NCBI RefSeq assembly: GCF_947623445.1
Contig: NC_135244.1
Span: forward strand, 1,922,001-1,986,000
Source: Clavelina lepadiformis
Lineage: Eukaryota > Chordata > Ascidiacea > Aplousobranchia > Clavelinidae
Reading direction: 5' to 3'
DNA length: 64,000 nt
Position 1 is the stretch's first letter. Each line of letters begins with the position of its first letter. The notes beneath the pieces are model-generated. The model was not told the origin of the DNA. It made no database searches and saw nothing but the letters and a program-made list of their open reading frames with translations. Made by a program: the position numbers and the translations under genes. Shown piece by piece: positions 1-64,000 of the stretch.

Positions 1-4
1 TTTT

Positions 5-448
5 TCAATCTTTCTTATCATCTTCTTTTAGGGAAGTATTTTCCGGACTGGAATAAACGATAGCCATGCCAGAAATTATAAGAGAAGCTCCTATCCACCA
101 AATTATAGAAACTCTTTCATTAAACAGAAACCAACCAATTGCAGCTGACATTAATATATTTGTTCCGACATTGACAACCATTGCAACAGAGGATGATAAA
201 GTTTGCATCGATTCAACAAAAAATGTCCACATTAGTCCATTTAGCACGATAGTCATCAGCAGAAAAACTAACCGAAGTGTCCACACCAGTGTCCAGCAGA
301 AATTTTGCTCAAACTCTCCAACATTTACAAAAAACTCCATGGTTATCTCTCCCTGACTCATCAGTTTTCCAGTTGTGGAAGCCAGGGCAGCACAGAGGCC
401 GGCCATGGTGGCAGTTATGTAGCCATTCATGATTGACGTTTCTGACAT
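5..448 (-). CDS. TMEM42: Transmembrane protein 42 (EamA/DMT-like), intronless
   Basis: Complete 147-residue frame, ATG at 448 and TGA at 5-7. The protein is mostly hydrophobic, with about four membrane segments. The segment around NGLMWTFFVESMQTLSSSVA and the following NILMSAAIGWFLFNE resemble human TMEM42 (NSLMWTFFSRGL, SNILSSAFLGYVLYGE). TMEM42 belongs to the drug/metabolite transporter (EamA) superfamily and has half the usual number of helices, so a dimer is plausible by family analogy; its substrate is unknown. The length is close to the human protein (about 159 residues). It lies 257 bp downstream of SAP30BP on the same strand. The gap carries an AATAAA for SAP30BP, so the two may be separate transcripts. 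The family call is firm; a transport role is inference. Confidence 0.88.
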   Translation of the reverse strand: MSETSIMNGYITATMAGLCAALASTTGKLMSQGEITMEFFVNVGEFEQNFCWTLVWTLRLVFLLMTIVLNGLMWTFFVESMQTLSSSVAMVVNVGTNILMSAAIGWFLFNERVSIIWWIGASLIISGMAIVYSSPENTSLKEDDKKD

Positions 449-592
449 GAGCAGTTATCGATGTCTCTATTCTCCCGCTGATTTATTTCATTACAAAAAT
501 AATTTTTGACCAAGTTTACAATGTCCAGTTCAAGAGAGACGCTAAAAATAGAATTTAGGATGATAGATAAGTCAGTCAAAGATAAAATTCAA

Positions 593-598
593 TTTATT
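593..598 (-). terminator. Candidate polyadenylation signal of SAP30BP
   Basis: AATAAA on the minus strand, about 110 nt downstream of the SAP30BP stop and upstream of TMEM42. It fits separate 3' ends for the two genes. Confidence 0.45.
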
Positions 599-705
599 GT
601 TAAGACCAACGTGCATTGTGTAGTATTATGTAATCTTACATGAATACATGACAAAATTCTAAATCATAATTTGACAAAAACAGTGAAATATTTCAGTGAA
701 TATAA

Positions 706-1557
706 TCAGGCTTTTGTCTTTTTAATGGAACCCACGGCAGATATGATTGTTGTTTTGGCACTAGGGACTGCACTTGGAGGTATTTTGGTGGCAGTAATTG
801 TCTGTGCTTTGGCATCGTCAGCGGGTTTGTCCCATTTCGATTTTTTCACTGTATCTCCACTACCAGTGCTAGTGTTTGATTTTTTTACAGTTCCGGTGAC
901 AAATTCCACTTTAGTTTTTTTCTCTCTTTCTTTTTTCGCAACATCCTCCCTCTGGGCTCGAGCTAAATCTTCATAATCAGGAACTTTTCTCCACGATGAT
1001 GGATCGTAGTCACATTTCGGAAAATTTGTTCCACGTTCCTCAATGTTAAGGAATAAGATGAGTTTGTCATAAATACTCGGATTCCTAAAATCCTTTCTTT
1101 CCTGAAAGACCTGATTTAAATTCTCTCCCTCCTTGATCTTCTTCTCGTAGAGCCTCTTAATTTTATCCTGTAATTGCTTGGAGCATTTTCCATCTGGTTC
1201 GGGAGGAAGTCTTGCTTCCTCTTCACTCATCTTCTGGAGTTTCTCGGCAAGGACTGTGGCACTTTCACAGCTGTATCTTTTAAATTTTGGCTGAGCTGGG
1301 ATCTCTGATTCATTGGAAACATGCTCCTCCTCATCGGAAACAATAATGTTTTCCATGTCGATGTCATCAACGATATCATCTTCATCATGATTTCGTTTTG
1401 GTTCAGATTCATCTTCGTCAACTTTAACTGATCCCACACCACCGTTCTCCTGGTCCAACACACCATTTGTGACTTCCTTCTCATGGTGATTGATCTCTTC
1501 ACCTTCCTCCTCTTCATCCGAGATTTCATACTGAGCAAGTGCTGATAAACCTGCCAT
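706..1557 (-). CDS. SAP30BP: SAP30-binding protein (HCNGP-like), intronless
   Basis: A 283-residue frame, ATG at 1557 and TGA at 706-708. The N-terminal 100 or so residues are strongly acidic (runs of D and E), as in SAP30BP. The HCNGP-like core, about residues 115-222, has LPPEPDGKCSKQLQDKI, KIKEGENLNQ, DFRNPSIYDKLI, GTNFPKCDYDP and KVEFVTGT, each nearly matching the human protein. The C-terminus TTIISAVGSIKK also matches (human TVISAVGTIVKK). The human protein binds the SAP30 corepressor subunit and is reported to act with RBM17 in splicing; it is nuclear. The start matches the human MAGKKNVLSSLAVY pattern in shorter form. The frame is a single exon although vertebrate orthologues have many. 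No retrocopy marks such as a poly-A tract were seen, so intron loss is likelier than a processed copy. Confidence 0.95.
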   Translation of the reverse strand: MAGLSALAQYEISDEEEEGEEINHHEKEVTNGVLDQENGGVGSVKVDEDESEPKRNHDEDDIVDDIDMENIIVSDEEEHVSNESEIPAQPKFKRYSCESATVLAEKLQKMSEEEARLPPEPDGKCSKQLQDKIKRLYEKKIKEGENLNQVFQERKDFRNPSIYDKLILFLNIEERGTNFPKCDYDPSSWRKVPDYEDLARAQREDVAKKEREKKTKVEFVTGTVKKSNTSTGSGDTVKKSKWDKPADDAKAQTITATKIPPSAVPSAKTTIISAVGSIKKTKA

Positions 1558-3249
1558 TCTTTGTCAGTACAATAACACTAGTTAGGTAAATTTTTACTAC
1601 AACAAATGCACTTGTATCACACAGCAATCTCTGAAAAAATGGTAAGAAATACTTGAATACTTGCAGTTAAATGTGATATTGCAACAAGAAATGCATTCTT
1701 TAAAACAAGGGCTGCCATGTTTGATGTGTTTCGATTTTGTCAAACCTGTTTGCATTTTTGCTTTTAAGCTTATGTACAAGTTACTTAAAAAATGGGATCA
1801 AATATATGTGAAATTTAGCATTCATATATATATACCATCCTGTGACCCAAACTGGAAAATACGGCAGTGTTCGACAAGAAATTGTGTGTGGAAAGTTGCA
1901 AGTTTTCGCTTGATGGCATGTACTGAAGCCGTAATTCTACTTATTTTTTATTTCCAATCTTAATTTTTATATCTTAATTTCTACTTATCTCGTGATTCTC
2001 AGCCTAAACCAATGGGTCCTAACTAAAACTAACCCCATAGTTTATAACCACAGTACACTTCCATAATACAACGACAACAATTTTAGTTTACCAATTTAAG
2101 TTAGATCATTTCAATGTATTATCCAAATTTGTTGATCTCTTGTCCCTAATTGCAAGAATGATGATCGCCCACAAATCATATTGAGCTGATCCAGCATAAA
2201 TTAAAAATTAGTAAAATAAACATGAATAGTATGTTTCCTCTTAGCAGTCTTGGAGTGCAGTCAGTCTTGTTTGCAACCGCATGTTTTCAAGAGGACATCA
2301 TCTTTAAGATAGGCTACATCTGTCAAATGCCGCCAAGGAAACAAATCTGATCATTGTTGTGCCATTGATTAAAAAATTTCACAGCCTATTTTTTCTAAGG
2401 CAAAAAAAAATTTTATGAAAGTTTTTCGAGATAGGCTAAAACCTATTTTCAAATGGGCGTTCGGCGACCTAGGACCAGAGCGGTCCTAAACTTCTTGGTA
2501 AATGCTAGTCCTACGTTCATTCACGTCCTAACTTCACTCAAAATCCTGGTAGGCCTAATTTTTAGGGACCTTTTTGGAGTTTTTGCCATGACTCGTTTAA
2601 AAATTTACAGGTTGGATTGCACTTGCACCATTGGCCCACGATGTTGGCCTAATAACATTTGATATTTTTCTAACTTGGCGATATCTCTTACAATGGTTAC
2701 ATCAACGCTAGTAAGCGGCCCGCAAAAAACAGTTTTTCTTGTTGCGGCCCTTGCATCATTCTGAGTTGTGCAGGCCTGTTATTAAGAAACCAACCAACGT
2801 GACATTCCCTGACGTTTACGAATTAAAAACCCTTCAAACAAAGCCAAATATAAAAAAATTTAATAAACAAAAAATTAGAAAATTAAGCTCGACTTAATAA
2901 ATAATTATAAGTTGCGATTTTAGTTAGGCTATATTTAGATTGATGAGCTATTACACGGTAAAGAATATGAATATTACCATTTTCTGAAATAATTGGGGTA
3001 ATTGGACAGTTCTATAACAATTAACATTTTCAAGTTACTAATTAGAATAAAATTGTTGTCAAGGTTGGGCCAACAACTTCATCTACCGATATATTAACAA
3101 CCTAGTATGTCTATATTAAACAAACCTACTGCTATTTGAGTTCAGCTATGAATTACAGCTATAGTTATGAAATCGATCAAATGGTACAAACAGTCGAAAC
3201 AAACTTGGCAATGCCAATGCAAGCGTTCTCAGTTGTGGTACAACGTTTA
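1558..3249. other. Intergenic spacer
   Basis: AT-rich sequence between SAP30BP and the first MITE. Open frames are short and lack family resemblance. Around 2714-2757 GGCCCGCAA faces TTGCGGCCC, a short imperfect inverted repeat that may be a small transposon relic. It probably holds the SAP30BP promoter next to 1558; no core promoter motif can be assigned. Confidence 0.5.
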
Positions 3250-3257
3250 GTCCGACC

Positions 3258-3747
3258 AGTCCATAAACTATGCTCTTCATATGAGCACGAATATTCGTTA
3301 TTTGTAAGCCCGTTTGTGTTAATAATTTTGTTCGGCAAATTCTCATGTCAATTTTAATTTCTACAATTTAAAAAGATTTTGTTCGTGATGTGTTTTATGA
3401 CAATAACTCCTCCAGCGCAATTATACAAACAAAAATGTTATCATTGATGATTCCAGAACAAAAAAATCTTCGTTTTGGCATTTGAGAAAAATTTAAACGC
3501 TTTTATACCCGATGGAAAAACCTTCATGAAAAGTTACGAATGGTCTTGACCTCTTGCAAATGTTTGGGAAGATTTTGGAAAATTGACAAACACTTTCTGG
3601 AAATCGACAAACATTCGTACGAACAAAAATATCTTCGCACGAAAAAAAATCTTCGTACAAATTACCAAATATGCGTACAAATGAAAACTCTTCGTACGAA
3701 TATTCGATAAATTTTATTCGTTCGAAGAGCATAGTTTGTGGCCCCTA
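3258..3747. mobile_element. hAT-like non-autonomous element (MITE), about 490 bp
   Basis: The ends are inverted: CCATAAACTATGCTCTTC near 3261-3278 and, on the other strand, CCACAAACTATGCTCTTC near the right end. The right end reads AGGGGCC inward, like hAT termini (CAGGGGCC). Flanks are GTCCGACC at 3250-3257 and GTCCAACC at 3748-3755, an 8-bp target duplication with one mismatch. The inside is non-coding and carries repeated TTCGTACGAA-type palindromes between about 3605 and 3700. Class assignment rests on the 8-bp duplication and termini. Confidence 0.6.
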
Positions 3748-3902
3748 GTCCAACCAATGACATATAATACCTGCATACATAATTTGGTGAAGTGAAATAC
3801 GCTGCAAAGAGAAATTAGTTTGCAAATTCCCAAACCGCCAATTTGCTATTTCCAGCAGGTGCTTCCAAAATAACTTAAACACATACAGGTTCATATCGAT
3901 TG

Positions 3903-4005
3903 CTAAGTTCGCTTGGATTGCTTGGACCGCTTAGACAGCTTGGATCGCATGGTTTGCTTGGACCGCTTCACAGCTTGGATCGCATGGTTCGCTTCGACTT
4001 TGATG
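3903..4005. repeat. Minisatellite based on GCTTGGATCGCATGG
   Basis: Imperfect tandem units of roughly 40-45 bp. AGCTTGGATCGCATGGTT appears twice in full with YGCTTGGACCGCTT between, preceded by a more diverged unit. It is non-coding. Confidence 0.6.
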
Positions 4006-4068
4006 GCTTGTGGTCGGTTTGAGTTAGTGCACATTGAGTTTTTCTTTGAGTCAAGTTTGAAATAAGAA

Positions 4069-4229
4069 AGTGATTATTTCACCGAAAGTAGGTTACGCAG
4101 CCCATAGTTAAAGATAGGCGGTAAGGTTAGGAAAATTGGTTTGCTAAATTTTGATTTTAGTTATGGCTGTCGGTCTATCACTATAGGCCTAATGGGCTGC
4201 GTGACTTGTTTGTTGTGAAATAGTCACTG
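4069..4229. mobile_element. MITE family 1, complete-looking copy
   Basis: The left end AGTGATTATTTCACCG, followed by TTACGCAGCCCATAG, is matched in inverse at the right end (AGTGACTATTTCAC, TCACGCAGCCCATTAG on the minus strand). The arms are about 40 bp and imperfect, and the inside is non-coding. Related copies lie at 15879-16025, 19693-19784 and 29001-29226. CACTGTTTAAA at 4225-4235 faces TTTAAACAGTG at 4240-4250, so the right edge may be a second hairpin. The superfamily is not assigned. Confidence 0.6.
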
Positions 4230-4905
4230 TTTAAAATAATTTAAACAGTGCTTTTTAAAGCATTGTTATTGTTAATCGCTACGATTAAGGTTGGTTATTT
4301 CGGCGTCATCTTCACGCCTTGATCGTTCCTCGGAGTGGCCGTGGCAAGTGTGGCAGCGTACACTGTAGACGCCAAATTTATTATCTTCACACCAATTTAT
4401 AACGAATAAAGAAAGAATTGAGGTCTCAGCTTGTCAGTAAATGCCATCAATTTTTGTCTTTGCTCTTACGATTTCTCGTTGAAATCGCCGTACCTCCCAG
4501 CCGGGATCTTATCTAATTCAATTGGGGTATTATTTTATTACTGTTATGAAAAGAGCTCGAAGCACCCTTATTAAACACACGGTTTCAATAGAGTTTTTGC
4601 AAATTACGGCCACCATTTTGTTTTGTGGGGCAAGATTTCTTTGATTGCTTGAAGGTAACAATGGAAATTGCCAACCCGCTTTGATTCTTTTTTGAAATCA
4701 CAAACATTATGGGCATTGTATCGTAAAGATTTTCCTCAGGTGACTAGCATACGAAATCCTTTACACAATGGAGTGCAAAAGTAAAAGAGACTCAATTTAT
4801 TGTACGCCTAACTCCAGTTTAATCTAATCTAGAAAGTAATTTTGTAAAAAAAAATGCAAGTATAGCCTAGGATTTTCAAAGTTGAGTTTTGTTTTCAGTA
4901 AGGTA

Positions 4906-5164
4906 CCAGATTACAGCATATTTCAGCAGCCGTGTTTGTACCAAACAACCAAAATTGACAAGTGCAGGTGTGAAAATGTTTGGATGCACTTAAAGTGCAC
5001 AATTACGTGATAATGTACACAGTTTAACTAATTCGATCTTTAAATCATTTTAATTCCAGAAATTCTGTCCAAGTCATTAAATGCAAAAATACGAACCTAA
5101 AGTGTGCCACGGTAGGTCAAGAAAAACGCTGTTGAGTGCCCTTATGCCAAACTCTGCAGTCTGG
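4906..5164. mobile_element. MITE family 2 with 8-bp target duplication
   Basis: A 259-bp element beginning CCAGATTACAG and ending CTGCAGTCTGG (inverse CCAGACTGCAG). It is flanked by an exact 8-bp direct repeat, GTAAGGTA, at 4898-4905 and 5165-5172. The 8-bp duplication fits the hAT superfamily. The inside (CAAACAACCAAAA, GTACACAGTTT, GTCCAAGT, GCCAAACTCTGCAG) is shared with the copy at 24153-24438. Confidence 0.72.
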
Positions 5165-5172
5165 GTAAGGTA

Positions 5173-5786
5173 TTAGCCTACCACCTTAATCCATAGAGAA
5201 CATATAGTGTTCGGCCTCCCATTAGAATAAATTAATGCAGTAAACTAAAAGATGGGAACCAGTTGATTACCGTGCATAATAACTAATTAACTGCTAACAT
5301 AATAACTAACTAATAAATATTGCTTAACTTAGTTTATTTTTTGTTGTTAGCCTAGCAGATGTTTGCAGTATTAATTGTGCTTGTAGATTGCTTTATAGCC
5401 CAGCAGTTTTAATTAGACAAACTTAAAGGTTGCAGTTTGTCCATATAATGGATGAACTGTTGCCTGTTTATCAGTGCTAATGTTGCCAAGATGTACCAAT
5501 CCTGCTTTGTAATTAAGACAACTCTCTATGCATATTTGCTTGCTGTCCATGTCTGCGCTTTTGAAGGTAAGATAAAAAGCTAGGTACCACAGAATAGTTT
5601 TGTAAAAACTATAGCGGCGTTTTTGTAGCACAAGTATGCTTAGCAGATTATAGGCGTATGAACACACATTTTGAACAGCGTATGAAGACACATTTTGTTG
5701 TGTGTTGTGATTCGTAAGGTGTGTTAAGTTAGCATTGCTCTAGATTCTATTCTACGTTATATCAAAACTTTTAACCTAAATTGCAG
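5173..5786. other. Spacer that should hold the Eph promoter or first exon
   Basis: No exon could be assigned. The missing Eph signal-peptide exon may be here or farther upstream. A short frame starting ATGTTTGCAGTATTAATTG at 5360 is signal-like, but no donor in the needed phase follows it. Confidence 0.35.
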
Positions 5787-6008
5787 TGAATCTTCTTGAC
5801 ACTGCGACGGCGACTTCTTCATTGAAAGGATGGTTTGTGAGAACATATAAAAATAAAGAAATAGTTGACAATTCAACTTCATCTAAGGTCAGTTATGTAC
5901 TTGTGGTTTTATTTGATTTGATGCCAGTATTTTCTACTTCATATTTGGACAATCTTAAGCAATAAGTCAATTTAACATTTCGAAAGTCTGTTTGTCCTCA
6001 TCGTCTTA

Positions 6009-6045
<37 letters not shown>

Positions 6046-9000
6046 TATATACCGAAACGTTCTGCATATTATGAAAGTTTTGTATGTTGCAGCAAGGTAG
6101 TAATTATTTTATTAACTCTATATAATAAGCAATCATAACTGAGTTGTTTTTTAAAGTGGGAAGAACTGAGTTGCAAGCAAGAGAACCGGACTCAACGATG
6201 CTTTCAGATATGTCCCGAGGTACAAAGAATTGATAGACATTCGAAGATTCAAAGTTGGCTTCGCTCCCCGCTTCTTCCTGTTCGAGGTCCTTTCATATTT
6301 CTGATTTACTACAACCTTGTCTAATTGTAGTTATTGAGTTAGATATGCCTATAAATTGCAGTTTTGCTTTGCTATGTGTGAAAAAATGCAAGAGCCAAAC
6401 AATTGTTTATTTGCACACAATTTTTGCTCCAGTTTTGTATTCTTCAGCACTTACCTGTGTCTTATACAGTTTTACATTAGGTACATCAACTTAGCGTAGG
6501 TTGTTATTGACAATATCTGTACATTGTTTGGTGTAGGAATATTTCGTGTTTATATTGAGCTCAAATTCTGGATGCGAGAATGTGGTGACTTGCAAGAAAC
6601 AATCTGCAGAGAGACATTCAAGGTTTATTATCGACTGGTTAACAGCACGCTCAACCAATCTGATGAAAAAAATAAATTGAATGAGACATATTACAAAAAA
6701 ATCGACACTGTTGCTGCTGAGGTGATTTGGTTTTGCATTTTTTAGTGATTTTCCTTAAAAGCAATCAAAATGCTTGATTCTTTTAGACACACGTTGAATG
6801 ATTTGATTTAATATCAACTCATGCTGTTTGTTAAAGTTTTTACGCTTGCCCTGCTATTTCATTAACTATTTTTGAAACATAAATTTAGACTCGATTCATG
6901 CCGAATGAGCACCCCAAGCAGCATGTCATCAACAAAGAATTTGTCAGTATCAAGATAAGTGATGAAGAACAGTCGAAACATGGTGACCAAGTGGGATTGT
7001 ACGTTGCAGTTCTTGACGAAGGAACTTGCATGTCTTTGTCGTCTCTACGTGTCTATTATAAGCTGTGCCCTGCGGTGGTAGCAGGACTTGCTTCATTTCC
7101 CGAGACGCACACTGGCCTTAACTACACGTCCTTGGTCGAAGTACAGATAAATTGTTTATTCTTGTTTGTTTGATTTTGATTAACTTTATTCATGTGTTAT
7201 TATTATATTACACCATACTCATGCGTTGCACAAACTTCAGTTTTACGCTCGCATTTGTAGTTTGTGCTCGTTGTTGTACACAAAGTTGATTGAACCTCAA
7301 TGAAAATTTTTTAATTTAATAAGTTTTAATTAATTTAAATATTAATTTAAATTTTTAATTAATAAGTTAAAATGCTGCAACATCTGTGTATGGTAATGAC
7401 ATAACTTGTGTCGTAGGTGAAAGGGTCTTGTGTCGACAATTCTGTTTCCTTATCACACGACTCTCTTTCGAACCACTCTGTCCCTCTGTATCATTGCTCC
7501 AGTTCAGGTCAGTGGCAAGTGCGAAAAGGCGACTGTCTCTGCACAACTGGCTATCAACCTGACATTGGTCTCAGATGTACTCCTTGCCCAATGCACTTCT
7601 ACAAGTATTTTGTTTATTAGCACTTCATATGAATCATGAAATATATTAACTGAATCCTTTATATCAAATGCAAAGTGTTAATAATTTGATCCATTTCATT
7701 TTCGAACATTATTCTAAAGGGACACGATCGGAAACACAAAATGCTTTCCATGCCAGTCCAACTCCTTCACAAACCAGATCGGTTCCATTCGCTGTCGTTG
7801 CCACGGCAATAGTGCTTTGATCTCCAGTTCTTCGTCTTCGGCATTGTTAGAGCAGGGCTGTCAAGCTTGTTCGAATCTACCGAGCAGACCTCTCAACCTT
7901 CACCAGACTTTTTACGTGGGGGATTCCCCGGGTATGTTCATTAAACTCTTTTGTTTTTGTTGATGCATTTTTTTCACGTAGGAAATTACCAAAAGCGCCT
8001 GTACTTTTTACCACAAATTACTCTGCCTTTGATTTTGAATATTTCTATTCAATCTGCTTAAACAGTTGCAAGATGACCCTGAAAAATTCTTTTACTTTTT
8101 ACTTAGGCACACTTCATTTAAATTGGGATCCGCCGGAAAACTTCGGCAAATGCCGTGAGGTATCATACTGTGTTCTATGCCAGGCTTGTCCTATTTATAT
8201 AAATGGTAATTGCTTACAATGTAATTATATAATTATTTCTAAGTTGCATAGATAATTTTTCTTCATAACTGGAAGACACTTTTCCTTTGGGGTGACATTT
8301 GATGGATGAATTTTTGTGATACTTATTTCCTATAATCAGCATAGCATTTTTGGACAATTATTTAATGCATTTTAGTAAATGCTTAATTTTATGAAGTACT
8401 GTGAAATGTGATAGAAATTGCAGAAATATTCCAATGGTCAAACAACCATATCTTTAATGTTTTAATCAACTCACTGTTAGCAGTTTGTTGTCGTTTATCA
8501 ACTTATAATGGCTTAAAATTTTCACCTAAGAAAATAAAAAGGCAGAAAATACGATATCACTCTAGCGGTTAACTTCTATTAACTTGACTCAAGCATCAGC
8601 TCCATCAGATGTACCAAGAGCTGGTCAAAAAATTAAATGATAACCTTAAAAAATAAAACCAGGTTTAAAACGTTTTTAACCCAGTTTTACTTTTTCATCT
8701 CATCATTTCAGCATCTACCTCTGACAAGTCCAGCTCTGATTGCATCTTCCAACATCACCTCACTTCTCTCAATGTCGATGGCCAGTTGTGCGAATCGATT
8801 CATTTTGATTCGACAAAATGCGGCTTGAAGAAACACTCGGTCACCTTGACCAACATGCGCGGTCAGACTCGCTACAAGTTCACAGTTGTGTCGATAAATC
8901 ATCTCACCATTCGGCAGTTCCCCGAGTCGTTGATTGTGATTGAAAACCCACATAAAGTGGTTGAAAATGTTTCCAAGCATGAGGCATCACTCCATCCAAG

Positions 9001-12000
9001 CATGAAATCACAGGCAAGTAATTTCCATATTGAAATATTTCTTCAAGAAAACTTTTCATTCATTAATTTTGATTGTGCTTAATCACCTGCAGCTTGAGAC
9101 TGTGCTGGATGCAAGTAGTTCTTCATTGTATTACACAACCAATGACACAATCCCATCTTCGATTGAAGGTTTACATGAAACAACATCCAACCGAACGTCC
9201 ATTACTGTTGAGTGGGAAAAACCCTCTTTCACAAACGGCAAATTTCTTGCTTATGAGGTGAATAGTCTTAACCCCGATATTGTGCTGTGAAATCTAAATC
9301 TACAGTTAGTAAGTCACTGACCAAATTGTATTCTAAACAAAACTGGATATTAGCACTGCCTTAAATCCTTTTCTTTGTTCGGCTCCTCAATAAGGCTTTT
9401 ATTCTTTTCATTGCTTGAAACTAATCTTTCCTAATGGACTACAGTTAGTTGTGAGTTAGTGTGTATTTTTTTCAACTAATTTTGCTCTATCCAACTGGTG
9501 TAATATATATGTGGAAGCGCTAACAATTGTATGTCCACAGGTTCGTTGGCAAAATGTCGACAACGAAGTAAAAAATGTTGCGGGCAAGGCCATCGATGAA
9601 TCTTCCGCTTCAAAGATGATCGTGAACAAGACGAGTGCAGTAATCCAAGGCTTGTCACCGGCAGAGAAGTACGCTGTCGCTGTTCGAGCAATCAACTCAG
9701 CTGGTGAAGTTTTTATTTGTTCCTGTTGACTGCTCATTTCAGTTGATCATCGCTTAGGCTATAGTCATACTTTGAGTTGCTTGATTAGGAGAAGATTGAA
9801 AAGTACCGATCTATCTCATCAGGTAAAGGAGATTCAAGCAAAATCTGTTGGATTTCAACGCCCGAAACACAAGTTGATCTCAGAGACCTTGATGACATCC
9901 ACCACAGACCTCCAAACAGCCTCGTCTACCTCATCGTTGCACTTATTGTTGTCATCCTGCTGGTAGGTTCATCTTCTCATTGGCAGTAGTTTAAATTGAA
10001 CTATGGTTTTATTTAACTTAGGACTGCAATGACAGGCATGTTGGCTGATGGTGATTTTTGGGCTACGGCTTGATAGGAAAATGCTGTTTCAGTATCTTTT
10101 TAAGTAGCACCACACCATGTGTCGTGTGTGCTCTGTTTGTCACAAAAATAGAACAAATACATTTCCATCAACAATTAAATTTTCAAGTTGGAAACTAGAT
10201 TATTAGCCAGAAAAGTGTAGGTCATACTCTCATGTGTAACTAGTTTAATTCATCATACAATCGTTTGTTAATGCTCTTGTTCAGCTGGCAGTGGCGGCAG
10301 TAGCTTGGTTCAAGTTGAATAGAAAGAAAAGGAAGAAAACGACCGGTGATCTGGCATTGCGTGAACTTTCAAGGCCTGGATCCGACCCAGCCACCACCTA
10401 CACCGAGCTCCCAGGTAATTATCATGCTAACCTTTGTTGTATGTGTTATATGACAATACTTTTCATGTTATCAAACAATAACGTTATAATAGTAGTCTCT
10501 TAAACATGTAGGCATTCTCAAACACCTTGATAATATAAACTGTAAATGGTGTTAATTTTTATGTGGTATTATTGCTAATGAAAATGAAAACTACAATAAC
10601 AATGGGGTAAATTATCGCAAAAAAATGAAATTTTATCAAGTACAACTTTAAAAAAGTTATGTGGATATCTTATATAGAATGTAAAGTTACTCAAATATAA
10701 ACCGGACTTATCGTCGAAATATGGTGTTTTGACAGAACAAAGAACATACGTTGACCCGTATTCTCTTGGAGCTATCGTGCCACACACATTCGCTTGCGAG
10801 ACTGATCCAAGTTTTGTGACAGTGGGGAATGTGATCGGGTGCGGAGAATTCGGTGAAGTTTACCAGGGAACACTCTTAAAAAAAGGTGCAAAGAGCATGA
10901 CGTGACAGTCTCCTTTCTCTTGTGCAAAAATATCATCTGACAAATGTACATTAAATGAATAGAAACGTAAAATATATTTCATTTCTTGTTGTCTATAAAT
11001 TATCACACATTGTGGATGACTGACTTCGTAAATTAATGTAAAGGACTTGGATTCTTTTGTGTAACAGCATGGTATTGAGTAAGATTTTGATTTTTCAGGC
11101 AAGGATAACTCTGATCAAGTAATTGACGTCGCAATCAAACAACTCCACACACAGTGTGAACCAAACGAACAGGTGATTGTCCAATGTGGCTGGTGCTTTA
11201 TTAACCTTATGGTCTTTGTTATCCACTATGGCAACATGATATTATGGTGGTGAAAACTATTTCAAAACGTAAAGCTTTGCATAGTTCTTGGAAATTGATA
11301 ATGCAGCGCATTGCATTGATAAGATAGTTTATTTTTCATCATTGTCTATTGAGGGACTAAAAATATAAAGATGTTGTGACTTAAACAATTTTTGTCTCTT
11401 TGATCACATCAGTTCTCTGCTTCAGTTGAATTTCCTCTGTGAAGCGATGGCGCTAGAGAGGTTCGAACACCCGAACATCATCAAACTCGAAGCGGTGATC
11501 ACCATGACTCGGCCGTTTATGATATTAACTGAATTGATGAGTCATGGCTGTCTCCGCACGTTTCTACACAACCACATGGAGCACCAGAGAGCGTATCCGC
11601 CGGTTGTTTTAGCCGGAATGCTACGAGGGGTGGCGTGTGGAATGGCTTACCTCAGCCGGCTTAACTATGTGCATAGGTTTGTCAAGTAATTCTTGTAACT
11701 TTTTGTTTTTCCCCAAAATCAATACTTTGTTAATTTTGCCAAAAACTTCATAAACTAATTTTTTCCCATCTTTAGCACTTCCTTCTTTTAGGGAAAACAT
11801 TATGCTCATATCAATATATAGAATTGTAGCTACAGTGAGGGTGATATGCCACGTTTGCATTGCGCAATGACTTTATACTCATTTGCAGAGACTTGGCCGC
11901 ACGAAACGTTTTGATTAACAACGAACTCATTTGTAAAGTCGCCGATTTCGGTCTGACGTTAAAGCTAGATGACGAAGATAACGAAAATCACTCCTGCCAG

Positions 12001-13568
12001 ACTTTCTCCCAAAAAGGTGGAAAGATTGCCATTAGGTGGACTGCTCCTGAAGCTGTGGCATACAGAGCATATTCTCAGGTGATGAAAGAAAGCTTCTGGT
12101 TACAAAACAAATGAGTATTGCTGATGTGTTCCTGCATTTTTCCATTGCTTAGGCGTTTATAACTTTGGTAGTTTGGGTATCATTAGCATCAGTAACCATT
12201 TTATTTATGATGAACAACCAAAAGCTACATGCCACAAATTGCAACAATATTGCGGTGTATTATGGCAGGCTTCAGATGTATGGAGCTTTGGAGTCTTCGC
12301 ATGGGAAGTGACAACATACGGTGAAAAGCCATACTGGAACCTGACCAACCAGCAGGTTCTGAAAGCACTCAACGAAGGTTATCGCCTGCCTGCTCCTGAG
12401 GTAAAATGCTTCTTGTACTCTGTCCGGTGGTAGTGTAAGATTTCTATAAGTGTTGCTGAAAGTATTTGCAGTTTGCACAAACCTGTAACTGACTATTAAC
12501 TTCACACCATGATTGTTTTGTAACATTTAGTTTTTTATGTTGTGATTTTCAAGGACTGCCCGTCGTATCTTCATCATTTGATGTTAGACTGTTGGCATAA
12601 CGACAGACAAGCTCGGCCCACTTTTGTGCAAGTCGTAACGAAGCTTGACAATCTGATTGAAAATTCTCATCTCCTTGACACGCTTGCCAGTCCAGCGAGC
12701 ACTGGGTAGCGTCACATTAATTTTTTCATGATGTTCGTAGGCCACTAAATTGTACAGCATAAGCCATTAAATAAGTTATAAATTCTGGATTATTGCAATG
12801 GAAATATTAAAAAACATTGTTACTAACATAAGAAAGTCTTGATCTGATGAAATACCCACTCTTATGCATAAAAAGTGTTTTAACTGTGATAATTGTGTAC
12901 GGCCTTTACCCAACCCAAACAATGATGATTCTAAGGTGTTTTACCCAAATCTACACGACCAATCAAAAATTGCTAGTTTGTCAAGTCATTTTTAAACTTT
13001 TTAATCTATGTTATTCAAAAAGATAATAACTGTCTCTTACTGATAATGATCATGGTAACAAAGGTTGTCTATTTCTAACAAGTGTTCTGACCATACATTT
13101 TTTTATGAATGGACTCGGTGTCATTAGTTTTGCAGAGCCACCATTGTGATTAAGCTTGTGACTTGCATTTTCAGAGCGGATGAGATGTTTTTTGCCGAGT
13201 CACCTCCCCACACACCGCTACCTCTGCCCACTATATCCCTTGGAGAGGCGCACCACAAATACGCCACTTGCAGATTGGTGGAGGAAGAGAAAGGTAGTTT
13301 TGACAGTCTGCTGCTTCCAACGAACCATGACATCGCGTCTACGTCAGGATCAACAGACAAGGGGTACATGAGCAAGGTGAACTCACAAGATAAACTCAGA
13401 AGAAACAACGACAGTGTGTTGTTGTTTCCCGCTGAAGACACACAGGAGTGCACGTTGATAATGGAAGATTTATCAACGTCATCTGATGCTCTTCAGGGAC
13501 CCACGTCTTCAACTCATTTGCTAACAAATGGCAATTGCTTATTTACAAAGTTGTCGGTTACGGATTAG
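5787..13568 (+). CDS. Eph: Eph receptor tyrosine kinase without SAM domain (signal exon missing)
   Basis: Nineteen exons keep phase to TAG at 13566-13568: 5787-5887, 6157-6286, 6537-6721, 6889-7140, 7417-7604, 7720-7931, 8107-8205, 8712-9013, 9093-9257, 9541-9703, 9823-9962, 10285-10414, 10736-10885, 11099-11172, 11426-11676, 11889-12078, 12269-12400, 12554-12705, 13175-13568; about 1,135 residues. Order: ephrin-binding domain ([31 protein letters not shown]), Cys-rich region, two FN3 domains ([20 protein letters not shown]), one membrane helix (about 633-654), juxtamembrane RTYVDPYS, kinase ([29 protein letters not shown]). Eph receptors bind membrane ephrins and signal through the kinase at cell contacts. 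The kinase is followed by a 131-residue Ser/Thr-rich tail instead of a SAM domain. Intron 9014-9092 starts with GC. All core catalytic residues are present, but the activation loop has no tyrosine. The N-terminal signal peptide exon was not found. Confidence 0.93.
6012..6042. repeat. TA microsatellite in an Eph intron
   Basis: About 15 TA units in the intron between the first two assigned Eph exons. Confidence 0.9.
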
Positions 13569-14529
13569 CAGCTTTGCTTCTGTTTTTCTCTAACTTTCTG
13601 TACTTGGAACGTTGTTGTTACTAATTTTGCATCTACAGTAGACAATGCAAGACAGGGTGCTTTATCACCATATTTTATGTACGAAAAACTTTCAAGTCCG
13701 TGTTTTCATATATAACTTAGTTGTAGATTCACTGTTATCAAACGTTTTGTACTTAATCATTTTATCCAACTTGTTCATAATTTTTTTAAATCTTTGTTTT
13801 TTATGTTTTGCATCAGATTTCTCACTGGCCTTTGCATGTCGTTTTACCTTGTAGATTAGTTTTAGAACAACCAAGTGCTTAACATATGACTTAATTTTTT
13901 TTTATTCCACGACAAAGATTCTATTAGCAAAGATTATACTAGCTATCATGGTATCCTTACCTCATAAGCATGATCATGCCCGATCCTATGTTTGAATTTG
14001 TTTTTTTTAACGTGCTCATCCTACATGGCTACTTCTTTGATTTTGTCAACAGTTGTCTGTTTTCATCTTGATAATATTTACTCCTCTTGCCATTTAAGGA
14101 AAATTAGTGGTCAATCGTACTTTAATGGTGCTAGCCAGCCATTGCATCACCTCACGAGATGCCCAAGGCAATTGGGTTCAAGATTCAAGCTCTGGAGCTC
14201 ATTCCCAAGCTGGAAGTTTCTTCTTTTGTTTTTATTTGCACTTGTCAAGCAATCTTCATCAGCTGCAAATACGTTTTAATAAAACCGTGTTCTTTTGGGT
14301 TCATACTTGGTTAATTTTTTAAGTTAAACAATCCTGAAGCCACAGAAAATGTCAGTTATCTATGTGTGCAGCTTATCAATTATTCCATTAAATCTAATGT
14401 TACCTGTTTTTTAATTCATTGTCACTTGTACATCAAACCGGCATGTTAACACTCTTCAACGATTAATATAGATTAAGCAACGGAAAATAATGTAAAAACT
14501 TAGAAAATTACTAAGGCTTTGTTTACAAA
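13569..14529. other. Eph 3' UTR and spacer
   Basis: No coding support. A candidate AATAAA lies at 14278-14283, about 710 nt after the Eph stop. The segment ends where the WDR76 duplication begins; GGCTTTGTTTACAAAA sits immediately before that border. Confidence 0.5.
14278..14283 (+). terminator. Candidate polyadenylation signal of Eph
   Basis: AATAAA followed by a T/G-rich stretch. No stronger candidate was noted before the duplication. Confidence 0.35.
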
Positions 14530-14589
14530 ACGTAAGGAAACTTTCAGGTAAGGTAACTATTGGAAGTGTGTTATTGCGTAAGGCATTTC

Positions 14590-15661
14590 AATGCCTTGAA
14601 AATCAAATGAAGATAGAGACACACTGCTGCTGGACATGAGCGCTTTTTGAAATGTTTGATGTTGCAGATCTAACGAACGAAGCACGCCATCAAAGCTGCA
14701 ACTATAAAGAAGATGAGGGGATGCCGTTGCAAACAATAAGTTAGACACTGGTCTAGTATGAACGGACCAGCTATACAGTCCGTCATTTGTGTCTGCATTG
14801 TTTAGATCCCAAATTCCAGACTTGCTACCAGCAGCTAAAATCAACATGACGTTTCTTGGATTAAAAGACTGAAGATTCTATTATCAACGACTTTCTCCCA
14901 AGTGCATGGAAGTTTTTTAATACTTTCTATGTATGTGTTAGCTGTAATCGAAACACTTGTTGTAGCAGCAGCAACACTAGTTTTCTTGGTTTCATTCGCA
15001 AATCCTTTAGATAAACGGCACTTAAACTGATTGTAGTCATCAAAACACACTTCTTCATCACTTGCGTTCTCATTATGATCAGGATCAAAACCTATAGCAA
15101 CCATAGGGTGCTCATCATATGATATTGGTTGTTGAAAATTCAGTTTATATCCGTCAGTGTTTACACTGCAAGCATTTCTGAGCGCAATCTTTTCCGAATA
15201 AGTGGTTTATTTTGCAACCTGATTGACTTTCTTCTTGCTGCCAAGGCTTTTCCACGTCTTTTCTTTGTTGTTTTTGATGCAGTAGGCGCTACCTTTACAG
15301 GTTTTAAAGTGGCTTTGAAATTAGCAACAGCTTGATGTAAATCAAGGCGTTGAAGAAGCTCTTGCCTTTTTTGTTGAACCTTTTTTCGCCTTTTAATCAC
15401 CTGCAAATGGCTCTTCTCATCTTCATCTGTATCCACTGAGTCATCAGAGGTTGAAAGATCTTCATTACTGACGTCTTTCTTGACATTTACTTTATAATCC
15501 TGGAACGAGATGTTTTTTGAAGCTGATATCATTTCTTTTCCATTATTCTTAGTTTCTCTGATGCTTTTTTTCAAAGTCCTTTCGTCGAAGGTTTCCGTTT
15601 TCGAACAATTTTGCTTTCCATTTAACCTTTTGCAATGACTGGTATCCATAACAGCAATCAA
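14590..15661 (-). pseudogene. WDR76: WDR76 pseudogene, truncated tandem copy
   Basis: Minus-strand partial copy of the gene at 17851-19548. It matches from the ATG at 15661 to the SSFDFQ segment, after which the last third (the later WD repeats) is missing at the duplication deletion. The frame is broken at least twice: near 15165-15190, and near 14868, where four bases present in copy B (GTAA) are absent. A nine-base in-frame loss near 14820 removes KVG from the first WD repeat. Small fragments remain open (166, 87 and 96 codons), which explains its gene-like look. Both the break and the missing propeller blades argue against a working protein. Confidence 0.9.
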
Positions 15662-15878
15662 TATAGTTGGTAACTTAACAAAAGAAATATGTATTTCGAT
15701 AATTGCTACATCAACATGATTGATTTATGTTAAGTCTTTAATTCAAATTTGCTACTTTTTGAAAAAAATTAGGATCTCACTAAAAACCTGAAATAAAGGA
15801 AACAGATTTTGTTGGGAATCATAGTTTTTAATTTCAGCCTTTTAGTGTGTCCTAAAAATTATGCATTTAATAAACGAA

Positions 15879-16025
15879 GTGACTGATTCACCGCATGTAT
15901 AGGTCGCACAGCCTAATGTTAAACATAAGCGGTTAGGTTACCATGTTATAAAATTTAAGTTTAGTTAACAAGAAACTGTAAAAAATAGCTTCGAACGCAC
16001 AATTTTTTCCGTGAAATAGTGGCAG
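15879..16025. mobile_element. MITE family 1 copy inside duplication copy A
   Basis: Starts AGTGACTGATTCACCGCATG and ends CCGTGAAATAGTGGCAG, parallel to the copies at 4069 and 29001, with GTTAGGTTACCATGTTATAA inside. The left half is missing in duplication copy B (19693-19784). Confidence 0.55.
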
Positions 16026-16100
16026 TTTTCATGGAATAGGCCTATGATAAAACATCCAACACCCAACTCAATTTTCAATGGATTTTAACATTGACCAAGT

Positions 16101-16215
16101 GAACGCACTTCCATTGCATCTGAGCGTTTCTGCGCATCACTCTTATCATTTGTGGTTGTTTGGCGCATCCAAAATCTTGCTGAAACAGTGAAAACGGCCA
16201 TACTCTGCAGTCTGG
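16101..16215 (-). mobile_element. MITE family 2 fragment (copy A)
   Basis: Ends with CATACTCTGCAGTCTGG; on the minus strand it reads CCAGACTGCAGAGTATGG, then GGATGCGCCAAACAACC, as in the copy at 24153-24438. Only one half is present. Its duplicate is 19861-19975. Confidence 0.55.
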
Positions 16216-17850
16216 CGTAACGTTACGTGTCTTGTGCTATTTCTGGCTAACTGAGCGGGGAACTACCTGGAAATTTGTGATTTAGAAGTTCTATGAAATT
16301 CCAGTGCAGATTAAAAATAATTGACATTTTATAAACAAAATGATAAAATCTTTTGAAACAATTTTTTTGAAAGTTTGTTAACTGAGATATTCTTAAATAA
16401 AAAAATAACAAATGGGATTAATTTATACAGGAATTGTAAAAACGAATGAGTCTGAATGAAAGGATAATACGGTATGTCTGTGACCGATCTAAATATAGTC
16501 TTTACGGATAATAAGAAACTAATACTGTAATTTTAACAGTTTTACACAAGAAAATACAAAATATTATAAAATACTTGTACATAATTAACTACACTGGAAA
16601 TTTTTAAGCACGAAAGTAAAAGAAGCAGAAAAATATCTCATTGTGAAACTACTGTTCATTACTGGTCATCGTGGAAAATATGTTGCAAGAAATGATGTTT
16701 TACATCAATCCGTAAAGTCTTAATTGAGTTGCTCGGCTTGCCAAGCACACTCATCACACAAGTCATCGCAAAAATAAAGAAACTATCCCAAAATATACTT
16801 TTATCTGTATGCTATCAGTGTTTTGCAGTTTCATTCAATTGACTGGCAAAATCGTTTTTTATCCATAAATGGGGGTTATCAGTATTTGATTAGTATGAAA
16901 GTCGTAATGTTGAAACGCATGCCACTATAACTACAAAACTCAATTGGTTTTCCTAGCCAATCTTTCAAAGACATATTTCAGCATCTTCTCTATCTCTTTA
17001 TTATAACCTGGCGTAGAAAAATGACAACAGCTACAAATAGGATATTTCTCAGCATGCGAAGTCTTTGACAACATAGCTTACTTAATCTCAAACCACTTAC
17101 TTTGAAGGCTAGCCTAATTAACAAAGTGGTTTGTGCTGTGCGTTGAAGTAGACAATCATTTTGTCGGACGCCCATTACCGTAGGGCATAACGAATACGGT
17201 AAACCGCAAATAGATTAGTCTGTGAATTGAAATTTTCAACTAAAATGACAAATCTATACTAATATACTGTAGGTTAGCCAACGTAAGGAAACTTTCAGGT
17301 AATGTAACTTTTGGAAACGCGTTATAACTAGAACGTATTACGGTTATTTCCCGAAATAAACCACACATTTTACGTATTTTAAAGAAGCTCGCTAGTTATT
17401 TTGTAAACATAAACAAAGCCTATGTGGTCACCATGCTAATGATCACCTCTGCACAAATGGCACGATTCTGTTAAAAGATGAAGGCTGGCTGCAAACACCA
17501 GTTTAATGTTAGCTACTTATTTTTGCTAGATAGGGGAATGCTTTTCTGACTTCAACAAATTTCATTGACAACGCATTTTTGAAGATCTTTGTACTAAAAA
17601 GTTAATACAGAAGATATGAATACGAAATAACAATATGAAAGAAATATTAGCGAAAAATGAAAGAACATTTACATACCTATTTTTTTTTTAAATAACTAAC
17701 TTGAATAATTTTAAGCACAGCAGCTTTATATACACATTGTTAGTATTAGCTATATATAGTGTGTCAGAAAAAAGACTCAACTACAACCGATTTTTGATAT
17801 AAATACCATAAGTTTGGCAGATCATTATGTGTGGCTTGAAGTGTTGATAT

Positions 17851-19548
17851 CTACGACCCGAATGTGTATACCTTTCCACTTGAATTGCCACCAGCTAAAA
17901 CGTCATAAGTAGGGTGAACGCAAGTAAGTGAACAAATGCTATGCAAATTTTCATCTTGCAAAGAATGCATGTACTTTAGTTTGCCGTTGAATATATCTAT
18001 TTGTCGCACTGGCCGATTCATACTTCCAACAACAACAATATCCTCTTGCCGTGGGTGCCAAATGGCTCGAAAATTGCTAAGCCACCTTCCGGTATAATTA
18101 TTATGGTTCACAGACGCAACCATGTGAGTATCCATAATGTTTGAACTGTCATAAATTCTAATTTTGTCATCAAGTGATGTAGTTAGCAATTTGTCACCAG
18201 ATAAGGGAGAAAAATATGCAGAGTCCACAGTTTTTTGTGCCTCATTCAAACACTTTACTTCCCTAGCAAGCTTTCGAAAGTCAAAAATTTTCACCTTACA
18301 ATCATTGCTTGAAGTAGCAAAGTAGTTTCTATGCCGGGGATGTACGGATATGCACTTCACAACTCGATCGTGAGCTTGGTGTGTGTCAATCTTGCTTTGC
18401 AGACGCCGATCACAAATTACAACTTCTCCCCTGTAACATCCTACAATAATGACATCACATCCAATGTCTTGAAAATCAAATGAAGATAGAGACATACTGC
18501 TGCTGGACATGAGCGCTTTTTGAAATGTTTGATGTTGCAGATCTAACGAACGAAGCACACCATCAAAGCTGCAACTATAAAGAAGATGAGGGGATGCCGT
18601 TGCAAACAATAAGTTAGACACTGGTCTAGTATGAACGGACCAGCTATACAGTCCGTCATTTGCGTCTGCATTGTTTAGATCCCAAATTCCAACCTTACCA
18701 GACTTGCTACCAGCAGCTAAAATCAACATGTCGTTTCTGGGATTAAAAGTAAGACTGAAGATTCTATTATCGACGACTTTCTCCCAAGTGCATGGAAGTT
18801 TTTTAATACTTTCTATGTATGTGTTAGCTGTAATCGAAACACTTGTTGTAGCAGCAGCAACACTAGTTTTCTTGGTTTCATTCGCAAATCCTTTAGATAA
18901 ACGGCACTTAAACTTGTTGTAGTCATCAAAGCACACTTCTTCATCACTTGCGTTCTCATTATGATCAGGATCAAAACCTATAGCAACCATAGGGTGCTCA
19001 TCATATGATATTGGTTGTTGAAAATTTAGTTCATATTCGTCAGTGTTTACACTGGAAACATTTCTGAGCGCATATTTTTCCGAACCAGGTTGTTTATTTT
19101 GCAACCTGAGTGACTTTCTTGCTGGAAAGGCTTTTACGCAATGTCTTTTCTTTGCTGATTTTGATGCAGTAGGCGCTACCCTTACAGGTTTTAAAGTGGC
19201 TTTGAAATTAGCAACAGCTTGATGTAAATCAAGGCGTTGAAGAAGCTCTTGCCTTTTTTGTTGAATCTTTTGTCGCCTTTTAATCACCTGCAAATGGCTC
19301 TCCTCATCTTCATCTGTATCCACTGAGTCATCAGAGGTTGAAAGATCTTCATTACTGACGTCTTTCTTGACATTTACTTTATAATCCTGCAACGAGATGT
19401 TTTCTGAAGCTGATATCATTTCTTTTCCATTATGCTTAGTTTTTCTGATGTTTCTTTTCAAAGTCTTTTCGTCGAAGGCTTCCGTTTTTGAACAAGTTTG
19501 CTTTCCATTTAACCTTTTGCAATGTCTGGTTTCCATAACAGCAATCAA
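17851..19548 (-). CDS. WDR76: WD repeat-containing protein 76, intronless
   Basis: A complete 565-residue frame, ATG at 19548 and TAG at 17851-17853. The N-terminal 200 or so residues are charged and probably disordered (KRNIRKTK, DDSVDTDEDEESH, KSAKKRHC). Residues about 225-565 form a WD40 propeller with WDR76 hallmarks: GSKSGKVGIWDL, SFDGVLRSLDL, SSFDFQD, VHPRHRNYFATSS, SAYFSPLSGDKLLTT, TGRWLSNFRAIWHPRQED, VVGSMNRPVRQIDIF and LAGGNSSGKVY, near-matching the human protein (about 626 residues). WDR76 is nuclear, related to yeast Cmr1, linked to DNA damage and reported as a CUL4-DDB1 substrate receptor. It has no introns here, unlike vertebrate orthologues. A truncated tandem copy lies at 14590-15661. 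Confidence 0.95.
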   Translation of the reverse strand: MIAVMETRHCKRLNGKQTCSKTEAFDEKTLKRNIRKTKHNGKEMISASENISLQDYKVNVKKDVSNEDLSTSDDSVDTDEDEESHLQVIKRRQKIQQKRQELLQRLDLHQAVANFKATLKPVRVAPTASKSAKKRHCVKAFPARKSLRLQNKQPGSEKYALRNVSSVNTDEYELNFQQPISYDEHPMVAIGFDPDHNENASDEEVCFDDYNKFKCRLSKGFANETKKTSVAAATTSVSITANTYIESIKKLPCTWEKVVDNRIFSLTFNPRNDMLILAAGSKSGKVGIWDLNNADANDGLYSWSVHTRPVSNLLFATASPHLLYSCSFDGVLRSLDLQHQTFQKALMSSSSMSLSSFDFQDIGCDVIIVGCYRGEVVICDRRLQSKIDTHQAHDRVVKCISVHPRHRNYFATSSNDCKVKIFDFRKLAREVKCLNEAQKTVDSAYFSPLSGDKLLTTSLDDKIRIYDSSNIMDTHMVASVNHNNYTGRWLSNFRAIWHPRQEDIVVVGSMNRPVRQIDIFNGKLKYMHSLQDENLHSICSLTCVHPTYDVLAGGNSSGKVYTFGS

Positions 19549-19692
19549 TATAGTTGGTAACTTAATAAAAGAAATATGTATTTCGATAACTGTTAAATCA
19601 ACATGATTGATATATGCTAAGTCTTTGATTCAAATTTTCGATTTTTTGACAAAAAATTAGGATCTCACTAAAAACCTGAAATAAAGGAAACA

Positions 19693-19784
19693 GGTAGGTT
19701 ACCATGTTATAAAATTTAAGTTTAGTTATCAAGAAACTGTAAAAAATAGCTTCGAACGCACAATTTTTTCCGTGAAATAGTGGC
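19693..19784. mobile_element. MITE family 1 remnant in copy B
   Basis: Right part only: GTTACCATGTTATAAAATTT through CCGTGAAATAGTGGCA. It is the counterpart of 15935-16025 in copy A. Confidence 0.5.
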
Positions 19785-19860
19785 ATCTTTAATGAAATAG
19801 GCCTATGATAAAACATCCAACACCCAACTCAATTTTCAATGGATTTTAACATTGACCAAG

Positions 19861-19975
19861 TGAACGCACTTCCATTGCATCTGAGCGTTTCTGCGCATCA
19901 CTCTTATCATTTGTGGTTGTTTGGCGCATCCAAAATCTTGCTGAAACAGTGAAAACGGCCATACTCTGCAGTCCT
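19861..19975 (-). mobile_element. MITE family 2 fragment (copy B)
   Basis: Duplicate of 16101-16215, ending CATACTCTGCAGTCCTG. Confidence 0.5.
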
Positions 19976-20936
19976 GCGTATCGTTATGTAACTTGTGCCA
20001 TTTCCCGCTAATTCAGCGGGGGAACTACCTGGAAATTTGTGATTTAGAAGTTCTATGAAATTCCAGTACAGATTTAAAAAAACTGACATTTTGTAAACAA
20101 AATGATAAAATCAATGTTTTTGAAAATTAGTTAACTGAGATATTCTAACATTAAAAAAAATAACAAATGGGATTAATTTATACAGGAATTGTAAAAACGG
20201 ATGAGTCTGAATGAAAGGATAATACGGAATGTCTGTGATACCTATGAATGAGTGGGTGGTCTGAGTGATTAGATGAATTGTCAAAAACGATAATTTCAAA
20301 GTTTAAGAAAAATAAAGGTAGAAATGTGACCGACCTAAAATTAATTTATAGGATAACAAGAAACTAATACTGTAAATTTAACAGTTTTACACAAGAAAAT
20401 ACAAAATATTATAAAATACTTGTACATAATTATCTAAACTGGAAAATTTTAAGCACGAAAGTAAAAGAAGCAGAAAAATATCTCATTGTGAAACTACTGT
20501 TCATTACTGGTCATCGTGGAAAATATGTTTCAAGAAATGATGTTTTACATCAATCCGTAAAGTCTTTATTGAGTTGCTCGGCTTGCCAAGCACACTCATC
20601 ACACATGTCATCGCAAAAATAAAAAAACTTTCCCAAAATATACTTTTATCTGTATGCTATCAGTGTTTTGCAGTTTCATTCAATTGACTGTTATCAGTAT
20701 TTGATTAGTATGAAAGTCGTAATGTTGAAACACATGCCACTATAACTACAAAACTCAATTGGTTTTCCAAGCCAATCTTTCAAAACGATATTTCAACATC
20801 TTCTCTATCTCTTTACTATAACCTGGCGTAGAAAAATGACAACAGCTACAAATAGGATATTTCTCAGCATGCGAAGTCTTTGACAACATAGCTTACTTAA
20901 TCTCAAACCACTTACTTTGAAGGCTAGCCTAATTAA

Positions 20937-20949
20937 CCCTTTCCTTCCC
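20937..20949. repeat. piggyBac terminal inverted repeat (transposase 3' side)
   Basis: CCCTTTCCTTCCC directly after TTAA, a perfect inverse of 23580-23592. Confidence 0.95.
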
Positions 20950-21047
20950 GAATTATTTTCCCTTACTTCAAAAATTCTGAAATTTAGGCCATGTGTTACT
21001 TTTGTCTTCCTTGTACCAAAACTAAAGAAAAAATTCGGAAATTTTGG

Positions 21048-21087
21048 TTGCCTTGGCAACAGCGTAATGTTGCCAAATGGCAACATT
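21048..21087. repeat. Subterminal palindromes of the piggyBac element
   Basis: Two palindromes in a row: TTGCCTTGGCAA (21048-21059), and a 22-bp one at 21066-21087 with 10-bp arms AATGTTGCCA and TGGCAACATT. They lie about 110 bp inside the terminus and match the motif repeated at the other end, so they are likely transposase-binding sites (inference). Confidence 0.75.
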
Positions 21088-21277
21088 GGTAAGAAATGGT
21101 ATGGATATCTGTAATCTTTCACAAAACACTTCATAATTTCTTAACACAATTGTAATGTTATCGTTTAGTACATGTTAAAAAAACCAAAATACATATAACT
21201 GGCGCCGCAAATTGGCTGTCATAAAACAGAAAAGAACAAGTTATTGCCTTTCAAAACGTACTCTCTGCTGGCCAAAA

Positions 21278-23098
21278 TCACTTGGTGTGAAAGGCCATAA
21301 AGCAGTTGTTGCGTTCATTCAAGCATAGTCCTACGAGGCATTTGCTGCATTGCACCCGGGTGTAGCCAGATGGGCAATATCTGCAACGCATTCTTTTTGC
21401 AATATGATGAGGCCAGTGGTGCAAACCATCATACCGCACATCTGTAACTGGCAGGGCTTTCTTGGTCTTTTTTGAAGAGCATGTACTTTCATCATTCAGA
21501 GATGGTCTACCACGTTTCTTTATCTTTTGCTTTCCTGCCAAAGTTAGAGCAGAAGCGATACTGCTACGGAAATCTTTTAATGGAAGATACCTTGGCTGGT
21601 TGTTCTGAGCCAAATGTCTACGATATAACAGCCACGCATTTAGCACTGCTACATCTAAACAATAATACACAATGCGCATGTACCATTTTTTGCTCCGGAT
21701 GTCTGTGCGATATAATTCCAGCATCATGTCGCACAGGCCTACTCCTCCCATGTGCTGGTTATATTCTTTCACAACGTATGGCCTCTCCACATCGATCCTT
21801 TTCTTCTCAGCAACACTCCAGCGCTTGCACTTGTCTGCTGGATCAATGCTGCAGTACGTCGAAATCAAGTGGACAGCTTTGTTGTCGCACCACTTCACAA
21901 TGCTAACTCCTTCAGTATCTTCACATTTGTAGTCCAGGCTTCCACGTCCGTGCTGTTTCAGTTCTTTATCAGTCTTTAGTGTGCATCCTTTCAGCCTGTT
22001 TGATCGGATGGTGCCAACTGACCATATATTTTGCTGTTTGAGTAGACATACAAGATCAACCGAACTGAACCAGTTATCAAAATACACTTTGAAGTTCTTG
22101 TCTTCTGGAAGATTGTTTACAAGTCTCATGACAACATTTCCAGCAACGCCTAGGTTTCCAGGCAACTTCATAGCTTTGCCAGTATAAACCATGAAATCGT
22201 AAATCATACCAGACATGCCTGCTCTTGCAAATACCTTGAAGCCCCAACGATGAGGCTTATTTTTTATATATTGTTTGATCCCAGAACGCCCTTTGAAAGG
22301 GATCATCTGTTCATCAACAGAGTGGCGCTCTTCAGGTTCAAGCTGTGACATGGCATCACGCAGTCTTTTCAAAAGAGGGGACACTTTAAAAAGTGGATCG
22401 TAGTCTGGGTGGTCACGGGCCTTCATTTCGGCATTATTATTGAAGTGAATATATCTGAGATGATCTTGAAAGCGATTTCTTGACATTATGTCCGCTATCA
22501 AAGGAAAGCGAGAAAAATTGGACCAGTATGTGGTATATGCTCTGCAGGGAAAAATTCCTGTAAATAGCAATATTCCAAAGAACTGTTCTATTTCCTTTGC
22601 CGATGTACCAACAACTTTTCCATCTTTAGCCAGAGCATAACAGTTCGTTTGCTCTGCTATGTACGCCATGCAATCATCGTTTAAAAATAATTTAAAATAC
22701 TGCAATGGTGTCGGGATTTCATCTGGTGGAGTTGAAAATTCACCTTTAAAAGAAACGTCTGGAAATGTGTATGGCTTTTTCCTCCATCTGTACTTTTTTT
22801 TCTGCTGTGTATTAGTTTGGTCCTCCCCCGCGTCCGTTTCAGAAGAGATGCAACTTAACAATACTTGATCTTCTTCCTCGTCGATTGAGCCACTTTCCTC
22901 CACTTCAATTTCTAATGGCCCAGCATTTATATCTTGAGCTGGATTATAATCTGGATCAACGAGATCATCATCAACATACATTTTCTCTTCATCGTCATCG
23001 CCATCCTCTAGATCTGACTCAATTCCATCCGGCAGAAAAATATACTTAATCACGTCATCAACTCCAAATCTCTTAGCCATCTTATATAACAGGAACAC
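21278..23098 (-). CDS. piggyBac transposase (DDE_Tnp_1_7) with Gly at the third catalytic position
   Basis: A 606-residue uninterrupted frame; ATG at 23098 or, likelier, at 23080 (MAKRFGVDD). An acidic N-terminal region (about 20-95) is followed by the transposase domain (about 125-500) and a C-terminal Cys-rich zinc-binding motif (CRYCPSGYTRVQCSKCLVGLC, about 572-592). The first two catalytic aspartates are present: D262 in SVDEQMIPFKGR and D341 in VYFDNWFSS. The third, the D of GGVD in insect piggyBac (D447), is Gly here (G454 in HMGGVGLCDMM, codon GGC); the nearby D457 is kept. The protein cuts and rejoins DNA at TTAA in active relatives. Loss of the third aspartate predicts loss of catalysis unless the neighbouring acid substitutes. 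Confidence 0.93.
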   Translation of the reverse strand: MFLLYKMAKRFGVDDVIKYIFLPDGIESDLEDGDDDEEKMYVDDDLVDPDYNPAQDINAGPLEIEVEESGSIDEEEDQVLLSCISSETDAGEDQTNTQQKKKYRWRKKPYTFPDVSFKGEFSTPPDEIPTPLQYFKLFLNDDCMAYIAEQTNCYALAKDGKVVGTSAKEIEQFFGILLFTGIFPCRAYTTYWSNFSRFPLIADIMSRNRFQDHLRYIHFNNNAEMKARDHPDYDPLFKVSPLLKRLRDAMSQLEPEERHSVDEQMIPFKGRSGIKQYIKNKPHRWGFKVFARAGMSGMIYDFMVYTGKAMKLPGNLGVAGNVVMRLVNNLPEDKNFKVYFDNWFSSVDLVCLLKQQNIWSVGTIRSNRLKGCTLKTDKELKQHGRGSLDYKCEDTEGVSIVKWCDNKAVHLISTYCSIDPADKCKRWSVAEKKRIDVERPYVVKEYNQHMGGVGLCDMMLELYRTDIRSKKWYMRIVYYCLDVAVLNAWLLYRRHLAQNNQPRYLPLKDFRSSIASALTLAGKQKIKKRGRPSLNDESTCSSKKTKKALPVTDVRYDGLHHWPHHIAKRMRCRYCPSGYTRVQCSKCLVGLCLNERNNCFMAFHTK

Positions 23099-23205
23099 AA
23101 GGAACTATAAACAGTAATTTTTAACAGATAAGCAGCAATAATCAAAGCTAAAATCAATCCTTCAAATCACACCAAATCACTTACACTTACTCGCCTAACT
23201 TACCA

Positions 23206-23225
23206 TTGTTGCCGATTGGCAACAA
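23206..23225. repeat. Subterminal palindrome of the piggyBac element
   Basis: TTGTTGCC-GATT-GGCAACAA, a 20-bp palindrome just upstream of the transposase start. Confidence 0.75.
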
Positions 23226-23510
23226 CGAAAATTAAAAAATTCCTAAAAGCGAAGTACTTGAAATGGAAGTCTGACCTTCTGGTTATAAGCTGTGCCATTC
23301 CTAACCAACATGTTCTCAAACAAAATTGAGGAATATAATCTGTCTATCCCTTATAAACTCTCACTCAACATGTTGCACTTTTAGCAGTTTCTACCAGCTC
23401 TCTGAGCACGAGTGTTAGTCAAAGCAAACCAAGAAAACTAAAAATTAGTCAAGCGAAACAAAAGTCTCAGAGCAGTCTGATAAGATTATATTTATGACCT
23501 AATGTTCCCA

Positions 23511-23579
23511 TTGTTGCTGAATGGCAGCGGATAAGGGAGAAAAGCATCACAAAAGTTGATGTTGCCGAATGGCATCGCT
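23511..23579. repeat. Two further subterminal palindromes of the piggyBac element
   Basis: TGCTGAATGGCAGC (about 23515-23528) and GTTGCCGAATGGCATC (about 23561-23576) repeat the TTGCC-GAAT-GGCAA core with small changes close to the right terminus. Confidence 0.65.
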
Positions 23580-23592
23580 GGGAAGGAAAGGG
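23580..23592. repeat. piggyBac terminal inverted repeat (transposase 5' side)
   Basis: GGGAAGGAAAGGG directly before TTAA, a perfect inverse of 20937-20949. Confidence 0.95.
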
Positions 23593-23750
23593 TTAACAAA
23601 GTGGTTTGTGCTGTGTGTTGAAGTAGACAATCATTTTTTCGGACGCCGTTTACTGAAGTAGGGCATTACGAATACGGTAAACCGAAAATAGATTAATCTA
23701 TGAATTGAAATTTTCAACAAAAATGACAAATCTATACTATATACTGTAGG

Positions 23751-24701
23751 CTAGCTCACAAAACTTTCCAAAGTGTATATACCCTAAATTAACCTAAAAC
23801 TAATCCCTTTTAAGGCTTTAGCCTAAACCAAGCTCTCACTTTTCATGACTAAGTCACTAAGCTAGACTGCAAATTGAAATGAATGCTAAATTTCAACGTA
23901 AAACGACATATTTTTTCCCAAAATCTAACTAATACCCTTCAACCCAAACTTTCACGACTAGCTTAACTAACCTCAAAAATAAATCTGGACTAAAAATAAA
24001 GTCAATTATTGACGAGATTTGAACAGGCAAATGACGCAACTTTCAGCATTCATGATCAATTCTTAATCATTTTCCCTATTCCACTGGAATTCTTTCATCT
24101 TCTGAAACGAGAATCATTAATGTAACCTGTCAACGGAAATCTGCTGGTCACGTTGGACTGCAGAGTTTGAACGTATTCAGTTTCAGCAAGATCTTGGATG
24201 CGCCAAACAACCAAAAATGACAAGTGCTATGCGCATAAATGCTCAGATGCAATAGAAGTGTGAACCTCGCAGTACTGTACACAGTTTGATTTAATCAATC
24301 TATATATCAATTCAAAACTTGGGTGCACAAAAGTTATGTCCAAGTGATTAAGTGCAAAATAATGCACTTTAAGTGTGACACTGAAGCTTTTGAAAAGAAG
24401 TTATTGAGTGCACCTATATGCCAAGCTCTACAGTCTGGCAGTCATAGACGAGTTGAAATAGTTACTTTGTTTTTTAAATTATTTCCAGCTCTAGCCAACA
24501 GAATAACTTAAACTTTTATTATGTCATGTTATTGTTAGGTTAGGCCACTTTGTTTTTTTTTAACATTTAATTGCTCAAATACTCAACATATTTCTTCTGA
24601 AAATTTGTTATTGCAGAGGTTACGGTTACAAAATATTATGGTGAGGTCAAATTAGTCATGTCTTGTAAATCTGCAGAAAATCATCTAGTGATCTAGTTCA
24701 T
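23751..24701. other. Spacer before ARMC9
   Basis: Unique DNA after the duplication end, a MITE family 2 copy (24153-24438), then the likely ARMC9 promoter and 5' UTR. No coding support. Confidence 0.5.
24153..24438. mobile_element. MITE family 2 copy
   Basis: Left end TTGGACTGCAGAGTTTG, right end GCTCTACAGTCTGG (inverted match). The inside parallels 4906-5164 (CAAACAACCAAAAATGACAA, GTACACAGTTTGA, GTCCAAGTGATTAAGTGCAA). No target duplication was found around it, so it is older or its edges are off by a few bases. Confidence 0.6.
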
Positions 24702-27700
24702 ATGAAAATGTCATCTGACTTGCCTTTGTATGAAAGTGAAATTAATAAACTTGTAAAAGAATATCTAAGCTTTGCTGGACTAGAAAAAGCACTCTATTCA
24801 TTACAACTGGAATGCAATGAGAAAGGAAAGTCGATTCCACCAGGCAATGATGTGCAAGGAGATGGCTCAAAACTAACTGCACAGGTTGATGAACGAACTG
24901 CTGTTTTCTTATTATTTGACTAAAAAATGGTTTCTTGGCTATCTGTAGCGTGGTATTTCAGAATTCTTTAGTTCTGCATTGAAGTTATGTCAGTCAATTT
25001 TGTAATGTTTTTGGTTTTTAACTTTGTCATTCTAACTTGATTATATATAACTTTGCAACAACAACTACATCATGTTTACAGCATGTAGCTATGGTGAAAG
25101 CTAAGTATAATTTGATTTTTATGTTTTTAGACGCCGATTTTTGAGTTATTTTACATTTTGCAGAACAATATCCTGCTTGAATTTGACAGCGCCAATTTCA
25201 ATGCATTTTGGTCATTATGGGAACAGAACGTTCCAAACGACATTCGAAACAAAGACCAGACGTGCCAGCGACTGGAGTTTTACATTCACATTCATTTTGC
25301 CGTCTATCCAATAAGAGTTGGTTCTGTTGGAGCAGTAGGTTTTGCATTGTAGCATGTGCTTTTTGCATAGCAATATATTTATACATCAGAAATGTTTACT
25401 TTGATTACACCTTATGCTCTTTTTTCTTTGCTTTAGAATAGTCAAGCTGTGGAGCAAGCTATGATGCAATTTAAGAAATATCTTGAGACGAAAGGTGCTT
25501 TTTGTACTTCATAGGTGATAGCTTGAATTATACTGACACCACTTAATGACAATGAATGTAAACTTCGATTGTCAATGCAAACTATTTAGGTTCTGATCTC
25601 AGTCAAACAACTGAGTTTTTGCCATTTTACGCACTACCATTTGTGCCCAATCCTGTGCAACACCCCTCATTTAAAGAAATATTTTCAGTGAGTGCAACTA
25701 GATCTATGTTAGATTTTGTGACTGAACTACGTTGTATGTAACTGTATAGTAGGAGCAGTTGTTTATCGTTGTATTATGTTGCTACAGTCTGTATCATATT
25801 TGAAGTCAATAATATGTTAGTATAATTTTCAAGCCTTTACTCTGCTTACTCACTCACTTTAGACTTACTGGGTTCCTGACCTTCGCGCGAGGGTAGACAA
25901 GTTTTTGACTGCAGCATTATCAGCTACAGACCCCCCACTTCTGATAACGTTAGTGGTAAGTTTCTAATAAACAATGCAACTTGACTTGCGGTTTGTTAAA
26001 TTTAGCACAGGATGATTAAAAACTTATGATTTTGTAGAAAAACAAAGGTCGATTGTCGGTGGCAGAAGATGCTTCAGAACAAGCGACTAAGACGCTGCAG
26101 CAACATCTTATACAAGCAGAAAAGCGGTGCAGTGCGTACATGAAGCGCTTCAATAAACTCCAGGTGTGAATCTTGATCTCTTGGTCTTGTGATATAATAT
26201 TTGCTAGGAGGTACTTGTAATGTATCCTGGCCGAGAAAGAAAGTGGTCTCTGGTCAGGCAACATAAGGTATAGACATCTAACGGTGTATGGTGGACTGGT
26301 GGCATTTGGTAAAGGTAGTACGTGTAGATAATTGTACGGTAGAAGATGGATATCTGACAATGGTGGAGATCGGTTAATGTCACAATGTTTTTAAGATGTT
26401 TTTTTGGGTCTAACCGATCAATCTCAAAATTTATGCTCATGCAACTACAGCAGAAAATCAGCAGTTAGTCTTTAAAAGTTGCAGTCTTTAAAATTTCTTA
26501 ACATTCATCAAAGCCAGACCCTAAAAACATGGTCACTGCCCTTTTTGTCTTCAAAGGCTGACTACCACACCCTGATCAGCATCACAGCAGAGTTGGTGGA
26601 CTCCCTCGAGCAAACTGTTCACGGCAAGATGGTTACTGTGGAATACCTGCAGCAGATTTGTGCTCGATTGTTCAGTGGAAGATCGGTTGCCGCGAGTATC
26701 AACACAACCAGCATCGATTTCACTCGACCAGGGACAGCTTCGTCTATTTTGCGAGCTTCCGTTGCTCCGGACAGGTTCGTTTAAATCAAAAACTCACTGT
26801 TTTAACAGTTGTGAACAAAACTGACAAACGGTCTGCACTATATTACAAAAAATGTGTTAGTGTCACTTTCAACATCTGTTTAATTTCACAATGTATCCAA
26901 CACCTTTGTTCAATGTATTTACGTGCTGTCAAATAAATATCATGCCATCCACTACAGCTTTGTTGGACGAGATGAATCGCATTTGCTTCCCTCTCTCGAT
27001 TTCAACAAAATTATTTCCCACCTGCAAATGGGATCGGATCGCTTGAAAGCATTTCTACTTCAAGCTCTTCGTTGGAGACTAACCAGGTTTCTTCATGAAG
27101 TTGTCATTGACTTGAGCAACTGCTTTTTTATTCATATTCTCATTAAGAAAGCGAACGAAATTAGAAGTTAAATTTTGGCTTTAATTAAAAAAATTGTAGT
27201 CTTTTTCCGCTATGTAATATGATTATGTTACATTGGCGTGATATTAAGAATAAAATTAACAATGATATCAAAGACACCCATGAATATTTATATGGAAAAT
27301 CACTAAAGCAATACCTCGTGATCAGATCATCACCTGGAGAGCAGCGAGACACAGTTTTGCTGGCTTACATAGAGAATGATATATTTCAATGCAATGCCAA
27401 GCACTCAGCTCGTGGAACGCCATACGACAAGCGTCACATGCTTCGGCTCTTTGAATCATATGATGTCGTGGTGAAACAATATGCAGCAAGGCTTTACAAT
27501 GCCCTCGCGTCTTTGCAGAAAGGTTTGTGCTGGGAAAAAACTCGCTTTGTGTGGCCCACCACGTCCACCGTGATTCTCAAAACCTTGCTCCTGGAAAATG
27601 TGATGTGATTTGTTACAACTTCCAGGGAGAGCGTACCTCTGCGAAGATCCGGATGGAATCGGGATCCTGCAGAAGTTTCTGTGGAGAGGTCGAGACATGG

Positions 27701-30700
27701 ATGATTCCCATAATGCAACAGATCACGTGTTCGAAGAGCATTTACTTGGCTGTCTTCAGAAACTCAGTCTTCGTCGACCCCTGCAGACCGTCATGATTAG
27801 GGGTGAGAGAATATACTCATGGCCATAACCATCTCGAAAGAGATCTGTATTCGAAGTTGAAGCTGGTGAAGCCACGTTAACCCTGCGTATTATAAGATAA
27901 GCAGAATATTGATGGCACTCTAGATTTAACTTTTCTTGGCACAAGCTCTCGCAAGCATCAGCTTACTTTATCAGATGTACAAATAGATGAAGGCTCACGA
28001 TCTCTTAGTACACCTGATGCTCACCGGAGCTTGTGCCAAGAAAAGTTAACCCCAAAGTGCTTTCGATATTCCGCTTATCTTATTAATTTATTATATCAAA
28101 AGAGATCTTACTAGTTTCAAAAATAAACCAAAGTAACTCTGTTCTTACCGGTTGTATTTGCAGGTGGCTTGATTCGCTGGTTGGTCACCATTCTCTCTGA
28201 ACACGACAGTTTGTCTGATTACATGCTGGAATATGCTGTTGCCCTTCTCATGAATCTTTGTCTTCGAACAAGCGGGAAGCAGAAGTGTGGAGAGGATGCA
28301 TCTCTTGTTTTAAAAGTCAGCAAAGTTATAACTGATTTTGTGTCTATGTGGTAATGCCAAATTGCATGATCTCAATATTATGATAGTCACGGTCAATGTA
28401 TTTTCTATACCACCTGCACTGAAGGATGGAAGCCTGTGCTGTTTGGTGATATCGCCTTTTTTGTTGTGTCAGCAAATTTAGTTCTAATTCTTTTATGCTC
28501 TACTTGTGGCACGTAATCCACTACCAGGTTTTGAGTGATCTTCTCGGACACGAGAACCTCGAGATACGACCGTATGTGAACGGGGCCCTGTACAGTGTGT
28601 TGAGTAATCCTGTTGTGAGAGAAGAAGCTCGTGGTATGGGACTTGAAGCTATTTTGAGGTCAGAGCTTGGCACAGATTTTGCTTAAAACCAATCCATTTG
28701 CAGTTTTCACTGTTGAATCGTTTGATGAATATTACGTCATGAATATTTGATAATTACGTCATACTCTGTCGATTATTACATCGCAGAGATTCAATGGAAG
28801 GAGAGCAGGAGGAATTCAAGCGCCAATTGGAGTTCATCATCAAGCAACTTAACAAGACGTCGGATGAGGAAGACGTTCTCGGGGAATCAGATGATGAAGG
28901 AGACGAAGATGATGATGAGGTTGGTGGTTTTCCAATGTTGTAATCACCTCGGATTTTTACTTCAGTGGAAGAATAACAGATATATTTGAGAATAAGAATG
29001 AGTCTTTTTCCGCAAGTAGGTCACGCAGCCTGTTGTTAAAGATAGGATAATGGGGATGTAAAAGTTGATTTTAGCCATTTAGGGTGTAATTAGAGTTAGG
29101 TTTATATTAAAGGAAAGATTTAGGTTAGGATTAGGTTACTATGTTATAACAGTTAAGTTAGGTTAACAAGAAACTGTGAAAAGTAGATTCGAGTATGTGA
29201 TTTTTTTTTCGGTGAAAGCGTGGCAGTGTTTAAGAATACACTGGAAATAATTATATTTAAGAATTCTATGGTTGTGCATCATTTTAAGAACATTGAATCA
29301 CAGTTGGTCAAACTTCAACTTTTTAATTAAAACATTTTACTTTGCAAGGATCAAGATGCCATGGAGGCAGACTTGGATAAAGATGAAATAATTCAACCTC
29401 GTCCAAATGAATTCAGTGGAGAACAGCTTCTGTGTTCCGATTATCTTGGAATAATGTTTAACAGTGAAGTCACAGACATGAAGGTTTGTTTATTGTTTGT
29501 TTGTTTATATTTGTTTTGCCGTCGGTTGTCTTGTGTGTGTTGCAATAAAATTAGTCTTTTATTGTTTTGGACATGGCTTTGTTTTGAATGCTTTTTGCAA
29601 CATTATTTATAGCTTCTTCGAAACCCAGCAGTTGAATCACTTGCACCTGATTCGGGAATCCCCACTCGCCCCACCACGCCCAGCCATCAACGTGGGGCTC
29701 TTTCATCACGTGACCCCGTCCGCACGCCACGAAATTTAGCTCCACCACTTGGAGAAAGTTACGACACCTCATTATCAAATCTCCGATCTTCTTACACCAA
29801 CAACGTGAGAATTTCTGTCAAAACCAGACGATTTGTGTTCAATAGTGATTGTTGTAAATAGGTAGAATGCAGTAAATGCACCACGTTATCTAAAACTGCT
29901 AAGAGGTGGTCAGTCAATTCAACCCAAAACATTTCAACTTAAGGACTCTTCAGCCCACAGGCTTTGGTTGGGTACTCCTGGGTCGAATCAACCTGGAACC
30001 CTGTTAAAATATTTGTTTTTTATGTTGTTTTTCTACCAATTACAGCTGGTGTTATCAAGCACCATGGGACATAATACACGTCCCACGTCAAACAGTGGAA
30101 ACCGACCGCCTACCAGAACGGGGTCTAGGGGGCAAGTCACCCCAAGGTCAAGCCGACCTGCCAGTTCTGATAAAGATAATCATAACGGGTATGGTTTGTA
30201 ATAATGGGTATAGTTTGTAATAATGGGTATGGTTTGTAATAATGGGTATGGTTTTGCTAGTTTTGAATTTTGATAGCAGCGTAGAGTTTCTAGTCTTAAC
30301 ATGTCGTTGTTCAGAAAAATCAACTCTGCTCGATCGACTCGATCTCGTCAGTTGCCCATCGACCAGGAGGCTTCGATTCTCATGAGTCAGCTGACAGGAG
30401 TGGAGCGTCACCTGTCTTTACCGGCACAAAACAACCTCACACTTCCTACGAGCAAGGAAGGGTCGACCGAGTGAGTGGAAATTTATTGGGATAATGTTGA
30501 ATATTTTGTAACCTGCCCAGCTAACAAGCGTTTCGGCTGTGGCTGCAAGAACTCTTGCTACTACGATATCAATTCTTGTGTGGAAGCATAATTAACAAGT
30601 TAGAGATTAAAACGAAATAACTTGCGCATTGGACTTGTTTGTTACTGCTGTTAGCAACAAATTTAAGTAAATTGCTGTATTTCAGTTGTTACAGTTAAGT

Positions 30701-31112
30701 TAATTACAGTATTTCATTCACTATTAATTACAGTAGATTAACTTTAGCTTAGATGAATAGACTGACACCGATTTAAAAAAAATTAATCAGCTCAACAAAG
30801 CACGGACATTGGACAATGTTGGAGGCGGTTCCTTTATCATTATTGGCTTTGAGTTTTGACGCTCCATGAAAGTTACTTTGTGTATTTAGAGCCAAGGAAT
30901 ACAAGTCGGCCTTCAGCAGTCGACCTCGTATCACCCGGACCCCAGACCCGTCGGGAAGATCCCAGTTCTCAAGCCGAGCCCCACCGCCTAACCCAACCTT
31001 CTCAACGGGAGAACCCACTTCAAGACCCTCTTCTGCCAGCTCGTGGAGGGCGTCTAAGGGTAGTTCAAGCTCGGTAGGTGACAGCAGATCTCGGAAGCCC
31101 GGTCACAAATAG
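24702..31112 (+). CDS. ARMC9: LisH domain-containing protein ARMC9
   Basis: Eighteen exons in consistent phase, 904 residues, TAG 31110-31112: 24702-24884, 25164-25334, 25437-25494, 25590-25687, 25863-25955, 26038-26163, 26557-26774, 26958-27086, 27326-27522, 27626-27802, 28164-28315, 28528-28658, 28787-28919, 29349-29483, 29613-29804, 30046-30188, 30315-30470, 30890-31112. A LisH motif ([16 protein letters not shown]) starts the protein. Near-identical blocks to human ARMC9 follow: [116 protein letters not shown]. Armadillo-like repeats span roughly 330-640; the tail is Ser/Pro-rich. ARMC9 acts at the ciliary base and is mutated in human Joubert syndrome. The start could instead be the ATG at 24708. 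Confidence 0.95.
27889..28085. mobile_element. Hairpin-forming MITE in an ARMC9 intron
   Basis: Two arms of about 72 bp, inverted and imperfect: left arm 27889-27961 (AGATAAGCRGAATAT, TTAACTTTTCTTGGCACAAG), right arm 28014-28085, with a loop of about 52 bp. It is non-coding. AAAGAGATCT occurs on both sides (about 27836 and 28098), but not at the arm ends, so it is not a proven target duplication. Confidence 0.65.
29001..29226. mobile_element. MITE family 1 copy in an ARMC9 intron
   Basis: Starts AGTCTTTTTCCGCAAGTAGG, then TCACGCAGCCTGTTGTTAAAG; ends CGGTGAAAGCGTGGCAG. It has GGTTAACAAGAAACTGTGAA inside, shared with the copy at 15879. Confidence 0.6.
30187..30252 (+). repeat. 19-bp tandem repeat that multiplies a 5' splice donor
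   Basis: Three and a half units of GGGTATGGTTTGTAATAAT starting at the donor of the ARMC9 exon 30046-30188. Each unit repeats the donor context GG|GTATRG. Confidence 0.75.
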
Positions 31113-32868
31113 ACACGTAATTCTTCGAACCCTTGTTATGGTATGTTGGTATTTTGACGTCACAATGAATTACACAATTTCGTGTTGCTTGTAATTTAGT
31201 GGAGCTTTACATGGATTGTGGTGTCAAGTTTTAATGCTTGTGTGAACGGACCACAATTATCCTTTGCACGGTTTGGTCATTCTTATGATGAGTTAGCAAG
31301 ATTACAGTCGAGTTCAACCATAATATCCTGTTTGAGTTGCAATCATATAATTATTTTAAGCTTTGTTTTCAACTACTTGTCAATCCTAATTCCAACTGCT
31401 TTTTAATGCATCTACCTTCACACATACGCGACTTATCTCTACATAAATTACACATGTTTTCTGAAGGAAGTTCACTGTGTTAACCGCCAGTGTGTGAGGA
31501 TCTTTTATTTCATGTCGCTTATGAATTTATTTTTTTAACAATAGTAGAAAACCTTGTGGTGTACACTGTATATATCATCCACTGTTGTCGTATAATATTA
31601 GTATTATTTGCTAATAAATGGTGCTACACAAAAGCCAGATTTTTATTACTTTTTCCCACACATTGGACTGCTTACATGTGTCAGCCCATTGGATTGAAAA
31701 TTGACAGCGATATTCAGAGTAAATATCGGCGAAGCAGCTCTCGTTTGCCTGTTTTTCTGCTCAGAGTTCACTGGTGACTTTGTAGTGGTACATGCCGCTA
31801 CATAAACAATTACTTGTCTAATCGAAAAAAATTAATGACAAAAACATAAAGAAAGTAGAAAGTATATAGCCTAAGTTCCAGTAAATCCCACTTTAAAAAA
31901 GTGTTTTATTTGAATGAGCCGAGACAAGTTTTTTAGTTGCCAAGAACTATACAAAGCCTATACGTATCCCAAGTAAAAAAGCATTTTTATCAAACTATGC
32001 TTTATTACCAAGTCTCGTACCGGTGCTACGTCACTTTCTCATCAGAATTTGAATTTGATTGCTACAAAATAAGAGGGAAAGTTGAAATATAGAAACGCTA
32101 CAAGCGCTCTGTATTGTCATTTAATGCAGTGCAAAATAAGAATCGCTTGGGATACGATTAACTGTGCAATGACTTGAACAGCACGAAACGAGAAACAAAC
32201 ATGGTAAATATACTATGCATGGTTAATAATAATTTATTACTTAAACTACCCCTTTTTCGAATAAATTTTCTCCATTAAAAGGACAGGGTTAGCCTGCTAG
32301 TGACTGATGATTGCTAAACTGTTACTTGCTTCGGATTAGGCCTACAAGTTCGAGTGTTAAGTCCCAGCTTTTTTGTCATAGTTTAGTTTGTTCATCTGCT
32401 GGCGATCTAATGTTTTGTCAATTTCGCCATCTTAAAATTTGCTTTCGTCATCTTCAACCATCTTTGAAGAGCACAAATCACAGGCTTATAATTTCATGTT
32501 TATGACAACAGTGGAAATCATGATTTTCTAAGTATATCGATTCAAATGGCAATTTGACGATCAATAAAGCATTTGAGCAAACTGTTTTACTCCATTTTGT
32601 TACAGTCACTCTTAGAAAGCCTACAAACTTGGTCCAATCTCAAATGTAGCCTACGACGTTGCCGACGTTAACTTATATTCTTTAATAATTAGTTTTCTAT
32701 ACTTTTTGTAGATTAAGTGTACTGCAAATTAAAATTTCTTGAAAGACTCTGTCAACTTAGAAACCTAGAATCTTAGAAAGCCTATAAATTTGTTACGCTG
32801 CACGTAGAAAAGGGTGACTAAACATTGGGCAATGGGCACAGTCAATCTTTTCCAAAACGTCGTTGTGC
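31113..32868. other. ARMC9 3' UTR and spacer
   Basis: No gene recognised. AATAAA at 31613-31618. CTTAGAAAGCCTAYAAAYTTG occurs twice (about 32612 and 32770). The rest is AT-rich without visible structure. Confidence 0.5.
31613..31618 (+). terminator. Candidate polyadenylation signal of ARMC9
   Basis: AATAAA about 500 nt downstream of the ARMC9 stop. Confidence 0.4.
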
Positions 32869-32876
32869 TCATGTAC

Positions 32877-33253
32877 CAGGCTTGTCCATGGGAAATGTCC
32901 CATGGGATGGGATGGGATGGGACAGCACGAATTGCAATTCCCATGGCATTGAAAATTTGCTAAATGAGCACAGTGACTCGGAATATGAGTACCAATGATA
33001 ATAAATTGTCATAGATAGACAACTTTTCTGAACTTTAAAGTTAACAAAGTCAATAAATTTTGTCGTTTTGTATCTCTCTTTGTACATGTAGTCAATTCTA
33101 ATAGACATTAGACTTAAATTTCCATAAATTTAATAACATTTATTGAATTGTATTTTGATGGGATGGCATGGGATGGGATGGGATGGGACAGGCATGAATT
33201 GCTATGGGATGGGATGGGATGGGACAGAAAAAAATGTCCCATGGACAAGCCTG
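32877..33253. mobile_element. hAT-type MITE with internal GGGAT arrays
   Basis: A 377-bp element. Both ends read inward CAGGCTTGTCCATGGGA (20 bp with one mismatch when extended), flanked by exact 8-bp duplications TCATGTAC at 32869-32876 and 33254-33261. The inside has three GGGAT/ATGGG runs (about 32899-32922, 33158-33190, 33203-33227) and a repeated GGGATGGGACAGGCATGAATTGC-like block. The CAG terminus and 8-bp duplication indicate hAT. It is non-coding. The perfect duplication suggests a fairly recent insertion. Confidence 0.87.
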
Positions 33254-33262
33254 TCATGTACA

Positions 33263-33286
33263 CATGCTCATGCTCATGCTCATGCT
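33263..33286. repeat. CATGCT microsatellite
   Basis: Four CATGCT units directly next to the right target duplication of the hAT MITE. Confidence 0.9.
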
Positions 33287-33651
33287 TTACAAACTACATT
33301 AGACAGGGCATTACAATTCATGTTGATTTTACAGCTGCATTCATTCACAGCATTCGTAGAAAAAAATGATCGTTTCAGCGACCACAAATTTCCGTGTATA
33401 GCTGTATAACAGGATGCGCAGGAACTATAATTTGCCAGACACATGGTTGCAGAAACTCAGTGAAAAAGTCTGAAATTTAGTGCATTTGTTGAATTTTTGC
33501 TGAACGAAATAAACTTTGTCACTTATTGCGGTTATACGCCTGTAACATATCTAAATACTGACAGTTGTTTTTTATAAAAAAGTTAGGTTTTTAACTGCAT
33601 AAAAGTAGCAGGAGGCTTAGGCTTTCACAGTGCTTTTGTAAACTCAGAAAA

Positions 33652-36194
<2,543 letters not shown>

Positions 36195-36274
36195 AGATGA
36201 AATATTTTCCAACACATTCGATATAACTGACAGAGAGACCGTTATTGGATAATGCATCAACGTTGAGTTATGAA

Positions 36275-36280
36275 AATAAA
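36275..36280 (+). terminator. Candidate polyadenylation signal of the aldo-keto reductase
   Basis: AATAAA about 80 nt downstream of the stop codon. Confidence 0.55.
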
Positions 36281-38533
36281 ATTTGCATTGCTGGGCTGGG
36301 CTGACTATGTCAACGACTACTTCATTTTGCATTGCATAAACATATAGTCAACTGTTTTCATTGATCGACATACACGATTAGGCATAACTTACACGTACGA
36401 GTTTCTTTAACGAGTGTTTAGTTTCACAGCTCAATGGAAATAAAAAATAAAACAGTTTAGTAGATAAAGTCATATCTGAGTAAACCTAAGTTAAATGCTA
36501 TCTCTCGAGCCAAAAAGCATTAACAACTTTACACAAATTAAGTAGCTAATAGCGCAATGGGATCAGCATATCATATTAAATAGGATTTTTTTCATTTTTG
36601 AATGCATAGTATTCTGAATGATAAGCCACAGTAACAATTTTATGTAATCTAACAGACATCAATTCAATGAATAATTAAAAAGAAGCTAAAGTCTTTCCGA
36701 TGCTGATGATTTATCATGATCAAAGCAACTGATTAGAGGAGGGTTATTTTTGGAAATCGCATTGACTTTAATGAGTAACCTTCTACGGCGAATTATTGGA
36801 GGTTTAAGATTTTTAGTAGCCTATCTGTACATTATTATAGACATTGTATAAACATTTATGTGTTTATATAATATCTATGGTCACTATTCATTAAAACGTC
36901 TAAACTCTAAAGGAAATCAATACAAAGTAAAGGTACCTATACTGGGATATGCAAGTGTGCACTGTAGGTAACAACAAATAAACTATATTTTATTCAGTAT
37001 ATTTAAGTAGATTTAGCCGAATCTAAAAAAACACAATGAATAAAATTAAACAAAGTGAGTCGGAACTTCAGTGTTCTGCAACTTTATAACATTTCTATGT
37101 GATCAAAAGTTTATTTTTGTAATTTTTGAGACTAATTGTACTTTCTCTTGAAATGTTTTGATATTTATTTAAAACATCTTTTGAAATAATTTAAAAATAA
37201 TTTTGGAAAAAAATCAGTTTAATCACTGTTTAGTGTTTACAGTGGATTTTACTTATTTATCCATAATCCTTCAACCATAAATAAAAATTGCACCTGTTGT
37301 CGTGACAACCAACTTTATTTATCTGATCAGCTTCAAATAAAATTCGTCACGCTTAAGTAGTTACAAGTGTTTTGCGTTTTCAGTCTTGTAAGTGCTTTGC
37401 CAAGTGAAGTGATTGAACTGGTTGAGTTGCAGACAAGGCCTGGCGTTGATTTTTTATTGCTTAAGTAATACAGTCTTGTAATTGTAATGCTAGACCTAAA
37501 ATTTTGTTTACATTGGGGCAACATGTATGGAAAATAGGCTTGCAGGTAGACATACTTTAGCATGTAAGAAAGGTCTAGTATTCAAGTGCACAACCACAGG
37601 ATGCCTTTGTATACTAGACCACAGCTACTCAATTGTGACGTTATCTGGTTGTGCACTTGTGTACTAGACCAGGTAAGGAAGGACAGAAAGAATTATGAAT
37701 ATAGGGTAAAATGGCAATTCCGCGCCAGAAAATTGGAGCAGCAATGGCAGCATCATACAAACTTTCTGATATACAGGTATTGGGAATATCCGTATCTCAT
37801 TCTGAAATCCTTTTACTACTGACTGTCACACTAGTCATCAGGCCAGACTGCAGAGTACAGGAGTGAGGAATAACCTACATGGCACGCACATACCTTCTTG
37901 GTGTAAAACAGTTAGCAAATCAACAAACCAATGAGTAAAAATCAGCACACAATATAAGACACAGATCTGCAGACTTGGTACTGGTATAGCTATTTTATTA
38001 TTGCAACTGCCTTCTGGTATATTCCTTAATTCTAAGTAAGAATTTTGGACCGTTACTTTTGCCCTTCTCAATATATTCAGTTATTCACTGTAGCATGAAG
38101 GCCCTTATCATTGCTTCATGTAAATGTAGCGAAAAAATGCACTAATGGCATATATGCATGTTATAAGATGCCAAATTTCAGAATGAAAACTAGAAGACAA
38201 TCGAATATTGTCAGGAAAATAATTTACCACTATTGAACTCACAATGGTAATAGTTCACTATACATCATACTTTAACAGACAAAAAGAGCTTGTAAACGGA
38301 ACTCATAAAACTGTTGCATTTTTGTTAGACTAAACTAACTTAGGATCTTATTCTGTGTTGTTAAAGTAAACATAGCGTGGCTTCAAAATGTTTAGATAAA
38401 TCTATTGATGGAGTCTTTCAAATGCATTTGAGAAAAGTTATTGGATTTCAATACTTCAGCAAATGAAATATCTTGGATTAAAGCACCGGATATACACATA
38501 TTATAATCACTGCTAAATGGGAATTGGTTTGTG
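36281..38533. other. Spacer between aldo-keto reductase and FAM184A
   Basis: AT-rich with only short unsupported frames. Holds the hairpin at 37572-37670 and, near 37848, CCAGACTGCAGAGTACAG, which matches the terminus of MITE family 2 (probably a fragment). The FAM184A promoter should lie next to 38534. Confidence 0.5.
37572..37670. mobile_element. 99-bp hairpin MITE
   Basis: GGTCTAGTATTCAAGTGCAC at the left faces GGTCTAGTACACAAGTGCAC read from the right end on the other strand. The arms are about 26 bp with three mismatches. No clear target duplication. Confidence 0.6.
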
Positions 38534-41500
38534 ATGGCAACCGGGGGAATGTCCTGGCAATACCACAATCAGAAGCACTTCCCGTCATACGGACTTCCTG
38601 GTAGCAGCGATGGATCTGGAGCTGATGTGCAGGAAATGCATCTTAAGATGTCAAAGAAGATTGCGCAACTCACAAAGGTAAACGGACCAAGAAGTAATTC
38701 AGTGAACTTTCCAAATAGAGCTGACTTCGTTGTTTTATAATTTTTTTATGTATGTTTATTAGTATTAAGTGTTCATTACTTAAAAACAACGTTCAATAAC
38801 GCGAAGTATTGCATGAACGTACTCAAAAAATAACTGTATCATACTTATCCAGTTTTTATATGAAGTGGTTGACTATATTGCTACTGACTCAACATGGTAT
38901 TGTATCACTGTACTAATACTTAAAGTGAAAAAAGATTTCACATGCCTTAACACTTTGATGATGATATATCTGGTTCACTTAATTGTGAAGTTACTGCTCT
39001 ATACTTCTGCTAAACATGCTGTCAGCCTGTCACCTCCTTAGATACTAATTAAACCAAGAGCTTGACAAACGTTTGAATAAGATGACTATAAAAATACATA
39101 TGTTGATTCTCTATCTAGGTAATCTACGCTTTGAACACCAAGAATGACGAGCATGAGGCTGCTATGAGTGCCTTGAAAGATGCGCATGAAGAAGAAATGC
39201 AACAGATGTTGACAGAAACCGCCGCAAAGATCCAGCAATATCGATTAAAAATTGGAGATGAACTTGACCTGAGGCGGTATAAGATTGGTTTATTATCTCA
39301 GAGATATATTATTTAATTAATTGCTGTCAGCTCTCTCCATATATTATATCTATGAACTTGTTCTATTTAAAACAGGAGGATTAAGAACCTAGAAGATTGT
39401 GTGGGTGCGTTTGAACGTGAAAAGAAGCAAGCACTGGTTGAAATTGACACACACAAACGAATCTCTGCTGAGAGAGAGGTCAACAGAGAACGAGAACACG
39501 AAGACAAGATCAAGTTCATGACGAGGGAACTAGAAGAAACAAAAGCTGCGTTTCTGCAAAGAATAAATGATTTTGAATCAATCGTATCCAACCTGGAACG
39601 AGAAAAAGCAAAAAATATGGACTCAGTCACGATGGATTACAAACGACAGATGGAAGCTTTGAGAGTGCAACTTGATGAGCAGAAGAAGAATTGGATGATT
39701 GAAAAAGAAGAATTAATAAATTCACATACGATTCAAGCACAGACCTTTGAAAGAGAAATCTCCAATTTAAAGGAAGAGATAAAGAAAACTATTGACGACT
39801 CGGAGGCAAAGATGGAAAAAGCAAAATCATTTTACGAGCATGAACTTGCAGTTTTGAGATCATCATCACTCTCGGATGATGAGGTTGCGGTGAAGTGGCA
39901 ACAGCGTGAGAATGTTTTAAAAGAGGAATTTTCAAAAGTAGAAATGAACCTTCAAAAGAAAATAAGGGAATTATCCAATGAACTTGACATTCAGCACGAG
40001 GAGGTGACACATTTACAGCAGCAACTCAAACAATCAAAATCCGAAGCAACAAGCACTACAGACCATGTTAAGGTTGGTGGAAAGTGATATTTTTGCGAAA
40101 TTTGCTATTTCTGTTGCAATCTTCCACTTGCAAATGCCCTTCCTACACTTGTTATGTTTAAATACAAATTTTCCGTTTGTTTAAGGTATGTCACCTTCCT
40201 TTAATATACGCTTGTTATTCAACGATAAAAAAGGTGTTAAAAGCATGATCAGTATTTCTTCGTTAATTACACAGGACTTGCGAGATCAATTAAGTAAGCT
40301 CCACCAGGATTATAACGCATCAGTTGATCGTGTAAAATATCTTGAAGACGAACTGGGCGCATCAAAGTCAAGGGCTGAGTCTCAAGCTGCAGATATCCTA
40401 AGAAAATCAAGTAAGTATTTTCTGCTGCTTAAAGGTGATTTCTGAACTAACTACTGGTATTGACTTTTCTGAGATGTTCGACCTGAAATGGGTGCTTTTG
40501 GGCACAACCTTATTACCCTAACATGTGTTGAAAAGAACGTATCCTTTGTGACATACTGTGTGACACAATTAATGTAAGAGGCCATTTTTTATGTCATTCT
40601 GTCCGTTTTCTTTAATGTCACCGTTTTATTACCTTTTTGCTTGAATTTGAAAAATCTAAGCTGTAGCTTGAAGGTCTCATTAATTTAAAGTATATTGTAT
40701 GTCTCTGTATCATATATTTAAAAATTCTTCACAAGCTTAAGGTGTAGTTGCGTGGAAACACACTTTCAATTGACGAGTGATAATAATGGCTGTGAGACTT
40801 TAAACGTTTTTGATCTTCAGGTATCATCGGCACATTGGAGGCAATTAAACTTACGCAAGAGGAGAGCATCCACGATCTTGAAGCTCAGATGAAAGAAATA
40901 AGAAGAAAATACCAAGAATTAGAAGCCGAGAAATCAGCTCTTCAAAACTCTCAGTCTGATGAAAATGGTCAGCTTCTGCAGCAACTTCAAACCATGTCAA
41001 AGGTTAAACAACTACGATATGATATTTTGTCCACTTCCGCTATGTTGCATTCCAAGTTTCTTTTTTTTGATGCATAGAATGAAAAACCAACACTTTAGGA
41101 TTTTTATAGAAATTACTACAATTTGATAAAGAAGAAATATTAGCCCTCCATGTTGCATGCAACTTTTCAAATAAATTGGACATGATTAATACCGGCGAAA
41201 TGAATCGTACCAATATGTAAAGTTGATAACCGTACTTTCTAAGCCTTTATTTCTCTATCAATCTGTGTATGTGCTGTAGAGAATTGAAACTTTAAACAAA
41301 GAAAAATCGGCTCTCCAGAAGCAATTTAAGCGCGACCTTGAAGAAATGAAAATATCCCACGAGGAAGAATTAGAAAACCTGAAACAACAATTTGAAAAGG
41401 AGGCAAACTCAATGTCAAAGTCACGCGAAGCGGAAGTGACGTTAATGAAATCGGAGGTGACGCTTTTACGTAGTAGTCAGTCGTTTTTAAAATGTAAGAT

Positions 41501-44500
41501 ACTGTAAAAATATTATGTCAAGAATAAAGCTAGCGCCGGTAAAACAGGATTTTAGCAGGAATCGTGTAAGCACAAACGTTGCGTTACATGTTATTAGGCG
41601 TCATAACTGGTGATGTATGACACAACGATGGCATTGTCAGACATCTGATCCCAGGGGCATTAGCCAATATTGCTGCTGCGATTTTTGTGGTGTTACATTG
41701 CCCCGCGGCGCTGCCCTTACATCAGTGCCAAGGAATTTGTAAATGAACCTGTATTTTCTTTCAACCACACGCTTCTACAAACATGTTTAAGACTTTAAAA
41801 GCGGTTTGGTTGTTTTAAGATCACTGTAAGATAATTGTGGCCCAAGACCCTTTTAAGTCCCTACAACTAACCTTTGAAGTTGTGCACTAAGCCGTGGAAA
41901 GTGTTTTCTTTAAGGTTGTAAGAAAAGCACAACTAACCAAACCTTCAACACGTGCATTTTTATTGCCAAGTTTTAAGTGCAATCTTTCTCTAATCAAAAA
42001 AGCTTGTAAAAGGAATAAATTTGTAAACCAAAAACGTAATAATAACCGTAACTTCAGTAATAATAACCAACCAAAAGGTTAAAAATTAACAGTAACCAAA
42101 TTGTGTCTAAAGTTAACACAAAATTAATTTTAAAACCTGTCATGTTTATTTAAAAAAAACCACAGGCCCAAGAAGCAATGGACAAGTTGCTTCAAGAGAT
42201 GCAAGAACGAGTTTTACGTGAAGCTGCTCAATTTGAGAACGACAAAGCGGCTGCTGTCGCCAAAGTGGAAGCAGAGAAGGAAATTCTTCAGCGAAACCTA
42301 CAACAATCACAAAATGAGGTAAAAAGGCACGCTGTCTATCTCAGGCGCCATTGTATAAACACTTGGGCATATTTTCATACGTTTTTTCGGTGAAGATGAA
42401 GCACTTCTTGAATTTTAGAGTTTGTTTACCATGTCTTTTGCACTTTGAAAATTAATACGTTCGCCTTCCTACGTTGTGTTTTATATGACGTTCAAAAGTA
42501 AAAAATCATACACGCTTTGTACTGCGTCAGTGTTGCTTAAATATTTTAATAATTATTTAATAACACACAATAATTTATTAAAACATCTTTCAAATACTTT
42601 ATATGAACTCTAATTTTCATGATATATCCTATAATTGTACGATTTCTACCTACAACTCTCATTGTTACGTGTATTTAGATCACTCGATTGAGGAGTCTGA
42701 TAGAAGCGCATGAAAGCGGTTTGGGTGACGCCAGTTCCCACATAACCAGCCTCAAGTCACGCATCGATGAACTTGAAAACGAAGTCAAATCCAGTGAAGC
42801 GCGAAATAATTCGAAGGAAACGACCATTCTCGAATTACGGTGAGAACAATGCGCCAATTGTTTGCTAACAATGCCCTGCGCGTGTCAATGGTTCCGCTTC
42901 GCCTGGTGTTATGTCATGGTTGACACGAGATGGGATTTTCTTTTGATCTTGCGATTCCTATCTGTTCCTGGATTGGGTGGTACTTGGTAGTGAAGTAGAC
43001 TTGTGAAAGTTGTGCTGTGATGAAGCAAAACTTGCACAAAGTCTAGCTTGGTAACCGGGGCTCGAATGATGGGGAATCATGGCCAGGTTTAAGTCGTGGA
43101 AAGACTTTTCTCACTCCAAGTATAAAGATAGTGATACCAAAACGACATCGTAATATAATTTTTCATTTACAGTTTACATTATACGCAACCCAAACTCCTT
43201 CAGCTGATAAAGCACCACTGTATTATGAATTAACTTATGCTCAATTACTGTTTAATTATTTAACATAAAGCAGAAAAACGAGGTAGATTTTTCTACTTGG
43301 CAATTTCATCAACACTTCGCTTGTCGCTTTGACGTAGCTTTAAACCCGATGACCTTTGATTTCATAGAACCGAGTTCAAAGGTCAAGCTGAAATCCACAA
43401 CGAACAACTTTCAAAGCTCGACCACGAACACCAGGAGGCGCTGGAGAAAAATAAACGTGAAATGGATGAGAGATGGGAAGAACGCATGAGGTGAAGGATT
43501 AAAATTTCTCAGTCGTAATAGACCGATCACAATCAGCGCTTTGACACCAGCAGATGTAGCCCATGAAGCGTACCAATGAGAACTACCTGGTGCATTATAT
43601 ATCAATACACGGGAACCTATTCATGCAACTAGCTTGCCATTAACATTAAGTTACCGATCTAATAGAAAAAATAACTTTGGCGATATCACGGTGTATTACT
43701 GAGCCGGAGCACTTTGATACCACCAGTGCTCATTTGATGCTTTTAAATGCATATTACATGCTCAACATAGACTTAAGCTCGAAGAACTTCAAAGTCGTTT
43801 ATCGGCACATTACTTGGAAGAGCGACAGAGAGCATTGAGTGACCTTGAACGTGTCAAAGACCGTGAACTTGAGGCCAGCAAAGCGGGCTGGGAGGACCAG
43901 ATCAGGCAACTAACCAACCAGGTAGGTTCAGAAGACTTTTGTACGAACTGCACCGTTCATTTCATTTATGTTCAAACGTCACAACAGGATTGGTTATTTT
44001 TCAGTGTCTAAATGTTTTTGTGCTTGAAACGATTACATTTTGGGTAAAAAGTTGTTGAAATTTTGCTTGTCTGCTTTTTATGCCGTTTTTAATTTTGTTT
44101 GTGTTTTCCTGTCGCTAGATGTCAGAAATGAGGCAATCTTTCGAAGCCGAGCGGCGAGAATTCGAACGTCAGATGGAAGTCAGTAAAACGGATATGACGC
44201 AAGCAGAACGGAAACTACGCAACGAAGCACAACAAGCTGCCGCTGATTACTCGGATAAGGTAAGTGTCGCCATGGTAACCTACGCATGAATCGGTTGGCT
44301 GCTTTTCAAGAACTTACGTCAGTCACTATCACCTTTGTTACTTTTATTAGGTCTTTATGCGCTATGGTAATTATGACGTATAAGTTCGTCATTTTTTACT
44401 AAGGTTTTTTCTAGTTCGCTATAAGCTGCCTTAGATTAATTATGACGTACGCATTACGACACTGCTTTTCTATCTTACGGTGTATTGTATCTATTTTTTA

Positions 44501-47500
44501 TTCCTTTGCCACAGATCGATCACTTGGTCGAGTCTCACAAGATGGCGCTATTGGCACTGGAACAGAGGAAGGATGACGAAATGAAGAGCCAGGAAAGTCG
44601 GCTTCTCTCTCAACACAGGTGACGTCATCATTCAGCATTGTCATCAATTAACTTCATTTTGTGTGCACACGACTGCGTACCAGCGTGTTTTTTGTGTTGA
44701 GCTATCAGCAAAATTTTTCTTCTGACTGCGCCGTTTTTTGGTTGCTGCTGTGACGTCATTTGCTTGACTTGGTTAAGCTTCATCTTTATGCTCGGGTGTT
44801 TCCCTGACTCTGACGCAAGGATTTGTCGAACGGCAGCTGCCGGCCTTGGCAGGGGTGTTATAAAATCACCTCGTGTTAAATAAGTCCGTCACCATTTATA
44901 AAATTTAACGACTTTGAATGCCAGAGCTTCGCATCTTGCCAATCATTGTTGATCATCTGGCTGACTCGTCCACGACTCTTGATAGATGACTTTTCTTCCT
45001 TGTATTTTAGGGAGGAGATGCACTCCCAGTTGAGAGCGCAACAGATTGCAATCGAGTCTGTGAGGGAGAAAATGAAAAGAGAGAAATTGGAGGAATTTGA
45101 AACGAGAGAGAGCGAATTCCAACAAGACATGGGTAAGTGTGTATGTTGACAGTAGACATATGAAACCACCAAGAAAAAATTCCAAGTATATAATTAGGCT
45201 TGATAACGCGTGCTACAGCGTAAGACCGCAAGTAATTTTATGACTCTAATCTACTGACGCCCTTCACAAATTCAAAGCAACCATTTGATGAACGTAAAGT
45301 CCCGTATGCGGTACACACCACACCGCTGCTGACGATAAACATATCGCGAATGACGTAACACTACTTACGCTTTCTCAGACGAATTAAAGAGCGAGTTGTC
45401 CCACCAACACGCCTCGACGTTGGATGACGTCACCAGGCAATACGAGACTCACTTACAGACGCTTAAGTTGGAACTGAGCCAAACTCTGGAATCAAAGCAT
45501 AGAAGCGAAGAGAAACTAAACCAGAAGGTAGAGAAGCGACCAAGGCATAATATTGCGAGACCCTTCCGTTCATCCGATTTTACGATGCCCTTCACACTCA
45601 TCTGTTTTGGTGATGTGATGCAGTTCCGACTTTAATTTTCAGATGGAAGACTTAGAAACTGACCTGCGAATGTCGTCGGTAGAGGGCAGCAAATTACGCG
45701 ACAAAGTGACGCAACAAAACGAAATGATGTCAACGTTGAATAAAGAATTGGAACAGAAAGGTAACTTATTTCGCTTCTCTATTAACAAATATTGTCTAAT
45801 TATTTCGTAAGTAAGCAAAATACGAATTCGTTTTTTGGGATCATGTATTTGCCTGCGAGATTCTATGAGAAACGTGATAGTGAAGGTCATTAGCATACTA
45901 TTCCGGTATCTTTAAAAACTTCACAAGCTCATCGCCTAAACTCAGTTAAGTTTTATGCTCGGGGTAAAATGTACTGTATATTTATGGTTGAACCGCAAAA
46001 ATTCCAGTTTAGTTGAAACCTTTCACGGTAACCGCTTGTGGCTGCTTTAACACGGCAGCATTTCGTTATGCAGCTGAGTCGCGCGCTAAATTCATTTGTA
46101 ATGGGATGTATAATTTGTAAACTTCATTTTTGCCCGTTTGGTTATCGTCTTGTTGCTCCTCGTTATAAGAGAATGTTTAGGAAATATCGTTCGGGCTTGT
46201 TGGCTAAGTTTGTCTTCTCGAAAACTTCTAATTATCCCCGTTCGTATTTTAATCCGCCATTTTTCATAGTCATGTTACAATAGATGTATTGTATCGTCAA
46301 AAACGCGAGTGTTTTCAGGTCAGGAAATTCTGCGGATCAGGAGCGAAGCAAATCTCGAACTGCGGCACAGGGAAGATGAATTGATGCGGAAATTCCAAGC
46401 GGAGCAAGACAGATACGAGGCGGAAAGCATCCGTCAGAAGCAGGCAATGGTCCACGAATTTAACCGGGCGACGGACGCTCTCACCGACAAGATATCGGCC
46501 TTGAACATCGCGTAAGTTCCACCCTAGTTTACTGAATTGTGTTTGCAGTGTACAGGACTTTATGAATATTCGTAAGGGTTTCGTGAAAATTCGGCCGACC
46601 ATAGTTCGAACCTTCATTCATATCCCAAATACGAGAAGTTATTCTGAGTGCATTTTTCTCTATTTTCATGTGTAAACTTGTTGCCGTATACATTCTGGGT
46701 CCTCTTGGACAAAATGGAGCTCCTGTAGGTTCTTTTTGTGAAAGCGTTGGAGGTTGTTTGCGAGTTTTTCGCTCCTACCATGTAATTATTGAATTATCCT
46801 TAAAATTGACTACAGGTACAAATTTATAATGAAACATCGCGGAAACGGATTTGTGGTTTTGGTAAACACTCGATAATTTCGCTTTGAACAAGCACACATA
46901 CACGATTTCTAAGTTTGTTTACAAGCTGTCTTTGTTCCCAAGAAATGACTTACAGCACCGCCGTCCACCGCATAAGATAAGCTTCAAGCACTTGATATAA
47001 TTGAAAGGGAATTATTTCCAAGTACCTTTGCAGCTTGCAAGAAGCAGATGAGAGATTTGAAAGGAGGGAAAGTCGACCGGAGGACTTGAATGTCATCGAC
47101 CAGCTCAAAGACATGGTTCGGGAGAGGGAAGCTCACATGCAGAAGCTTTTGGTGAGCTGTGACTTGTAACTATCGTCGTCACGCCATCATAGCAAGAGCT
47201 GTGATATGAAAATTTCATTATTACGTCACAATACTTGGTTATTTATGTCTTGCTGAAGCATGCTATGTGAACTGCTATGACCGTACAAGCATACACCAAA
47301 CTACATTTGTCATTACTGTTCCAAAAAAGTTAAATTTGCTTTCCAGGATGACAAGAAGTTCTTCCAAATGGAATTAGTCAATCGTGAGACGAATTTCAAT
47401 AAAGTTTTCAACACTGCGCCCAATGTAGGAGTACTCAACCCGAGAAACAAGGTCAGTTGCCTTTTTAATAATTCGCTGCTTTGAATAACTTGAACAGTTC

Positions 47501-47732
47501 ACGGAGAAATTTGTCAACGTTTCATTTTCAGAAAAAAAAGGGGACCGCTGCAACAGCGCCACCTAGATTTTCCTCACAGTTTGTCAGCGTCCCCAACCTG
47601 AGCTCGCTCGAACCAGCCCTGACCGGTCCAAACCGGCTTGAACCGCTTCGAGCTGGTTCGAACTCACCTAACGGCTACAACAAACCACTTCAACCGACCC
47701 CACCGCACCACCCTAAGAAGTTCCTTAGGTAG
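38534..47732 (+). CDS. FAM184A: FAM184A-type long coiled-coil protein
   Basis: Nineteen exons in phase, 1,110 residues, TAG 47730-47732: 38534-38677, 39119-39276, 39376-40072, 40275-40410, 40821-41002, 41280-41456, 42166-42318, 42679-42839, 43368-43490, 43771-43921, 44119-44259, 44515-44618, 45011-45132, 45379-45527, 45643-45760, 46319-46511, 47034-47151, 47347-47451, 47532-47732. The N-terminus matches human FAM184A (MSWQ; EMHLKMSKKIAQLTK; VIYALNTKNDEHE; DAHEEE). Residues about 60-980 are nearly continuous coiled coil. The end is again family-specific: GQEILRIRSEAN, ELVNRETNFNKVFN, FVSVPNLSSLE. The function of the family is largely unknown. The vertebrate C-terminal tail ending in WFARYFTF is not seen; either it is lost or a last exon was missed, since TTAG-GTAGGA at the stop could be a splice donor. 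The start is fixed by the conserved MATxGMSWQ. Confidence 0.94.
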
Positions 47733-48624
47733 GATCCGCATGCGCCGTCATTGACCGAAAAGCATGGTGACGTCGACAAAGATGATTATGACGTCATTAA
47801 CGTATAACATTCTCGAATTGTATCTAAGGTGAACCTACTGTATTCGTTTTCTGTTATTGTTTATAATAACCTACCTTTTCGTAATGATTTCTCACCAGTA
47901 TTTTAACAAGTCTGCATGTCGCGTACTGCTGTGATGTTTGCCCACTTAACCCGTTCAATATTTCTTTGATGATGTGCCTATCTGTCCAACAGGGTAAATG
48001 GAACGGTGCCTTGCATGACCTCACTGTGAACTTTCAATATTTGCCTTTGATTTGTCATAACTATCATTTTCGGTGTTTCATGAAATAAATTTATCTATAG
48101 TTCGTTTAAATTCAGTTTTCGTCCACTATGCAGCGCTAACGATACACGTCTCGCGATAGAAATTTGTTTTCGCGCAACTATTCAACTCTTTGGCATTACC
48201 ACGTATTACCCACCACAGCAACCTGCAAAAACAACCAATTTTTTACTCAAAATTCAGCACCCAGCCCGCAGTTTATGTATCAACTGACAAATCTCCATCA
48301 CTTATGCTTTGAGATTGAAGAGATAATTTGTGCGCTCAAGTAAATTTGTTGATGACATCGCTTTATTTTTGATAAGAGAAAATGCCCATTGCCCTTTTGC
48401 ATCATCTTCACGATACAATATTAAGTCACAATGAGAACTGTACAGCGGGTTTTGTTTAATCGTTCAAGTATCTTGGTTCAACCGACGCACGAATAAAAAT
48501 AAACGTTATTCATGGTAATCAGTAATCACTGAATGAGGTAACGACGGTCTAGTTTCCGCGCATTTCGTTAAAATATGATATCTAAAAAGTTTAATGACAG
48601 TTTCGGTTGATCCTCAACAAAAGC
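47733..48624. other. FAM184A 3' UTR and spacer
   Basis: AATAAA at 48084-48089, about 350 nt after the FAM184A stop. No further exon recognised. Confidence 0.5.
48084..48089 (+). terminator. Candidate polyadenylation signal of FAM184A
   Basis: AATAAA in TGAAATAAATTT. Confidence 0.45.
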
Positions 48625-49309
48625 ATGTTTATGAGCATGTTGTTTACTGACATATCGGCTAACTACTCTAACAACACACATGAAAGGATATTAGGCTACG
48701 TCACTAGAAAGATCGTGTCCGATACGACGCTGTAAGTCAATCTTAGGAAAAGGACATTAAATTGCTATTAGCGAGATCGAAAATCAGTTTTAAGGTTAGT
48801 AGTGACGTTACCTCAAACATGACATTTTGGTCGCATTTCGTCGCAGATCGCAGAGCGACGAAGAGAGAGACATGAGAGCGTTTTTACAGACTTTCAACAA
48901 CGTATTTGATGACGTCAACAATCAGGAAGCAGACGATGTTTCGAAGCCGAGCAAATTTGCGAAAATATCTTGGGAAAATTTTCCCGAAACTTCAAACGAG
49001 GCGAAAACTTTCGACGAACTTTACGACAACGTCGTTCTGGATTATGATGTCATAGACAGGACGGGATTCGACCTTCTTTCCGAAAATGCGACAATCGCGT
49101 TGAACGGCTTGACTGACACCTGGAAATCGGAAGATGACTTATTCGCATTCAGCGACGATTACTACGACCTACGAAGTAACAATAATCGCATTGTGACGAC
49201 ACAATACGGTTCCCTTCCTGACCACTATAATCGACCACGTGGGAAAAAAAAACGCGGAAAGATAGCATCAAATTTCTTGGCGGCCTTGAGGGCGAAGAAG
49301 AAGCAATAA
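48625..49309 (+). CDS. Predicted two-exon orphan gene, acidic protein with basic tail
   Basis: Not recognised. Exon 1 48625-48731 starts with ATG and ends at a consensus donor (GCT|GTAAGT). Exon 2 48847-49309 follows the acceptor CGTCGCAG; the phase matches, giving 189 residues with TAA at 49307-49309. The N-terminus is MFMSMLFTDISANYSNN; a Ser/Asp/Glu-rich middle with several FDELYD-like acidic-aromatic stretches follows, and the end is very basic (RPRGKKKRGK, ALRAKKKQ), a possible nuclear localisation signal. Exon 2 alone has more than 140 open codons with coding-like composition (GAC/GAA-rich, unlike the flanks). It could alternatively start at the internal ATG at 48872 as a single exon. 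It lies 0.9 kb downstream of FAM184A on the same strand. A 3' AATAAA is at 49583-49588. Function unknown. Confidence 0.55.
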
Positions 49310-49582
49310 AAATAACAATTGAAGGTCAAAAAACTGCACTTCCAGTAAAACATGTTTTTAATTTTGGTCTGAACAGTTATTTCTGACTGGTAGTTAGAGT
49401 AAGCGAAGCTACCATTTTCCTATCAAATGTCGCCGCAATTCTCCTTACAACGATATATCTTTGCTTGCATCTCTACTTCAAAGAAGAAAGTTAGTCGTAT
49501 ATTGCTCACCGAAGATTGTGTAACGTTATTTTTAAAACATTGCTTTCACAAAATTACTGCCACATCGGAAATTCCACCGTTC

Positions 49583-49588
49583 AATAAA
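49583..49588 (+). terminator. Candidate polyadenylation signal of the orphan gene
   Basis: AATAAA about 270 nt downstream of the stop. Confidence 0.35.
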
Positions 49589-50570
49589 TCAATGAACGCT
49601 TTACCAAGTAATGAATCACTTGACAAAAACGCCGACTGAAAAAATGTAGATTGTGATAAAGTTTAAGACTTTTTCCGCCAGCATTATCGTTACATCTTGT
49701 CTGTCAGTCTTTGGTTTCAGTATTTCTACCACTGATACAATTATTGTGTGCGAGTAAAACTTGAAGTTTTAGCCAAACACGATTTTTTTATGTCTCCGTA
49801 AAGTTATTGTGTTGTAGTTCGAAATATTTCGTTGCCATTATAGGGTGCTCGTGTCATTAATTCATTGCTCTTTTTCATGATTTATCTAAGTTTAACTTAT
49901 TCAAATAAATAGCTGTAAAGCTCTGTCCAATAAAAAACAAAAAAAGAGACCATTTAAAGTCCTCCGTGACTGTGTCCAATTTACGCAACTACGTACATGT
50001 ATTAAGGAAGCTCCATTTTGTCTGCAATGCCAATCAGATGTTTGACTACAAGAGCCGCAAAATCTCATACACATACAATTCAGGCGGTACTACGTATTGC
50101 CTGCACTTCTGCTTCTAACTTAAAGTTCCGGCGCATAACATGTCAGCCTTTGTCCCACAAAACGTTTTGGGCGCATGCAGCAATTGGGTAAGAAACAATG
50201 TCAGTGTGCAACATTTGTTTTCGATTGGACAATGTCAATTAGTGTCGATTATTATGTAACAATGACTTGTTCATTTTGCAATGACGACTTGTCGTCAGGT
50301 ATGATAAGTTTTGATAACTTGATCAGTGCAGTGTGTGCTGTGTGGTACACAGTTTATAGACAAGTCCTTACAATACTGCATAATCAGTTGATAAACTTTG
50401 GGTAAAACTTTTAAACTTGAAGACACATATAGTAGAAGGGCCGTTTTTTATGCAGCGACAATATTGTTGCAATGGTTATTTAATCAAGTGGCTACTGTGC
50501 TTTTGTTTGCAAACTTGTTTGCATGCTAGGCCTAACACTTTCGGTATCAAGTTAATGATGATTCATTTCT

Positions 50571-50615
50571 TAGTACACCTGAAGAAGCAAGCTTACGCTT
50601 GCGAAAGTTCGTGTA
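50571..50615. repeat. Short palindromic dispersed motif
   Basis: CTTAGTACACCTGA followed by the stem GCAAGC-TTAC-GCTTGC. CTTAGTACACCTGA also occurs in the ARMC9 intron hairpin near 28005, so the two may derive from one repeat family. Confidence 0.4.
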
Positions 50616-52505
50616 GAAGTGTCAAAAATGAAGTTAACCTCAGAGTGCCACTTTATGTCTTGTTTTTTTTTCTGTTTAATTTTACTTACTGTACCGTAGG
50701 ATACCGTACCGGTATACCTCCGTGTGTTTTTTTTTTTTGTTCGGACCATAACGAGGATACGCCGATAATTATATAACAACAAAGATTGAAGATACTGTTT
50801 AATACAAACCGTGTAAAATGTTTATATCCTGTTCAATTGTTGAAGATTTTTCTGAAAGTGGTTGGTACCGCGCCGTATTTAGTCTAGGTTTGTAAAATGT
50901 ATATAATATAATCTACTCAAGTTTTGTTTGAAACGCACGAAATGATAACTTTCAAAGCAAAAATGCTCCATTGATACTGTTAAGACAAGTTTTGTAATAC
51001 GAGTGGATTTAGTAAAGCTTGCAGCTGACTATATTTTAAAATGCTACCTTTCAGGTTGTATATTACAGTAGTTACACGTAATTATTTTAAATATTTAGTG
51101 GTAAAGGGTGATTGTTGCCAGACAAACAGGTACGGACCATAGGATTACGTATACGCTGGGCAGTGGTCAATAGGTTATCCAACCAAGGAAGAGTATATAA
51201 CAATATTTAAGTGATGTTCTTTGGCTGGTACTAGCCCCCGCGATCCATACAAAATCTGTGGGAGCCACGATATACTATAAAAAAAATAAATGTTGAAAAA
51301 TGCTGGCTTTGTGTGGTGACCTGGTACTGGTAACGGTAAGTTGTGCTGTTTATTTTGTGAAGGCTAATTTAACTAACAGGATAGCCTTCTGTACTTTTGT
51401 TTGTTGCTATAACACTGCTTCCATCGTACCAGCTTGATTGGGCTGGTCATTTTTTAAACCCGTTTTGCGCAATGTGCTTGAGAATGGAGGAAAGACTTGT
51501 CGGTATGTTACAATTTTGGTTTGGACTGGATTTCACTTCCTTTCGCTTGGAGGTTTGGACAATCAGCACTCAGCAGGAGTCTGCTTAGTGCATATTATCA
51601 TGCCTAGTCAAAACACTAAGCTTGAACAAACCGCAATTATGGGGTGAAGAATCAAACTGCGCTTTAATTAAAACCGTTCATCCGACTCGTTCTGTACTAG
51701 AATGTGCTTACCGAAAATAACAACGCTTGACTGCGGTTGAAATTTGCTTTTAGCTTTTCATCCAAACGAGCTTAATTAAAACTTAATCTATTACCACCAT
51801 TTGCAAGAGGATTCCTTGAAACATTTTTGCGAAAAGTAAAGCCTGGCCACTTTGACAAGATGGTATGAAGAAAAACATTAAGGTTTACGTTTCCAAATAC
51901 TTTTATGCGATTTGAACAATGAAACTGTTTTGCGCCCTTGTCAACATAGGTGAAAAACACCAAACCACGACCTTATTGTGATTACGACCAAATCTGCGTC
52001 GTTACAACAACCACAGAACTCACATCCTGATTTTTTTCATAGAATAAAACGTAAAAGAAAGAATTGCATTTGATGGACAATTTCAATTAGACGTTTTTTT
52101 GTTTTCTTTTAATTTTACTTGAATAGATGTTTCATATATCCAATGAAAGTCGTTGGATTTATTCTGAAATCTATAAATTTAGTTTTGTGCGCAATAAGTT
52201 TTTATTCGCTAAAGTGTATGAAACGGTTTCTAGTAACTCGATTTTAAGTGCTTGACCCACCCTGGCACTCATAGACCACGAAACGGAATCCGGTAGTGGA
52301 AGAGAAATCTTCAAAAAGTGTCAATTTTGAATAGGCCGGCACCTTGCCGTGGCCCACGCCCTTGCTTTATTTCAGACTTGACATCAAGGAGAGCATCGAC
52401 TCACTGATACGATTTTTCATTACATGGAAGCCTATCGTTCAAAGTGTAACACAAGGCCGTAATTTAGCATCTTGTTTAGCGTTCGGTTTAGCTATATCAG
52501 TAACG

Positions 52506-52570
52506 TAATGACGTCACAACAGTCTCAGTTACGTAAGTGCGCATACTTTAGGCGGGGCAGTGTTACGTCA
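52506..52570. promoter_or_regulatory. Cluster of CRE/bZIP-like sites and a GC box
   Basis: Within 65 bp: TGACGTCA, TTACGTAA, GGCGGGGC and TTACGTCA. The cluster looks like a promoter or enhancer, but no gene starts nearby in either direction, so the role is open. Confidence 0.35.
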
Positions 52571-55108
52571 AAGCTTTGGGTGGCAACACAATTAAGTGTA
52601 CTGTTTCTCGTTTTTGATTAAGTTATTTCTTTTGTCCCCATGAAATGGTTTCATTACTGTAGTTTTCGATTTTGTCTTCCATCGTACTTTTGAATTCTTT
52701 ATCGAATGCAAATCTTGTACCACGTGATGTCAATTGTGGTTTAAATAACTTTTTCTGATAAAGCTTTACTTAATTGTTGTCTTGTTTGATTTTCTAATAT
52801 GGTCAATGCTATTATAGCTTCTATATAACAACGATACGCTTATGATGTTAGTATGTCCTACATGCTTAGAAGCAATTATATAATTGCCTAACTGCGTAGT
52901 GAAAAATTGTATTTGGATTTTTTTTTGATCAATGTCATAGCTTATGTATATTGTATAACACTCCATTTTTGGTTAAATTATTTCTTTTAAGTGTTTATCA
53001 TTATTACTTTTGGATGTTCGAAACTTACAAACTTACTGCAAATCCAGTTTCTATTTGTTCCTTGGCATATATTTTATTTCTGCTTAACCGTCCAGATGTT
53101 TTGTGTTCCAGTCTCAGGAATCAGTCATGTCAATCACATGATTGTGTATCTTTTGCAATACAGTATATGCTACAACAAGCCCTCGCATTGAATTAAGTTT
53201 TGATTAGTACTTTGACCTTGGATGCCCTATCCGATGTCACTTTTTTGTTGATCCCTGAAAAGAATGTAATAAGAATCAATCAACTTTTTACAAACATATT
53301 TTTCATTTGGAACTTTTTTTGTTTATTCTCTTTATGTAAAAACGTATTTTTGATTTCAATAAAAAATGTTTTTAGCAACAATAATGCCCAAATTTTAAGG
53401 AACTAAATAAGGCTGAATAACAGGCAACTCCAAACCCAAAGTTGATCATAAACAATTGTACGTATTTATAGATCTATCTTGTCTTTGGTATTTAGCAGAT
53501 TGTCCACAAAATTGGAATCGTCATGCTCTTATTTTATCAAACTATGACGATTTATAAGACTGCTACGTTTTGTTGTCTTCACTCTTAGAATTACAGCCAC
53601 ATCTTTTATTTAAAAAGTAGTTAAGTCAAGTTTGTCTTCACACAGATCATTTCAGGAGCTCCAATACAAAACTGTCAGTGCAACTACTTGTCGGACACAC
53701 GTCGATAAAAAGACACATGTGCTTAATTAACCTCGGAAACGCGCAATCGGCCGCAAGGGAGAAACGTAACAGATACAGGGCAAAAACAAGTGTAACAAGA
53801 CTTTAATAGTAATATTTAAAATGTTCCATTTTGTGTATTTCTTTTCGGACAAGCATTAGACGTCAACTTTATATATGTGCTTTGAAGTATAGACGTTCTC
53901 CTATCTAGAAATTAATAAATTCTTTTGGTTATCCTTACTTTGCGGTAAAGTTCCGAACACACAAAAATATTAAACTACTAAACCGGTGTAACGGGCTTTT
54001 GCGATCCCCATGCTCGTCTTGAGCGCGAGAACTGCAGTGTCCTGTGAATGTCACACCCCGTCGTTTTGTGAAAGAATTTCAGGTGAAATTTACACCAGAA
54101 ATACTCGGCAGAAAATAAACTTGCCATGAATGTCAAATATTTCAACTAAGGGTAAATTTAACTTGCTTGTCGTCATTGTTGGCCAGTTTAAAATCGTTTT
54201 CTTTGTGTTGAAGTTTTTTCTTTTTCTTATATCTACAATGTTCACTTGCGTTTAATGACGTTAGAGAATGACTCGACTGCGTCGTTTCGTGTGGTTTTAA
54301 GCTATTAAATTACTTCTCATATTTCGTATGTCCGCTTATTTCCACATCGCAAGAGGAAATAATTTTTAAAATATTTGTAAATTCTTTTTATCATATGGTA
54401 AATAATGCTTGTGTGAATGTATATTTTTTATTGACAACTAATATAGTGCTGTGTGTCTTTACATGTGTTTGCGGTATGAATATTGCCGGATCAAAATATT
54501 GTGTCAGTAATGGAAACTACTTGTAGCGCTTTTTTGTACAACGTCATTGATCTCGAGGGATAGGAAAACTATGCACCGATAAATCCTTTTTAATTGTAAC
54601 ATTTGCACGACATGCCCTGATCACCCGCAGGCTGAATTCAAAGTTTGTTCTTAAAGCCGATGGTATGCGCCGATACGACACGCAATGTCTGCTTCGGGTA
54701 TTTAAAAATGTTAAATCTGTATTGAGCTATACGTCTTTATAACAAACAAAGAGAATTTATTAAAGTGAGTAACAGTCTGGTGCCGAGTTTTTCGTATGAC
54801 GGTATATCGTGGTATATGTCACATAAATTCCATTTTCATATAGATTTTATAAATTTGGTTCACTGGTTGCAGAACATATACTATACAAAGGTAATATTGT
54901 TCATTGGAACATGGACGTTTGTGTTGGCATAACAAGAAAAATATGTATGTCAATGCTACTAATTTTATTGAATGCAATTTATTCGGCAAGAGTAGCAAAC
55001 AAAAACATAATTATCAACGTCAACAAAGTGTGCGAACATTCAAACATGCAAGTAAATGTGTATGTGCAAGCTCCAATCATATAACGATGCAAAAAAGCAA
55101 AGACGGAA

Positions 55109-55114
55109 TTTATT
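55109..55114 (-). terminator. Candidate polyadenylation signal of TIMP
   Basis: AATAAA on the minus strand about 295 nt past the TIMP stop. Confidence 0.4.
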
Positions 55115-55408
55115 TACAGCAAAAAACAAGTAACTTCAATATGGTTCCTTGTTTGTAAACTTTACTTAAAGGGAATAGCCCCAAAATTTTGCTCTTTATG
55201 TTACCAAGTTATTATCTTAAAAGAAGAAACGCTAGCAGTAAGCGCAAGCGCTTTTTGTAGAACAAAACTTTGTTTCTAGAGCAATGAAAGTCAGAAGTGC
55301 AGCAAAATAAATAAGAAAAACTTGAAAGAAAACTTATGTTTAAAGTTGACGATGTAAAAAACACAGTGACTTGAGGTCGCTTAAACGCGAATAAAAAGCT
55401 CTTCTTAT

Positions 55409-58181
55409 CTAACTTGACTTCCGTAATTTCAAATTTCTCAAATTAACCAGCCAATTGATTTTAATGTTAATTTTTTTCATTTCTGGAGATGCCTTTGGGG
55501 TGTTATTCTTCAAGATAATGCTGTTGGTAGTGGGTGCTGCGGATGGTTTGGTTGTAGGGGTAATTGGTTGCTTTTCCGTAGGCTCACGCTTTCGTATATC
55601 TTCTTTTGGAGGCAGGATGCTGATCTTAGGGTGATGAGGGACATCGCGCGGTCGTTGTAGTCCTTGGAAGGGAGTGGACAAGCGGACGGTTGGAGAGACT
55701 GTAGTCGTCGTCGGGTTGTCAGGCCGCGTTGTTGTCAATGGATCTTTGGGAATCTTGAATTTCGAATTCGATGCTCGTTGGACCATCTTGCATTTTCCTT
55801 TTTGTCCAACCGGTAGACAAGCTGAAGTCGACACGGGAAATTCATTGTTTCTTGTACGACATTCGTCAGCAAATGCCTGCGTAAACGAAGGGATTAGGTA
55901 AAAATGAAATGTGGGCCTTTCAACTCCCGTGATAACTTAAGACATTCGACTTGACCAATCAAGAATGTTTGTTGTAAAATAAAAGCAACTTACAAAGCTG
56001 TTGTCGAATGGATGCTTGATAATACACTTGTTACAACCCCATGTGTAAGCCCGTGTTCTGAGATGAGTACGGATATTGTAAAGTTGTTTTGGGGTGAAAG
56101 CGTCAAGTGGTTCGCGGAATTGACAGTTATCAGCGAATAAACCACCTTGGTATGCGTTTCCTGTGGAGAAATTATAACTTCAGTTATTTCAGATCCAACA
56201 GCGACGCAACGATAACACAGTTCTAATTGTTAAAGTCTTCATTCTATACGAATGTCAATTTGTCTTCGAAAGAGGTTAGCATCTTGATGATATAGCGCTT
56301 TTACCCACTGTGTTTAAAATTTCATTTCAAAGGCATTCTTTGAACTCTTTCACTGAGATAACGGTATACGCTCATAAGCGCTGTTCTATACGTGTACTTA
56401 ATAGGAAATGCAGCGAGTGTTGTGAATTTTGCGCCCTAATTCCTTTCGAGCGCTGAAACCGTTTTGTGATTGTGCGCTGATTTAGTTTCACCTTTGCGGT
56501 GACACAATCTCTAAATGCTCATCACCAAACATGCACCTTAGAAAATGCACTAATATAGTGCTATCTCATATTCTGACGTCTCGTTATTTTTATACTCTCT
56601 CCGTTTTATAGTTTGTCTGTTTTAAAAGCAGATAACAACGAAGTGTATTTCAATCTTACCCGATAAGACTTGGTTTCCCTCCCAGTATGGTCCTTTGCAT
56701 GTAACATCAGGTGGTGTGTGCAGAAATAGGACTTGATTCTCAACGAAACCCTCACTTCGTCCTTTATAAACCTGAAGACGATCAGACAATCTGTTACATC
56801 GGTGGCGCCTTAATTTAATTATCTTTAGTTTGTGATTTCCTCTTGTTATAACAAGTCGTAAACATTCTTATTTGAATACAAGTTTTAATTGATCAGCAAG
56901 GTTCTGGCTAAACAAAAAGTGCTATTGTAGTTCATTTTGCAAACTATTGTAGACGATGAATGGTAATTGCTAATTTGAGGGTCCATTGCAAAGTGATTAA
57001 TGCTTTAAAATAAATTGTCAGATTAATTTTATTTAGATAAAATTAGTGAAAAAACTTACATGCAAAATTCTAAGCTTTGCTGCTTTGATTGTTGATTTTC
57101 CGCTTGTTTCATTCAAACTTGCATCTTCTATTTTCACGACTCCGACTAAAAAGTAAAAATATGCAAATTGAAGTTTGCAACATTATCAATACTTTCTTTG
57201 TTTTATCTGACAGTTTGCGATGTTATCAGTTAGTGGAAGTATATGCAACGTAAACCGCAAATTTGTGAACAAATCTCTTTATAGAAGACTGGTTATTTAT
57301 CTATTCACTGCCGTTGGTGTTACTCTGAGAAAGAATTTGCTGATAATGCCAAAGCAGTGATTAGCCGTGCTTCTCCCTTCAAAAGGTCAATTATTTCACT
57401 AATTAGCGGTTGTCGACCCTTTTCAGCAAGAACCACTCACGACTTATGTACGATATGTTTCTGCCGTAAGTCACTCATATTTTACAACCATAAATAGGCA
57501 AGACTTGTAATTGCTCCAACGCGTCTTAAAGTTTATCTTAATTGCACAATAAACGATTGTTCTTGTACGTGTCAAAGCCGTATGGGGTGGAATTTATTGT
57601 GCCATAATTGGCAGAATGATACCCCAAGATATTTTCAATTATAAAGTTGTTTATTATCACGAATGTCTTGAAACAAATGATTAGCGTTTTCATGTTTTGA
57701 AAACGTAATTTATTGCACACAATGACTAAAATTCTAATTTTATGGCGTAAGCGATTTTATTGTTTATGATTTATTGTAAGTCATTATAACTAACGCAACC
57801 AATTGTTCTCTTGTCACCTTACAGAACGTGACATTATCTTTCATCAATTAATTGATACTTTTTATGACGCATGCGTAATATGATGTAATAAATTTAAATT
57901 TTAACGTTTTGCTTTATCTTCGTACGTGTATATAAACGACTGTAATAGGCCGGTAATTCATTCAAAAATAAATTATTTCAATAAACAATTAAAAATCACA
58001 TCATCAGCTTGTTTCAAGACGTTAGCGCTAAGCGCGATACAGATGAGGTATGTCGACACTTACCGAATTCAGCGCGGCAAAGAATGTCTTGGGGGTGGTT
58101 ATATTCACACTTGCATGATTCCACTGACCTTGTTGCGCCAATTGACAGGAACGCAATCAGGACCAGAAGTAAGTTTGACAT
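55409..58181 (-). CDS. TIMP: Tissue inhibitor of metalloproteinases with Thr/Pro/Lys-rich tail
   Basis: Five exons, 316 residues: 58064-58181, 57060-57145, 56660-56771, 55994-56160, 55409-55876 (TAG at 55409-55411). Signal peptide MSNLLLVLIAFLSIGATRSVES; the mature protein begins CKCEYNHPQDILC, with Cys 1, 3 and 13 placed exactly as in vertebrate TIMPs (TIMP3 CTCSPSHPQDAFC). The N-domain cysteines equivalent to 70 (TCKG), 99 (DNCQF) and 124 (WGC) are present. In the C-domain, equivalents of 127, 145, 166 and 174 are seen, but the 132-137 pair is absent and the spacing between 145 and 166 is shorter. Residues about 191-316 are an extra low-complexity tail rich in T, P and K, ending basic. TIMPs are secreted and block metalloproteinases by inserting the free N-terminal Cys into the active site; that part is kept. 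Confidence 0.93.
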
Positions 58182-61100
58182 TTCGGCAAAATTGATCAAA
58201 TAACGAAATCTTTGAGATAACTAATTGCTCTTAAAAAAAAATACGATAGAATTAAGTAATTTTATTATTGATAATTTATTTTTTGCATATTGTTGTTCTA
58301 ATAGTTCAACGATGCGTACGAAAATCCAATTGCATCGAAATACGATTCTATCCCTGGCTCTTCATTTAATTTCAGATGCTTCTTCTGACCTGATCGCGTA
58401 TGATTTTTTTGTTTTAATCCGTGCTTTATATACACCTGCTAGTTTATACACCCACGCTCAGACGACATAATCGTCTATGACATCATTGAAAATGTTATAC
58501 ATACTTTTCCGCAGCCAAATCGAAAGTAGGTCCTATTTGTGTCCTGATCCTATATATGGGTACATTAAAACAACGGAACAAACAATTTTGCGAGTGGTTT
58601 GCGTCTCCTTTTTAGTGCGTTACTGCTTTCTCGCGCGTCAAGGAAAGCTTATTGGTCTCGTACTTTCAACCGTCCATTTCAGGCGGATTTTTTCGCACGC
58701 AAGCATTTTTTCTTTTGTACGGGCGGATGCAGATAACACGGCCGCTATTTCCTCGTTCAATGTCGAACCTTTGATGTAAAGTGGGACCAGGCACGCCGTG
58801 TGTTTCGTCACAATCTATCTTGTAGCATCATAATTGTGGTACTGCTGGTAGCTACAGATTGGTTCAAACGACAAGTAATTTTCTATTTGCATTAAACGTA
58901 ATGGCACGATCCAGTGCGTTCGTCGTCGTGGGTGAGGTTTTTGTATCGTAAGTCTGCCACTTATGTCAAGGAATCACGTCAGTTGATAAACATCTACTCT
59001 ATAGTATAGTGCTTGCTCTAAAACATAACAATATGTAATTGCATGTACGTCGTTGTCATTGGTTGGTAAAAAAATAAACTTCGCCTTTAAAAATTGCATG
59101 GCACTGTTTGATGAATGCTACTGTAATTGTACCGAATGACGCATCCTTGCTTTTTGCCATTTCACGCAATCTGAACATTAGCATTAAGCCGAGTTACCGA
59201 GTTAAGTGGTTATTTTCGCGTGAAACGTGAGATACGGCTTGTTTATGGACAAGCAACATTCCGTTTTGAACAAGATCTCAGTTGTTACTTCGCAATCTCC
59301 TGGACGTCATTGGCAATGATGCTGGGAATTATTGCCGTATCTTCCCGAATTAAACCAGGGTCGTGATCTTATAGAGCAAGTCTTTATTTCAGCGCTCTTC
59401 ATACGGTTTCTATTGTTAGCTGCAGCTTTATTGCTCAGTAGCGATAAGACCTTAATCTAACACCGAGCATCATAATCTTGGAGCCATTTTGAGGAGAAAT
59501 TTTTCTCGCTAATTGACATAAACTCATGTGCTGTAGCTCTTGTTTTGATCGGTGGTTTTGGTATATGGAGCAGCTCGTAAACAAAGCAATTCTACAATGT
59601 GTTGCGTGGGCATCGCCCTCGTACACAATGGCTTTGTGGTTTAATGCCGACTTTTAATGATGACCTGCTTTCGTCATTGGCGCAAGATTTATAATATTAA
59701 ACCACTTGGAAATACCGTAATTGGAATTTTCGTTCTTAATACTGGCGACCTTTGCTAATACCATGATTAAGATTCAAAAAGCAAAATTGTTTTTGGACCC
59801 CGCATAAGGTGATGTATTACGTTTATGCTGCTCTTGCGTATGGTCATTGCTTGAAGAATTTGATCTTTGAAAAACATGGTCACGTGACGAAATAAGCTAT
59901 AAGCGTGAATGGCAGCCGATTGAAAAAGAATTGTTTTGTCAAGCCGCGCACGTGATGTCACAAGTGCTTGTGGTGTGAATGCATAGACTAAGCGCATTCG
60001 CATTCCACAAACGCGTTATCTTACATGTTTCATGTTGTCCACGCTGACCACGTTCGTATTACAACCAAACCACGGCACTAATCGCTGCAAAAATCTTTGC
60101 TTGACAGGCTATCATTTTAGCAAACATTTATCGCCTTGTGTAATATATAAGGTGCACCACATTTGCGACATGAAGCTGCATTTTGTTCTTCAAGTATAAA
60201 ATCTTAGTCGTTTTCAAAATATGGACGGTAAAGATTCCGGGATAAATTTTGTAAGAACTTAATTCTTGTTTGGTTTGTAGAGATGGTGGCTGTGTTCGGT
60301 TTTACCGTATAGTTCGTTCAAGTTTATTCATTAAATAAAACCATAGTTTCGTCAATATTTGGTGTATGACTTTCCACCTTGGTCTCATAACACGGTGCTT
60401 GAAAATGTATGACACCGTCTTCCAGCACATGGCTTAAACCAATAGAGGAAAAGTAATTGAGACAATGCAGACGAAAGACAAGACGAACGAATGTGCGTAA
60501 AATCCATGATTACAAATGTACCCTGCGTCATACGCGTTTATTGTTACGACGGCCAGGACGTGATTCAAATATACTCGGGAGAAATGCGAAAAAATTTATA
60601 CAATTTTGTCTCAGGCTGTTGTAAGCTTTCATGTCATGGCGGCTGATGATAAATTTGTATTCAAGGAAGCGGAGGTTAACATACAAGGTTTAATGACCTT
60701 TTTTTTCAAAACACATTATGCTGTAGTTTTAACAAATTCGACGTAAATACTTTAACCAATCTACCATATTTACCGGTTATTTTGATGTGTTTGTAAAAGA
60801 TAGATAAGGATTTTTTGCCTTGTGAAATGTCAACTTCAATCACTGTAGTAATTCTCTAAAATAAAACGCTATTTTTAACCAGCAGCATAAAACACGCACT
60901 AACAGTGCAGTTGGTCGTAGTAAAATTTTCAACCTAATAAAGAAATGGTTTTTCAAAGTTCTATTTTGCAAACGCTTATAACCACATTTTTATTATATAC
61001 CGCTTTGCTATAGTTTAATTGCACTCGCGTGGCAAAACAGGGCTTGTAAGAGCAAAATAGAAATGATAATTACTATAATGGTGAGTTTAATGAAACAGAC

Positions 61101-62974
61101 GCGAGCCACATTCTTTGACTAACTCGTATGTGGTGGTTAGTCAGTATGTAATAATGCGATGTCGGTCTTCTTGTCACTGCCAGGTTCTATTGAAGCTGCT
61201 TCTATTTTAATAATCAACAACAAAGTTAATCAAATCAACAGCAACAAAATTGGTATATTAAACACTTCAGCTTGCTGGGATAGTCAATGAAAGGGTTTGT
61301 TTACAAGCACAAACCGTGAAAACGTTTATCGCAAGCCACTACTAAAATAATATCATAAGTCTACCTTTAACATCCATCAGAAATTCAGTTTAGCCGTGAC
61401 ACGCTACATGAATTTTAATAGAGAGCAAAGTAAAATAATCGCGGTTTTTAACACAAATATTTTAACGCAACTAGTACCGAGGTGATAAACTGACAAACAC
61501 TGCGCAGACACCTACTTGGTACATGGTGTAGAAAGAATGTGCGCAGTTTCAATTAACAACAGTATTAAATATAATGGTCTTTTTCATACGCTATGCCCTG
61601 ATTCTTTTAGCAAAAGGAAAACGTGACTTGTACAGAAATCGACAATTTCATGCGAATATATAAAACTCAAACAAAACGTGGCGCTGCAATCGAGCCGAAA
61701 AGGACCGATAAAAGTAGATGAATAGTCTCATAACAATACCTTCCAGAAGAAGTGTTGAACCGAGAGTGCCTTATAGTACCCAGTATAATATAGACTAAAA
61801 GGTAAAACGCGTTTACATTCAGAACTTGTAAGACTGTTCAATGTTCATATAATTGCATCGCTTGTTGATTCCTTTGTTTTGTCTGAATGTCTTTGTTTTT
61901 TTATTTATTGGATGTTTATCTTTGTTATATAAATAGAAAAATAGTTTATGCGTAAGAAAGAACATGAAGACACCTTCATCAGTCCACGAGTCGTTCAATC
62001 AAGTTTCTAATATTAAGCGTGAAGTTGCAAATCACTTGCTCGCTGCTCCCAGCTAACGGTTGCTTTACAAGACTTCAACCTAAGAATCTTGAAGGATTCC
62101 GTCCACTTTGTATCCGTTGAGTTTTTCATAAATATAACTTTCCAAAGATCTTTCGTAGAAGGTTACCGTAGTTCATAAAGATATACACAGCTTATTTTCG
62201 TCCTAAAATTTTAAATTCAAATTTTAGAGCAACAACGACACTACAATGAAATTTAGAACTGCATTGCACATTATGGAGTATAGTTAACCATTCGATTTTA
62301 AGAAAGAATAGATAAGATTGCATTTTACGCTCAACGAATCAGCGCTCGCAGCTACGAAATCCATAAAATTGCAATATAAATCACTACAGTATAAGTCGTT
62401 CATTGTCTTCAGTTTTTCCAAAATATACAGACTGCCATCTTGGTTAATTTGTTACATGTTGGTTGCTACCGCTAACTAATGTTCAATTTTCTTTGCGTAA
62501 TTTCGCTAATTTGTTTTATAGTACTCTGAAGTATAGTTGCTTCCATTTTGATAGGATTTTCGCTAAACTATATATAAATTCTAAACGATTACTTTATTGA
62601 CCTGCGTTTAAAGCTTTACTGAATAACAATTAGTAACTTATATAAAGAAGTTGATATCAATCGGTAGCAATGATGAAATTTATGATACTGCCAGTGAACT
62701 TGAAATCGAAGGAAAGACTTTCAGAAGCAAGCATTAAGATTGAACTGTACATAGAGTATTACCGCAATATTTAAACGCAGTGTGTATTCACATTGTAGCT
62801 TTATTTTGCACAATTGTTATGACAATGCTGTTGCTCAATCAATTAAAATAGAATTTCTGTGTTAATATGTCAATATAAATTTATAAGCTAACTTCGATCC
62901 ATGCGCAGAAATTGGTGTTGATATACAGTGAAAATTTTCACAGTAACTTTAACGAACTGTTAATTGTCATTGAT
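58182..62974. other. Spacer without recognised gene
   Basis: About 4.8 kb. It holds the upstream region of TIMP on its left side and the 3' flank of the TIR gene on its right. Open frames reach 100 codons without family resemblance. No clear repeats seen by eye. Confidence 0.5.
62800..62805 (-). terminator. Candidate polyadenylation signal of the TIR gene
   Basis: AATAAA on the minus strand about 170 nt past the stop. Confidence 0.45.
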
Positions 62975-64000
62975 TTAATGTAATTTTTTCCCTCTATTTC
63001 CAAGTCGCCTGATAAGCTGTTGATGAATTGTCATGCTGTACCCATCGGTGAGATCATAATGGACCTTCATTCCTTTTAGCAGACCTATTAGGAGAAAACA
63101 AACGTGGTCGTTGACGTCACTTGTATGCGTGCGAACATAACCCACCTAGCCAGCCATTGGGCTTGAATGACTTTTCCACTAGCACTGGTATGATGTCGTC
63201 AGGAACGAGCCGTTCGCATGCGTATTCGGCTTCTTGTCTGAAAAGTACAATGAAATGAATATTCTGGCAAAAAGAAAAAAAATTATACGTTTTTTTGTCT
63301 CTACTAACTTTCATGCCAAAATGAACCCAATTTAACAGTTATGAAACGATCTTGTTTTATTCTTACCGACAGTGTTTGCTGTCTCTGTATTTTTTCGAGA
63401 TGCACATGAGTACAACAGCCGATTCTTCAACCGCCTTTGCCATGGAATCCAGTAGATTGGCTTCCATACTCTCAATGTCCATCCACACCTGGTAACCCGA
63501 CGTCTCAAGCTGCTCCTTGACCTTTGTAGCAAATAATTTCACAATTACTGCTTATTCGCTCTATGAGAAATGATGCGCACAAACACTACACTTTCCGTGA
63601 ATAAATATTTTGTGCTCATGGAAAGTCACCTTAATCATGATATTCTGGCTATCCCATTGGTAGCTGATCATCACGTGTTTTCTTCTTAATCCAGTTTCAG
63701 CTGGACCGTCAGACTAAAACGAGATTTCAACATCAATAGTGTTTAAAGATGAACCTTATGAACACAGTAATCCAAAATATTTAGAATAATCACTGAGATA
63801 AACACCTGAGTTGCTCGACGGTGAAGTGTATTTTTCGATTCCGGTCTTCTATCTACTGGCGATATGCTTTTTACAGCTTTTGACATAGGCACGAGCGCCA
63901 GTGCTTCATCAGCTTTCTTCGAACTTGCCCAGTCGACTTTCTCCATATCACCCATTTTCAACACAAACAAGCAACTTTCGGCGTTGTTTTGGAGTTTGCT
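62975..64000 (-). CDS. TIR-domain protein, 3' part (5' end outside window)
   Basis: Five exons in phase: 63806-64000 (open to the edge), 63630-63713, 63367-63521, 63146-63237, 62975-63084 (TAA at 62975-62977); 211 residues visible. About 65 residues of unassigned, fairly charged sequence lead into a TIR domain of the TIR_2 kind: HVMISYQWDSQ, GYQVWMDIESM, AVVLMCISKKYRDSKHC, EAEYACERLVPDDIIPVLVE, PNGWLG, KVHYDLTD. TIR domains act as signalling adaptors or, in SARM1 and many bacterial proteins, as NAD-cleaving enzymes. The Glu in EAEYA aligns without a gap with the catalytic Glu642 of SARM1 when anchored on IIPV/IVPI. The N-terminal architecture is unknown because it lies beyond the window. Confidence 0.88.

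What the first reader, a model, noticed from the sequence alone, without database searches (positions are those of the whole stretch)
17095..23610. piggyBac insertion with its exact empty site in the tandem duplicate
Copy B has TTAA-CCCTTTCC...GGAAAGGG-TTAA inside AGCCTAA|TTAA|CAAAGTGG; copy A has the same flanks with a single TTAA near 17113. This proves the element ends to the base and orders events: insertion after duplication, or precise excision from copy A, which piggyBac elements are known to perform.
Basis: partly seen in the sequence, partly recalled or inferred. Interest (0 to 1): 0.75.

Follow-up and report, generated by a model that had tools for sequence, protein, structure and literature searches.

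The report
Young sea-squirt piggyBac, altered catalytic site
A jumping gene of the piggyBac type sits in one copy of a duplicated stretch of sea-squirt DNA while the other copy keeps the untouched landing site, and, more surprisingly, the nine full-length copies found in the assembly all carry a transposase that lacks one of three amino acids thought essential for jumping.

Summary
A 2656-bp piggyBac element (20937-23592; 13-bp perfect inverted repeats; TTAA on both sides) interrupts copy B; copy A has the single TTAA at 17118-17121. The genome is Clavelina lepadiformis kaClaLepa1.1. It holds nine full-length copies, all 2656 bp, TTAA-flanked, with an open 600-aa transposase; four of the nine have uninterrupted paralogous empty sites. 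Copy A (14583-17279) is not a plain tandem: it is a truncated, frameshifted copy of B's DNA between 46-bp direct repeats found nowhere else, so B is probably the source. Among 73 scored relatives no other complete transposase exceeds 29% identity, and the catalytic domain shows 3 nonsynonymous to 6 synonymous changes (P 0.01-0.03, suggestive only). Either a piggyBac amplified without its third aspartate, or an unseen partner moved it.

The parts
20937..23592 (-). piggyBac element, 2656 bp (strand given is that of the transposase)
   Evidence: Nine full-length copies of identical length in the genome
20933..20936 (.). TTAA target site, low-coordinate side
   Evidence: TTAA at both ends of 9 of 9 copies
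23593..23596 (.). TTAA target site duplication, high-coordinate side
20937..20949 (+). terminal inverted repeat CCCTTTCCTTCCC
   Evidence: 13/13 match to the other end
23580..23592 (-). terminal inverted repeat, other end
21278..23080 (-). transposase ORF, 600 aa (P0001), Pfam DDE_Tnp_1_7; Gly448 aligned to piggyBac D447; Asp256, Asp335 and Asp451 aligned to D268, D346 and D450
21047..21084 (.). two subterminal palindromes GTTGCC-N2/N4-GGCAAC (21047-21060, 21069-21084), possible binding sites of the cysteine-rich domain (inference)
   Evidence: the same scan also finds two imperfect ones inside the ORF (21362, 22154)
23208..23576 (.). three subterminal palindrome-like sites at the other end (23208-23223, 23513-23528, 23561-23576; 0, 2 and 1 mismatches)
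17118..17121 (.). empty TTAA site in copy A
   Evidence: 139-bp identical run to B's joined flanks spans it
14583..17279 (.). copy A: truncated copy of the 5' part and upstream DNA of the WD40 gene; reading frame broken
18458..23757 (.). copy B, the likely source, with the element inside
17851..19536 (-). open WD40-repeat protein gene of copy B (561 aa from its first ATG)
14529..14574 (+). 46-bp direct repeat, left of copy A
   Evidence: only two places found in the genome
17280..17325 (+). 46-bp direct repeat, right of copy A (41 of 46 identical)

Best explanation
A complete, very young piggyBac transposon inserted by TTAA-specific cut-and-paste into copy B, after a 2.7-kb stretch of B (5' part of a WD40 gene and its upstream DNA) had been copied into a nearby break to form the truncated copy A. 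Copy A therefore shows the original empty site. Shown: ends, TTAA duplication, empty site, nine full-length copies, 46-bp repeats round A, broken frame in A, open frame in B, relative divergences. Inferred: the direction B to A (A is truncated and flanked by a repeat), the order of events (from divergence), the piggyBac chemistry (from homology). For mobility I hold it slightly likelier (about 0.5 against 0.4) that the element's own Gly448 transposase moves it than that a partner outside this assembly does. The confidence below is for identity and order of events, not for the enzyme question.
For: Ends and TTAA in 9 of 9 full-length copies. DDE_Tnp_1_7, E 9.9e-79; piggyBac 6x67, E 7.5e-29. A versus B: 120 differences in 2524 aligned sites and 17 indel events; upstream stretches 75 of 1467 = 5.1% (three bins summed). 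Element copies: 33 variable sites in all; largest difference 22 of 2656; this copy versus L009 0 of 2656; outside the ORF at most 8 of 853 = 0.9% from this copy. An element sitting in B since the duplication would be expected to have gathered about 63 changes of its own (my arithmetic: half of 4.75% of 2656). The 46-bp repeats are found only beside A. Uninterrupted empty paralogues at three further insertions: L009 and L013, L012.
Against: The divergence argument fails if the B copy is the long-resident mother of all the others, whose later offspring would share its changes. No outgroup polarises A against B. No reads or other individuals were seen. Mismatches between A and B are clustered (longest identical run 178 bp, permutation P 0.0045), so conversion between the copies may have occurred; the 139-bp run over the site is the third longest and not itself exceptional (95% point of the permutation maximum is 140).
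Confidence: 0.87

Rival explanations
1. The element was in both copies and left copy A by precise, footprint-free excision.
For: piggyBac excision can be repaired without footprints (PMC7351741, start of abstract); A's TTAA is intact.
Against: Needs the element to be as old as the duplication; its divergence from the other copies is far lower. Needs one event more.
Confidence: 0.04
2. The duplication was copied from an allele lacking the element while the insertion was already segregating, or gene conversion later restored an empty site in A.
For: Compatible with all sequence here; A/B mismatches are clustered.
Against: A segregating insertion older than a 4.75% duplication is unlikely with element copies within 0.83%.
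Confidence: 0.06
3. A and B are two haplotypes wrongly placed in tandem.
For: 4.75% divergence could be allelic in a variable tunicate (recalled, no call).
Against: A is truncated in mid-gene, has its own flanks and 46-bp repeats, carries frameshifts, and lies 1.2 kb from B. The genome note reports 117-fold HiFi and removal of 9 haplotypic duplications.
Confidence: 0.03
4. On the enzyme: the Gly448 transposase is dead and all nine copies were moved in trans by an aspartate-bearing relative absent from this haplotype or since lost.
For: In T. ni piggyBac, changes of D447 to N or E strongly reduce or abolish excision (PMC2533014, passages). DNA transposons are readily moved in trans (general knowledge). 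Older related fragments keep Asp. The whole ORF of the nine copies is not clearly constrained (P 0.18 or 0.05).
Against: 0 of 9 young copies carry Asp, and among 73 scored protein matches of 397 candidates the only close relatives are fragments; other complete transposases are 26-29% identical. No internally deleted passengers with both ends. DDE domain 3 nonsynonymous to 6 synonymous.
Confidence: 0.4

Closest known systems
piggyBac of Trichoplusia ni (PDB 6x67/6x68)
   Same: TTAA target, short terminal repeats beginning CCC, single-ORF transposase of about 600 aa with C-terminal cysteine-rich region, palindromic internal repeats near the ends
   Different: Third catalytic aspartate D447 is glycine here in all nine copies; similarity is distant (103.8 bits over residues 121-588); palindrome sequence differs (piggyBac's is recalled)
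Complete bee piggyBacs with a lost triad residue (PMC10140906, passages)
   Same: Complete element with ends and long ORF but one catalytic Asp replaced (D to N at the second in M. dahlbomi, D to H at the third in A. compressa)
   Different: Its authors suggest those may have lost activity; here the changed form is the only young form found and spans four subfamilies
PGBD3 and PGBD5 (domesticated piggyBac genes; PMC3902484 and PMC4625184, passages)
   Same: Triad not fully conserved
   Different: Those are host genes; these are mobile-element copies with intact ends and recent insertions
Pokey of Daphnia (PMC3849761, passages)
   Same: Natural departure in the conserved aspartates (the fourth, after the triad, is Asn)
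   Different: Pokey keeps the three catalytic Asp; here the fourth is kept and the third is lost

Membership tests
piggyBac superfamily of DNA transposons | TTAA target site duplication | tested here: met
   9 of 9 full-length copies; empty site with one TTAA
piggyBac superfamily of DNA transposons | Short terminal inverted repeats beginning CCC | tested here: met
   13-bp perfect repeats; exact at 18 of 18 ends
piggyBac superfamily of DNA transposons | DDE_Tnp_1_7 transposase homologous to piggyBac | tested here: met
   E 9.9e-79, positions 1-349 of 349; 6x67 E 7.5e-29
piggyBac superfamily of DNA transposons | Footprint-free excision | not testable with these tools
   Empty paralogues at four of nine sites are equally explained by never having been filled
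Canonical, catalytically competent DDD piggyBac transposase | First and second catalytic Asp (D268, D346) | tested here: met
   Asp256 and Asp335 in the alignment; not among the differences in 9 of 9 copies
Canonical, catalytically competent DDD piggyBac transposase | Third catalytic Asp (D447) | tested here: not met
   Gly448 in 9 of 9; not filed as a canonical DDD transposase
Canonical, catalytically competent DDD piggyBac transposase | Fourth conserved Asp (D450) | tested here: met
   Asp451
Canonical, catalytically competent DDD piggyBac transposase | Transposition activity of its own | not testable with these tools
   Only recent spread and weak signs of constraint

The most novel reading that the evidence does not exclude
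A piggyBac lineage that lost the third catalytic aspartate stayed mobile by its own enzyme: it founded four subfamilies and at least nine insertions with glycine in that place, its catalytic domain still under purifying selection, perhaps with Asp451, three residues on and so about one helical turn away (the D450 position), serving the metal site.
Probability: 0.4. Interest if true: 0.78.

Novelty: new variant of a known kind. Interest (0 to 1): 0.52.

Why it matters
The empty site is a clean but ordinary demonstration of piggyBac anatomy. The transposase is the point of interest: the third acidic residue of the RNase H triad is held to be indispensable in piggyBac, and mutational work agrees. 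A young, whole, multi-copy family that carries glycine there, with no close complete aspartate-bearing relative found in the assembly, makes it directly testable whether a piggyBac can work without it, or whether complete elements with a dead enzyme can spread at a partner's expense.

Tried and rejected
Search for relatives outside this genome: P0001 gave none in viral contigs (6 pattern matches, none confirmed) or genome contigs (4, none confirmed); neither collection is one of animal genomes, so this says little. Rfam and tRNA scans of the window: nothing. AlphaFold2 of P0001 alone: mean pLDDT 32.8, useless, not interpreted. First thought that a MITE flanked copy A: rejected, since the 161-bp query covering the right 46-bp repeat matches only two places in the genome, itself and the left repeat. 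First thought that the C3 family shares the element's ends (TTAACCATTTCCTTTCC): rejected, that sequence points away from the ORFs, and TTAACCCTCCGTCTACC lies near the edge of the homology of L072, L073 and L074 instead. Conversion tract centred on the insertion site: not supported. A first comparison of the nine copies mixed strands, its output was cut, and it was redone (corrected); only its TTAA listing is used. Tandem misassembly: rejected on anatomy.
Full report
What was checked. The sequence was read directly. Copy B carries TTAA at 20933-20936, then a 2656-bp element 20937-23592 with CCCTTTCCTTCCC at each end in inverted orientation, then TTAA at 23593-23596. Copy A carries the same flanks round one TTAA at 17118-17121.

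Where it comes from. The window is C5:1922001-1986000 of a 209-Mb assembly. [quoted passage not shown] Small departures: the held copy has 95 contigs against 102 scaffolds, and C1 is 28,783,666 bases against 28,789,166 printed. That paper reports 117-fold HiFi reads, QV 67.4, nine haplotypic duplications removed and an alternate haplotype deposited.

The element in the genome. The whole element matches 14 places (14 of 14 candidates scored): nine full-length copies of exactly 2656 bp and five partial ones. All nine have TTAA on both sides. TTAACCCTTTCCTTCCC occurs 18 times, at the two ends of those nine, with 0 in the reversed control. With up to two mismatches there are 38 hits against 23 in the control; two of the extra ones are ends of the older fragments L018 and L019. 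The nine copies show 33 variable sites, no length difference, and four groups: L009/L010/L011, L012, L013/L014/L015, L016/L017, where L010 is the window's copy. L009 and L010 are identical; so are L013 and L015, and L016 and L017; the greatest difference is 22 of 2656. Three groups thus hold base-identical copies with different flanks, which most simply means very recent movement.

Further empty sites. Joined flanks of the eight other insertions were searched. For L009, 9 places match uninterruptedly across the site (95-99%); for L013, 28 places do (93-98%), all on C9 and many at regular spacing (38 matches from 22 of 309 candidates scored, the last being one of L013's own flanks). With six of the eight joined flanks given again, 12 places span the L012 site (90-96%); the other 29 of the 41 matches are 12 own flanks, 16 copies of a repeat on one side of L016, and one weak partial hit (40 of 182 candidates scored). 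So four of nine insertions, the window's own included, have empty paralogues; for L011, L014, L015 and L017 none was found, and L016 has one repetitive flank. I did not read the TTAA of each of these places. The counts are lower bounds.

The duplication. Copies A and B align over 2524 sites with 120 substitutions and 17 indel events (with longer ends, gives 123 of 2526). A begins in the middle of the WD40 gene and its frame is broken into three ORFs, while B's frame is open for 561 aa from its first ATG. Homology stops at both ends of A. Just beyond lie 46-bp direct repeats, 14529-14574 and 17280-17325, 89% alike; a search with the right one and its surroundings finds only these two places in the genome. 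The simplest reading is a piece copied from B into a staggered break, like a templated insertion, not an unequal-crossover tandem. That makes B the source and A the derived copy. The repeats differ more (5 of 46) than A and B do; with so few bases this is not decisive.

Order of events. If the element had been in B since the duplication it should have about 63 changes of its own (half of 4.75% of 2656). It has none against L009 and at most 19 against any other group. Outside genes, A/B differ at 75 of 1467 sites, 5.1%, and this element differs from other groups by at most 8 of 853, 0.9%. Insertion after duplication is favoured. The exception, that the B copy is the old mother of all others, cannot be excluded without outgroups. 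The 139-bp identical run across the site is not unusual for this alignment.

The transposase. The 600-aa protein matches DDE_Tnp_1_7 over the full profile and piggyBac 6x67 and piggyBat 9c0f by sequence. Asp256 and Asp335 align with D268 and D346. Where piggyBac has GGVDTLDQM, with D447 and D450, this protein has GGVGLCDMM: glycine for D447, aspartate for D450. All nine copies have it, and a 27-base search allowing three mismatches finds ten places, nine with the glycine codon and one, the older fragment L020, with the aspartate codon. L018 and L019 also keep the aspartate codon, but they are duplicates of each other (96.5% over 3.9 kb), so the fragments make two independent witnesses. The change is therefore most likely derived and predates the four groups. 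Keith et al. 2008 report that all D447 changes tested impair excision; their text says D447N gave none, though their Table 2 lists a low figure for it in one assay; D450 was the least critical, and another group found D450A active in vitro (PMC2533014, passages). The cryo-EM paper places D268, D346 and D447 in the active site, with the calcium held by D268 and D346 (PMC7351741, passages).

Could something else move it? The genome holds at least 117 DDE_Tnp_1_7 matches (116 of 519 candidates scored). I fetched five of them from other families: four (L072-L075) keep Asp at the third position; the longest frame of the fifth, L071, stops just before the motif. Searched by protein (73 scored of 397 candidates), the relatives closer than 40% to the nine copies are only fragments (older pieces of 74-83% with open frames of 88-239 aa); next comes a 37% piece in a 203-aa frame; the other complete transposases are 26-29% identical. 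So no close, complete, aspartate-bearing relative was found in this assembly, and there are no internally deleted derivatives with both ends. A partner on the other haplotype or in other individuals remains possible.

Is the changed enzyme under selection? Among the nine copies the coding region has 10 nonsynonymous and 7 synonymous changes plus one in the stop codon, and no frameshift or premature stop. By randomised placement the whole ORF is not clearly constrained (P 0.18; 0.05 when absence of stops is counted). The DDE domain, residues 124-483, has 3 to 6 (P 0.03; 0.012 with stops counted). The N-terminal part has 5 to 0 and the C-terminal part 2 to 1, neither pointing to constraint. Three regions were looked at, so the domain result is only suggestive. 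Density of changes, coding against noncoding: 18 of 1803 versus 15 of 853, P 0.13. Zero indels against 4.7 expected from the A/B ratio, P 0.009, though this covers noncoding DNA too (all).

Other anatomy. Near the ends lie palindromes GTTGCC-N2/N4-GGCAAC, two at one end and three, two of them imperfect, at the other; two imperfect ones also fall inside the ORF. piggyBac's cysteine-rich domain binds a palindromic internal repeat (PMC7351741, passages); by analogy these are likely binding sites, which is inference.

Literature. Searches listed no paper that I could see to describe this element or an amplified piggyBac with the third aspartate lost. Lists were capped (20 of 41 shown, 10 of 5,013), most papers were seen as listings only, and no supplements were read. 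The nearest report is two complete bee elements with one triad residue changed, suggested to have lost activity (PMC10140906, passages). A survey of 79 animal species calls the DDD residues highly conserved (PMC10813416, passages). Recruitment of other acidic residues after loss of a catalytic one is told for Fanzor nucleases in PMC12324416 (passages).

Verdict. The given finding is confirmed and ordinary in kind, with its history narrowed. The transposase, not part of the finding, is the unexpected part. On present evidence self-mobility without the third aspartate and movement by an unseen partner are close to even.

Noticed in passing
window 21278-23080, residue 448 of P0001: Glycine in place of the third catalytic aspartate in all nine young copies, aspartate codon in three older fragments, two of which are duplicates of each other.
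   Followed up: yes
L018 and L019 (C5:20614997-20624412): Two places about 8.5 kb apart, 96.5% alike over 3.9 kb, each with an old truncated relative of the element (element positions 1-939, 90-91% identical).
   Followed up: partly
G000, many places: Dozens of DDE_Tnp_1_7 matches cover profile positions of about 37-256 with open frames of about 230-240 aa, as if a truncated piggyBac reading frame had itself been amplified.
   Followed up: no
window 15933-16025: A stretch of about 93 nt in copy A matches many places in the genome, mostly at 84-91%; a short dispersed repeat.
   Followed up: no
window 24155-24260: Inverted copy, 86% alike, of the region upstream of the WD40 gene (19867-19974 and 16106-16212).
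   Followed up: no
L016 right flank: A repeat, 98-100% identical in at least 16 other places over about 80 bases, begins at about the TTAA where this copy is inserted.
   Followed up: no
L009 and L013 loci (C6:19.22 Mb, C9:9.08 Mb): Two further insertions lie beside regularly spaced sister units (about 4.8 kb and about 0.75 kb apart) with empty sites.
   Followed up: partly
window 14515-14526 and 17409-17420: Short inverted sequences (GGCTTTGTTTAC; 11 of 12 complementary, read by eye) lie outside the 46-bp repeats round copy A; their meaning is unclear.
   Followed up: no
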